Assembly: GCA_947475175.1 (NCBI GenBank)
Contig: CANJLN010000006.1
Location: 1 to 46,908 of the forward strand
Direction: 5' to 3'
Length of the DNA: 46,908 nucleotides
From: Alphaproteobacteria bacterium
GTDB lineage: Bacteria; Pseudomonadota; Alphaproteobacteria; Paracaedibacterales; CAIULA01
Shown here: positions 1 through 46,908 of the stretch, in pieces
Layout of the letters: every line of letters starts with the position of its first letter
How positions within the stretch are numbered: the first letter of the stretch is position 1
Notes under the pieces: model-generated
Database searches by the model: none
Seen by the model: only the letters and a program-made list of their open reading frames with translations
What the model was told of the DNA's origin: nothing
Program-made: the position numbers and the translations under genes

Positions 1-258
1 CCTAAAGTCAGATTCGTTAACAACCATCCTTTGGACTGCGTCCGCTGGGTCAAAGGAAACCGACCGGTTATAAAGAAAAGGATCTGATGCCAGATAAACG
101 GCAAGGATGTTGCGAGCCGCAGAGCAACCAGCCGCAAGGGGTATGAGCCGTGATAACCCCTCCTTTAAGAGAAACTTCCGGGTTCGGAGTCTTAAAGTGT
201 ATCAGATCCCAAAAAACAGCGGACAAATTTTTCTCCTCTGTCATTCCCGAAGCTCCGT

Positions 259-326
259 TGTCATTCTCGGGCTTGACCCGAGAATCCATGGACTTCAAGA
301 TCCTCGGAACAAGTCCGAGGATGACA
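259..326. repeat. Composite palindromic repeat, modules B then A
   Basis: A 68-nt element bounded by the inverted ends TGTCAT and ATGACA. Its left half is a module B hairpin (TTCTCGGGCTTGACCCGAGAA). Its right half is module A (CCTCGGAACAAGTCCGAGG, the reverse complement of the A core). It has the same two-module layout as the copies inside recF and the bepA-like gene, with a longer linker between modules. Confidence 0.85.
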
Positions 327-431
327 GTATTGGTTCAAGAGGATAACAGTGTTGATTTAAAACGAAACAAAAGGAACAGAGAAATGATTTAGGTCTAAAT
401 GTTAAAAGCACTGCATCCTCGAGCCCGATGT

Positions 432-483
432 TGTCATCCTCGGACACCACATTTGTCATCCTCGGACTTGTTCCGAGGATCTC
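432..483. repeat. Half copy plus full copy of palindromic module A
   Basis: A truncated left arm (TGTCATCCTCGGAC, 432-445) is followed directly by a complete module A hairpin at 454-483. The half copy stops before the palindrome's second arm, so it looks like a remnant of an older or incompletely copied repeat. Confidence 0.8.
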
Positions 484-577
484 AGGCAACAACCGGTGCT
501 TTTATACTCACGACATTTCAAGGCACCTCGATTGCCACGTCGGGACTCCGTCCCTCCTCGCAAAGACGGAGCCGGTT

Positions 578-630
578 ATCCTCGGACTTGCTTGCCCGCC
601 GAAGCCATGGCGAAGGGGAGTTCCGAGGAT
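578..630. repeat. Module A palindrome interrupted by a 30-nt insert
   Basis: The left arm ATCCTCGGACTTG (578-590) and right arm TTCCGAGGAT (621-630) of module A are separated by 30 nt (591-620) that are themselves partly palindromic (CGCC...GGCG). Removing the insert restores the module A sequence exactly. Just upstream (about 530-570) is a degraded piece of the second repeat family, with GATTGCCACGTCG followed by CTCCTCGCAA. Confidence 0.75.
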
Positions 631-720
631 CCAAAAGCAAATTTCTCACTTTAATCTTTTATAAACTTAATACGTTGTATTATAAATAGAAGGCTATTCT
701 AAAAAGTGAGTGATAATTAA

Positions 721-2265
721 GTGATATACCCTATTCTAATTTCTATGTTTCTTCTTTTCTGTCCCAGCCTTAGCCAGGCTGCTAGTGAAGCAAAAGAAAA
801 AAGCTTTGCAACGCACGTCACACGTCCTTTTGTTATGGACCCTTCTCAAGATACAACATTTCTTTCTGATCCCAAGACGTCTCGCTCACAGTGGAATGCT
901 CAGTACAAAGCTTGGAGCGGACAATCAACGAATATCAATGCTTTAGGTATTTTAGAAACCATAGGAACTTCAAGACGTAGCCTCATCCTCGATCCAAAAT
1001 ATCAAAGAATCACGGATGCTGAAACAAAAGGAATGAGTGGCATTATTCGGGGAGACTTAGGCTTTCGGAAACGTGCCGCAACAGATGCAGAAAAAGAGTC
1101 TATGGCACGAGAGTTATTAAACCTGGGCAGCTCATTAACGGAAGCTCAATTGCGAGAACAGATCGACACACTAAAAACCTCCTATCTGGCGGCGCGAACA
1201 GATGCCATAAAACGACATCTACAAATCTCCGCATTACTCATGCTAAGAGGAAAAAGAGCAAAAGCAGATAGCGCAGAATGGTATCTCAGCAGCATTACCG
1301 ATGCCAAAAGTCTTTCTCAGAGAATAGAAGGCTATGCGGATCGGTTCTTAAAACATTCAACAGCTGATTTTACTCAATATCCTGAAGTGGTCATGTTCGA
1401 CGACTCGATGCAAAGAGTATGGTCTAACCTGCAGGAAGTAGAAAATAAATTAAAAAGCAAAGGCTTACCAACAGTATATAAAGGTGGATATCGCAATGGC
1501 GGATGGGATGAAAGCGTAGAACATTCGGTTGAAAGTGTTAGAGCTGACATTCAAAAGTGGGTTCAAGAAAATAAACAAGAACAAGCCACTATGGCAAAAA
1601 AACTCGAAACATTTATTCAACACCACAAGGGGCGAAAGGTCGCCTTGTTTATTGGACATGGCGTAAATGAACCCACAGAAGATACTTTGTTTTATGCAGA
1701 AAATAATGCGACGAGCACTATCTTTCGCCCTCTAACTGAAATGTCTAAAGACAACATTGCATTTGTGGATCCTGCGGAGCTTTCCCCAACATATCAAGAT
1801 AGAAACAAACCCAACTCTATCATTGGTTATTGGCCTCTCTCTTGTGATTTGAGAAACTCGTTTGACTTTATTGCATTTGATGTTTATGTAACAGAATGGA
1901 TAGGAAGAAGGGCAGACGGAGTATATAACCCCCTTAACGACTTACGTAATGCTATAAGGGCGAGTAAAATCGATGATTCTATAAGGAGTGAGCTTGAAGG
2001 TCTGTTGGCACGAACTTCTGAGTCATTTGAACTAAACAGATACAACGTATTGATTGAAGCTATCAAACGTGCCTATACAGCACTCAAACCGGCAGGGACC
2101 CTCATTATACCAAAGAATGAATGGTACACTGACGAAATAGAAAGAGCACATTTTAGAGATGCAGGTATTCCAGAAACTCAGGTTCACGAAGGTGCTTTCA
2201 AAGCTGGAGAAGAATGCTATGGTGTGCGCGGCGGCTGGTTCGAAATCACCAAACCCGCTGCGTAA
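721..2265 (+). CDS. Exported protein of unknown function, 514 aa
   Basis: I do not recognise this protein. It opens with a hydrophobic stretch ending in SLSQA, a likely Sec signal peptide cleaved near residue 20, so the protein is probably periplasmic or secreted. The mature part is mixed and soluble. It contains a VALFIGHGVNEP segment near residue 310, a tract with CDLRNSFDFIAFDVYVTEW, and a C-terminal PAGTLIIPKNEW followed by the cysteine-containing ECYGVRGG. The last part faintly recalls the end of a methyltransferase fold, but no SAM-binding motif I is visible. The start is GTG; an in-frame ATG at codon 9 (745) would keep a shortened signal peptide. It stands alone, convergent with degP, with a long hairpin repeat between them. 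A host-directed secreted protein is possible but unsupported. Confidence 0.75.
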   Translation: MIYPILISMFLLFCPSLSQAASEAKEKSFATHVTRPFVMDPSQDTTFLSDPKTSRSQWNAQYKAWSGQSTNINALGILETIGTSRRSLILDPKYQRITDAETKGMSGIIRGDLGFRKRAATDAEKESMARELLNLGSSLTEAQLREQIDTLKTSYLAARTDAIKRHLQISALLMLRGKRAKADSAEWYLSSITDAKSLSQRIEGYADRFLKHSTADFTQYPEVVMFDDSMQRVWSNLQEVENKLKSKGLPTVYKGGYRNGGWDESVEHSVESVRADIQKWVQENKQEQATMAKKLETFIQHHKGRKVALFIGHGVNEPTEDTLFYAENNATSTIFRPLTEMSKDNIAFVDPAELSPTYQDRNKPNSIIGYWPLSCDLRNSFDFIAFDVYVTEWIGRRADGVYNPLNDLRNAIRASKIDDSIRSELEGLLARTSESFELNRYNVLIEAIKRAYTALKPAGTLIIPKNEWYTDEIERAHFRDAGIPETQVHEGAFKAGEECYGVRGGWFEITKPAA

Positions 2266-2333
2266 TAACTACTCCCTCACCGCGCGGGCATAGGGTATCT
2301 ACACATCTTGAATTAATTTAACTAAACTAAATG

Positions 2334-2415
2334 CCGTCATGGCGAGCAACGAAGTTGCGTGGCCATCCAGTGTATTTCCTGGATTGCCACGTCGCTCTGC
2401 TCCTCGCAATGACGG
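2334..2415. repeat. 82-nt imperfect hairpin repeat between convergent genes
   Basis: Two arms, CCGTCATGGCGAG...CATCCAG and CTGGATTGCC...CAATGACGG, pair imperfectly over about 36 positions around an 8-nt loop. The same family occurs at 37137-37219. Both copies lie between the stops of two convergent genes, so the transcript from either side would fold into a long hairpin and could act as a two-way terminator or 3'-end protector. That role is inference. Confidence 0.8.
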
Positions 2416-2463
2416 AGGGAAATAGAGGGTGCTCGTTCGGGGGGACAGTGTTTTTAAAAATCC

Positions 2464-4290
2464 CTACGTCACCGGTGCTGCAGGCGGAACATTTGCTGGA
2501 TGCTCAGGTGCAGTCGGTTGCTTTGGCGCTCCTTTTTGGTCACCAGGAACCGCCCCTGCCGCTGCGCCACCATTTGCTTCAGGCTGTTTATGCGCCTCTG
2601 GTGCAAGTGATGGTAGTGCTGGCGTAGCAGAATCAGGTTTTGCTGCTCCTGCTTGAGCTCCTCCCTGAGGTGCTGCTGGCACATCTTTATCTTCTTCTGT
2701 TTTCAAAGATACAAAACGCGGCTCGCCGTTGCGATTAACCAAAAGCAAAATATGTTTCCTATTTGCTTTTTTAGCCGCTTCAACAGCATTTACAAAGTCT
2801 TTCGGCGTTTGTATTTCCTTTTGATTGGCTTCAACGATAATATCGCCGCGCATCATTCCTGTATCAACCGTTGAGCTATTAGGATCGATTCTTGAAATAA
2901 AGACACCTTTCATGTCTTTTTGTCCCAGTTTCGTTTTCATGTCCTCTGGAATTGGAGTCAGTTGTATTCCTAGGATTTCTGTCGATTCTATCAATGGTAT
3001 AGAGCTTTTCTTGTCACCGCTGTCAATCTTACCCTTTTGAATAGCATCTTCAAATTCACCAACGGTAACATCCAGGGTCATTTCTTTCCCTTTTCTCCAA
3101 ACCTTTATTTTGCAAGATTTATTAATAGGTGTTTCACCAACTAATCTCGCAAGGCGATTGGTTTCATTAATAACTTTGCCATCAAATTCTAATATGACGT
3201 CACCGCTCAAAATTCCAGCTTTATGGGCAGGACCATCAGACGTAACACTACCAACAATAGCACCTCTAGACTTAATACCAAGACTTTCAGCCATGTCTTC
3301 TGTTAAATGTTGTATGCGCACACCGAGCCAACCGCGTTTTGTACGGCCAAATTCAATTAACTGATCGATCGTCGTTTTAGCAACACCCGATGGAATAGCA
3401 AAGCCAATACCAACGTTTCCACCGCTTGGTGAGAAAATAGCTGTATTGATACCAATAACTTTTCCATCCATATTTAATAGACAGCCGCCTGAATTCCCCA
3501 TGTTTATCTGAGCACTGTGCTGGATAAAGTCATCTACATAGTCACTCACACGATTACGGGTTGGCGTTACAAGTTCACGACCTTTTGTTGAGATAATACC
3601 CGCTGTCACTGTGCTACCTAATCCAAAAGGATTACCAATAGCTAGAACCCATTCACCCACTTTGGAAATATCTGAATTCCCCCATTCAAGAGCGGGTAAA
3701 TTGCGTTTTTCTGCCGGTAGACTTTCTGTACTAACCTTAAGAACAGCAAGATCTGTTCTTTCATCAACAGCATGAACAGTCGCTTCTAATTCAGTTTTAT
3801 CATTTAAAAAGATGCTGATTTTTTTAGCATCAGCGATGACATGATTGTTCGTTACGATATAAGCAATGTTCTTTGATGCATCGAAACGAATAATAAAGCC
3901 TGAACCCAAGGATTGCACTTTTCGCGGACGTTCCATCTGGTCAAAAAACTCTTTGAAAAATTCTTCAAAGGGAGACCCTGGTGCAAATTTTGGTTGCTCT
4001 CCTCCTGGTCCTCCCACTCCTTTATCTTTTGCTTCAATTACTTGCGTCGTTGCCACATTAACAACTGCGGGAAGAGCGACCTCGGCCACATGAGTAAACC
4101 CTTTTGAAATGTCAAAATGACATGTAGGAGTCGCCTGATTCTCTACGGGAGCACCCGCTGGAGCAGCAGGTGTTACCACAGGAACAGTTTTGGCAGCCTC
4201 TGCCTGAGGTTTGCCCGCACTGGCTTGCGTCAGAGAAGATGCCAAGCATAAACACAGTAACGAAGAATTAAGAACTTTAGAAAAAAACAT
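2464..4290 (-). CDS. degP: DegP/HtrA-family periplasmic serine protease with two PDZ domains
   Basis: A periplasmic protease of the HtrA family, which degrades or refolds damaged envelope proteins. A signal peptide ends near residue 25 (TQASA), followed by a proline/alanine linker. The trypsin-like domain shows the triad His150 (TNNHVI), Asp180 (ERTDLAVLK) and Ser267 (MGNSGG). Two PDZ domains follow (GWLGVRI... and LGIQLTP...). The last 90 or so residues are an alanine-, proline- and glutamine-rich tail beyond the usual DegP end, making 608 aa against about 475-510 for typical members. The gene starts 23 nt after hflC and is the third gene of hflK-hflC-degP, so membrane-protein quality control and periplasmic proteolysis are co-expressed. 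DegQ or DegS-like naming is possible, but two PDZ domains fit DegP/DegQ. Confidence 0.93.
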   Translation of the reverse strand: MFFSKVLNSSLLCLCLASSLTQASAGKPQAEAAKTVPVVTPAAPAGAPVENQATPTCHFDISKGFTHVAEVALPAVVNVATTQVIEAKDKGVGGPGGEQPKFAPGSPFEEFFKEFFDQMERPRKVQSLGSGFIIRFDASKNIAYIVTNNHVIADAKKISIFLNDKTELEATVHAVDERTDLAVLKVSTESLPAEKRNLPALEWGNSDISKVGEWVLAIGNPFGLGSTVTAGIISTKGRELVTPTRNRVSDYVDDFIQHSAQINMGNSGGCLLNMDGKVIGINTAIFSPSGGNVGIGFAIPSGVAKTTIDQLIEFGRTKRGWLGVRIQHLTEDMAESLGIKSRGAIVGSVTSDGPAHKAGILSGDVILEFDGKVINETNRLARLVGETPINKSCKIKVWRKGKEMTLDVTVGEFEDAIQKGKIDSGDKKSSIPLIESTEILGIQLTPIPEDMKTKLGQKDMKGVFISRIDPNSSTVDTGMMRGDIIVEANQKEIQTPKDFVNAVEAAKKANRKHILLLVNRNGEPRFVSLKTEEDKDVPAAPQGGAQAGAAKPDSATPALPSLAPEAHKQPEANGGAAAGAVPGDQKGAPKQPTAPEHPANVPPAAPVT

Positions 4291-4313
4291 ACAAAGAAAA
4301 CTCCATCAATTGT

Positions 4314-5195
4314 TTATTTACTAGGTGATTTTAGTTGAGAAGAAAACATGTTAAACAAAGCGCTATCAGTTGAAAGAACCAAAGAAGTCTCTTCACCCAA
4401 AGATTCACGATACGTTTCCATCGTTTTGTAGAAATGATAAAATTCAGGATCTTTACTAAAAGCTTCTGTCGAGATTTTAATCGCTTGAGCATCGCCTTCA
4501 CCGCGCGTGATTTGTGATTTCTTTTGTGCTTCAGCTAATAAAATTGTTCTTTCTTTTTCTGCCCTTGATTTTATCCCTTGAGCAATCTCTGCTCCCTTTG
4601 CACGGTTTTCTTTTGCAAACCGATCGAGCTCAGAATTCATACGAGCAAAAACAGCATTGCGGTTTTCAGCTGGTAACTCTGTTCGAATGATACGAACATC
4701 AACAATAGATAAGCCCAAAGGAGCAGACATAGCGCGAACTTCTTCTTCGATTTGACGCATAATCGCTGATCTGTCTGCGCTTAACATGTTCCTTAAGGGA
4801 ATTTTACCTAAGACGTTTCTAACAGAACTACTGATCAACGCCTCAAAACGCATTTGAGCGCCCAATTCAGTTGCTGGTTTAACAGTCTGGAAAAACAACA
4901 AAGGATCTGTTATGCGATAGCGTGTATACGTATCAACAACGAGACGTTTTTGGTCGCCGGTTGTAATTTGGATGGGAGGTAAATCATAATCCAAAACGCG
5001 TTTGTCATAAAAGGTCACTTCCTCAATAAAAGGAAGTTTGAATTTAAGCCCAGGTGTTGTGTGTACTTTTTTAGACTCACCAAACAAAAGCACAATGGCT
5101 TGGTTAGTTTGATCCACAATGAAAACACTTGAGGTAAAAACACTAATAATAACGATGATAAAAAATGCAAAAGCAAATGAGAATTTAGAAGCCAT
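4314..5195 (-). CDS. hflC: HflC, SPFH-domain modulator of FtsH
   Basis: With HflK it forms the large SPFH cage that surrounds the membrane protease FtsH and tunes its access to membrane substrates. One N-terminal membrane segment (about residues 8-27) is followed by the band-7 domain (VDQTNQAIVLLFG... YDKRVLDYDLPP) and a charged coiled-coil region rich in Glu, Lys and Ala. The length of 293 aa is usual. Its ATG overlaps the hflK stop by one base (TAATG), implying translational coupling. The bulk of the protein lies on the periplasmic side in characterised systems. Confidence 0.95.
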   Translation of the reverse strand: MASKFSFAFAFFIIVIISVFTSSVFIVDQTNQAIVLLFGESKKVHTTPGLKFKLPFIEEVTFYDKRVLDYDLPPIQITTGDQKRLVVDTYTRYRITDPLLFFQTVKPATELGAQMRFEALISSSVRNVLGKIPLRNMLSADRSAIMRQIEEEVRAMSAPLGLSIVDVRIIRTELPAENRNAVFARMNSELDRFAKENRAKGAEIAQGIKSRAEKERTILLAEAQKKSQITRGEGDAQAIKISTEAFSKDPEFYHFYKTMETYRESLGEETSLVLSTDSALFNMFSSQLKSPSK

Positions 5196-6427
5196 TATTG
5201 AGCATCTCCTTTCTCTGGAGCTGCAGCTTGAGCCTGTGGTTTTTTATTATCACGCTGAAGATTAAAGTAAGGAACAATGCCACTGGCTGTTTTCCCGTCA
5301 ACAATTGTTTTGTTGGCACGTTTTAGAACTTGTTGCATGGTATCGAAATAGGCCCTTTTCATAGTTACCTCAGGATGAAGTTTATACGAGGTTAACACAG
5401 CATTAAATCTTGATGCGTCACCTTCGGCTTGAGCAACAATCTGTTGTTGATAACCCTCAGCATCTTGAATAATTTTTTCAGCTTCACCGCGCGCTCTTGG
5501 AACAATATCATTTCGATAAGCTTCAGCTTCGTTACGCAACCGATCAGCATCAACCAGAGAAGCTTGCATATCATTAAAAGCTTGAATGACCTGCACAGGC
5601 GGTTCAACACGTTGCAACTGAACACTCACAATTTGCACACCCATCTTGTACATGTCTAAGATCTTTTGAAGAAGCTCTTGTGCATGGACACCAATTGTTT
5701 CACGTCCTTCTGTCAAAGCCAAACGTGCCGTTGTTTGTCCCAAAATTTCACGAATAGAGCTTTCTGCAGCCACTCGAATCGTTGATTCTGGATCTCGCGC
5801 TGTAAACAAAAATTCAGCAACATCTTTAATTTTCCACAAGACTGTGTAATTGGTGTGAACCATATTCTCATCACCAGTCAGAATGAGATTTTGTTCCATC
5901 GCATCTGAAGCGTTTCGGTTTGTATCTGCTCGGATACCGCCATCAATTTTGTTCAGAACAGCTACTTTTTTGACAATCTCTGTTTCGATTGGACTTGGAA
6001 GACGATACCGAAGACCAGGTGATGACGTTCTATTGATTTCACCAAACCTTAGAACAACAGCGACCTCACCTTCTTGAACACGAAAAAAACCAGTGCCAAA
6101 CCAAATGACTAAAGCACCAACAGTAAATAGAGCAATCCCCATCTTAGGAGCAAAACTCGAAGGTGGAAATCCAGAAGGAGGACCACCATTGCCTCTGCTT
6201 TTAAAAGCAGATTGGATTTTTTCTATTAGATCATCTAAAGGATTTCCATCTCCGGACCTTCGATGCTGAAACACATTATCGTTTCTATCTCTTCCATTAG
6301 AAGAGCGTGATCGATTAAAAGGGGATGGATCTTTATCATCTGGTTTTTCAGGTTGAGATCCTTTGGAGGGAGGGGTAGGTTTATCCGACCAGGGATTTTC
6401 AGGGGTGTCATCATTGTTCAAAGACAT
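5195..6427 (-). CDS. hflK: HflK, SPFH-domain modulator of FtsH
   Basis: Partner of HflC in the FtsH-regulating membrane complex. The first 95 residues are a charged, proline- and glycine-rich cytoplasmic tail. One membrane segment follows (about 96-115, MGIALFTVGALVIWFGTGFF), then the band-7 domain (VQEGEVAVVLRFGE) and a long helical region with RARGEAEKIIQDAEGYQQQ. The 410-aa length is close to the E. coli protein. It is first in the hflK-hflC-degP operon and diverges from hisS across 293 bp, where its promoter must lie. Confidence 0.95.
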   Translation of the reverse strand: MSLNNDDTPENPWSDKPTPPSKGSQPEKPDDKDPSPFNRSRSSNGRDRNDNVFQHRRSGDGNPLDDLIEKIQSAFKSRGNGGPPSGFPPSSFAPKMGIALFTVGALVIWFGTGFFRVQEGEVAVVLRFGEINRTSSPGLRYRLPSPIETEIVKKVAVLNKIDGGIRADTNRNASDAMEQNLILTGDENMVHTNYTVLWKIKDVAEFLFTARDPESTIRVAAESSIREILGQTTARLALTEGRETIGVHAQELLQKILDMYKMGVQIVSVQLQRVEPPVQVIQAFNDMQASLVDADRLRNEAEAYRNDIVPRARGEAEKIIQDAEGYQQQIVAQAEGDASRFNAVLTSYKLHPEVTMKRAYFDTMQQVLKRANKTIVDGKTASGIVPYFNLQRDNKKPQAQAAAPEKGDAQ

Positions 6428-6655
6428 TAGCTTTCGAAAACCTTGCGTAATTGTTTAAAATTAACTGTAATTCTTTTCACTATAGCTTACGCTAAGGGTT
6501 CACTCAATGGGCATAAGAGCCGCAATTAAAAAAAGAGCAATTTAACAAATTTAAATACCTTAAAAAATTGGGAACATGGGCGTCGCGTACATGACATATC
6601 AACCAAAGCTTATTTGTATGCAATCTCACGAAATGCAGAATTGGTGGAGAAAGCA

Positions 6656-6683
6656 TTGTACTCCTGATAAGATGCTGTAAAAT
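6656..6683 (+). promoter_or_regulatory. Candidate sigma-70 promoter of hisS-prfA
   Basis: TTGTAC (6656-6661) and TAAAAT (6678-6683) are separated by 16 bases and lie about 37 bases upstream of the hisS ATG. The match to consensus is only moderate, so this is a candidate. The rest of the 293-bp hflK-hisS gap holds no gene. Confidence 0.35.
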
Positions 6684-6720
6684 CACTCCATACCTCTTTA
6701 TAAAGTTTGAGTCGCCAATT

Positions 6721-7980
6721 ATGTCATTACAGCCTGTTCGTGGTACCCGAGATCTATTAGATGATGAATTGCAGTCACATCAACGCGTGATTAGAATCGC
6801 CGAGGCTATAGCGACAACCTATAATTATCGCCCTATTGAAACGCCGATATTTGAATACACCTCTGTTTTCCAAAGAACCTTGGGAGAAACTTCGGACGTT
6901 GTTGGTAAAGAGATGTACACCTTTTCAGATCGAGGCGGTGAATCAATCACTCTCAGACCTGAAGGAACAGCACCCGTTGTAAGGGCCATTATAAGCGAGG
7001 GTCTTACACAAACCCTGCCGCAAAAGCGCATTTATTCTGGCCCTATGTTTCGCTATGAACGTCCTCAAAAAGGACGTTATCGCCAGTTTTACCAATTGGG
7101 TGTTGAATGCATTGGTATGGCAAGCCCCTTTTATGATGTTGAATGTATTGCTTTGGCTGATCATATTTTAAAGTCCCTTGGCCTTTCAGACTATAAGCTT
7201 CATCTAAATACGTTGGGTGACACAGAAAGCAGAAATAAATACCGTCAAGCTTTGGTTGCGTATTTTAGTCAATATCAAAATGAACTTTCAGAGGATAGCA
7301 AAACACGCCTTGAGCAGAATCCTTTGCGTATTTTGGATTCAAAAAATGAAGGTGATCAGAAAATATGCGCAGACGCTCCAAAATTTGGAACCTATTTAGG
7401 TGCTGAACCCAAAGCCTTTTTTGACACAGTCCTTAAAGGCTTAGATGCTTTAAAGATTGATTACACCCTAGATCCTCATTTGGTAAGAGGACTTGATTAT
7501 TATTGTCACACGGCCTTTGAATTTAAGACAACCACCCTTGGTGCTCAAGGCGCCATATTAGCTGGAGGTCGTTATGATGGATTGATGGAACAAATGGGTG
7601 GCCCCTCTGTTCCTGGCATTGGATGGGCAATGGGCATTGACCGGATCGCTTTGATGTTACCAACAAAAGGCAACAAGAAAGGCCTTAGGATTGCGGTTAT
7701 TCCAATTGGCGAAGAGTTGGAAACAGAAGCTTTAAAACTAACGCAAAATTTACGTCAACATGACTTTACCGCTGAATTATTTATTGCTGGCAATTTGGGT
7801 AAACGCTTCAAGCAAGCTGATAAAACAGAGTGCCAAATAGCCATTATTTTTGGCAGCGATGAATTCTCTCAAAACCAAGTCAAAGTTCGAAGCTTGCAAA
7901 TGGATGAAGGATCATCTAACAAAGAAGCAACCATTGAATCAAGTCAACTTTTCTCTTATTTATCTGCTTTGAGTATTTAA
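6721..7980 (+). CDS. hisS: Histidyl-tRNA synthetase
   Basis: Charges tRNA-His with histidine in the cytoplasm. Class II features are clear: N-terminal PVRGTRDLL, motif 2 around residues 108-124 ([14 protein letters not shown]), the histidine-specific HisA loop LVRGLDYY (255-261), HisB AGGRYDGL (281-288), and a C-terminal anticodon-binding domain from about residue 330. The length of 419 aa is normal. prfA starts one base after its stop, so the two genes form a translation operon. Confidence 0.97.
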
Positions 7981-7981
7981 A

Positions 7982-9061
7982 ATGTCATTTGCTATCAAAT
8001 TAAACCGTCTTATCGAACGCCATGAAGACCTAAGCAATTCCTTGGCAACTCACACTATGGCTGATACGAATGATTTTGCCAAATTATCAAAAGAGTATTC
8101 GGACTTAACAGATGTTGTGGAAGCTATAAAAACGCTGAGACGTGCTGAGATTGATTTAAAAGACGCACAAAGCTTAATGGCTGATAGCAGTTTAGACTCA
8201 GAGATGAGAGAGTTGGCTGAGGTGGAATGGCTTTCTTTAAAAGAACAGATTCCACTTATGGAGCATGAAATTCAAGTTCTATTGCTTCCAAAAGATGCAG
8301 ACGATGATAGAAATGCCATCTTAGAAGTCAGAGCTGGCACAGGCGGAGAAGAAGCAGGGCTTTTTGCAGCTAATTTATTGCGTATGTATCAACGATACGC
8401 AGCTATTAAAGGTTGGAAATTTGAGCTTTTAAACAGTACCGATACAGGCCTTGGAGCCATCAAAGAAGCGAGTGCTTCGATCTGTGGCAAAGGTGTATTT
8501 GCGCGTCTAAAATTTGAATCAGGCGTACACCGAGTGCAACGCGTTCCAGAAACAGAATCTAGCGGCCGTATTCATACATCCGCTGCAACAGTTGCTGTTC
8601 TTCCCGAAGTTGAGGAAGTTGATATCCACATTGATGAAAAAGACTTAGAGATTGATGTTTACAGAGCGTCAGGTGCCGGCGGACAGCATGTGAACACGAC
8701 AGACAGTGCTGTTAGAATCACGCACGTTCCAACAGGCGTTGTTGTTACCCAGCAAGATGAACGATCTCAACATAAAAACAAAGCCAAAGCCATGAAGATC
8801 TTGCGAGCGCGTCTGTATGAGGCTGAGCGCAATAGACAAGATGCAGAACGTGCGGCGAGTCGTAAAAATCAAGTGGGATCAGGTGATCGGTCTGAGCGAA
8901 TTCGAACCTATAATTATCCTCAAGGTCGTGTCAGTGATCACCGCATCAATTTAACTCTTTATAAAATTGACCAAATCATGGAAGGTGCCGCTTTGGATGA
9001 GTTAATCGATCCGTTAATTTCTGATTATCAAGCAGCAAAAATGGCAGAGGCTGTTGAGTAG
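7982..9061 (+). CDS. prfA: Peptide chain release factor 1
   Basis: Recognises UAA and UAG in the ribosomal A site and triggers peptide release. The GGQ catalytic loop is at residues 233-235 ([15 protein letters not shown]). The codon-reading tripeptide is PET at 189-191, the RF1-type P-x-T rather than the SPF of RF2. The length of 359 aa is standard. It follows hisS by one base and converges on trhO with only four bases between stops. The prmC gene that often follows prfA is not present here. Confidence 0.97.
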
Positions 9062-9065
9062 GGTT

Positions 9066-9989
9066 TCATCCCTTCCCCAACCTCGTACTATCTCCCAAAT
9101 GCTTTTGATTACGAGACCCAGCAATCCTAATCTGCTTTTGACGCTCTCTGGCGCGGTGTTTCTTTTTCTCAGAAACACTGTGGTAACAATTCGAGCAAGA
9201 AACACCTTGTTCAAAGTAAGGTGAGTTTTTGTCAGCCTTGGTTATGGGCATTCGACAACCATGACACTGATCATAACTCCCTTGTTCTAACCCTTGCTTA
9301 ACAGCGACGCGTTGATCAAAAACGAAACACTCCCCTTCCCACAGGCTTTTTTCGGCAGGTATGGTTTCAAGGTATTTTAAAATACCCCCCTTTAAGTGAT
9401 AAACTTCATTAAAACCTTGCGAGAGCATATAAGAGGATGCTTTTTCGCACCGTATACCACCCGTGCAAAACATAGCGACTTTTTTGTGCTTTGTTTTATC
9501 AAGATGTTGACTCACATAGCTTGGAAATTCAGTGAAACAATCCGTTTTTGGATCAAGAGCTCCCTTGAAGGTACCAATTTTAACTTCATAATCATTTCTT
9601 GTATCAACCAACAAAACATCTGGATTACTAATCAGATTATTCCAATCTTGGGGATCAACATAAATACCAGCTCTTTCATTTGGATTGATGTCAGGCTGCC
9701 CCAAAGTTACGATTTCTTTTTTAAGGCGAACTTTCATTCTTAAAAATGGGTGATCGTCGGCAAAAGATTCCTTGTATTCAAGACCCTGCAAGGAAAGATC
9801 ATTCCTTAGATAATGAACAAGATTGTCGATTCCTTCTCTTGTTCCAGAAACCGTTCCATTAATGCCTTCGGCTGCTAAGAGCAAAGTCCCTTTAATGCCA
9901 TTAGTTTTACAAACATCCAATAATGGTTTTTGTGCTTCTTGGTAATTTTTTAAAGAAGCAAACTGATATAAGGCAGCAACAACAATCAT
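9066..9989 (-). CDS. trhO: tRNA uridine-34 hydroxylase TrhO (rhodanese family)
   Basis: A rhodanese-fold enzyme of the YceA/TrhO family, which hydroxylates uridine 34 of certain tRNAs. The N-terminal acylphosphatase-like part ([25 protein letters not shown]) is followed by the rhodanese domain ([11 protein letters not shown], then CTGGIRCEK with Cys175 and Cys181). The C-terminal tail is cysteine-rich ([16 protein letters not shown]) and basic, plausibly binding metal and RNA. The length of 307 aa is usual for the family. It is a single gene convergent with prfA. Confidence 0.92.
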
Positions 9990-10743
9990 TTTTATTCAAA
10001 CAAATAAAGCATACAACTGCGGCCATAGTAGCTGAAGTAGAGGTAAAAATGCAACTCAGTGAGAAAAGTCAGGGCTTTTTCTAAAAGACCCTCATGAATA
10101 GAACAACAACTGCTACCACACCAACTGCTAATAACAGTCGTCTATATAATAATTCAGGCCAAGGACAGTCCGATAAATTTTGACCAGGCTGAGTATTTTT
10201 CTCCGAACGAAAGAACGAAGGCATGATGAAAAGGTAACGCTTGGAAGCATCTGAACAAAGGAAATTTTTAAAAATAGATTTGCTATACATAGACCGAAAC
10301 ACTCCCACTGAAAGCACCTCATTAATAGTTTTATCCGTAACATCTTTGTTGTGTACCACATATACGTAAAAAACACTTGATTAAAAATGAAGTTTTAATG
10401 ATTTTGTAATGATACACGAATTCCAGTCTCCCTATCGCTTACCTCATGGGTGTTTCATTTTTCCCTTGGTTCCAACGAGTGAATTGTGCTTAAATTCATT
10501 AGATTGGGTTTTTAACTATGGGCCTTTTGATTTGCTAGATGTATTTACTTCACAGAATTGTCTGTTGTTTAAGCTTTTCCAAGCAAAGTTTGCGTCTGGT
10601 TTCGGCCATTTCCTAAATCTACACAGAAAACTAAAATTTATTAATTTGATGCGCCCTCACACTTGGGAAGGCAATATGAAACAACGAAATACCGCCTTTT
10701 CTCTCCAAGCATTTAGGGTGCTGACACTGGAGACATTTGCCAC
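9990..10743. other. Long intergenic region upstream of rne
   Basis: About 750 bases between trhO and rne. It holds one doubtful small reading frame on the minus strand (10081-10359, listed separately). The last 360 bases (10384-10743) hold no convincing gene. A frame at 10409-10876 runs 130 bases into rne and looks spurious. A long 5' untranslated leader for rne is plausible, since in E. coli RNase E controls its own mRNA through such a leader, but no matching structure was identified by eye. Confidence 0.4.
10081..10359 (-). CDS. Possible small tail-anchored membrane protein, 92 aa
   Basis: A weakly supported frame with a GTG start. Its only notable feature is a C-terminal hydrophobic segment (LLLAVGVVAVVVLFMRVF) preceded by two arginines, as expected for a tail-anchored membrane protein. 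An internal ATG at 10224 would give 47 aa with the same anchor. No good ribosome-binding site precedes either start and I recognise no family. It could be a real small membrane protein or chance coding. Confidence 0.3.
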   Translation of the reverse strand: MVHNKDVTDKTINEVLSVGVFRSMYSKSIFKNFLCSDASKRYLFIMPSFFRSEKNTQPGQNLSDCPWPELLYRRLLLAVGVVAVVVLFMRVF

Positions 10744-12924
10744 ATGGCTAAAAAATTACTTATTGACGCTAACCACCCCGAAGAAATTCGCGTGGCGGTG
10801 GTTAATCATGGACAATTGGAAGAATTTGATTCCGAAACATCTACAAAAAAACAAATTAAAGGAAACATCTATCTAGCAAAAGTTGTTCGAGTCGAACCTT
10901 CTTTACAAGCTGCTTTTGTTGACTTCGGTGGCAATCGTCATGGGTTTTTGCCCTTTAGCGAAATACATCCAGACTATTATCGTATTCCAGTTGCTGATAA
11001 AGAAGCTGTCGCTCGAGCCATTCAATCGGCCGCATTAGAACACAGTCTCGAGACGGACTTGGAGGAAGACTCAACAGAAAGCTTTTCTGATGAAGATTCA
11101 CCTTTGGAAGCTGACGATGACGAAACAACCAGCGCTGCCGCCAAAGGCAAACCTAAGAAAACTCCCGGATATCGCTATAAAATTCAAGAAGTCATTAAGC
11201 GCCGTCAAATCATGCTTATCCAAGTTGTCAAAGAAGAACGGGGTAATAAAGGAGCCGCTCTCACAACCTATTTAAGTCTTCCAGGCAGATATTGCGTTTT
11301 GATGCCAAATGCTGGCTATCGCGCCGGTGGCGTATCTCGAAAAATAAATGATGGCGAAGATAGAAAGCGCCTTCGTGATGTTGTTAGGGGACTTGATGTT
11401 CCTGATGGTATGGCTCTGATCGTTAGAACAGCAGGACAAGAACGTAACAAAGTTGAAATCAAGCGCGATTATGAGTATCTCCTAGGGCTTTGGAGTGAAA
11501 TACGAGAACTAACGCTAAAATCAATATCTCCTTTCCTTGTATACGCTGAAGGAGATCTTGTTAAACGAGCGATTCGAGATATCTATGCACGTGATATTGA
11601 TGAAATTTTGGTCGAAGGCGATGAAGCCTATAAAGCAGCCAAAAACTTTATGCGAGCTCTCATCCCAAGCCATGTTCGGAAAGTTCAACCTTACAAAGAT
11701 GAAGGTATTCCTCTCTTTCATAAATTTAAGATTGAAGAACAAATCGCTCAAATTATGTACCCAGCCGTCAAGCTTATCTCAGGCGGATCAATCGTTGTTA
11801 ATGCCACCGAAGCTTTAGTTGCCATTGATGTTAACTCAGGAAAAGCAACAAGAGAACGTCACATAGATGATACCGCTCTTAAAACGAACCTAGAAGCAGC
11901 AGATGAAATTACACGCCAAATGCGTCTTCGCGACCTAGCAGGACTTGTCGTCATAGACTTTATTGACATGAATGATCAAGGTCATATCCAGCAAGTTGAA
12001 AAGCGTTTTCGTGATGCAACAAAGCAAGACCGTGCTCGCATACAACTGGGCAAAATCAGTCAATTTGGTTTAATGGAATTGTCACGTCAACGTTTGCGTC
12101 CAAGCTTAATTGAAACGCACACAACAACCTGCACTCACTGTCACGGAACAGGTTTGGTACGCTCAACTGAATCCATGGCCCTCCATATATTAAGAGCTCT
12201 GGAAACTTTTGCTATCCAAGGTAAATCCAAAGAACTGCTCATAACGGTTCCAAATGAGATTGACTTATATCTCTTGAACAAGAAAAGAGAAGCTCTTTTA
12301 TCAATAGAAAACCGTTACAGCATTGAAGTTGAAGTGACGAGAGATTCTTCTCTCAACTCTCCTGATTTCCGAATTGATATATTGGCTGAAAAAGAGGGTG
12401 ACGAAATTGAAAAAGCTGCTATCAAACAATTTGCCGAAGCAGCACCTACTTCAATAATTGCTCCAACACCTAAAGTTCTAGAGGAGTCGGACGAAGCTGA
12501 ATCAACCGAATCCAATCAAGAGCACAGAAGTAAACAAAGAAGAACACGTTTTCGCCGTGGGCCTCGTCCTACACCTTCTCATCAGCCAGAAACAACGCCA
12601 GTAGAAGCAGCAGAAGCTCATAAAGAAGAAAAACCTGTTGTTGCACCTACGCCCGTTGGTGAAAACGTCAGCCAGGAAGAAGGAGCACCAAACAATCCCA
12701 ATCATCGAAGAAGAGAAAGGCGTCGCCAGTTTCGTCGCAGAAACCCACGCTATCAAAAACCTGAAGATGGAACAAAGGAATCACCAAATTCCAATGTAGT
12801 TCCTTTAGAAACAAGAGATGCTGTTTCAAAACCTGCAAAACGAGAAGACAATAAGACTCAAGAAAAAGCTGCATCTGGAGAAGAAAAGCAATCAAAAGGA
12901 TGGCTTAGAAGGTTGTTAGACTAA
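10744..12924 (+). CDS. rne: Ribonuclease E
   Basis: Endoribonuclease that starts mRNA decay and processes rRNA and tRNA. The S1 RNA-binding domain (NIYLAKVVRVEPSLQAAFVDFG) is split by an acidic insert at about residues 101-135, as is common in alphaproteobacteria. The catalytic aspartates are Asp362 (VAIDVNSG) and Asp405 (VVIDFIDM). The zinc-link is CTHCHGTG (Cys463 and Cys466). From about residue 560 the protein becomes disordered with arginine clusters (RRTRFRRGPRP, RRRERRRQFRRR), the usual scaffold tail for RNA and degradosome partners. The start is supported by GGAG at 10729-10732. The bepA-like gene follows after 22 bases. Confidence 0.96.
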   Translation: MAKKLLIDANHPEEIRVAVVNHGQLEEFDSETSTKKQIKGNIYLAKVVRVEPSLQAAFVDFGGNRHGFLPFSEIHPDYYRIPVADKEAVARAIQSAALEHSLETDLEEDSTESFSDEDSPLEADDDETTSAAAKGKPKKTPGYRYKIQEVIKRRQIMLIQVVKEERGNKGAALTTYLSLPGRYCVLMPNAGYRAGGVSRKINDGEDRKRLRDVVRGLDVPDGMALIVRTAGQERNKVEIKRDYEYLLGLWSEIRELTLKSISPFLVYAEGDLVKRAIRDIYARDIDEILVEGDEAYKAAKNFMRALIPSHVRKVQPYKDEGIPLFHKFKIEEQIAQIMYPAVKLISGGSIVVNATEALVAIDVNSGKATRERHIDDTALKTNLEAADEITRQMRLRDLAGLVVIDFIDMNDQGHIQQVEKRFRDATKQDRARIQLGKISQFGLMELSRQRLRPSLIETHTTTCTHCHGTGLVRSTESMALHILRALETFAIQGKSKELLITVPNEIDLYLLNKKREALLSIENRYSIEVEVTRDSSLNSPDFRIDILAEKEGDEIEKAAIKQFAEAAPTSIIAPTPKVLEESDEAESTESNQEHRSKQRRTRFRRGPRPTPSHQPETTPVEAAEAHKEEKPVVAPTPVGENVSQEEGAPNNPNHRRRERRRQFRRRNPRYQKPEDGTKESPNSNVVPLETRDAVSKPAKREDNKTQEKAASGEEKQSKGWLRRLLD

Positions 12925-12946
12925 GCAGTTAAAAGGAATAGACCTC

Positions 12947-14398
12947 TTGCTTTTCTCTATGTCATTTTCAGACTCTCCACTGTCATCCTCGGACTTGTTC
13001 CGAGGATCTAAGGATTCTCGCAATAAATGCGAGAATGACAAGACGGGGAAAATAGGTTGCGCAAAAGGTCTTTTGTTTTTACTACTCTTCCTTTTCCTCA
13101 AACCAACAGTCTCCTTTGGCACAGATATCCCTGTTGGAAATTTTATTGTTGATGATGAAATTGAATCAACGATTACTCAATGGTTACAAGATATATTTGA
13201 TGTTGCTGGCATTAGAATAAAGCCACAAGTGCTCATTCTTGTTGATCCAAACGTCAATGCTGGCGCTACATTTGGCGGTCAAGTTATTGTTTTCACAGGA
13301 CTCATTTTGAAATGTCAGAATGCCGCTCAAATCCTTGGCGTTCTGGCACATGAATCAGGACACATTGCCGGTGCCCATACAGCAAGAATTGATGCTGCTC
13401 AACAACAAGCTCTCGTCCCTGCTATTGCTTCTACTCTTCTAGGAGGAGCAGCCGCTCTTCTAACAGGAAACACAGCTCCTCTTCTCGCTGGCGCCGCTGG
13501 AGGATTACAGGTGTTTGAGCGCGGTCTTTTAAAGTATTCACGAACCCAAGAAGAAACTGCTGATAGTGCAGCCCTCAAATACCTAGAACTTCTTAATTGG
13601 CCATCAGAGGGGCTATATGAATTTTTAAATCTGCTCGGCAATAATTACAGTGGTCAAATTGACCCTTATACCTCAACGCACCCTTTGTCAGAAGACAGAA
13701 GATCAAAAATACATCTCTATATCACTCAACAAAAGTCTGCGAAAAATACCAAGGTCCCTGAAAAATACGAACTGCAGTTTCAAAGAATCAAAGCAAAAAT
13801 CAAAGGATTCATGGAACAACCTCAAAAAACGCTACGTGACTTACCAGCAAAGGATACATCCATCGCAGCACGTTATGGACGATCCATTGCTCTGTATCGA
13901 CTGGGTAAACTTCAAGAGGCTTTTGTTGTGTTGGATCAATTACTCAAAGAATTTCCCAATGACCCTTATTTTCTTGAATTAAAAGGGCAAATTTACTTTG
14001 AAACTGGAAAAATTAAAGACGCGGTTGTTTGCTACAGAGCATCCGTTAAACAACGCCCTGGGGCGCCCATTCTGAATTTAATTCTAGCGCACGCTTTAAT
14101 TGAAGCATCTCCTCAAAGAAACGAACAAGAATTGAACGAAGCGATACAAGCTTTAAAGCTCACAACCGAAAAAAATGCTGAGAATATCTTTGCCTGGAGA
14201 TTGCTAGCCAGTGCTTATGGGAAAAACCAACAACCGGAACATGCCGCCGGTTGTCTTGCTGAAGAAGCATGGTTAAAGGGAGACACCCATATGGCCAAAG
14301 CTCAGGCGCAGAAAGCCATCAAATGTTCGAATTCGGCCATTGCTAAACGAGCTCAAGACATTCTTAATGAAACGAAGAATGAAGCAGCAAGGTCGTAA
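12947..14398 (+). CDS. bepA: BepA-like periplasmic M48 metalloprotease with TPR repeats
   Basis: Zinc metalloprotease of the M48 family with C-terminal tetratricopeptide repeats. E. coli BepA/YfgC has this build and maintains outer-membrane beta-barrel assembly. The HExxH motif is HESGH at residues 135-139, the third zinc ligand lies in QEETADSAAL near residue 204, and TPR-like helices fill 270-480. The length of 483 aa matches BepA. AAAAGGA at 12931-12937 sits 9 bases before a TTG start; an ATG lies at codon 5. A 60-nt palindromic repeat encodes residues 12-32, between the start and the signal-peptide core (GLLFLLLFLFL, 41-51), giving an odd polar N-terminal extension. How this longer N-region is handled by Sec is unclear. 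Probably co-transcribed with rne. Confidence 0.88.
   Translation: MLFSMSFSDSPLSSSDLFRGSKDSRNKCENDKTGKIGCAKGLLFLLLFLFLKPTVSFGTDIPVGNFIVDDEIESTITQWLQDIFDVAGIRIKPQVLILVDPNVNAGATFGGQVIVFTGLILKCQNAAQILGVLAHESGHIAGAHTARIDAAQQQALVPAIASTLLGGAAALLTGNTAPLLAGAAGGLQVFERGLLKYSRTQEETADSAALKYLELLNWPSEGLYEFLNLLGNNYSGQIDPYTSTHPLSEDRRSKIHLYITQQKSAKNTKVPEKYELQFQRIKAKIKGFMEQPQKTLRDLPAKDTSIAARYGRSIALYRLGKLQEAFVVLDQLLKEFPNDPYFLELKGQIYFETGKIKDAVVCYRASVKQRPGAPILNLILAHALIEASPQRNEQELNEAIQALKLTTEKNAENIFAWRLLASAYGKNQQPEHAAGCLAEEAWLKGDTHMAKAQAQKAIKCSNSAIAKRAQDILNETKNEAARS
12981..13040 (+). repeat. 60-nt A+B palindromic element inside the bepA-like gene
   Basis: Bounded by TGTCAT and ATGACA. Module A (CCTCGGACTTGTTCCGAGG) is followed by module B (TTCTCGCAATAAATGCGAGAA). 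Read in the gene's frame it gives SSSDLFRGSKDSRNKCEND with no stop. It is almost identical to the copy in recF. Confidence 0.92.
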
Positions 14399-14403
14399 TG
14401 TCA

Positions 14404-15267
14404 TTACACTTCTGATTTATATTTCCGTGCCTGAATTTCTCTTTCCATCTCGGCTTGCTTTTGGAAATAAATGCTACGAATAGTCGCGTACGGATCCAGA
14501 GAATTTTTTTCAATATCATTCAAGGCATCAATCAACTTAGAACGACGATTAATAATATCCACACCATAAAGAGCATACCAAAGATACATTTGCTGACGAT
14601 GCTTGTTATGCATACGATGTTTGTTGTGCATAATCCAATAAAGTGGGTTCATCGCCCAATCAGCAAGCATCCCTGTTGCTCCTCTAAATGAAGACGGACC
14701 AATACAAGGAATCATCAAGTACGGACCTGTATTAACCCCCCAAGTAGCAAGAGTTTGGTTAAAAGTTGCATAATGCCTTTCGTTGCTGACTTCTTTGGTC
14801 ACATCTATCAATCCAAATACACCAAAAACGGTGTTAACAGCAAACTTACATAGGGTTTCAACAGCTCTCTCCCCTTCTCCCTGCAAGCCGCTATTAAAGA
14901 CACTGACAGGTGCAAAGGCATTATCAACAAAATTATTAACCCCTGTTTTAGCAGGGTCTGCCATCGTATTGTTGTACATAATGGCCAAGGGCTTTAAAAG
15001 GATTCCATCCAAAACTCTGTTAAAACTAAAAAAAGTACGATTCAAAGGTTCTAAGGGATCCGGCTCTGCTTTCTTTTCTTTTTCTTCATCAAAATTGTCG
15101 GCCCACCAAGCATGTGATTCATTTAAATCATGAGTAGCAATATTTTCAATGCCCGCTTCTGGTGAGGTGGGTGAAGGCAAATCAATGGCACCTACATTTG
15201 TGGCAAATAGAAAATAGATAGCAAACAAGAGGATTTTGAACATCTGACTCTTCACAATTAAATTCAT
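14404..15267 (-). CDS. mlaA: MlaA/VacJ-family outer-membrane lipid-asymmetry protein
   Basis: MlaA removes stray phospholipids from the outer leaflet of the outer membrane and passes them to MlaC. Family signatures are present: DPLEPLNRTFFSFN, GVNNFVDNAFAPV, a central ERAVETLCKFAVNTVFG, and GPYLMIPCIGPSSFRGATG. The N-terminus is a signal peptide ending near VGA (residue 28), but no lipobox cysteine follows, unlike the E. coli lipoprotein. A second in-frame ATG at codon 9 gives a more usual signal length. An 18-nt tandem duplication (14597-14632) repeats MHNKHR. It converges with the bepA-like gene with five bases between stops. The Mla transporter genes are not in this window. Confidence 0.9.
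   Translation of the reverse strand: MNLIVKSQMFKILLFAIYFLFATNVGAIDLPSPTSPEAGIENIATHDLNESHAWWADNFDEEKEKKAEPDPLEPLNRTFFSFNRVLDGILLKPLAIMYNNTMADPAKTGVNNFVDNAFAPVSVFNSGLQGEGERAVETLCKFAVNTVFGVFGLIDVTKEVSNERHYATFNQTLATWGVNTGPYLMIPCIGPSSFRGATGMLADWAMNPLYWIMHNKHRMHNKHRQQMYLWYALYGVDIINRRSKLIDALNDIEKNSLDPYATIRSIYFQKQAEMEREIQARKYKSEV
14597..14632. repeat. 18-nt tandem duplication within mlaA
   Basis: CGATGCTTGTTATGCATA is followed at once by CGATGTTTGTTGTGCATA, differing at two positions. The coded peptide MHNKHR is repeated twice in frame, in a polar part of the protein. Confidence 0.85.
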
Positions 15268-15309
15268 TTATCTAAAGTTGTAGCAAAAATCGTGCCAAAC
15301 TTCATGTGA

Positions 15310-16185
15310 TTATTTTTTTCTTGCATACACAACCATGCCACCAATAACTTGCTCATTCAATTCCTTTAAAATATCCGCATACACTTTATAAAACTTGTTA
15401 ATAGTTTCTTCAGAAAATTGCTTTAAAAAAGTTGTTTCACGAAGCTCTAATTTATTCAGTAAAGCCCAATACCACCTGATAAAATGTTGTGAAAGATCCA
15501 TTTCTTCTAGTACTTCCCAACCTGCTTTATTAAGCCATTCATGAAGAGACCCAATAACAATGGGATGCATTGGGCTGCCTGTCAAATCTTTCAATCCGTG
15601 CAGTTGCTCTGGTTTAAGATGAGAGTAATCAAAAATAACTAAAATAGCCCCAGGCTCTGCAATTTTAGCCAAATCTTTTAAAGACTGCGCTTGATCGGAA
15701 AAAGCATAAAAAGTGTTGAACAAGTAAATCAGCGAGAAGCTATTTTTTTCAAATTTGTGAGCAACATCTTTAACGTCTTCTACTTTGAAATTAACATTGG
15801 GATGAGCATAAGAAGCATACTCAATCGCTTCTTTATCAACATCAAAACCCCAAATGTGATGGAATCCTTTTTCATAAAGATAATCAGCAGTCCCCCCGAA
15901 ACCACAACCAACATCCAAAGTCTTGGTGTTTCTATATAAGTCTTTTGGAGGACTTTCAGCCTCTTGAAGTCCATTTTTTTGTCGAAGATAATGCGTCACC
16001 CTTGCCAAAACCAAGTCAATCGCTTCTTTATCGCCAGCGTGAGCATAATCACCCTCACGAATTTTTGTAAGAAGAACCCGCCCTGGATTTAATTGAGGGG
16101 GAGGTTTTTTGGAATACTTCCAATAAATAACAGCCGCTGCAAAAATAATGCTAAAAAGAAGAAAAAGATTTGGTTTTGATGACAT
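15310..16185 (-). CDS. Membrane-anchored SAM-dependent methyltransferase, substrate unknown
   Basis: A class I methyltransferase. Motif I is LDVGCGFGGTA (residues 90-100), followed by an acidic strand end (WGFDVDKEAIEYA) and FSLIYLFNTFYAFSD as the later core. The first 27 residues are an uncleaved-looking hydrophobic anchor (LFLLFSIIFAAAVIYW) followed by lysines, so the enzyme probably faces the cytoplasm on the inner membrane. Small-molecule, lipid or quinone substrates are all possible; I cannot name one. It follows the rRNA methyltransferase gene by 18 bases and is likely its operon partner. Confidence 0.75.
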   Translation of the reverse strand: MSSKPNLFLLFSIIFAAAVIYWKYSKKPPPQLNPGRVLLTKIREGDYAHAGDKEAIDLVLARVTHYLRQKNGLQEAESPPKDLYRNTKTLDVGCGFGGTADYLYEKGFHHIWGFDVDKEAIEYASYAHPNVNFKVEDVKDVAHKFEKNSFSLIYLFNTFYAFSDQAQSLKDLAKIAEPGAILVIFDYSHLKPEQLHGLKDLTGSPMHPIVIGSLHEWLNKAGWEVLEEMDLSQHFIRWYWALLNKLELRETTFLKQFSEETINKFYKVYADILKELNEQVIGGMVVYARKK

Positions 16186-16203
16186 TTTATTATCTCACCC
16201 TTC

Positions 16204-17475
16204 CTAATTTGCCTTCTTAAAAACGCCAACAACTTCTAAATGCGCAGCCCAAGCGAATTGATCAACAGGCGTAATATGCTCCATAACATAACCACTGTCT
16301 ACAAGCTCTTTTGCATCTCGAGAAAAGCTTTCTGGCCCGCATGAAACATAAACAACAGTCCCAACAGACGATTTACCAACATGTTTAATCTGTTCCAAAG
16401 CACCTGCTCTTGGGGGATCAATAACAACAGCGTCATAAGCATTTAACTCATGAGTGGTCAACGGTTCATCGTATAGATTTCGGTGTATAGGTGTAATCTC
16501 ACGACCACTTTTGGTGATCGCTTGCTCTAAAGCTGCTAGAGATGCTTTATCAAATTCATAAGCATCAACAGGGAATTTGCGACTTAAGGGGAAACTAAAC
16601 GTACCACGACCGCAAAATAAATCAGCTATTCTTTTGGCATCAGCAGGAATTGCATCCATAACCAGTTCAGATAACACCTTATCTGCTTCTTTTGTTGCTT
16701 GTAAAAATCCATAGGCGTCTGTTGCAACCTCTACGCCATCAAATTCAATCACAGGTTCTGCCTCTTGATAGAGAGCATCTATTTTTTTGCCATGTTTAAA
16801 AATGAATCTGGCCAAATTCTGAGAACGTCCAAAACCTTTCAACATCTCTCTTTGAATTTCATTCAGCTGAAGAACCCCTTGAATTTCCAAGCTTAGATCA
16901 ACACCAACTTTAGTTTCTGTTAAAAACATCTTGGCCTTTTGAAAGGGTTCCAAAAGTTCTGTTAAAATCACACGTAAGGGATCCAACAGGTTTCTCAAAG
17001 CAGGAGCCAGAGTATGACATTCCGTCAAATTAACAATCTGATGGCCACGCCAGCGATGAAACCCTAAAAAGACTGTGTCCCCTTTTTTGATTGCTTCTAT
17101 GTTCGAGCGACGTCTCTGCCCAAACGGAAGAGTGATTATATCTTTAACACGATAAGGATCAAGCCCCTGTTCTTGTAAGGGAATTGTAATTAGAGATTTT
17201 TTATATTCCTGGTACAGAGAAGGTTCCATGTGTTGAAGCGTACACCCACCACAATGGGTGAAATGCTTGCAAACCGGTTCAACACGTTGACTGCTTGGTT
17301 GCAAAACTGATTGGAAAACATATCTCTTCCGACGTTTTGTACCAAACTCACTGAAACTGACTTGCTCCCCTGGAAGAGTAAAAGGAACTTTGATCGTCGC
17401 CCCCTCAAACTCCCCTATTCCCTCAGCTTCATGGCTTAAAGAATAGATTCTGCACGTACCCAAATTATCTTCCAT
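16204..17475 (-). CDS. rlmD: 23S rRNA (uracil-C5) methyltransferase, RlmD/RumA family
   Basis: Makes 5-methyluridine in RNA. An N-terminal TRAM-like RNA-binding region is followed by an iron-sulfur cluster site with Cys69, Cys75, Cys78 (CKHFTHCGGC) and a likely fourth ligand Cys153 (LTECHTL). The SAM-binding motif is LFCGRGTFSFPL, then VIDPPRAG, and the catalytic cysteine is Cys379 in VSCGPESFSRD. The length of 423 aa fits the family. Whether it acts on 23S U1939, U747 or tRNA cannot be read from sequence alone. It is divergent from the acetoacetate-CoA ligase gene. Confidence 0.85.
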   Translation of the reverse strand: MEDNLGTCRIYSLSHEAEGIGEFEGATIKVPFTLPGEQVSFSEFGTKRRKRYVFQSVLQPSSQRVEPVCKHFTHCGGCTLQHMEPSLYQEYKKSLITIPLQEQGLDPYRVKDIITLPFGQRRRSNIEAIKKGDTVFLGFHRWRGHQIVNLTECHTLAPALRNLLDPLRVILTELLEPFQKAKMFLTETKVGVDLSLEIQGVLQLNEIQREMLKGFGRSQNLARFIFKHGKKIDALYQEAEPVIEFDGVEVATDAYGFLQATKEADKVLSELVMDAIPADAKRIADLFCGRGTFSFPLSRKFPVDAYEFDKASLAALEQAITKSGREITPIHRNLYDEPLTTHELNAYDAVVIDPPRAGALEQIKHVGKSSVGTVVYVSCGPESFSRDAKELVDSGYVMEHITPVDQFAWAAHLEVVGVFKKAN

Positions 17476-17649
17476 AACCGCCTTTTTGCTGTCATTGCTT
17501 TATCTTTGATTAACCCCCTGTATACCCTGAATTTGAGACAAAAACACTTTAAAAAATACGTTAGACGAGGAATCATCACACACAAGAGCATTGACGCCTG
17601 AACCGCGCATTTGGCAAGATATGATGGTGTATAAATTCTTCTCGGTCAT

Positions 17650-19581
17650 GTGATTGCTCTTATGCCTCAAACAAGTCAACCTCTATGGCTTCCTTCAAAA
17701 GATAAAATTGAAAAAAGCAAACTCAAAGAGTTTTGCAGAAAAAAACATTTTGAATCTTATGAGGACCTTTATAATTGGTCTGTCAATAACATCAGTGATT
17801 TTTGGAAAGAAGTATGGGATTTTTGCGGTGTCATTTCTTCAACCCAAGGATCCATCCTTCTAAAAAACGAGAACGATATCGTAAAGGCTGAGTTTTTCCC
17901 AGAGGCAAAACTGAACTATGCAGAAAATTTATTAAGGCTTCGCGATGATCAAATTGCCATTTATTCCTATAACGAAAACAGCACTGAACAACATCTCACC
18001 TACAAAGAACTATACGATCAGGTTAGCAAACTCTCATCTCAATTTCTAGAATGGGGCATAAAGCCAGGCGACTGTATTGCTGGATATTTGCCAAACATTT
18101 CTCAAACCGTTGTTGTAACTTTGGCTGCCGCTACCATTGGTGCAATCTGGTCCGTTTGCTCACCCGATTTTGGATTAAATGGTCTTGTTGATCGACTCGG
18201 GCAAATTCAACCCTCCGTTCTCGTCACAACAGACGGATATTTTTATAATGGAAAAATATTTGATTGCTTGGATAAAGTTCCAGACATTTTAAAATCCATT
18301 CCAAACATAAAGAACGTCCTCATTATTCCTTATGTAAACAAAGAAATTTCACATCCCTATCATTGCTTTGACAAAATTCTTCAAGAAAAAACCGCAAAAG
18401 ATATTGAATTCATTCAACTGCCTTTCAATCATCCCTTATTTATTCTTTACTCATCAGGGACAACAGGCATTCCGAAATCAATTGTTCATGGTGCTGGCGG
18501 AACGCTTCTTCAACATCTAAAAGAACATCAGCTACACTCTGACATTCAGCCAAATGATAAAGTCTTTTACTACACAACTTGCGGTTGGATGATGTGGAAT
18601 TGGCTTATAAGCGCTCTTGCCAGCGATGCTCAAATTGTTCTATATGATGGTTCCCCTAGCTACCCTAGCTTTGAACACTTATTTGAAATAGTTGAAAAAA
18701 TTGGGATCACTTTTTTTGGAACATCAGCTAAATACTTAAGCGCCCTCCAAAAGAATAATTTTGTCTCCAAGCATGATCTATCTTCTCTTAAAACAATTGC
18801 TTCGACAGGGTCGCCTTTGGCATATGAAACATTCGAGTATGTTTACAATCATATAAAATCAGATGTTCATCTGGCGTCAATTTCGGGTGGTACTGACATT
18901 ATTTCTTGTTTTATATTGGGAAATCCTATCTTGCCCGTTTTTGCAGGACAGCTTCAAACTGCTGGTTTGGGTATGAAAGTAGAAGTGTTTGATGAGAATG
19001 GTCAAGCACTTGAACACGGGCAAGGGGAGCTTGTTTGCACAAAGCCTTTTCCAAGCCGCCCCATCTGTTTTTGGAATGACCAAGACAACCTGAAATATAC
19101 TCAAGCTTATTTCAACCGATACCCAAATATATGGCATCATGGAGATTTTCTTGAACGTACTGATCAAAATGGATTTATCATTCAAGGGCGTTCAGACTCT
19201 GTTCTAAACCCAGGCGGTATCCGAATTGGGACAGCTGAAATCTATAGACAAGTCGAGCAGGTTGATGAGGTCACCGAAAGCCTTGCCGTTGGACAGACCT
19301 ATGAAGATGACGAACATATCATTTTGTTTGTTACCCTCCGCCCCAAAATTTCTTTAGATGATTCGCTGATTGAAAAAATCAAAAAACAAATTCGAAAAAA
19401 CACAACCCCTAGGCACGTACCAGCAAAGATATTCGAAGTTAAAGAGCTTCCTCACACCAAAACGGGGAAACTTGCAGAATTAGCCGTTCGTCAAGTCCTG
19501 CACGGTAAAGAAGTTAAAAACGTCGAAGCTCTGGCAAATCCCAATTGTTTAGAACAATTTAAGGAATTTGCTCTTTTATAA
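17650..19581 (+). CDS. Acetoacetate-CoA ligase
   Basis: Activates acetoacetate to acetoacetyl-CoA using ATP, linking ketone bodies and polyhydroxybutyrate breakdown to central metabolism. It is an ANL-superfamily enzyme: an N-terminal acetyl-CoA-synthetase-type cap (DFWKEVWDFCG, AKLNYAENLL), the AMP-binding P-loop YSSGTTGIPKS at 267-277, WMMWNWLISAL and SISGGTDI typical of the acetoacetate branch, and the catalytic lysine Lys607 in KTGK. The length of 643 aa is normal. The GTG start at 17650 and an ATG at 17662 are both possible; neither has a good ribosome-binding site. With phbB further along it suggests PHB or ketone metabolism. Confidence 0.9.
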   Translation: MIALMPQTSQPLWLPSKDKIEKSKLKEFCRKKHFESYEDLYNWSVNNISDFWKEVWDFCGVISSTQGSILLKNENDIVKAEFFPEAKLNYAENLLRLRDDQIAIYSYNENSTEQHLTYKELYDQVSKLSSQFLEWGIKPGDCIAGYLPNISQTVVVTLAAATIGAIWSVCSPDFGLNGLVDRLGQIQPSVLVTTDGYFYNGKIFDCLDKVPDILKSIPNIKNVLIIPYVNKEISHPYHCFDKILQEKTAKDIEFIQLPFNHPLFILYSSGTTGIPKSIVHGAGGTLLQHLKEHQLHSDIQPNDKVFYYTTCGWMMWNWLISALASDAQIVLYDGSPSYPSFEHLFEIVEKIGITFFGTSAKYLSALQKNNFVSKHDLSSLKTIASTGSPLAYETFEYVYNHIKSDVHLASISGGTDIISCFILGNPILPVFAGQLQTAGLGMKVEVFDENGQALEHGQGELVCTKPFPSRPICFWNDQDNLKYTQAYFNRYPNIWHHGDFLERTDQNGFIIQGRSDSVLNPGGIRIGTAEIYRQVEQVDEVTESLAVGQTYEDDEHIILFVTLRPKISLDDSLIEKIKKQIRKNTTPRHVPAKIFEVKELPHTKTGKLAELAVRQVLHGKEVKNVEALANPNCLEQFKEFALL

Positions 19582-19608
19582 ATACCCAGGAACCGGGACA
19601 AGAGTTCC

Positions 19609-19914
19609 CTATACTTCTTGCTTTGAACTATCGATAACGTGAGATGGAAGACTGGAAAGATCAACGCTTAATTCCTCCTCCGCTTTTCTCAGTTCATAAG
19701 CAACTTGCATATTCATCCAAAATTTTGGGGTCGTTGTAAAATAGTGTGCTAACCTCAAAGCAGTCTCTGCGGTAATACCTCTTCTTTCCAAAATAACGTC
19801 ATTAATCCGTGGAGCTGGAATTCCAAGTAAACTTGCAAGTCTACGAGAACTTAATCCCAAGGGTTTCATAAATTCTTCTCTTAAAATTTCACCGGGGTGG
19901 ATATTCCATGCCAT
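19609..19914 (-). CDS. higA: HigA-family antitoxin
   Basis: Antitoxin and autorepressor of a type II pair. It has the HigA XRE-type helix-turn-helix (IHPGEILREEF, LGLSSRRLASLLGIPAPRINDVI, RRGITAETALRLAHYF) in 101 aa. It lies 11 bases after the toxin gene, in the toxin-first order typical of higBA. Its likely target is the inverted repeat inside the higB promoter at 20246-20260. The C-terminal tail beyond residue 80 is acidic. Confidence 0.93.
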   Translation of the reverse strand: MAWNIHPGEILREEFMKPLGLSSRRLASLLGIPAPRINDVILERRGITAETALRLAHYFTTTPKFWMNMQVAYELRKAEEELSVDLSSLPSHVIDSSKQEV

Positions 19915-19925
19915 AACAAACCTCT

Positions 19926-20207
19926 CTAATGATAATCAATGATCTCAACTTCATAAACATGGCCATCTTGCCAAACAAAACATATACGCCACTGATTGTT
20001 GATCCTTATACTAAATTGCCCCTGACGATCATGTTTCAAGGGCTCTAATCGATTGTTTGGTGGAGCACTCAAATCTTTTAATTGTTCAGCCATATCCAAT
20101 TGCCACAATTTTCTGAGAGCCGTCCTATGAAGAGTTGATGGTAATCTTTTACTCTTCCCCGTTATCCACAATTCCTGAGTATTTAAACATTTAAACGTAA
20201 TAATCAA
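19926..20207 (-). CDS. higB: HigB/RelE-family mRNA-cleaving toxin
   Basis: A ribosome-dependent mRNA interferase held in check by HigA. The end of the protein carries the RelE-fold strands QGQFSIRINNQWRICFVW and VYEVEIIDYH, and PPNNRLEPLKHDRQ matches the family's active-site region. I chose TTG at 20207 as start: GAGGG stands about 10-11 bases upstream and the resulting 93 aa is the usual HigB length. The longer frame back to 20234 would begin within a few bases of the promoter's expected start point, leaving no leader. Confidence 0.88.
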   Translation of the reverse strand: MIITFKCLNTQELWITGKSKRLPSTLHRTALRKLWQLDMAEQLKDLSAPPNNRLEPLKHDRQGQFSIRINNQWRICFVWQDGHVYEVEIIDYH

Positions 20208-20239
20208 GAACTGATCACCCTCTTCATTTTCCAATATGC

Positions 20240-20268
20240 AATATATAACGATACTCGTTACATGTCAA
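20240..20268 (-). promoter_or_regulatory. higBA promoter with operator in the spacer
   Basis: On the minus strand TTGACA (20268-20263) and TATATT (20245-20240) are separated by exactly 17 bases, a near-perfect sigma-70 promoter. The spacer contains the inverted repeat TAACGA-TAC-TCGTTA (20246-20260). A repressor bound there would block RNA polymerase, as expected for HigA or HigBA autoregulation. Confidence 0.8.
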
Positions 20269-20274
20269 GTTTAT

Positions 20275-20952
20275 TCATAAACAAAACCCACAACTTCTCA
20301 GCATCTCTACCATATGTTCCGGAACAGGAGCCTCAATAAAAATTGGTTCTTTTTTGGGATAAAGAGGAATTCTAACCGAATACGCGTGCAAATGAAGAGG
20401 TTTAGAATATTTCGATGTTCCATAAACCTGATCCCCCAAAATCTCACATCCAATAGCAGCGCAATGAACACGAAGTTGATGCGTACGTCCTGTTAAAGGT
20501 TTAAGCTCCAACCACGTTATCCCCTCGCCTTTTCCCAAAACCTTATAAACCGTTTGTGATGATTTGCCGTTTGGATCAACTTTCATCCACCATTGATTTT
20601 TTTGGCTTGATTGTTTTCCCAACGGAAGATCAATAACACCTTCATCGGAAGGTGGTGCACCTCGTACAACAGCCCAATAAACTTTTTCAATTGTACCGTT
20701 TTCAAACATCTTCCCAAGTTTGATGAGTGCTTGCCGATGGCGTCCTAAAATCAAACAACCACTTGTAGCCGCATCCAATCGGTGCGCTAAGGCCGGCGGT
20801 TGAGGCAAACCAAAAGCTAAATCTTTAAAAAAAATCTCAAGATTACCCTTGTTTCCTGTTCCTGGATGCACGGCAACACCAGCTGGTTTATTGAGCGCTA
20901 AAACCATTGCATCTCGGTATATAATTCGTTCTTGGATTTCTTCAAGAGTCAT
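20275..20952 (-). CDS. RluA-family pseudouridine synthase
   Basis: Converts uridine to pseudouridine in rRNA or tRNA. The signature HRLDAATSG with catalytic Asp60 is intact, with RTHQLRVHCA and LHLHAYSVRIP further on. At 225 aa it lacks the N-terminal S4 domain of RluC and RluD, so it resembles RluA/TruC-type enzymes; the exact target cannot be named. It overlaps the ELM1-family gene upstream by 11 bases, consistent with a ycgN-ELM1-rluA-like operon. Confidence 0.88.
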   Translation of the reverse strand: MTLEEIQERIIYRDAMVLALNKPAGVAVHPGTGNKGNLEIFFKDLAFGLPQPPALAHRLDAATSGCLILGRHRQALIKLGKMFENGTIEKVYWAVVRGAPPSDEGVIDLPLGKQSSQKNQWWMKVDPNGKSSQTVYKVLGKGEGITWLELKPLTGRTHQLRVHCAAIGCEILGDQVYGTSKYSKPLHLHAYSVRIPLYPKKEPIFIEAPVPEHMVEMLRSCGFCL

Positions 20953-21907
20953 GAGACTGAAACAACGCTAATACTTGTTGCCCAACCCGGTCTAATTCAT
21001 TCAAAGACTGAAACCCTTCGCTTTTTAAATTTTCACCAAAAGGAGAGGCATGATGCCCCACATATAAATCACTAATGAACTGCTTAAACTTTTTGTTTTG
21101 AATTGGAACTTCTGCGATATAAGCAGGTTTTCCCATCAAACACGATTCAGACATCATACTAATTGAATCACCCGTAACAACAATGGCATCAGCAATCGCC
21201 AGATAATCCATATAAGGGTTATCCCCCTCACCTTTCCATAACTGATACGGTAAGCCTTCAAGCCCTTTTTCCAGTTCAGAAATAATTTCTGGACGTGTGC
21301 GTCTGGAGGGGGTTATCAAAAAACTTCCCCCTTTATATTTATCCGACTCGGTAATCATAGACCGTAGCTGCTTAGAAAAAGTTTTCACAAATTGATCTGT
21401 GTAGCGATAATATTTATTATCCCCACCCACAAGAACAGCGATTCTAGGGCCTTTTAAGCCGGCATAGATAGCTTCTCTCTCAAGCTTTAACCTTAACAGC
21501 TCCTCTGGTCTTATAGGATGAAGCGCGCCCAAGGTTGGGATAACATTCTTACCCTTTAAATTGTCGTGATAAGGAGGGATAACCAAATTGAAATAGTAAG
21601 GACTAATCTTTGGATGCTGCAAAACAATTGTAAAAGCATGCTTTCTAAAAACCATGGCCATGGTGACAGCTTGACGACCGGCGGCGATGATAAGATCTGG
21701 AGGTGGACAAAGATCATCCTGCATTGTGTAAGGCGTCTTTTTCCACCTTGCAAAATGCGGTGGCAAATACCGCCACAATAAATTCAAACGGATTGGCTTG
21801 TGGATAAATTGAAATCCATATTCTTTTTCAAACAAATTGGCTAAAGCCAGACACTGACGATACGTTCCTGTTTTTCCCTGATCACATAAGATCCAACCTG
21901 TTTTCAT
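20942..21907 (-). CDS. ELM1-family protein (DUF1022)
   Basis: Homologue of the plant mitochondrial fission protein ELM1, a family widespread in alphaproteobacteria with unsettled bacterial function. The fold looks glycosyltransferase-like: the C-terminal half has LITPSRRTRPE and DAIVVTGDSISMMSE followed by GKPAYIAEV, resembling nucleotide-sugar binding. No signal peptide is seen, so it is likely cytoplasmic or membrane-peripheral. It overlaps the YcgN-family gene by four bases (ATGA), so translation is probably coupled. Confidence 0.85.
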   Translation of the reverse strand: MKTGWILCDQGKTGTYRQCLALANLFEKEYGFQFIHKPIRLNLLWRYLPPHFARWKKTPYTMQDDLCPPPDLIIAAGRQAVTMAMVFRKHAFTIVLQHPKISPYYFNLVIPPYHDNLKGKNVIPTLGALHPIRPEELLRLKLEREAIYAGLKGPRIAVLVGGDNKYYRYTDQFVKTFSKQLRSMITESDKYKGGSFLITPSRRTRPEIISELEKGLEGLPYQLWKGEGDNPYMDYLAIADAIVVTGDSISMMSESCLMGKPAYIAEVPIQNKKFKQFISDLYVGHHASPFGENLKSEGFQSLNELDRVGQQVLALFQSHDS

Positions 21908-22386
21908 TCATCAGGCCCATAATTCTTACGAAGATCACGATTTAAACTTTCAATCACGTAATCTTCTATATTTGTGACGCTCGTTTCAGAGACGATCATG
22001 CCTTTTTTTGAAACACCGGCTTTATGAACAGCTTCTTTATCATTTGAAATCAGATGGTGCCAAGGATGCAGATCTTTTCCTTCATCAACCATTCGATAAG
22101 CGCATGTTTTTGGGAGCCAACCTAAAGTCGTAATTTTTTCTGGTGTTAAGGCAATACAATCTGGCACATTTTTATGACGATTGTCATAGTCTGAACAACG
22201 GCACGTTTTTAGGTCTAAATACTTGCAAGCAACATTTGTAGTGAGAATCTCTTTGGTGTCAATATTCTCCAATTTCACCATACAACATAAGCCGCACCCA
22301 TCACACAAAGACTCCCATTCATCTTTGCTCATCTCTCTCAAGGTTTTTGTCTTCCAAAACGGTTGATTGTCCATGTTACACGCCAA
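21904..22386 (-). CDS. YcgN-family cysteine-cluster protein (UPF0260)
   Basis: A small conserved protein whose biochemical role is not established. The cluster CDGCGLCC (Cys28, 31, 34, 35) and further cysteines in NVACKYLDLKTCRCSDY and KTCAYR suggest iron-sulfur or zinc binding. PWHHLIS near the C-terminus is also typical. The length of 160 aa is close to the family norm. Initiation could be at codon 1 or at the ATG of codon 5. First gene of the cluster with the ELM1-family and RluA-family genes. Confidence 0.87.
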   Translation of the reverse strand: MACNMDNQPFWKTKTLREMSKDEWESLCDGCGLCCMVKLENIDTKEILTTNVACKYLDLKTCRCSDYDNRHKNVPDCIALTPEKITTLGWLPKTCAYRMVDEGKDLHPWHHLISNDKEAVHKAGVSKKGMIVSETSVTNIEDYVIESLNRDLRKNYGPDE

Positions 22387-22478
22387 ATGAATCTATTCAA
22401 TTATTGGTATCATATAGGAATTGGAAAAGTTTACAATCCTTGGGCGTGAATCACGAGTAGAGGTAGGGCTTTCTTGTC

Positions 22479-23297
22479 TCAATGTTCCACATCTATATAA
22501 GTCTTTAGATTTTCTACATCAAGAGGAAAAGATTCTAATAATCCAGCATTTTGCGGAATGGGGCGAGAAAGCTTTGCACTACCAAGGTAAATCTGAAGAG
22601 AAGCCGCTTCACCCGCTGTGAGCTGCAGACCAGGGCGACTTTCAATTCTATAATAAGTACCAGGACGCAACAAACGCGCAGCCACCAATTGGTTATCTCC
22701 TTCGGTAATTTTAATCCATGTTTCTTTTGTAGCAATAATCGTCACTAAAGAAGACTCCGTAATCGCTTGAGTATCAGCCTCTTGAGCTTGTGGTTGAGGC
22801 TCTTTGGTTATGCTTGTTTCTTCTTGCTTGCTGCTAGGAAGAGTTTCTTCTTTAACTTCACTCATCGGTACTGTATGCAAAGGAGTGCGCGGTGCATCTC
22901 TTTCATGAGTCAAATAAAAATAACCCAAGAATGACGTCACAAGAAAGATAGACAAAATAATAGACCAGCGCGTCAAAAGACTTTGTTGAGCAGGAATACG
23001 ATAAGTCGAAAGAGGGGTTTCAGCTGGAGGTAGCTCTGTTAACTCTATTAACCCTGCCGAAATTTCTTCGAAGTTAACGTCTAAAAAGCGACTATACACT
23101 TTAACAAACCCGATTGTGTAAACTGAACCTGGAAGTTGATCAAGACGCCCTTTCTCAATTGATTCCAAAAAGAATTTTCGGATTTTTAAGATTTCACACA
23201 CATCTTCTAAGGATAACTTTCTCTCTTCGCGTTTTGTTTTTAAAAGCTGTCCAACTTTAAATGCACCGTTTGGTTCATCTGTTGTCCTTAGGGTCAT
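22479..23297 (-). CDS. rodZ: RodZ-like membrane HTH protein (DUF4115)
   Basis: RodZ links the MreB cytoskeleton to cell-wall synthesis. Here a cytoplasmic HTH domain (residues 13-75, VGQLLKTKREERKLSLEDV) is followed by one membrane segment (111-129), a Glu/Gln-rich linker, and a periplasmic DUF4115 domain (about 183-242, IIATKETWIKITEGDN). I chose the ATG at 23297, giving 272 aa, because it has the purine-rich GAAAAAGAA just upstream and starts close to the HTH. A TTG frame extends back to 23390 but adds 31 residues unlike the family. It is divergent from ispG, as in other alphaproteobacteria. Confidence 0.82.
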   Translation of the reverse strand: MTLRTTDEPNGAFKVGQLLKTKREERKLSLEDVCEILKIRKFFLESIEKGRLDQLPGSVYTIGFVKVYSRFLDVNFEEISAGLIELTELPPAETPLSTYRIPAQQSLLTRWSIILSIFLVTSFLGYFYLTHERDAPRTPLHTVPMSEVKEETLPSSKQEETSITKEPQPQAQEADTQAITESSLVTIIATKETWIKITEGDNQLVAARLLRPGTYYRIESRPGLQLTAGEAASLQIYLGSAKLSRPIPQNAGLLESFPLDVENLKTYIDVEH

Positions 23298-23455
23298 TTC
23301 TTTTTCAGTTGATTGAATCTGCACTGCAAAAACTTCTTTATAAAGAGTATTTATTTTACCATTAGAACAAATAACAGGTTCTTGATGCAATAAAGAAGTT
23401 TATTATGCTTGACTTTTTCTAACCGTCGTTTACTCATAGATAAAAGTTCAACGTA

Positions 23456-24583
23456 GTGGATCAAGTCATCATGCTCTCTGAACGTGCTCACCGACACATT
23501 CAAAAAAGAAAAAGCAGAAAAATTTTTGTAGGCAATGTTCCCGTCGGGGGCGATGCTCCCATCACGGTTCAATCAATGACGAATACGTTAACCAAGGATG
23601 TTAACGCAACAGTTGCTCAAATTAAACGTCTAGAAGACGTGGGCGCTGACATTGTTAGGGTTTCCTGTCCTGACGAAGAGTCAACAATTGCCCTTGCGCA
23701 AATCATCCCGCAAGTACGTGTCCCCATCGTTGCAGATATTCATTTTCATTATAAAAGAGCAATCGAAGCCGCCAAAGCTGGCGCTGCATGTTTGCGTATT
23801 AATCCTGGCAACATAGGATCGGCTGAACGTGTGCGAGAAGTTATTCAAGCAGCGAAAGATTACAATTGTTCCATGCGAATTGGCGTTAATGGAGGAAGCT
23901 TAGAAAAATATCTTCAAGAAAAATATGGGGAGCCTTGCCCGGAAGCGATGGTTGAAAGCGCCTTAAATCACGCTAAAATCCTAGAAGACAATGATTTCTT
24001 TAATTTTAAAATCAGCGTTAAAGCATCGGATGTGATGCTCGCCATTGCTGCTTATCAGGGATTGGCCGAGGTTTGTGACTACCCTCTTCATCTTGGAATA
24101 ACAGAAGCAGGGGCTTTGCGCGCGGGGACAATCAAATCATCTATTGGAATCGGTGCGTTATTGATGCAGGGCATTGGCGATACCATAAGAATTTCTCTTT
24201 CAGCCGAACCTGAAGAAGAAATAAAAGTTGGATTTGATATTTTAAAATCGATTAATCTCCGTCATCGTGGCGTTAATCTTATTGCTTGCCCCTCGTGCGC
24301 ACGTCAACAATTTGATGTCATTAGAACAGTTGAAGCTTTAGAAAAAAGAATCGAGCATATTACAACACCGATGACCGTATCGATTATTGGATGTGTTGTT
24401 AACGGTCCTGGTGAAGCAAAGTCGACTGATATTGGATTTACGGGCGGTGGGCACGGAACGCACCAGGTTTACACAGCTGGAATTCCTCATCATCGATTGC
24501 AAGATGGCAATATTGTGGATCACTTAGTTGAGATGATTGAGAAAAAAGCACAAGAAATAGAAGCAGAACGCTTGGTGTCTTGA
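23456..24583 (+). CDS. ispG: 4-hydroxy-3-methylbut-2-enyl diphosphate synthase
   Basis: Penultimate step of the non-mevalonate isoprenoid pathway, turning the cyclic diphosphate MEcPP into HMBPP. It carries a TIM-barrel N-domain ([15 protein letters not shown]) and the 4Fe-4S site formed by Cys278, Cys281 (CPSC), Cys313 and Glu320 (CVVNGPGE). The length of 375 aa is the usual short bacterial form without the insert domain. GTG at 23456 is used here; an ATG at 23471 would lose only five residues. A hairpin lies between its stop and phbB. Confidence 0.95.
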
Positions 24584-24594
24584 TAATTCTTTGT

Positions 24595-24629
24595 TAGCCT
24601 TGATAAATAGAGTTTATTATTCGAGGCTA
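24595..24629 (+). promoter_or_regulatory. Hairpin overlapping the phbB ribosome-binding site
   Basis: TAGCCTTGA (24595-24603) pairs with TCGAGGCTA (24621-24629), nine positions including one G-T pair, with further weak A-T pairing inside. The right arm contains GAGG (24623-24626), the likely ribosome-binding site five bases before the phbB ATG. In RNA the hairpin could hide that site, or it could merely mark the end of the ispG message. Confidence 0.45.
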
Positions 24630-24631
24630 GA

Positions 24632-25357
24632 ATGCAACAACGAATCGCCCTTGTTACCGGTGGAACCCGCGGTATTGGAGCTGCCATCTCTTTGGCCTTA
24701 AAAGCCAAGGGTTATAAAGTGATTGCCAACTATCATCAAAATCACGAAACGGCAGAAAATTTTCAAAAACAACATTCAATTGACGTTTATTCGTGGGATG
24801 TTAGCAACTATGACGACTGTCAAAGTGCTATTCAAAAAATAACAAAAGAACATGGCGAAATCAGCACCCTAGTTCACAACGCCGGCATTACAAAAGATAG
24901 CTTTTTTCATAAAATGTCACCGGTTATGTGGAATGAAGTCATTCAAACTAATTTAAGTTCTTGCTTTAATATGGTCCATCCACTGATTGACTCGATGCGT
25001 CAAAAGGGGTTTGGCCGTATTATTATGCTTTCGTCTATTAATGCTTTAAAAGGACAAATGGGCCAAGTCAATTATTGTGCCGCTAAGGCTGGTATTATTG
25101 GTTTTTCAAAAGCTTTGGCATTAGAGACCGCAAGCAAAGGCATTACAGTGAATGTTATAGCACCTGGTTATACGGATACAGAAATGGTGAGATCAGTTCC
25201 TGAGAATGTTTTGGAAAAAATTATTGCGCAAATTCCAGTAGGTCGTTTAGGGCGCGCCGATGAAATTGCAGCATGTGTTGCTTTCTTAGCTGGAGATGAT
25301 GCAGGATTTATCACTGGCGAAACACTTAATATCAATGGCGGACAATATTTGAGTTAG
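24632..25357 (+). CDS. phbB: Acetoacetyl-CoA reductase
   Basis: Reduces acetoacetyl-CoA to (R)-3-hydroxybutyryl-CoA with NADPH, the monomer-forming step of polyhydroxybutyrate synthesis. It is a short-chain dehydrogenase with TGGTRGIG (residues 9-16), NAG (83-85), and catalytic Ser135, Tyr148 and Lys152 in SSINALKGQMGQVNYCAAK. The block SINALKGQMGQVNY and the C-terminal ITGETLNINGGQY point to PhbB rather than a general FabG. The length of 241 aa is typical. No phaA or phaC gene is visible in the window. Confidence 0.9.
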   Translation: MQQRIALVTGGTRGIGAAISLALKAKGYKVIANYHQNHETAENFQKQHSIDVYSWDVSNYDDCQSAIQKITKEHGEISTLVHNAGITKDSFFHKMSPVMWNEVIQTNLSSCFNMVHPLIDSMRQKGFGRIIMLSSINALKGQMGQVNYCAAKAGIIGFSKALALETASKGITVNVIAPGYTDTEMVRSVPENVLEKIIAQIPVGRLGRADEIAACVAFLAGDDAGFITGETLNINGGQYLS

Positions 25358-25372
25358 AGATGAAGCAAAATA

Positions 25373-27343
25373 TTAAAGCTTCTTCAAATAATCATCTAAA
25401 TTCGGCGCTGGTGGCTGTGGAACGTTTGCTACAGGTTTTGGTACGCCTGGTTTATTAACTTGAGTCCCTCTGAAAAAGGCGCCTGCGATTCGAGCTGGCA
25501 TCCGACCACCCGTTGACGCCTTAGCCATAGGGCGGTTGTTATCGTTTCCTGTCCAAACACCTATAACCAAACCGCCAGGTCCATCTGTTTCTGGATCGCT
25601 TGTTGCATCCCTATACCCAAAGAACCAAGCATCTCTATCTCCATTACTGCCTGTTTTTCCACTCACCGTAGAATCAACATTCGCTGCTTTTCCGGTTCCA
25701 GAGGCAATAACTTCCCTTAGCATTTCTCTCATGCCTTGTAAAACAGTGGCACTGATAATAGGTTTTCCTGGGCTTTCTTGATGTTTATAAAGAATTCCGC
25801 CGTTTCTATCGCGAATTTCTAAAACACCATAAGACCACACAGCTTTTCCTTGGTTTGCAAAAGTCGAACAAGCTGTTGTCAGCTCAAGCAAGGTTGCCTC
25901 ACATGTTCCAAGAGAAATGCTCAAGTCATTATTCATATCGCTTGTGATACCAAGACGTTTGGCAACTTCTGCAATTTTCTTTGGTCCCACTTGTTCTGTC
26001 AAACGAATGGATACACTGTTAACGGAGCGTGCTAAACCTGTTTTAAGATTAACCATTCCCTGGCTTTTCCATTTGAAATTGCTGGGGTGCCAATTTCCCT
26101 TTGAATAGGGAGAATCATCCATCATGGATTCTGGCGTTAGTCCTGATTCTAAGGCTGCCAAATAGATATATATTTTAAAGGATGACCCTGGTTGACGATG
26201 GGCTTGCGTGACATGATTGTATTGGCTGGATCCATAATCTTTACCACCAACCATTGCTTTAATAGCACCCTCAGGGGTCATGGCAACAAAAGCTATCTCA
26301 GAGGTTTTGAGTTCTTGTCCCATTTTTTCCAAATGATCAAGACACACGCTTTCGGCTTTGTGCTGCAGCTCCGTCTCAAGTGTTGTGATAACAATAATAT
26401 CTTTATCAATCGGTCCTATAATACTTGGAAGAGTCTCATAAACCCAATCAGCAAAATACTTATATCCCTGGTTACGTTCTCTTGTATTGTCAGCTAATTC
26501 TTTAGTCCCTTGTTCCAAGTAAGATTCATAATCTCTCAAATACCCGGCTTCAACCATGAGTGACAGGACAATTTTAGCTCTTGCTTTTGCCCGTTTTGGA
26601 TGTTGGGCTGGCGAATATTTAGAAGGAGCTTTTAAAAGACCTGCAATAACAGCTGCTTCAAAGACGCTTAAATTTCGAGCTGATTTGTTAAAATAACGCC
26701 TAGCCGCCGCATCGATTCCATAAGTTCCCGAACCAAAATAAACACGGTTAAGGTACATGGTCAAAATTTGATCTTTGGTGAATTTCCACTCTAACCAAAC
26801 AGCTAACAAAACTTCTTGAATTTTTCGTTTATAAGAACGGTCATTGACGGAAAAACAACCTTGAGTGAATAAAATGTTTTTGGCCAACTGTTGAGTTAGA
26901 GTTGACCCACCTTGAACGACGCGTTGCGCTTTATAGTTTGTGTAAGCTGCTCGGACCAGACCAATAATATCAACGCCAAAGTGATGGTAAAAACGTCTAT
27001 CCTCGACGGCCATAAGAGCTTGAGAAACATAAGGAGGAAGATCTTGAACCTTGACCATATCTTCGTACAGATCGCCGTAAGTGCCAAGAATCGTCCCATC
27101 GTAAGTTTGAATGGTGACGCTTGGTTTTCTGATATTAGCTTGCAGGTTTTTAAGGTCTGGTAGGTCATGGCTAAACCAAAGCACAACCAAACCAATAGCA
27201 ATGATCCCCCAAATACCGAGCATCATGATTGCTCTAAAAATCGTTCCTAAGAAAGAAGAGCTTTTCTTTGAGCGTTTAGCTTTCTTTTCCTTCTTTTTCT
27301 TAGGTTCAGGCTTTGCTTTTCTTTTATCGGCGTAGAGTTTCAT
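25373..27343 (-). CDS. Class A penicillin-binding protein (PBP1a family)
   Basis: Bifunctional peptidoglycan synthase on the inner membrane. A very lysine-rich cytoplasmic start (residues 7-27) precedes one membrane segment (about 34-57). The GT51 transglycosylase domain has catalytic Glu114 (AVEDRRFYHHFG) and QGGSTLTQQLAKN. The transpeptidase domain has SSFK (Ser387, Lys390), SVN and the KTGS box. At 656 aa it is shorter than E. coli PBP1a and lacks its large OB insert. It follows gyrB by 28 bases on the same strand. Confidence 0.93.
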   Translation of the reverse strand: MKLYADKRKAKPEPKKKKEKKAKRSKKSSSFLGTIFRAIMMLGIWGIIAIGLVVLWFSHDLPDLKNLQANIRKPSVTIQTYDGTILGTYGDLYEDMVKVQDLPPYVSQALMAVEDRRFYHHFGVDIIGLVRAAYTNYKAQRVVQGGSTLTQQLAKNILFTQGCFSVNDRSYKRKIQEVLLAVWLEWKFTKDQILTMYLNRVYFGSGTYGIDAAARRYFNKSARNLSVFEAAVIAGLLKAPSKYSPAQHPKRAKARAKIVLSLMVEAGYLRDYESYLEQGTKELADNTRERNQGYKYFADWVYETLPSIIGPIDKDIIVITTLETELQHKAESVCLDHLEKMGQELKTSEIAFVAMTPEGAIKAMVGGKDYGSSQYNHVTQAHRQPGSSFKIYIYLAALESGLTPESMMDDSPYSKGNWHPSNFKWKSQGMVNLKTGLARSVNSVSIRLTEQVGPKKIAEVAKRLGITSDMNNDLSISLGTCEATLLELTTACSTFANQGKAVWSYGVLEIRDRNGGILYKHQESPGKPIISATVLQGMREMLREVIASGTGKAANVDSTVSGKTGSNGDRDAWFFGYRDATSDPETDGPGGLVIGVWTGNDNNRPMAKASTGGRMPARIAGAFFRGTQVNKPGVPKPVANVPQPPAPNLDDYLKKL

Positions 27344-27371
27344 CGGAAAAATATTTCATTGCAAGAAAGAA

Positions 27372-29795
<2,424 letters not shown>

Positions 29796-31013
29796 TCAAC
29801 CAAGTGTTAGTGTTGCATTGTCTACACAGAAGAATTGTCCTTGCCCCATAAGGGTTTCAAACAACAAAGGATCCGTCCCTGTCAACCAGGTGTGGACAGA
29901 ACCTTTAAACTCTTCTTGATGTGTATTTTGTAAAGCACATATCTGATCGAACAGTACCACACGGTGATGAAAATCTAAATGGGCAATTACGTCATCGAGT
30001 AATAAAACAGTCAATCGATCATCATTTCGAACTTTGTGCTGAATAAAAGAAAATAAAGCCGCAATTAAGAGAATTTTTTGCTCGCCTGTTGAACAAAAAG
30101 AAGCCGTCATATTCTTGGTTTGGTGAATCATTTCCCAGTCGCTTCGATGAGGTCCGATTTTGGTTGTGCCGCTTTCTCTGTCTGTATTTCTATTTTTTGT
30201 GAGAGCTTCCATAAATCGAGCTTCCACATTCACAGCATAATCATTTTCAATCCAAGAATCGATCTCCCCTATCATTTGGCTTTGAAACCGAGGAAACAAG
30301 GGGTGTTGATATTCTTGACCTTGATTCAATTTTTTCATCAGCTGTTGACGGGCAACAGCAATGGCAACACCCTGAGAAGCGATTTGTTCCTCGAGTGAAC
30401 TCAGCCACAAAGGATCTCCGCCTTGTCTGAGCACCATCAATCTTTCTCTTAAAGCATGATCATAACGATTGAGTCGTTCACTATGAAGTGGGTCTTCTCC
30501 ATAAACAAAACGGTCAACAAACTTGCGTCTGTCAGAAGGAGACTCAAGGAAAAGACGATCTGTTTCAGGGGTTAACCAAAAAACAGTCAGCCATTCTGTA
30601 AATGGCCCCTGCCCTTTGACAGATTCATGTTGAATTTTGTGAATTCTTTTCTCACTACCCGTGAGCGGATTGTTTTCAAGGCCGGTTGAAAGCTGAATAT
30701 CTTGGCTCAAAATGATTGAGCTTGCCCACAAAAGACCTTTTTCAAATTTTACTTTTTCCGCAGTGTCATTCTCGCATTTATTGCGAGAATCTATAGATCC
30801 TCGGAACAAGTCCGAGGATGACGAAGAAAGGTCAGATAATTTAGCGCCGCGTAACCCGCGTCCCGGAGAAAAAAGAGAAAGCGCTTCCAACACATTCGTC
30901 TTCCCAGCTCCGTTTGGACCAGTTAGCACAACAGGAGCTGAGCTCAGAGTTAGATCCAAAGAAGTATAATTTCTAAAATGATGCAGAGAAAGATGGGTAA
31001 TCGCCTGCATCAT
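29796..31013 (-). CDS. recF: RecF recombination mediator carrying a palindromic-element insert
   Basis: SMC-like ATPase that helps load RecA at single-strand gaps. Walker A is GPNGAGKT (residues 32-39); the C-terminal signature and Walker B region are in FCSTGEQKILLIAALF and LLLDDVIAHLD. At 405 aa it is longer than typical RecF (about 360-380). Part of the excess is residues 64-84, encoded by the 60-nt palindromic element. The insert falls between LSPGRGLRGAKLSDL and the next core strand, a surface loop just after the P-loop helix, and leaves the frame open. The enzyme is therefore probably still functional. Confidence 0.93.
   Translation of the reverse strand: MMQAITHLSLHHFRNYTSLDLTLSSAPVVLTGPNGAGKTNVLEALSLFSPGRGLRGAKLSDLSSSSSDLFRGSIDSRNKCENDTAEKVKFEKGLLWASSIILSQDIQLSTGLENNPLTGSEKRIHKIQHESVKGQGPFTEWLTVFWLTPETDRLFLESPSDRRKFVDRFVYGEDPLHSERLNRYDHALRERLMVLRQGGDPLWLSSLEEQIASQGVAIAVARQQLMKKLNQGQEYQHPLFPRFQSQMIGEIDSWIENDYAVNVEARFMEALTKNRNTDRESGTTKIGPHRSDWEMIHQTKNMTASFCSTGEQKILLIAALFSFIQHKVRNDDRLTVLLLDDVIAHLDFHHRVVLFDQICALQNTHQEEFKGSVHTWLTGTDPLLFETLMGQGQFFCVDNATLTLG
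30764..30823 (-). repeat. 60-nt A+B palindromic element inside recF
   Basis: Reverse complement of the element at 12981-13040, so relative to the coding strand both lie in the same direction. It differs by a few bases in the linker and at the last end base. In the recF frame it reads SSSDLFRGSIDSRNKCEND without a stop. It adds exactly 60 nt, so the frame is preserved. Confidence 0.92.
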
Positions 31014-31023
31014 TACAGCGAAA

Positions 31024-32157
31024 CTAAACGCGCATGGGCATCAAGACAAATGTTGTTTGCGTTTCATTAACCGGTTTAATCAATACGGAAGAATCACCGT
31101 CAGCTAACAGTATTTCCATTTCTTCGGTATTAATTTGTGCTGCAATATCTGTTAAATAACGAACATTAAAACAAATTTCCAATTCCTCATTATAAGGAAA
31201 ATCAACGTCCAATTCCTCAACAGCACTGCCAAAATCGCTGCTGACAGCAGACAAAATCGCCGCATTTTCAGAGAGCTTTAATTTAATGGCTCTGACTTTA
31301 TCGTTTACAACAGTACCAACTCGATCCACTGCTTCCGCAAATGCTTTCGTTCCGACGATCATTATTTTATCATTCTCAATAGCCATGGCGGCCTGATAAT
31401 CAGGAAATGTTCCATCAACAAGACGCGAACTTAAAACAGCTCTCGTGTTGTTTCCATCAATAGCAAATTCGATACGGTTAGAAGATAAGCCGATAGTGAT
31501 AGGTTGATCAGCCTCGTCCAATAACTTTCGAACTTCAGTAATGGTTTTGCGTCCCACAATAATTTCAGGCATTCCAATTGCAGCATCAGGACTTTCACAG
31601 CCAACGCAAGCAAGACGATGCATATCTGTCGCAACCGCTCTCAAAATGGTAGGACCATCCGTTTCTATGGTGTGAAGATGGATGCCGTTTAAGTGATATC
31701 TTGTTTCTTCTGTAGACATTGCAAACCGCGATGCATCAATGAGATGCTTTAGAACTGGAGCTGGCAAGGTGAAATGGTGGCTTAATTCACTTTGAGTTAA
31801 CTGAGGAAAATCTTCAGCTGGCAGACAAGAGAGGTCAAATTTTGAACGCCCTGATGTGATTGTAAGTTGAGAGGTATCTTCATTAAAACTGAGATTGACT
31901 TCGTTGTTTTCACTCAGTTTTCTAACAATCTCATGAAGCATATGTGCGGAAACACAAGCGGTCCCACTTTGCTCAACTTTCGCTGGAATCGTTTCTATAA
32001 GAGCAAGATCCATATCGGTTGATGTAAGCAAAAGCCCATTCTTTGTCGCCGTTAACAGAACATGGCTTAAAATTGGAACTGTTGTCCGTTTTTCCACAAC
32101 GCTTTGTCCGTGAGAGAGAGCCTTTAGAAATGGACCTTTTTCCAGTGACAACTTCAT
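31024..32157 (-). CDS. dnaN: DNA polymerase III beta sliding clamp
   Basis: Ring-shaped clamp that tethers the replicative polymerase to DNA. It has three clamp-fold domains across 377 aa with typical SAHMLHEIVRKL, RFAMSTEETRYHLNGI and the C-terminal VLMPMRV. It is first of the dnaN-recF-gyrB run and recF starts ten bases after it. dnaA is not upstream; the neighbouring gene is the divergent KGG-repeat protein. Confidence 0.97.
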   Translation of the reverse strand: MKLSLEKGPFLKALSHGQSVVEKRTTVPILSHVLLTATKNGLLLTSTDMDLALIETIPAKVEQSGTACVSAHMLHEIVRKLSENNEVNLSFNEDTSQLTITSGRSKFDLSCLPAEDFPQLTQSELSHHFTLPAPVLKHLIDASRFAMSTEETRYHLNGIHLHTIETDGPTILRAVATDMHRLACVGCESPDAAIGMPEIIVGRKTITEVRKLLDEADQPITIGLSSNRIEFAIDGNNTRAVLSSRLVDGTFPDYQAAMAIENDKIMIVGTKAFAEAVDRVGTVVNDKVRAIKLKLSENAAILSAVSSDFGSAVEELDVDFPYNEELEICFNVRYLTDIAAQINTEEMEILLADGDSSVLIKPVNETQTTFVLMPMRV

Positions 32158-32479
32158 ATTAGAAAACCCTTTTTAAAATACCTTCGTTTTTTGAAAAATG
32201 CTGAAACCAATAGATACCACAAAGAAATCCGAAAGACGACATTTTTAAAAGCTTCAACATTTTAATATTTATTAGGTATAGTTTAGGGACGATAAAATTC
32301 ACATTCAAGTTGCATGACCGAAATATCTTTCACTTCTTTACAACCCAAAGGTTTTTAATGGCATTTACATGAGAAAACAAAAGAGTTATATTGACCTTGT
32401 TTAAAATTTTAAATACATTTTTCACTCAAGATTGAGCACGCGTTGACGATAAACCCTCGAAATTCAAGGAGTCCCTGTC
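32158..32479. other. Intergenic region between divergent dnaN and the KGG gene
   Basis: About 320 AT-rich bases with no gene. It contains a strong promoter for the KGG gene at 32391-32419 and presumably the dnaN promoter, for which I see no clear boxes. No DnaA boxes of the TTATCCACA type were found by eye, so there is no support for a replication origin here. Confidence 0.6.
32391..32419 (+). promoter_or_regulatory. Sigma-70-type promoter of the KGG-repeat gene
   Basis: TTGACC (32391-32396) and TACATT (32414-32419) are separated by 17 bases, predicting transcription from about 32426 and a leader of roughly 54 nt. A strong ribosome-binding site AAGGAG (32466-32471) lies eight bases before the ATG at 32480. 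Confidence 0.65.
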
Positions 32480-32755
32480 ATGGCAACAGCACAACCAAAG
32501 ATTAATATTCCAAAAAACATTAAAGAGACCACCAAAACTTCAGGCCGTGGCTTCGCTTCGATGTCTCGTGACAGAGTCGTCGCCATTGCCAAAAAGGGTG
32601 GTCAAGCACGAGCTGAACAGCTCGGTCACAACGGTTATGTAGAACTTGGTCAAAAAGGTGGACATATCAGAGCCGAACAGCTCGGTCACGATGGCTATGT
32701 CAGCATGGGTAGAAAAGGTGGGCAAGCGTCAGGGGAATCAAGAAAAAACAATTAG
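32480..32755 (+). CDS. KGG-repeat stress protein, 91 aa
   Basis: Small basic protein of the stress-induced KGG/YciG-like repeat type. Three related units are visible: AKKGGQARAEQLGHNGYVEL, GQKGGHIRAEQLGHDGYVSM and GRKGGQASGESRKNN. They form a tandem repeat of about 22-23 residues that is also clear at DNA level. The family is linked to stress responses in other bacteria but its molecular function is not settled. It has a near-consensus promoter and a strong ribosome-binding site, so high expression is likely. It converges on grxC with seven bases between stops. Confidence 0.85.
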   Translation: MATAQPKINIPKNIKETTKTSGRGFASMSRDRVVAIAKKGGQARAEQLGHNGYVELGQKGGHIRAEQLGHDGYVSMGRKGGQASGESRKNN

Positions 32756-32762
32756 TATTTGT

Positions 32763-33020
32763 CTACTTTCCCAACAAAGAGTCCAACTTGTCTTCTTTGT
32801 CCAAAGCATAAGCATCATCGCAGCCGCCAATATGCTGACCATCGATAAAGATTTGCGGAACGCTGGTGCGCCCTCCTGCTTTTTCAGTCATGGATTTTCT
32901 AAGATCAGCGTCGTTGCTGACGTCAATTTCTTTGTAAGCAATGCCTTTCTGTACAAAAAGTTTTTTTGCCCTGACGCAATACGGACATGTTTGTGTTACA
33001 TAAATTTCAACTGTTACCAC
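32763..33020 (-). CDS. grxC: Glutaredoxin 3
   Basis: Small dithiol glutaredoxin that reduces disulfides with glutathione. The active site CPYC is at residues 12-15, and GGRTSVPQIFIDGQHIGGCDD holds the cis-proline and the glutathione-binding motif. The length of 85 aa is normal. The start is GTG, supported by GAAAGGTG about seven bases upstream. Confidence 0.95.
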   Translation of the reverse strand: MVTVEIYVTQTCPYCVRAKKLFVQKGIAYKEIDVSNDADLRKSMTEKAGGRTSVPQIFIDGQHIGGCDDAYALDKEDKLDSLLGK

Positions 33021-33086
33021 GACTGCACACCTTTCAAGCTTAGTATCTGCCGCATCATAGAAGGAAGGCAGATGGCAATCAATATA

Positions 33087-35507
33087 TTAACCACCATGCC
33101 TCATCAACCGAACAGACTTATTGTAACGCTCCAACTGCCTTAAAACCAACGAGAGGATACTATTTTGTTCGAAATGATAATAGGGATATTCACGCTCTGA
33201 AGGCATGCCATTTTGCAGCTTTAGCCCACATTTTTTTGACATTAGAATTTCCATAGCCTCATAAACAGAATCAACAGGCCATATAAAGAATTTCTGAGCA
33301 CGAATATCGTCAACAATATTTTCACGCAGCGTCAAATGAATGATATTTGAGCGAGGAATAATGACCCCTTGAGTTCCCGTTAGCCCTTGCTCAACACAGA
33401 CACGATGAAACCCTTCGACCTTTAAATGAACCCCACCTATGGATTGTGCCAAACCAAACTGATTCATCGATCCTGTAATAGCAATATCTTGACGAATAGA
33501 AAGGCCTGATAAGGATGAAATAATAGCAATCAATTCAGCCAATGATGCGCTATCACCTTCAACATCACCATAGTTCTGCTCAAAGGTTAAAGAACAAGAA
33601 CAGGATAAGGGAAATTTCTGCGCAAAAAGAGCTTTTAGGTAACCTTCTAGAATGAGCATACCCTTTTGTTGAATAGGACCACTCATCTCTGTTAAACGTT
33701 CAATGTTCACAACACCTTGATCACCGGCATAAGTGCGCGCACTGATTCGGCAAGGCATTCCATAACTATGATCCCCCGTACTTAACACAGTTAAACCATT
33801 GACTTGACCAATGACGGAACCTTGAGTGTCAATCAATACTTGACCAGAAGATATGTCTTGGTGATTTCGATCCTCAGTTCTAGAGTTTCGGAGACGTCTT
33901 TGACGAATCACTTGTTCAATCACATCTTTTGTTATGGTTTCTTGACCTTCACTGATTACACCTGCTTCCGTTAGTATGTCCCCTACCAATTCGAAACGGG
34001 CACTGAGTTTTTCACGATGTCCAACCCAACGCGCACTGTATCCCATCAAATAGTCGATCGCATCTTCAGTAATCGAAAAGCCTGTCAAGCTCACACAATT
34101 TTGTTGAATCAATCGTCTGTAAACATAAACATTTTCTGGCGTTGCCGGAAGATCTGGATCAATATCTGCCTTTATTTTAAAATAGGATCTAAAATCGGGA
34201 TCATTAAAAAAGAAGGTGTAGTACCAGCTCGGAGATGCAATTAGAAAGACCTGGACGTCTAAAGGGATTGATTTTGGTGCAGGCGCATCTAAAAGAGGTA
34301 AACTGTTTTCACGAGCCCGCTCTTCAATACGAATAACTTGGTCACGAAGAGCCGCTTTTAGGAATTCCCACAATTCAGGATCTTGCGCGATTGCCTCAGC
34401 GCGAAGCACAAGAATTCCCCCATTAGCCAAATGCAAAGCTCCTGGGCGAATCATTGTAAAGTTTGTCTCAACTGAACCTGACGTACTTGTTTGGTATTTA
34501 ATGGACCCAAATAAACTTTCATACGTTGGATGGGCTTCTAGAAAAACCTTGGGATGCAATGACTCTTTGTTATCAACAAAAAGATTCACGCTATACCATT
34601 CATCTAAATCAAAGGGTGTTTTTCCTGTTGTCTCTTCAGGATGCATCATAAAATCATCAAGATGCTTTAAAATGTCTTCTTTAAGCTCTTCTATCCAATG
34701 ACCAACATATGTTCCAAATTCTTCCTGAAATTTCTGCAATAAAGATGAAATGGCTTTTTGAGCCGTATTTTTCTTCAATTCATCCGCTTTTTTGTAAATC
34801 TTTTGACTTGCAAGATGAATAGATATGGAAATCTTATTTAGCTTTTCTTTGACTTCTTGGAGGTTCTGGGCGACATTTTTTTCCGGGTTAAGATCTGTTC
34901 CTTCTTTCAGATCCATGGTAAATCCATCAATCGTTTGTGCAACCTCGTACCCTCTTTGATGGGCATAGTCTTGGACTTCAGTAACTTGTTGATCAATTTG
35001 ATATTGCAATGATGCACTCAACGTGTCGATTTGCCTTAGATAATTAGGGCTTGAAAGCATTTTATTCAAAAGAGCTTTAACGTTCTCAATCAGTTCTTTT
35101 GTCTTTTCTTGAAGAACTCTGCCGAAACCTGTCGGCAACGAATAAGGTTTTGTTCTATGTGGTTGTAAAAAATTATTCAAATAGACCCAGTCCGGAGGCG
35201 GTGGCATCTCCTTCACGTATTGCTTTAAATAAGCCAGCGTTGCTGTCATACGACCGCTTCTATCTTCACCGACAACAAACACATGAAACCCTTTGTTGCG
35301 CATTTTCAAGCCAAAGCTAATGGCCTCTCGTGCTCTGCTATGAGATGACAAATCGAAAAGAGTATTGGGATGATTGTCGTACACATCCACCCCTCTTTCA
35401 GACAAACGTGCCGGAGGTTTAAAATGTTCAATGTCGATTGCAACCTTGTCTAATTTTGAGAAGATCGGTAATCCAACATGTTCATATGAAAGAGTTTCTT
35501 TTTTCAT
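33087..35507 (-). CDS. Lon-like protease (YcbZ/LonH-type AAA-S16 protein)
   Basis: Large protein with an N-terminal AAA-like region, a central coiled-coil and helical part (about residues 120-300), and a C-terminal S16 Lon protease domain. The Ser-Lys dyad is Ser653 (VEGDSASLAEL) and Lys696 (GGVHLKVEG), 43 residues apart as in E. coli Lon. The P-loop is unusual, VVGEDRSGRMT, with Arg where Walker A normally has Lys. A related glycine-arginine form is, as I recall, common in this Lon-related family, so weak or absent ATPase is possible. The length of 806 aa fits the long LonH/YcbZ relatives. It is not the main Lon. Confidence 0.85.
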   Translation of the reverse strand: MKKETLSYEHVGLPIFSKLDKVAIDIEHFKPPARLSERGVDVYDNHPNTLFDLSSHSRAREAISFGLKMRNKGFHVFVVGEDRSGRMTATLAYLKQYVKEMPPPPDWVYLNNFLQPHRTKPYSLPTGFGRVLQEKTKELIENVKALLNKMLSSPNYLRQIDTLSASLQYQIDQQVTEVQDYAHQRGYEVAQTIDGFTMDLKEGTDLNPEKNVAQNLQEVKEKLNKISISIHLASQKIYKKADELKKNTAQKAISSLLQKFQEEFGTYVGHWIEELKEDILKHLDDFMMHPEETTGKTPFDLDEWYSVNLFVDNKESLHPKVFLEAHPTYESLFGSIKYQTSTSGSVETNFTMIRPGALHLANGGILVLRAEAIAQDPELWEFLKAALRDQVIRIEERARENSLPLLDAPAPKSIPLDVQVFLIASPSWYYTFFFNDPDFRSYFKIKADIDPDLPATPENVYVYRRLIQQNCVSLTGFSITEDAIDYLMGYSARWVGHREKLSARFELVGDILTEAGVISEGQETITKDVIEQVIRQRRLRNSRTEDRNHQDISSGQVLIDTQGSVIGQVNGLTVLSTGDHSYGMPCRISARTYAGDQGVVNIERLTEMSGPIQQKGMLILEGYLKALFAQKFPLSCSCSLTFEQNYGDVEGDSASLAELIAIISSLSGLSIRQDIAITGSMNQFGLAQSIGGVHLKVEGFHRVCVEQGLTGTQGVIIPRSNIIHLTLRENIVDDIRAQKFFIWPVDSVYEAMEILMSKKCGLKLQNGMPSEREYPYYHFEQNSILSLVLRQLERYNKSVRLMRHGG

Positions 35508-35603
35508 AATTTAAGCTTGCCAGATTTATCTTAAAATTTAGTAAATTTACGATATTTAACGGATCGACACAGAAGAGTATCAACGATTAGAATAGCGAAA
35601 CTT

Positions 35604-35690
35604 TCTGGATTGTCATCCTCGAGAGGCACGAAGTGCCGAGTCGGGGATCCAGAAAATTACTGGGTTCTCGCCTACGCGGAAACGACAATA
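35604..35690. repeat. Composite hairpin repeat upstream of the O-methyltransferase gene
   Basis: CTGGATTGTCATCCTCGA...TCGGGGATCCAG forms a hairpin around the palindrome GGCACGAAGTGCC (to about 35652). It is followed by a second half-module with GGTTCTCGCCTACGCGGAAACGACA. It shares the TGTCATCCTCG and GGATCC ends with module A but has a different centre. It lies just before the likely ribosome-binding site of the next gene. Confidence 0.75.
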
Positions 35691-35707
35691 GAGGGGATAT
35701 TAATAAA

Positions 35708-36373
35708 ATGAATACCAAAACACCCAAAAACATAGATTTCAGCTCAAACCTTTATTTTTACTGTCTAGAGAATTGGTCTAGAGAAAGCCCTGTACTAGAT
35801 CAGCTGAGACAACAAACTGAACGTATGCCTGAAGCTCATATGCAGATTCTTCCTCTCCAGGGACAATTCATGGCTTTTCTTTTAAAGCTTATCAATGCTC
35901 GTAATGTTCTCGAAATTGGCACATACACAGGGTACAGCAGTCTTGTCATGGCACAAGCTCTGCCGGAGGATGGCAAAGTTATTGCGTGTGATATTAATCC
36001 CGAATGGACCAAGATTGCTAAAAAATACTGGGAAAAAGCCAATGTGGCTCATAAAATTGACTTGCGACTAGCGCCCGCATTGGAAACACTGAACCATTTG
36101 AAAAATGAGAAAAAACTTTTTGATTTTATTTTTATTGATGCGGACAAACTCAATTACTCGGTGTACTACGAAAACTGCCTAACTCTTTTAAAACAAAACG
36201 GCATCATTGCAATCGACAATGTTCTTTGGAAAGGAAAGGTCGCTGATGATTTGCACCAAGATCCAGAAACGCTTGAGATCAGAAAACTCAATCATCATAT
36301 TCTTGCTGACAGTCGGGTCGATATTTCCTTGATCCCCATTGCTGATGGATTGACTCTTGTTAGAAAGAAGTAA
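35708..36373 (+). CDS. Class I O-methyltransferase (CCoAOMT-like)
   Basis: SAM-dependent O-methyltransferase of the catechol/caffeoyl-CoA type, acting on a small hydroxylated molecule. Motif I is VLEIGTYTGYSSLVMAQALP, followed by VIACDINPEW and the metal-site-like FIFIDADKLNY with AIDNVLWKG. I chose the ATG at 35708 (221 aa), with GAGGGG at 35691-35696 upstream. A longer frame from 35633 would only add residues translated from the repeat (SRGSRKLLGSRLRGND). The substrate is unknown. Confidence 0.87.
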   Translation: MNTKTPKNIDFSSNLYFYCLENWSRESPVLDQLRQQTERMPEAHMQILPLQGQFMAFLLKLINARNVLEIGTYTGYSSLVMAQALPEDGKVIACDINPEWTKIAKKYWEKANVAHKIDLRLAPALETLNHLKNEKKLFDFIFIDADKLNYSVYYENCLTLLKQNGIIAIDNVLWKGKVADDLHQDPETLEIRKLNHHILADSRVDISLIPIADGLTLVRKK

Positions 36374-36450
36374 GCTTGAATTTCAACCTGTAGCGTTCGC
36401 AGCTGCGTTCTGTTAGAATTAAGGTACAGTTTATATCAGGTTAATTTAGA

Positions 36451-37128
36451 ATGCGCACACTTTACCATTATCCACTCTGTCCATACTCTAGAAAAATTCG
36501 CTTAATCCTGGCTGAAAAAAAGTTGGATTTCACCGCTGAAATCGAGCGTTTCTGGGAAAAACGCCCTGACTATATTAAACTGAACCCTTCAGGACAAGTC
36601 CCGACTCTCATTGATTTAAACGGTTCTGTGATTGCAGACAGTATGGCCATTGCAGAGTATTTAGAAGACGCCTATCCAGAGCGCCCTTTAATCGGCGAAG
36701 GATTAATTCAACGCGCCGAAGTGCGCCGCCTTGTGGGTTGGTTTGATGGGAAATTTGCCCAAGAAGTAAGCATCAATCTTTTGATGGAAAAAAATATAAA
36801 ACGCCATCTTCCAAGTGAGGCTGGCGCTGGCCCTAATTCAGCCGCTATTCGAAGCGCCAAAACAATCATCCACCAACACCTTGACTATATTTCCTGGCTT
36901 GTTGACAGACGCAATTGGCTGGCTGGCGATGATTTCTCATTAGCTGATATTGCAGCTTCTGCTCATTTGTCCGTTGTTGATTATATGGGAGATGTCCTAT
37001 GGGATAAACACCCCGTGGCCAAAGACTGGTATGCCCGAATCAAATCTCGCCCTAGTTTCAGAGCTTTCTTTCAAGACAGAATCCCGGGCTTAGCCCCTGC
37101 CCCACACTATGGTGATTTGGATTTTTGA
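36451..37128 (+). CDS. fzlA: FzlA-like glutathione S-transferase-fold protein
   Basis: GST-fold protein: an N-terminal thioredoxin-like domain (YHYPLCPYSRKIRLILAEK, NPSGQVPTLID) and a helical C-domain (RRNWLAGDDFSLADIAA, WDKHPVAKDWYARI). The C-terminal tail APAPHYGDLDF and the block VRRLVGWFDGKF match my recollection of FzlA, an FtsZ-binding division protein of Caulobacter and other alphaproteobacteria. If so, it works in Z-ring function rather than detoxification. The length of 225 aa fits. It converges with a lysine-rich gene, with a long hairpin repeat between them. Confidence 0.78.
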   Translation: MRTLYHYPLCPYSRKIRLILAEKKLDFTAEIERFWEKRPDYIKLNPSGQVPTLIDLNGSVIADSMAIAEYLEDAYPERPLIGEGLIQRAEVRRLVGWFDGKFAQEVSINLLMEKNIKRHLPSEAGAGPNSAAIRSAKTIIHQHLDYISWLVDRRNWLAGDDFSLADIAASAHLSVVDYMGDVLWDKHPVAKDWYARIKSRPSFRAFFQDRIPGLAPAPHYGDLDF

Positions 37129-37136
37129 TCAGAATC

Positions 37137-37219
37137 GTCATTGCGAGGAGCTTCGCTGTGTGGCAATCCAGGAAAAGTAAAACTGGATCGCCACAGCTTT
37201 TCGAGCTTCGCGATGACGG
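37137..37219. repeat. 83-nt imperfect hairpin repeat between convergent genes
   Basis: GTCATTGCGAGGAGCTTCGC...GGCAATCCAG pairs imperfectly with CTGGATCGCCACAGC...GCGATGAC across an 11-base loop. It belongs to the same family as 2334-2415 and sits in the 100-bp gap between two convergent stops, again suggesting a terminator-like position. Confidence 0.8.
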
Positions 37220-37229
37220 ACAGGACTTT

Positions 37230-37748
37230 CTATTCATCCTCGACCGGAGCGGCCTCAGATTCATCTTCACTAGGCTTAGCCGCACCATCTTCATCATCAC
37301 CGGCGCCAACTGCATGTTTAGCTTTCTTCACATGCTCGCCAACCTCGTCACCAGCACTGTCTTCCATAGAAGCTCTGAGACCTTTACCAGAAAGAACCCC
37401 AGCACCAGCTCCCATTGCTATCTTAGCAGCTGATCCTGCAAGATGTTTTTTAGCTGCACCTTTTAAGCCACCTGAATCATCATCATCGCCACTTGGAGCC
37501 GAGTCATCAGCACTTGGCGCAGGAGAATCACCACCTTTATTTTTTTTCTTATCTTTTTTCCCTGCCTTTTTCTTCTTACCGCCGCTCTTCTTTTTCTTAT
37601 TCTTTTTCTTACTCTTTTTCTTACTCTTTTTCTTACCGCCGCTCTTCTTTCCTTTTGCATGCGCTTCATCTACCAAAGAAAGCTCAGGTATTACAGAAGA
37701 AAGCAAAAACATGCCAAGAAAGCACATGGCTAATCTTTTTAAAAACAT
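37230..37748 (-). CDS. Lysine-rich exported protein of unknown function, 172 aa
   Basis: A signal peptide (MFLKRLAMCFLGMFLL...DEAHA) is followed by about 45 residues that are almost only Lys, Gly, Ser and Asn (KKSKKKSKKKNKKKKSGGKK). Next come an acidic Asp/Ser/Pro stretch, a short glycine/alanine-rich segment (AAKIAMGAGAGVLSGKG) that may touch membrane, and an acidic C-terminus. AGGAG eight bases before the ATG at 37748 supports this start; a longer frame reaches 37793. No family is recognised. The charge pattern suggests binding to polyanions such as LPS, DNA or host surfaces, but this is inference. The lysine tract is built from short DNA repeats, so its length may vary. Confidence 0.7.
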   Translation of the reverse strand: MFLKRLAMCFLGMFLLSSVIPELSLVDEAHAKGKKSGGKKKSKKKSKKKNKKKKSGGKKKKAGKKDKKKNKGGDSPAPSADDSAPSGDDDDSGGLKGAAKKHLAGSAAKIAMGAGAGVLSGKGLRASMEDSAGDEVGEHVKKAKHAVGAGDDEDGAAKPSEDESEAAPVEDE

Positions 37749-37850
37749 GGGAATAACTCCTCTCATCAACTCATTATGAATATCTTCACACATACTGAAT
37801 TAATACAGAGTTAATTTTTTGAAAATAAATTTGAAGGAAGTAAGCAGAGT

Positions 37851-37891
37851 CCATACTATCGTCCTCGGAACAAGTCCGAGGACGATAGTGG
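37851..37891. repeat. Module A palindrome with extended stem, downstream of trcR
   Basis: ACTATCGTCCTCGGA and TCCGAGGACGATAGT form a perfect 15-bp stem (37855-37889) around ACAAG. The core matches module A, but the flanks changed together so that pairing is kept (GTCCTC...GAGGAC). It lies 30 bases after the trcR stop and could terminate that transcript. Confidence 0.8.
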
Positions 37892-37921
37892 ATACGCTAA
37901 AATGAAGACGTCATCATAACC

Positions 37922-38449
37922 CTAAGCCATCGCCTTTGGGCTATCACCAATTGTTTCATCAAATTCAGATTGCGTGCATAGTCCCAATTGAATTGGGCTT
38001 CGCGGCTTTATGTTGTTACTGTTCCAATGAGTCCGACTTTTAACTGATTTAATCATCGGTTTCGTTGTTCCCAACAATCGACAAACTTTTGTCTCGCTTA
38101 AATCTGGATAATATTTCAAAAGCCAAGCAATAGCATCAGGGCGATCTTGTCTTTTGGATACAGGTGTATAACGACTTCCTTTTTTACCCAAAACCGTATC
38201 GGCATTCACAGCAGGGCGTATACTGAGCTTTGCTGTCAGATCTTGTTCACAACGATGAATCTCTTCAAGACTCAGCTGAGAGGAAGCAATAGGATCGAAT
38301 CCAACCATACTTATGGATGTGTCACCATCAGCAATGGCTTGCACTTCTAAGGAATGGAGACCACAAAATTCAGCAATTTGGGCAAAGTCCAAAGCTGTAT
38401 TTTCAATCAACCAAACAGCGGTGGCTTTTGGCATCAAAGGCAAGGCCAT
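37922..38449 (-). CDS. trcR: Cell-cycle transcriptional regulator TrcR (DUF1013)
   Basis: Conserved alphaproteobacterial DUF1013 protein, described as a transcription regulator tied to the cell cycle. The N-terminus (LPLMPKATAVWLIENTALDFAQIAEFCGLH) and the second helix-turn-helix-like block (RPDAIAWLLKYYPDLSETKVCRLLGTTKPMI) are the family hallmarks, followed by a SRTHWNSNNIKPRSPIQLGLC stretch. The length of 175 aa is usual. It is followed by a module A hairpin and is divergent from comF. Confidence 0.88.
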   Translation of the reverse strand: MALPLMPKATAVWLIENTALDFAQIAEFCGLHSLEVQAIADGDTSISMVGFDPIASSQLSLEEIHRCEQDLTAKLSIRPAVNADTVLGKKGSRYTPVSKRQDRPDAIAWLLKYYPDLSETKVCRLLGTTKPMIKSVKSRTHWNSNNIKPRSPIQLGLCTQSEFDETIGDSPKAMA

Positions 38450-38604
38450 TAGATTCTCCCATACGAAATAGTATTAAATGCGTTGCTCTATTTCTCTCAC
38501 ATGAATGGGGGAGTTTTCAATGATTAATTCTTGTTTGCTTTTAAAATGACGAAAAATACCCTGATAAATGAGGAGATTGCACAAGAGACCGCCAACCGAC
38601 TACA

Positions 38605-38637
38605 ATAATGTATAGCGATAAATTAACTATACATTAT
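38605..38637 (+). promoter_or_regulatory. Perfect 11-bp inverted repeat abutting the comF start
   Basis: ATAATGTATAG (38605-38615) and CTATACATTAT (38627-38637) are perfect inverted arms around an 11-base loop. The right arm ends directly before the ATG at 38638, and an alternative ATG (38608) lies within the left arm. It could be a protein-binding operator or an RNA hairpin affecting which start is used. Confidence 0.5.
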
Positions 38638-39399
38638 ATGTCTGTAAAAAAGATAATTGATTGGTTTATTCCTCCGCGCTGCTTACAATGCGGAGATAAT
38701 ATATTAGAAGCTCATCAACTCTGTGCTGATTGCTGGAAAAAAATTGATTTCATAACAAAACCATTCTGTTCTCTATGTGGATACCCTCTAGATGTTGAAA
38801 ATCAAGTGAACACATGCGAATCTTGTCTCGTTAAAAAGCCTGTTTATGAATCCGCCAGATCGATATTTGTCTACAAAACTGAGGGAAAAAAACTCATTCT
38901 CCGATTTAAACATGCCGACACAACAGAGCTAGCACCCTTATTTGCCAGACTCATCTTTAATCACGCAAAAGAATACTTTAGAGATATTGATTATTTGGTG
39001 TCTGTTCCTTTGCACTGGACACGACTTGTTAAACGTCGTTATAACCAAGCGGCCCTTTTATGTTTGTGTTTAGAAAAGTTAGCTCCCAAATCCATTTTTT
39101 ATTCTCCCTACTTTTTAAGACGTCCAAAAAGAACAGAAAGTCAGGGACACAAAAATGCGGTGAATCGACAACTAAATATCGAAAATGCTTTTGTCATCCC
39201 TACTCGATATCAAAAAAGGCTACAGGGTAAATCTGTTCTTTTGATTGATGATGTCATGACCTCTGGCGCTACGGTTGAAGAATGCAGTCGTGTGTTATAT
39301 GAAGCTGGCTGTATCTCTGTTAAGGTTCTGACAATGGCCCGCGCGCTCTTAAAAAATGACTTAGACGTCGCTTTTGATAAAAAGGAAGATTATACTTAA
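38638..39399 (+). CDS. comF: ComF-family phosphoribosyltransferase-like protein
   Basis: ComF proteins assist DNA uptake and recombination in transformable bacteria and are found widely elsewhere. An N-terminal zinc region with cysteine pairs (CLQCGD, CADC, CSLCG, CESC) precedes a PRTase fold whose PRPP loop is VLLIDDVMTSGAT. RRYNQAALL and QGHKNAVNRQ are also typical. The ATG at 38638 gives 253 aa; an upstream ATG at 38608 would add ten residues. Neither has a clear ribosome-binding site. No other competence gene is in the window. Confidence 0.88.
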   Translation: MSVKKIIDWFIPPRCLQCGDNILEAHQLCADCWKKIDFITKPFCSLCGYPLDVENQVNTCESCLVKKPVYESARSIFVYKTEGKKLILRFKHADTTELAPLFARLIFNHAKEYFRDIDYLVSVPLHWTRLVKRRYNQAALLCLCLEKLAPKSIFYSPYFLRRPKRTESQGHKNAVNRQLNIENAFVIPTRYQKRLQGKSVLLIDDVMTSGATVEECSRVLYEAGCISVKVLTMARALLKNDLDVAFDKKEDYT

Positions 39400-39430
39400 T
39401 CTCATCCTCAGCACTAAAAAGAAGAAAATC

Positions 39431-39802
39431 ATGTTTAATCCAGGCAAAATGCAGATTCTTTTTATTGATTTATGGAATCGCTTTTTACATCCGCAAAAGA
39501 TTCTCTCACTTTTAAAAATAAAAGCCCTCAAATTTATTCTAAAGCTCACCCTCTTTTTTGGAGTTTTATGGTTTTTCTCTGGTTCGTGGTTAGGAGGAAA
39601 ACTCGCACAATTTGGTCATATTATTTGGGGCGGGACTTATCCTATAGTCGCAGGAATGTTGGGCTTTATACAAATTATAGCGCAAATTCTATTGGTCTTC
39701 GTTCTTATTTTGACTGTGTTTGGAAAACCTATTTGGCGTGGATTATATATTCTCATAGGTTTAGGGCTTATTGTGGCTATTTTGCAGCGTTTTGTTTTTT
39801 GA
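39431..39802 (+). CDS. Small integral membrane protein, 123 aa
   Basis: No family is recognised. It has three likely membrane segments: LTLFFGVLWFFSGSWLGG, a central AGMLGFIQIIAQILLVFVLIL, and a C-terminal GLYILIGLGLIVAILQ. A lysine-rich N-terminal part (HPQKILSLLKIKALK) probably stays in the cytoplasm. I took the internal ATG at 39431 as start; a frame to 39374 overlaps the end of comF by 26 bases. Expression with comF is possible. Confidence 0.6.
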   Translation: MFNPGKMQILFIDLWNRFLHPQKILSLLKIKALKFILKLTLFFGVLWFFSGSWLGGKLAQFGHIIWGGTYPIVAGMLGFIQIIAQILLVFVLILTVFGKPIWRGLYILIGLGLIVAILQRFVF

Positions 39803-39888
39803 GAACATATCTTAACAGAATCTAAACCATTTCCTGATATAAAGGGATGTGTATAAGAACATTAGATCTTTTGTTCTTAGCCCATATT

Positions 39889-39919
39889 TGTCATTCTCGG
39901 GCTTGTTGCGAGAATGACA
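39889..39919. repeat. Single module B palindrome upstream of gltA
   Basis: TGTCATTCTCGGGCTTG is followed by TTGCGAGAATGACA. The outer arms TGTCATTCTCG and CGAGAATGACA are perfectly complementary over 11 bases. It ends 33 bases before the gltA ATG and so may lie in the gltA leader. Confidence 0.8.
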
Positions 39920-39952
39920 TCGTGGAAAATATTAGTATAGAAAGCAATTTTT

Positions 39953-41269
39953 ATGGACCAGTCAGAATCAAATGGTGCCCCTCCATCAGAAATGGCCTAT
40001 TTGACTTACAATGGAAAAACAATCGAGCTTCCTGTGTTATCAGGATCAGAGGGACCAAAAGTCCTCAATATATCCGATTTATATAAGGAACTAGATGTAT
40101 TTACCTATGATCCAGGATTCGCATCAACGGCCAGCTGCACTTCTAACATTACTTTTATTGATGGTGACAAGGGCCGATTGCTTTATCGTGGTTACCCCAT
40201 CCAAAATCTCGCAGAACATTGTGATTTTTTAGAAGTTGCTTATCTTCTTCTGCACGGAGAACTCCCAAACGCACAAGAAGAAAAAGAGTTTGTTGACTCA
40301 ATCATACACCATACCCTTGTTCACGAACAAATCAGTAACTTTTATGGTGGATTCCGAAGAGATGCGCATCCCATGGCTATCATGGTTGGGGTTGTGGGAG
40401 CGCTGTCAGCATTTTATCACGACAGTTTAGATATCCACGACGAAGAACAACGCGAAATTGCTTCCATTCGACTTATTGCCAAGATGCCAACCTTAGCAGC
40501 CATGGCTTATAAATATTCTGCGGGGCAACCGTTTATTTACCCAAAAAATAATTTATGTTATTCCTCAAACCTTTTGCGCATGATGTTTGCTGTCCCTTGC
40601 GAAGAATACATTGTTAACCCTGTTCTTGTTCGAGCAATGGAGCGAATTTTAATTTTACATGCTGATCACGAACAAAATGCCTCCACATCGACCGTTAGGT
40701 TAGCAGGGTCAAGCGGCGCAAATCCTTTTGCCTGCATTGCATCCGGTATTGCAGCTCTTTGGGGGCCTGCACATGGTGGGGCTAACGAAGCTGTTTTAAA
40801 TATGCTTTATGAAATTGGTAGTGTTGATAGAATTCCCGAGTTTATTAAAAAAGCAAAAGATAAAAATGATCCTTTCCGTTTGATGGGCTTTGGACATCGT
40901 GTGTACAAAAATCATGATCCACGTGCCACGGTCATGAGAAAGACTTGTCACGAAGTCTTAGAAGAGTTAGGCATTAAAAATGACCCCCTCTTAAACTTAG
41001 CAATGGAACTTGAGCGCATTGCTCTTCAAGACGAGTACTTTATTGAGAAAAAATTGTACCCCAACGTTGATTTCTACTCAGGAATTATATTTAGAGCCAT
41101 GGGAATTCCAACGTCTATGTTTACGGTTTTATTTGCCATCGCCAGGACAGTTGGCTGGGTTGCGCAATGGCGAGAAATGATCAGCGATCCTACGCAAAAA
41201 ATTGGTCGCCCTCGACAGCTATATCGTGGTAAAAGTGAACGTAAATTCATTCCTTTGGAAAAAAGATAA
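39953..41269 (+). CDS. gltA: Citrate synthase
   Basis: Condenses oxaloacetate with acetyl-CoA at the entry of the TCA cycle. It is a type II bacterial citrate synthase of 438 aa with an N-terminal domain ([33 protein letters not shown]) and active-site blocks [23 protein letters not shown] and NVDFYSG. The presence of a full-length enzyme indicates that a respiratory TCA cycle is at least partly kept. The ribosome-binding site is weak. A module B hairpin lies just upstream. Confidence 0.97.
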
Positions 41270-41273
41270 AATA

Positions 41274-41429
41274 ATGATGGGTAGTCAGGCACATTATTAC
41301 ACAGCAAACCAAGTTATAAAAAACGCTGCTAATGATAACACCATTCCTAAGAGAGCTTTGTGGCAGCAATTGTTAAAAATTAGTTTGTTCATTGCTCCCT
41401 TCGTTGCGTGGTTTCTATGGGCCCAATAA
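41274..41429 (+). CDS. Possible small membrane protein, 51 aa
   Basis: Short frame four bases after gltA beginning MMGSQAHYYTANQVIKNAAND. It ends in one hydrophobic segment (LLKISLFIAPFVAWFLWAQ). Its end overlaps the start of hslO, in the compact style of a coupled operon. No family is recognised and no strong ribosome-binding site is seen. Confidence 0.45.
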   Translation: MMGSQAHYYTANQVIKNAANDNTIPKRALWQQLLKISLFIAPFVAWFLWAQ

Positions 41430-42352
41430 AACGTCCTGACGATATTGTTGTCCCGTTTTATATTGAGGAAGCACAAGTTCGAGGTCGTTTGGTCAGGTTG
41501 GGTTCAGAGCTTGATAAAATTCTAAAAAATCACTGCTACCCACCCATTATCAATCACTATTTAGCAGAATTGGTTGCAATTGGAGTTGCTTTATCAACCG
41601 ATACAAAACAAGAAGGGCTTTTTACTCTCCAAATCACAGGAGGAAAAATCATCAAAATGATGGTTGTTGACGTCACTAGTGAGGGAGATGTCAGAGCCTG
41701 CGCCAAATGGGATGATGAAGCTTTAACGTCCTTGCTTGAAAGCTCTAGCGAGGCGCCTCTTCTTCATGATTTATTTTCAAATGCATTTTTGGTATTTACC
41801 ATTGATTTAGTAACCACAGATGATCGTTATCAAGCTGTAGTAGAACTCGCCGGCACAACTCTTTCGGAATGCATGCACCATTTTTTCCGTCAATCTGACC
41901 AAGTTTCAACCGGACTTGTTGTTGGGACACAAATTGATATCAATGGGGATGATTACTTAGCCGCTGCAATTATTTTACAAAAACTCCCTCCCGCTTCTGA
42001 TTCTAGCGTCGAAGAAATTGAGAAAGAAGAAGATGACTGGTTTACAAATTTAAGCCTCCTTGGAACAGTCACAAAGAATGAGTTGCTAGATAAAACTCTA
42101 ACAGCCAATACGCTCCTTTATCGGCTTTTTCATGAACGCAATATCAGGGTTTTACCAGCCAGAGAAATTGTTTCTAAGTGTTATTGTTCAAGACAACGAA
42201 TCGAAGAGATCCTTTCTAATTTTTCTGAACCGGATCTTGTCGACATGATCGTCGATAGTCAAATCAGTGTTACTTGTGAATTTTGCAATGAAACACAGAC
42301 CTTTGACGAGGCTGACTGGATTAAATTTAAGAAGGATGATGCGCTGTTGTAA
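41417..42352 (+). CDS. hslO: Hsp33 redox-regulated chaperone
   Basis: Holdase chaperone switched on by oxidative unfolding. The C-terminal redox switch has both cysteine pairs, CYC (SKCYCSRQRIEEIL) and CEFC (VTCEFCNETQ), about 30 residues apart, which bind zinc when reduced. The N-domain carries LQITGGKIIKMMVVDVTSEGD. The ATG at 41417 gives 311 aa; GTG at 41408 would add three. It overlaps the 51-aa frame upstream and, by 26 bases, the opposite-strand InsA-like gene at its 3' end. Confidence 0.92.
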   Translation: MGPIKRPDDIVVPFYIEEAQVRGRLVRLGSELDKILKNHCYPPIINHYLAELVAIGVALSTDTKQEGLFTLQITGGKIIKMMVVDVTSEGDVRACAKWDDEALTSLLESSSEAPLLHDLFSNAFLVFTIDLVTTDDRYQAVVELAGTTLSECMHHFFRQSDQVSTGLVVGTQIDINGDDYLAAAIILQKLPPASDSSVEEIEKEEDDWFTNLSLLGTVTKNELLDKTLTANTLLYRLFHERNIRVLPAREIVSKCYCSRQRIEEILSNFSEPDLVDMIVDSQISVTCEFCNETQTFDEADWIKFKKDDALL

Positions 42353-42755
42353 TAATTCCCTTACTGCCTGATATCCAATCCCCTTCTATACTTATAAGAA
42401 TCCGACCCGCTCCATCGTTTTTCGGCATTTTTTCTAAATACTGACACGCTTCATTATAGTCCATCATCAAAACATCGGAATGCTTAGGTTCTGGGATTTC
42501 TGAGAACTTTTTATTAAAGCTTTGTATCCATTTCCATACCGCAGGTACAGACAAATCAAACTGTTTGGCAATTTTATTAATAGAAAGCCCTTGCATGTAG
42601 AGGGTTAAAGCCAGCAGTTTCTGCACCATCGGACGACCTCGAGGGGGCGTAATTGTGTACGAATAATTGCATGCTTTACATTTGTATCTCTGCAATCCTC
42701 TAACCTTGCCTGCCTTCCAGGAATCTTTAGATCCGCATTTTTTACAAGACATCAT
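42327..42755 (-). CDS. InsA-like zinc-ribbon/HTH protein, 142 aa
   Basis: The N-terminus is a zinc ribbon (CKKCGS, CKACNYSYT) followed by a helix-turn-helix (GLSINKIAKQFDLSVPAVWKWIQ), the architecture of the DNA-binding half of IS1-family transposases. The C-terminal 50 residues (DVLMMDYNEACQYLEKMP..) show no DDE catalytic triad, and no second frame encoding InsB follows, since hslO occupies that DNA. It is therefore either a stranded piece of an insertion sequence or a domesticated DNA-binding protein. No flanking terminal inverted repeats were identified with confidence. Confidence 0.65.
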   Translation of the reverse strand: MMSCKKCGSKDSWKAGKVRGLQRYKCKACNYSYTITPPRGRPMVQKLLALTLYMQGLSINKIAKQFDLSVPAVWKWIQSFNKKFSEIPEPKHSDVLMMDYNEACQYLEKMPKNDGAGRILISIEGDWISGSKGIITTAHHPS

Positions 42756-42824
42756 TTACGATCCCCTTCGTTTGAACTTTATTCTTTCATGTTGATGTGC
42801 ATTGTAAAGAAATTTAATAACAGA

Positions 42825-42850
42825 TCTACCTGTCAAAAATGATAGGTAGA
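42825..42850. other. Hairpin in the gap upstream of rpmE
   Basis: TCTACCTGTCA and TGATAGGTAGA pair over 11 positions with one mismatch around an AAAA loop. It lies between the divergent InsA-like gene and rpmE. It might be a transcription terminator or part of an insertion-sequence end; nothing further supports either. Confidence 0.4.
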
Positions 42851-42981
42851 CTTTTCTTGATATTGCTCTTGCGATAAAATAGAGAACTGTTGCTCTGGTT
42901 CATATAGAAAAAGATTGCCACTTTCCCCCTCTTTGCTGTACAAATGACAGTAAGTTGATCAGCGTTTTTTTAGGTATAATA

Positions 42982-43209
42982 ATGAAGAAAGATATTCATC
43001 CCGACTATCACAAGATTAAAGTTGTCATGACAGATGGCACCTCTTTTGAAACACGCAGCACCTGGGGCAAAGAGGGTGATACTCTGCAATTGGATATTGA
43101 TCCAAAGTCTCATCCAGCTTGGACGGGTGCAGGACATAAGCTTATGGATACTGCGGGACAAATCAGTAAGTTTGCTAAGCGTTATCAAAATTTTGGCGCT
43201 TCTAAGTAA
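42982..43209 (+). CDS. rpmE: 50S ribosomal protein L31
   Basis: Ribosomal protein bL31 at the central protuberance. It starts [14 protein letters not shown] and ends in [14 protein letters not shown]. The four zinc cysteines of the C+ form are absent, so this is the zinc-independent C- type usual in alphaproteobacteria. I took the ATG at 42982 (75 aa), with AGGT seven bases before it, rather than the longer frame from 42955. Confidence 0.95.
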
Positions 43210-43242
43210 GAGCCGATCCATTTTATGTAAAGGGCCAGCTTC

Positions 43243-45414
43243 GTGGAATTGCTCGCTGAAAACGACATGACTGAAGCTGGCTCTGATTACCTCTCATCTC
43301 TTAATCCTCCCCAACGTCACGCTGTTGAAACAACAGAGGGACCGGTTCTTATTCTAGCAGGAGCAGGCACTGGAAAAACTCGTGTTTTAACAACCAGACT
43401 TGCTCATATCTTAAAAACAGGCCTTGCCTATCCAGGAGAAGTCTTAGCCGTTACTTTCACCAACAAAGCCGCACAAGAAATGAAGAATCGTATTACCCAC
43501 CTTTTGGGGCGTTCTTCGGACGGGATGTGGCTTGGTACATTTCATTCTTTATGTGTTCGAATCTTAAGGAAATACGCGGAATCAATTGGATTACAGTCTA
43601 ATTTTACAATCCTGGACACGGATGATCAGCTAAGACTTATTAAACAAATTTTAAAAGCAGAAAATATTGACGAGAAGCAGCATCTGCCAAAGATGATTTT
43701 ATCCATTATAAGTCGTTGGAAAGACAGAGCCTTAACACACACTCAGGTGAAACGCGGCGAGCATGACATTGCTGCTAACGTTTATCAAATTTATCAAGAA
43801 CGCTTATTGGTTTTAAATGCCGCTGATTTTGGTGATTTGTTGCTGCATTGCTTGACGCTTTTTAAAAATTTTCCTGATGTTTTGCGTTTCTATCAAGAGC
43901 GATTTAAATACATGCTTGTCGATGAGTATCAAGACACTAATGTGGCTCAGTATCTATGGCTTAGATTGTTGGCGCAGGGAAGTCATAATTTGTGCTGTGT
44001 TGGTGATGATGATCAGTCTATCTATGGTTGGCGCGGCGCTGAAGTTGGAAACATCTTAAAGTTTGAAAAAGATTTTCCAGGGGCCACCGTTATTAAATTA
44101 GAACAGAATTACAGATCAACGTCTCATATCTTGGGTGCGGCCAGTGGTCTGATTGCGCATAATGCTGGAAGACTGGGTAAAACACTGTGGACTGATGAAA
44201 AAGGAGATGGTGAACTTTTACTTGTTCGAGGCACGTGGGATTCCGGTGATGAGGCCAGATTTATTGGCGATGAGATCGAAGCAATACAAAGACAAGGGCA
44301 AGCTTTAGGTGAAATAGCCATTCTTGTTCGAGCCGGGTTTCAAACGCGTGAATTTGAGGAACGATTTTTAAAATTGGGCATTCCTTACCGAGTTGTTGGT
44401 GGGTTACGTTTTTATGAACGTATGGAAATACGCGATGCCTTGGCTTATTTGCGATTACTTGTACAACCTGATGATGGTCTTGCCTTTGAGCGAATTATAA
44501 ACACACCTCGTCGTGGTATTGGTGAATCAACCATTCAAGCCATCCATGTTATGGCGAGAGAGCAAGGCGTGTCTCTGTCAAAAGCCGCACGTTATTACGG
44601 GGAAGCAGACATCAAGGGAGCTGCCCGAACAGCTTTGCGTAAGTTCTTTGACGATATGGATCGCTGGCGTTCTCTTTTAGAGATCGAACCCCATGTAGAA
44701 ATTGCCAAAATGGTTTTGGATGAATCGGGTTACACAACCATGTGGCGCGAAGATAAATCGGCAGATGCCCCTGGACGCCTTGAGAACCTAAAAGAATTGG
44801 TGTTGGCCATTGAAGATTTTCAGTTTATTCCAGGCTTTTTAGAGCATGTGAGCCTAGTAATGGACAATAACCAGCAAGCAAAAGAAGACATGGTTAATGT
44901 AATGACGCTCCATTCTGCCAAGGGGTTAGAGTTTAACACTGTTTTTTTAGCCGGTTGGGAGGAAGGGTTGTTTCCCCATCCAAGAAGCATGCAAGATACC
45001 GGTCAATCTGGCCTTGAGGAAGAACGTCGTTTGGGGTATGTGGGCATTAGTCGAGCAAAAAAACGTTCCATCATTACTTATTGTTTACAGAGACGCATGC
45101 ACAAAGGTTGGCAAACAGCGATTCCGTCTCGCTTTATAAAAGAAATCCCGAATCAACACATGATTCATATCAATCCCAATGGAACTCAAGCGAATGCTCA
45201 ATTGCTAAAACCAGCAACACCTAGAATTTCTATTGGAGATTTTGATCCCTCTAAGGCAACTGTTTCCTATCATGCTTTTGCCATTGGAGATCGCATTTTC
45301 CATCAGAAATTTGGTTATGGAGAAATCATGGAAATTAGCGGGGATACACTTAATATTGAGTTTGACCATTCCGGTTGTAAAAAAATTATCGCTGATTTTG
45401 TGGACAGGGCTTGA
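43243..45414 (+). CDS. uvrD: UvrD/PcrA-type DNA helicase
   Basis: Superfamily 1 3'-5' helicase for nucleotide-excision and mismatch repair. Motifs in order: Walker A GAGTGKT (40-46), VTFTNKAAQEM, Walker B LVDEYQDTN, QNYRS, VMTLHSAKGLEF and RLGYVGISRAKK. The C-terminus keeps the Tudor-like end (GDRIFHQKFGYGEIMEISGD) seen in PcrA and UvrD. The GTG start is supported by AAAGGG at 43229-43234, eight bases upstream. The length of 723 aa is standard. It follows rpmE by 33 bases. Confidence 0.95.
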   Translation: MELLAENDMTEAGSDYLSSLNPPQRHAVETTEGPVLILAGAGTGKTRVLTTRLAHILKTGLAYPGEVLAVTFTNKAAQEMKNRITHLLGRSSDGMWLGTFHSLCVRILRKYAESIGLQSNFTILDTDDQLRLIKQILKAENIDEKQHLPKMILSIISRWKDRALTHTQVKRGEHDIAANVYQIYQERLLVLNAADFGDLLLHCLTLFKNFPDVLRFYQERFKYMLVDEYQDTNVAQYLWLRLLAQGSHNLCCVGDDDQSIYGWRGAEVGNILKFEKDFPGATVIKLEQNYRSTSHILGAASGLIAHNAGRLGKTLWTDEKGDGELLLVRGTWDSGDEARFIGDEIEAIQRQGQALGEIAILVRAGFQTREFEERFLKLGIPYRVVGGLRFYERMEIRDALAYLRLLVQPDDGLAFERIINTPRRGIGESTIQAIHVMAREQGVSLSKAARYYGEADIKGAARTALRKFFDDMDRWRSLLEIEPHVEIAKMVLDESGYTTMWREDKSADAPGRLENLKELVLAIEDFQFIPGFLEHVSLVMDNNQQAKEDMVNVMTLHSAKGLEFNTVFLAGWEEGLFPHPRSMQDTGQSGLEEERRLGYVGISRAKKRSIITYCLQRRMHKGWQTAIPSRFIKEIPNQHMIHINPNGTQANAQLLKPATPRISIGDFDPSKATVSYHAFAIGDRIFHQKFGYGEIMEISGDTLNIEFDHSGCKKIIADFVDRA

Positions 45415-45438
45415 GAGACAGTTGAACTGGATTAGTCC

Positions 45439-45568
45439 AGATCCTCGGAACAAGTCCGAGGATGACAGATGTGGTCTAAGGATGACGAATGTAGTCTTTA
45501 AGGATGACAGTCACGTAAATTAGTGTGAAATAAAATCGGGTCATCCTCGGACTTGTTCCGAGGATCTA
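45439..45568. repeat. Inverted pair of module A palindromes with tandem fragments between
   Basis: A complete module A at 45439-45467 and another in opposite orientation at 45541-45568 frame a short tandem series. The series has units beginning AGGATGAC at 45459, 45479 and 45501, spaced 20-22 bases apart. It fills most of the 192-bp gap between uvrD and prmA. The series looks like partial duplications of the repeat's right edge. Confidence 0.75.
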
Positions 45569-45606
45569 GTAACATCATTACTTAAACAGAATTCTAACGA
45601 GGTTTT

Positions 45607-46527
45607 ATGCCCCAACTTTGGCAAGTCACAATACGCATCAATTATCAAGCTGTTGATACAATTGTCCAATTTTTAGAAGACATGAATATGCAGGCTGTCA
45701 GCTGGTATGAATGCGAAGATGCTCTCCCTTCAGACAAACTTGATGACCAAGGATTTCCCATTGCTGCGGAATTCCATGTTGAAGGGTATTGTAAAACTTT
45801 TCCAAGCCATGAGCTTCTCAGTCAAGGCATAGATGCCCTTTCAACTCTTTTCGGATTTTCTGTACCGACCATCACCATCGAACCTGTTGATAACACAGAT
45901 TGGCTGTCGGTTTGTTATGCGCAATTAGAACCAAGACAATTGGGACGCTATTATGTGTATGGAAGTCATAATTCTGCCCCCATTGATTCAACGTTGATTC
46001 CATTAAAGATTGATGCTGCAACAGCCTTTGGGAGTGGTGATCACCCAACCACGAGTGGATGCCTATTGGCTTTGGATGATCTTGTAAAAACAAACCAATT
46101 TAAAAATATGCTTGATATGGGTTGTGGGTCAGGAATTTTAGGAATTGCCATGGCAAAGACATGGGCTAAAGGACATGTCCTTGCTGTTGATAATGATCCT
46201 GAATCAGTCAGGGTCACTGAGCAAAATGCGATTTTAAACGGATGTCATGGCAATCTGACAGCTCTGGTGAGCGAAGGTTTTGCTGATTCAAAAATAAATC
46301 AGACTGGCCCCTTTGAGGTTATCACAGCCAATATCTTAGCCAAACCCCTGTGTATGATGGCAGCTGATATGAAAGCATCTTTGGCTTTATGTGGATATGT
46401 GATTTTATCTGGATTGTTAGATCGTCAGAAAGAGATGGTTTTAGAGGCTTATAAAGCTGAAGGACTGCATCTAGTAAAGGTCCACCCGATCGATGATTGG
46501 GTGACATTGGTTCTGCAGGGCCAGTAG
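45607..46527 (+). CDS. prmA: Ribosomal protein L11 methyltransferase
   Basis: Methylates lysines of ribosomal protein L11. The SAM-binding motif I is MLDMGCGSGILGIAMAK, followed by LAVDNDPESVRV, and VITANILAKPL holds the NxxA motif of the family. AATAFGSGDHPTT is also characteristic. The N-terminal substrate domain covers about the first 90 residues. GAGG sits six bases before the ATG. The length of 306 aa is normal. It is the last intact gene before the tRNA-Glu fragment. Confidence 0.94.
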   Translation: MPQLWQVTIRINYQAVDTIVQFLEDMNMQAVSWYECEDALPSDKLDDQGFPIAAEFHVEGYCKTFPSHELLSQGIDALSTLFGFSVPTITIEPVDNTDWLSVCYAQLEPRQLGRYYVYGSHNSAPIDSTLIPLKIDAATAFGSGDHPTTSGCLLALDDLVKTNQFKNMLDMGCGSGILGIAMAKTWAKGHVLAVDNDPESVRVTEQNAILNGCHGNLTALVSEGFADSKINQTGPFEVITANILAKPLCMMAADMKASLALCGYVILSGLLDRQKEMVLEAYKAEGLHLVKVHPIDDWVTLVLQGQ

Positions 46528-46543
46528 ACTCGATCAAGAATGA

Positions 46544-46590
46544 TGGCGTCCCCAACGGGATTCGAACCCGTGCTGCCGCCTTGAAAGGGC
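46544..46590 (-). other. 3' half of a tRNA-Glu(UUC) gene, probable attachment site
   Basis: Read on the minus strand this gives the second half of tRNA-Glu: anticodon loop CTTTCAA with anticodon TTC (46585-46583), stem GGCGG, T arm ACGGGTTCGAATCCCGT, and acceptor end GGGGACGCCA including CCA. The match stops at 46590, inside the 5' side of the anticodon stem; the D arm and 5' acceptor strand are missing. An integrase starts 170 bases further on. Both facts fit the crossover point of an element integrated into the tRNA gene, the intact tRNA lying at the other end outside the window. Confidence 0.8.
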
Positions 46591-46759
46591 AACATATTGT
46601 CATTTTTGCTATCCAATCCTAGCAACGATTTCATCCTCAAATCCCTTATTTTAAAAGGCTTTTGCAGCTTTAGGTTTGTTTCTACACGTGATTAAGATTG
46701 ACTCAACTATCCATTTCATTCTAACATTCCACTAACATTCTTAAAAGGAAACCCTATAA

Positions 46760-46908
46760 ATGCCAAAACTCACCAAAAAGCTTGTCGAGAGCAGCCTACC
46801 ACGAGAAAAAGATTATGTTGTTTGGGATGATGAAATCAAGGGCTTTGGCTGCCGTATTTTACCATCCGGCCATAAAACTTACGTCTTTCACTACACCTCT
46901 CCCACCAC
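46760..46908 (+). CDS. Tyrosine recombinase/integrase, N-terminal part (runs off the window)
   Basis: The first 49 codons begin MPKLTKKLVESSLPRE and contain VWDDEIKGFGCRILPSGHKT, the arm-type DNA-binding domain (DUF4102) of phage and island integrases. AAAAGGA about ten bases before the ATG at 46760 supports the start. The catalytic domain would lie beyond the window. Next to the tRNA-Glu fragment it most likely drives integration and excision of a prophage or genomic island that continues rightwards. Confidence 0.85.
   Translation, partial: MPKLTKKLVESSLPREKDYVVWDDEIKGFGCRILPSGHKTYVFHYTSPT

Follow-up and report, generated by a model that had tools for sequence, protein, structure and literature searches.

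Why do two unrelated proteins encoded on the same stretch of DNA share nearly the same 20-residue peptide? The stretch (here called the window) is 46,908 nt long and corresponds to contig C6 of a 1.57-Mb genome in 66 contigs, which was placed in the family Paracaedibacteraceae, order Holosporales. One of the two genes is bepA-like and encodes an M48 peptidase with TPR (12947 to 14398, plus strand, starting at TTG 12947 or ATG 12959); its match to NF052400 (E value = 2 × 10−46) scores 158.8 bits against a curated cutoff of 570, so the BepA assignment holds at the family level only. The other is recF (29796 to 31013, minus strand, 405 amino acids with the insert), which matches TIGR00611 with 226 bits, above the cutoff of 172. 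The first-pass annotation had described a 60-nt element in both genes and had proposed selection for a stop-free frame as a possible cause of the shared peptide, with a preference for that polar, flexible peptide as the alternative. The repeat translates as ...PLSSSDLFRGSKDSRNKCENDKTGK... in the bepA-like gene and as ...SSSSSDLFRGSIDSRNKCENDTAEK... in recF, and the peptide SSSDLFRGS(K/I)DSRNKCEND is indeed read in both. The recF copy (30765 to 30822, minus strand) has the same gene-relative sense and frame as the bepA copy, as had been stated; the two cores agree at 56 of 58 positions, and over a longer aligned stretch 91 of 113 positions match.

The bepA copy (window positions 12981 to 13040) consists of a 58-nt core, GTCATC...GAATGAC at 12982 to 13039, plus one base on each side. 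Its left repeat, REP A (12982 to 13008, plus strand), is made up of GTC, a 9-bp stem with a 5-nt loop (ATCCTCGGA CTTGT TCCGAGGAT), and C; a 4-nt spacer, TAAG (13009 to 13012, plus strand), follows, and REP B (13013 to 13039, plus strand) then runs in the opposite orientation, with G, a second 9-bp stem and 5-nt loop (ATTCTCGCA ATAAA TGCGAGAAT), and a closing GAC. The two hairpins thus face each other, with TGTC and GACA on the outside. The predicted RNA fold of the 60-mer has an energy of −27.2 kcal/mol (z = −5.6 versus shuffles). The 60-nt element is present at the position given for it, but the repeated unit is longer: a 5′ half-unit of 21 nt, a partial REP left arm (GTCATTTTCAGAC followed by TCTCCACT; 12961 to 12981, plus strand), lies upstream of the dimer, and an A-rich right arm, approximately GAAAAAATA (13040 to 13069, plus strand), is weakly conserved among copies and has no sharp end.

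By the definition of Di Nocera et al. (2013, PMC3733652), as given in the available text of that paper, the element is a head-head (HH) dimer of CGTC-type REPs. The tag of this type is present as TGTC at 12981 to 12984 and GACA at 13037 to 13040, the outer left base being mostly T or C among copies. Both REPs have 9-bp stems and 5-nt loops, within the range for the type (stems of 8 to 9 bp with A-T pairs first, loops of 4 to 5 nt). Their tails resemble CTA, CTT, or CCA and run into a shared spacer of 2 to 5 nt; in CGTC-type REPs the tail is short, unpaired, and mostly CCA. The HH arrangement, with tags outside, which predominates in the type, is found in 50 complete dimers; single units and opposite pairs also occur.

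Other arrangements and other repeats were seen along the way. REP A sites number 162 genome-wide, and many of them form pairs in the opposite arrangement, with tags inside. Two such pairs of single REP A units, about 100 to 180 bp apart, lie in the window at 301 to 479 and 45442 to 45564. An inverted repeat of another type (CGTCATTGCGAGG...GCAATCCAGGAAA), which looks like a second CGTC-type REP, occurs at 2375 to 2414 and 37136 to 37175, and two 60-nt units that are 70% identical stand in tandem at 32592 to 32711.

We then considered whether the bepA copy is translated at all. The insert had been placed between the start codon and the signal-peptide core, and this is likely. The core (GLLFLLLFLFLKPTVSFG) comes after the repeat, and two start candidates lie upstream of it: TTG 12947, preceded by a possible Shine-Dalgarno sequence (AAAGGAA, found by eye), and ATG 12959 to 12961, the G of which opens the half-unit; either could serve. 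The region that aligns with the relatives' N terminus reads IGCAKGLLFLLLFLFLKPTVSFG, and because neither ATG nor GTG occurs after the repeat and ahead of the signal-peptide core, translation probably starts upstream of the repeat. Under the alternative, which the first-pass annotation had named as a finding that would refute its reading, the copy would sit untranslated in a 5′ leader, with translation starting after it. In two relatives of the same family (G004 and G005), bepA has no insert and its ATG start codon opens the signal peptide (MLKV(I/L)FLA...), and N-terminal REPs are often leaders of misannotated genes according to the available text of PMC3733652. From the repeat to the end of the signal-peptide core, one start-like codon occurs, an in-frame TTG at 13073, but it falls within the hydrophobic core, so that a protein begun there would lack a charged n-region. 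From the upstream candidates, no stop codon interrupts the frame across the repeat. We therefore regard an untranslated bepA copy as unlikely. A bepA was looked for in the same-genus relative (G001, described below) and was not found. In searches of solved structures, the BepA match begins after the insert, and the RecF match breaks at the insert.

Similar situations were observed in other putatively exported proteins. Five proteins that look exported (BepA, CoxB, a BamA/TamA-like protein, a Cys-loop channel, and a trypsin-like protein) carry the dimer a short way ahead of a signal-peptide-like core. In CoxB (C13:19610 to 20569), codons 20 to 85 show an N terminus encoded by two different REP elements, the second of which appears to supply the signal-peptide core (NWIATALSGFAMTTTAMASA); the CoxB proteins of G001, G003, G004, and G009 have ordinary, unrelated signal peptides. 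CoxB translation may instead begin at a GTG following the first repeat or at codon 75. In the BamA/TamA-like gene (GTG) and the channel gene (ATG), a start codon follows right after the repeat, which suggests a leader copy. Some N-terminal copies may thus be untranslated.

To place the two window copies in context, we took a census of the genome. A 54-nt pattern matched 27 times and its reversed control not once. Frame-independent DNA junction patterns (spacers of 2 to 12 nt, the range that all frame and dimer counts cover) gave 46 places, to which 6 with mismatches and 1 found by DNA search were added, making 53. Three of these, with a broken or diverged left half (C8:22035, C14:31805, and C22:4665; longest spanning ORF, 94 amino acids), were left out. 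The remaining 50 complete dimers comprise 21 in ORFs of 264 to 1,117 amino acids and 29 that are intergenic. The next-longest spanning ORFs have 175 amino acids (antisense to one of the host genes) and 151 amino acids, neither with a family match, so the 250-amino-acid line for calling a copy in-gene is not critical.

Frames were counted from the first G of GTCATC, with +1 being the frame used in bepA and recF. Family scans of the hosts, several with matches below the curated cutoffs that indicate family resemblance only, gave for the +1 copies SfsA, IspE, XerC/D, a heptosyltransferase, the BepA-like protein, RecF, an NadD-like protein, AddB (two copies), AddA, CoxB, the BamA/TamA-like protein, the Cys-loop channel, FolC, GlyS, YgfZ, a CCA/PcnB-type nucleotidyltransferase, a formyltransferase, and a beta-lactamase-fold protein. 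A nearly identical insert of about 20 residues is therefore carried by 18 unrelated proteins of this genome. The hosts of the −1 copies are a BioC-like and the trypsin-like protein. In the formyltransferase the upstream half-unit stands in tandem (LTLSSSD three times), and addA, which adjoins addB with its two dimers, also carries one dimer. Two further in-gene dimers with longer spacers (C18:17362 and C12:329 to 393, the latter a near-symmetric homodimer) fall outside the counts; both are in the SSSDLFRGS frame.

The frame usage of the 21 in-gene copies was strongly skewed: 19 were in +1 (SSSDLFRGSKDSRNKCEND), 2 in −1, an antisense frame, and none in +2, the other stop-free sense frame. Other frames are thus not used as often as this one; their equally frequent use is what the first-pass annotation had said would count against its reading. 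We compared this usage with the frames that the element leaves open. Of the intergenic dimers, 17 have a 4-nt spacer; in their cores, +2 was free of stop codons in all 17, −1 in 12, +1 in 10, and −2 in 7. Only some frames are open, as had been claimed, and three of them (+1, +2, and −1) are open in most cores. When the 21-nt arms were added, the corresponding numbers were 7, 6, 5, and 1 of 17, still with no excess of +1. Under equal chances for three open frames, at least 19 of 21 copies in one frame has a probability of 8 × 10−8. When the six copies near N termini, for which annotation is doubtful, were set aside, the ratio of +1 to −1 was 14:1 (P value = 2 × 10−6). Of the copies flanked on each side by matches to a family profile, a subset chosen by reading the family-scan results, 10 were in +1 and 1 (BioC-like) in −1 (P value = 1 × 10−4; against equal orientation, P value = 0.012).

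Selection for an open frame nevertheless leaves clear traces. The spacer was 4 nt long in 21 of 21 in-gene copies but in only 17 of 29 intergenic ones (the others having 2, 3, or 5 nt; P value = 5 × 10−4). The upstream half-unit (GTCATCCTCGGAC, with up to 4 mismatches) lay a multiple of 3 nt away, and so in phase, in all 10 in-gene cases versus 5 of 11 intergenic ones (P value = 0.012). The spacer TTAA closes +1, and all copies that have it are intergenic. If stop-free frames were all that mattered, any open frame of the right length would be kept and the shared frame would be a by-product. The constant frame-preserving spacer and the intergenic confinement of TTAA agree with this account, but three frames are open and genes use them 19:0:2, so selection against stops alone is not enough, and we consider it quite improbable as the whole explanation. 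In-frame selection is real, then, but insufficient, and the alternative that had been offered, recast as tolerance of one particular peptide, fits best.

A bias could also arise at insertion, if the mechanism preferred one strand and codon phase in transcribed genes, through a target site or a link with transcription. We examined orientation in the 15 of 29 intergenic copies that lie between codirectional genes, as defined by simple ORF calls (one of these copies is in a 142-amino-acid ORF); 7 were sense and 8 antisense, although such positions are also likely to be transcribed. The in-gene ratio differed from this (19:2 versus 7:8, Fisher test, P value = 0.007; 14:1 versus 7:8, P value = 0.014). 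With no bias between codirectional genes, the orientation bias is a property of in-gene copies. Moreover, a strand bias alone would not fix the codon phase, and the flanks, examined for a common target motif or a duplicated target, showed neither outside the conserved arms. Two observations are in keeping with an insertion bias: the in-gene bias is strong although the +1 and −1 peptides are of similar polarity, and the only Y1 transposase gene found in the genome (Y1_Tnp, C45:5629 to 5985) has no such REP in the surrounding 6 kb. On balance, a biased insertion mechanism seems improbable.

The properties of the three peptides follow the usage of their frames. The +1 peptide (SSSDLFRGSKDSRNKCEND) has a GRAVY of −1.74 and 11 turn-forming residues out of 19, the −1 peptide (SFSHLLRESLDPRNKSEDD) a GRAVY of −1.46 and 9 such residues, and the +2 peptide (HPRTCSEDLKILAINARMT) a GRAVY of −0.31 and 4. 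The order of polarity and turn content matches frame use, which at most suggests a role for the peptide, the gap between +1 and −1 being small. The −1 peptide is nearly as hydrophilic as the +1 peptide, so the reason why −1 is disfavored is not obvious, and the two −1 copies (BioC-like and trypsin-like) speak against selection on the peptide.

Next, we looked into how the insertions are distributed among relatives. Across 38 genomes, including the source genome, the junction pattern occurred at 46 places in the source genome, at 5 in G001, a same-genus relative ('Candidatus Paracaedibacteraceae bacterium clean674', DAHVSZ; Paracaedibacteraceae, Holosporales), and at none in 35; a single place in G009 looks like chance. 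Three of the four sites compared in G001 were empty (glyS, the first addB site, and recF), while the heptosyltransferase insert was shared; the latter was absent in the four more distant relatives shown. RecF of G001 is 81% identical overall and lacks 22 residues exactly at the insert, leaving a loop of 9 amino acids, and the RecF proteins of five other members of the same bacterial family and of one of the same order also have short loops there (G003 being left out of this comparison). An AlphaFold model of RecF, built from a two-sequence alignment, was discarded at a mean pLDDT of 33.5, so the position of the insert in RecF rests on sequence alignment only. AddB of G001 carries its own insertion at approximately residue 56, again in +1; it is a diverged dimer whose hairpin B is enlarged. 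Another REP type occurs in G001 near the second AddB site. Over the two sister species, addB inserts are thus found at three places, with two dimers here and the own dimer plus the other REP type in G001.

This distribution also bears on whether the peptide is useful in itself, being positively selected as a tag or linker. Its near identity in 18 unrelated proteins would fit such a function, but of the four insertions compared, three (recF, first addB, and glyS) are missing from G001, no role unites the hosts, and 29 of 50 copies lie outside genes; we hold this explanation to be very improbable.

The explanation that we favor, and consider fairly probable, is that a REP dimer has multiplied in this lineage and that its in-gene survivors are those with a kept frame and a tolerated peptide. 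The dimer, with its 5′ half-unit and weak right arm, would have spread in the Paracaedibacteraceae lineage, inserting both within genes and between them. Insertion would have been blind to frame, and selection would then have acted on length and on whether the peptide is tolerated; the polar, turn-rich +1 peptide would account for nearly all survivors, survival in the −1 antisense frame would be rare, and the second sense frame, with its less polar peptide, is not seen. In bepA, the copy would have displaced the ancestral start region, probably adding about 35 residues before the signal-peptide core. We infer that selection on the peptide, not the chemistry of insertion, makes the frame bias, and the host proteins presumably work with the insert. 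More speculatively, and in our view improbably, the element might be a stealth invader of genes, with a sequence that itself encodes, in one sense frame, a widely tolerated peptide; insertion into genes would then be its normal niche, and in bepA and coxB the inserts could be turning into new signal-peptide regions.

The kind of element is already known from Rickettsia RPE-4 and RPE-6 and from intragenic CGTC REPs. The HH dimers of CGTC REPs in genes described in the available text of PMC3733652 share with ours the TGTC end variant, the 9-bp stem with A-T pairs first, the 5-nt loop, tags outside, a heterodimeric build, intragenic copies that encode 20 to 30 amino acids (the residues are listed in Additional file 3 of that paper), repair genes among the hosts, and no dedicated transposase; they differ in organism and sequence. 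The same text equates RPE-6 and RPE-4 with CGTC-1 and CGTC-4 and classes them as CGTC REPs. RPE-4, RPE-6, and RPE-7 carry ATGAC motifs and, according to the available text of PMC3767692, are palindromes inserted in frame into essential genes that are unrelated to each other, the host being an intracellular alphaproteobacterium. Like RPEs, our element lies in frame in conserved protein genes and is absent from orthologues in relatives (bepA, addB, glyS, and recF). By lineage it is not an RPE, the organism belonging to the Paracaedibacteraceae and not to the genus Rickettsia; furthermore, Rickettsia insertions are, as far as the source text goes, mostly common across Rickettsia, whereas here three of the four compared are absent in G001, in the order Holosporales. 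Six insert peptides gave no matches in NCBIfam at E values up to 10, although NCBIfam may hold no RPE models. RPE-1 (Ogata et al. 2000, 2002, as cited in the accessible parts of PMC2229807 and PMC10969869) is alike in being an in-frame, protein-coding palindrome with a conserved peptide, and in the guanylate kinase case it is tolerated by the host protein; its elements measure 105 to 146 bp, unlike the dimer here. GTAG-type REPs and REPINs with RAYT transposases are likewise small inverted dimers spread through genomes, but here no GTAG end and no transposase next to the copies were seen. In the literature searched, we found no paper on such repeats in Holosporales or Paracaedibacter, and a frame count with an intergenic control was not found in the available text of PMC3733652 or PMC3767692. 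What is new is the lineage and the measured one-frame rule.

These results extend protein-coding palindromes to the Holosporales with a controlled frame test. They also call for caution in annotation, given that 18 proteins carry nearly the same 20-residue insert and that so similar an insert produces false local matches between unrelated proteins, as seen here. Moreover, recent full and empty sites within one genus make the survival of selfish DNA in essential proteins directly testable with respect to peptide, frame, and site.

Follow-up and report, generated by a model that had tools for sequence, protein, structure and literature searches.

The recF Locus and Its Insert

The window, which is the whole analyzed stretch of 46,908 nucleotides, carries recF on its minus strand, and a dimer of two short palindromes lies in frame within this gene. 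The features of the locus are as follows.

29796-31013, minus strand: recF, an intact open ORF of 405 aa with the insert
30764-30823, minus strand: B+A head-to-head dimer in recF, with TGTC/CGTC tags outside, coding for SSSDLFRGSIDSRNKCEND
30796-30822, minus strand: unit B, GTCATCCTCGGACTTGTTCCGAGGATC, with a 9-bp stem and a 5-nt loop
30765-30791, plus strand: unit A, GTCATTCTCGCATTTATTGCGAGAATC, with a 9-bp stem and a 5-nt loop
30735-30827, minus strand: the whole segment unlike relatives, residues 63-93 against nine residues in the same-genus RecF

The two units are different palindromes spaced 4 nt apart, with a CGTC tag flanking B and a TGTC tag flanking A. Neither unit was matched by chance in 100 shuffles each (0 matches), and the element is identical over 29-31 nt to copies elsewhere in the genome. 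The first-pass annotation had placed a palindromic repeat in recF at 30764-30823 without a break in the frame; the element lies exactly there, and the recF ORF is open through it, with SSSDLFRGSIDSRNKCEND as RecF residues 65-83. The insert peptide stretches in RecF are SSSDLFRGS and SSSDLFRGSIDSRNK. In the RNA of the coding strand, the dimer forms two hairpins, each with a 9-bp stem and a 5-nt loop, and an outer GUC/GAC closing, for which the free energy is -27.1 kcal/mol and z is -5.45.

RecF was compared with its counterparts in seven family members (G001-G007), among which G001 is a same-genus relative whose recF contig matches Candidatus Paracaedibacteraceae bacterium clean674. The protein is 81% identical to the RecF of G001, and the invariant RecF residues are conserved. 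In the alignment, the insert residues are absent from all seven family members and from eight further genomes, which bears out the earlier reading of the segment as an addition to RecF. The proposed size of about 60 nt and 20 residues fits the dimer itself, but the changed segment is larger, because residues 63-93 replace nine residues of the G001 protein, so that RecF is longer by 22 aa net (66 nt). Nor does the insert stand right after the P-loop helix, as had been stated; the helix comprises residues 38-46, and the insert begins approximately 17 residues beyond its end.

An AlphaFold model built with 24 RecF sequences has a mean pLDDT of 88.7, and its best PDB matches are the RecF structures 5z69, 5z68, and 2o5v. 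Within this confident fold, pLDDT falls below 50 only at residues 69-90, corresponding to the insert, between short helices (residues 59-71) and a strand (residues 94-102). Among the RecF proteins compared, the loop at the insert site shows natural variation in both length and sequence. Because it is the sole segment of the model with pLDDT below 50, the insert looks like a disordered loop at a point of natural length variation, and its position as the low-confidence segment of a good model is consistent with solvent exposure. We infer that RecF would be produced with the loop and would work with it.

The Repeat Family across the Genome

The genome, whose closest named relative is Paracaedibacteraceae, is a draft of 66 contigs that was reassembled from stretches to 1.55 of 1.57 Mb, and 1,515 genes (90% coding) were called with our own codon-hexamer model. 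A search of the 1.55 Mb gave 256 units in 198 arrays, that is, in about 200 places, and a control pattern consisting of the unit pattern backwards gave zero matches. The arrays comprise 57 close '+-' dimers, one '-+' dimer (units at most 15 nt apart), and 140 singles, many of which form tail-to-tail pairs 13-207 nt apart. The family with intergenic and in-gene copies that had been proposed is thus real, with 198 arrays and approximately 30 genes. Near-perfect B units number 181 here, compared to at most 7 in any of the 384 other genomes in a sample of 385 from the class. Near full-length dimer matches are confined to this genus; elsewhere in the order, some genomes contain single units.

The dimers have the ends GTCAT...ATGAC and a spacer that is mostly 4 nt. 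The tag base before GTC is T in approximately 82% of them, the tag G is present in approximately 98%, and the unit tail is mostly CTA and sometimes CCA. In several copies, arms recognizable by profile extend beyond the 60-nt core, for 12-24 nt on the right and up to about 40 nt on the left. Some copies, such as that in Fmt, follow partial units of 21 nt in tandem, which read as SSSDLTL. Further members of the family in the window are listed below.

12981-13041, plus strand: second in-ORF dimer, residues 13-31 of the M48 peptidase/TPR ORF at 12947-14398, in the same orientation and frame as the recF copy
261-324, minus strand: intergenic dimer with a longer spacer
455-481, plus strand: single unit B, about 130 nt from the copy at 261-324
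37857-37889, no strand assigned: diverged single unit
39889-39921, no strand assigned: A-like single unit
45440-45466, minus strand: single unit B, tail-to-tail with 45540-45566
45540-45566, plus strand: single unit B, tail-to-tail with 45440-45466

A second palindromic family, GTCATTGCGAGGAGC..., which codes for LDRHASLAMT/RHCEERSDAAIQ, is represented by approximately 30 units in the genome, including those at 2375-2414 and 37136-37175 of the window and at L087:19758-19772. In CoxB, a copy of this second family adjoins a recF-type dimer near the N-terminus. At the second site of AddB (L201) and the second site of the NTP transferase (L210), G001 has the LDRHASLAMT...RHCEE family in place of the recF-type element of this genome, and TilS (L207) of G001 contains a remnant of the recF-type family plus the second family. 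The same apparently permissive loops have been struck in frame by two families in sister genomes, as read from the aligned sequences.

In-Gene Copies and Their Host Genes

Approximately 30 predicted genes carry dimers or single units, all in the sole open frame. The host proteins, which were named by reading of Pfam families, include SfsA, an IspE-type kinase, a TilS-type PP-loop protein, a tyrosine recombinase (xerC/D-type), a Mur ligase (murD), a heptosyltransferase, RecF, an AddB-like nuclease (two dimers), an AddA/UvrD-like helicase, cysteinyl- and glycyl-tRNA synthetases, a YgfZ/CAF17-type protein, an NTP transferase, a CCA/polyA polymerase, and Fmt, among others. A clean gain was defined as an in-frame addition missing from at least two relatives. 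In alignments to G001, G003, and G005, 16 genes including recF showed clean gains of 12-53 net residues; addA, addB, the xerC/D-type recombinase, glyS, cysS, fmt, and cca are among them. HIBCH, a beta-lactamase-like gene, and the second AddB site (net 7-12 aa) were excluded, and PheT (DPQVKPEDH) was rejected as a host on account of a weak match and a net difference of merely 5 aa. FolC and other N-terminal cases were also left out because their true start is uncertain; for the copies in the M48 peptidase, CoxB, an Omp85-type protein, a ligand-gated-channel-like protein, and FolC, the true start may be downstream of the insert. In the ORF at 12947-14398 of the window, the dimer follows a TTG start and precedes what looks like the signal peptide of the M48 peptidase/TPR protein, and it may have displaced the original start codon.

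Some in-gene copies (L103:12757-12812, L130:10946-10971, and L064:9536-9591) stand behind tandem partial units of 21 nt or runs rich in serine (SSSDLTL), giving inserts of approximately 30-50 residues. At L062:17756-19960, ccmF and ccmH are fused in a single frame, as they are in two relatives, and the linker has a single unit in this genome only; a fusion made by the element was rejected, since the fused frame is already present in G001 and G005. The AlphaFold model of YgfZ (mean pLDDT 59.8) was discarded, its conserved parts being poor too.

Two in-gene sites, in the heptosyltransferase and a UbiG-like methyltransferase, are common to G001, so that not all insertions are recent. Most of the others are missing in G001 and therefore arose after the species split or were lost in G001. 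The absence of most of the checked insertions from the same-genus relative indicates that the family was mobile fairly recently. Of the earlier description of the family as active, this fairly recent mobility stands, and present-day activity may be presumed.

Selection on Frame, Stops, and Orientation

The arrays are strongly depleted in genes, where 38 of the 198 are found, and dimers lie inside ORFs more often than singles do (23/57 vs. 15/140, p = 6e-6). All 23 in-gene dimers have a frame-keeping length (56 or 65 nt), compared to 18 of 34 elsewhere (Fisher p = 4.6e-5). In-frame stops are found in none of 19 in-gene copies, as against 6 of 17 intergenic copies matched in length (p = 0.006). 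Since each strand of the consensus dimer contains a single open frame, every in-gene copy is in the same frame. The B-first orientation is adopted by 20 of 22 in-gene dimers, whereas intergenic dimers flanked by co-directional genes are divided equally (9:9, p = 0.0056). In-gene copies thus pass a selective filter for a frame-keeping length, a stop-free frame, and mostly one orientation.

The opposite orientation of the dimer likewise has an open frame. The even split of intergenic dimers between co-directional genes makes tolerance of the peptide or its mRNA a more likely cause of the orientation bias than insertion bias. The mean hydropathy of the two encodable peptides is similar (-1.30 vs. 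-1.42) and does not account for the bias. A lineage-specific, recently mobile CGTC-REP family that survives in genes almost exclusively in one orientation, one encodable peptide being tolerated and the other not, could be proposed tentatively, at somewhat less than even chances.

Comparison with Known Palindromic Repeats

According to Di Nocera et al. (2013; PMC3733652), CGTC-tagged REPs have a CGTC or TGTC tag, an 8-9 bp stem in which the first two pairs are A-T, a 4-5 nt loop, and a tail of 3 unpaired nucleotides with the consensus CCA. They are mostly head-to-head dimers with the tags outside, occur mostly in alphaproteobacteria, and apparently have no dedicated transposase. In-gene dimers code for 20-30 aa, many of them in repair genes, and RPE-6 and RPE-4 are equated with CGTC-1 and CGTC-4. 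The same report cites Rickettsia proteins carrying RPE-1 as expressed in vivo. In R. japonica, extended RPE-4/6/7 with ATGAC form inserts that measure 68-192 bp and lie in solvent-exposed regions, and one locus can hold different RPE groups in different Rickettsia species (PMC3767692).

The element described here shares with the CGTC-REPs (PMC3733652) the CGTC/TGTC tag, a 9-bp stem starting with A-T/T-A pairs, a 5-nt loop, the head-to-head heterodimers, the alphaproteobacterial host, in-gene dimers of approximately 20-30 aa, and the lack of a linked transposase. It differs in its new lineage, the mostly 4-nt spacer, the 21-nt serine-rich partial repeats before some copies, the strong in-gene orientation bias, which is not among the CGTC-REP features cited above, and a tail of mostly CTA and sometimes CCA rather than the CCA consensus. 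With nearly all of the features tested in agreement with those reported, the element is a new, large, lineage-specific member of the CGTC-REP superfamily.

The similarity to RPE-4/6/7 (PMC3767692) extends to ATGAC-bearing palindromes in frame in conserved genes, to extended arms, to different families at one locus in related species, and to target types that overlap by name (aminomethyltransferase/YgfZ-type, RecB-family exonuclease, and DNA helicase). By this likeness of descriptions, the element would work like RPE-4/6/7. However, the host belongs to a different order, being Paracaedibacteraceae-related and not Rickettsia, and most sites here are missing in the same-genus relative, whereas the listed Rickettsia sites are common within the genus (PMC3767692). 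RAYT-associated GTAG REPs and REPINs are also inverted dimers of short palindromes at high copy number, but the tag here is (T/C)GTC and not GTAG, and there is no linked Y1 (RAYT) transposase. The open-access literature searched contained no description of the element in Holosporales or Paracaedibacteraceae. The earlier suggestion of a possibly undescribed family is therefore upheld for this lineage and not overall, since the family fits the published CGTC-REP superfamily (PMC3733652) that includes RPE-4 and RPE-6. The earlier claim of an RPE-like insertion in the coding sequence of a conserved protein is confirmed by the in-frame recF dimer that is absent from relatives, with precedents in PMC3767692 and PMC3733652.

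Origin of the Insert and Alternative Explanations

The only Y1_Tnp gene of the genome is on contig C45, which holds no unit. No linked transposase was seen among the Y1_Tnp genes of this genome, and a RAYT transposase was rejected as the mobilizer because the contig of the sole gene holds zero units. A longer MITE with defined ends was also rejected, since the similarity fades at about 40 nt in the left arm and about 12-24 nt in the right arm with no fixed terminus. We infer that movement relies on an enzyme acting in trans. It is highly probable that the recF insert is a CGTC-tagged head-to-head heterodimer (REP/RPE-like), non-autonomous and probably selfish, present in about 200 places, with a host protein that would be functional with the loop.

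Recruitment of the insert, with the loop or the mRNA hairpin tuning RecF activity or recF expression, is improbable. The strong mRNA hairpin and the inserts in recF, addA, addB (two dimers), and the xerC/D-type recombinase could be taken in its favor, as could the similar repair-gene pattern noted by Di Nocera et al. (PMC3733652). However, equally many inserts are found in tRNA synthetases, fmt, cca, murD, ispE, and others, a statistical excess of repair genes is not established, and the in-gene cores are near-identical to intergenic ones and mostly missing in relatives. It is more improbable still that recF is a pseudogene or that its mRNA or protein loses the segment, given the 405-aa open frame, the 81% identity to the same-genus RecF with conserved residues kept, and the Rickettsia proteins with RPE-1 cited as expressed in vivo in PMC3733652. 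Natural variability of the RecF loop in length and sequence would favor a native loop with chance resemblance to the repeat, but this has only a negligible probability, for the exact identity over 29-31 nt with other genome copies, the zero chance matches in shuffles, and a genome-wide family with the same peptide in approximately 30 unrelated proteins refute this reading.

For the preferred reading of a non-autonomous, probably selfish dimer, the following course could be envisaged. The palindromic element would be copied by some enzyme and inserted widely, both within and between genes. In-gene copies would survive where the frame is kept, the element's open frame is used, and the site is a permissive, probably exposed loop. 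Given such a site and the open frame, the host protein would stay functional with an extra disordered loop.

Implications

A Paracaedibacteraceae lineage is added here to the hosts of coding palindromic repeats, which are best known from Rickettsia, and comparison with orthologues documents its large set of in-gene copies. Because most insertions are missing in the same-genus relative, the family is suited to tests of selfish-repeat additions to essential proteins and of the favored coding orientation. If the peptide-tolerance reading is true, the bacterium would amount to a natural experiment that scans its whole genome for protein loops permissive to insertion, in which the same loops would have been struck by two unrelated repeat families in sister species.
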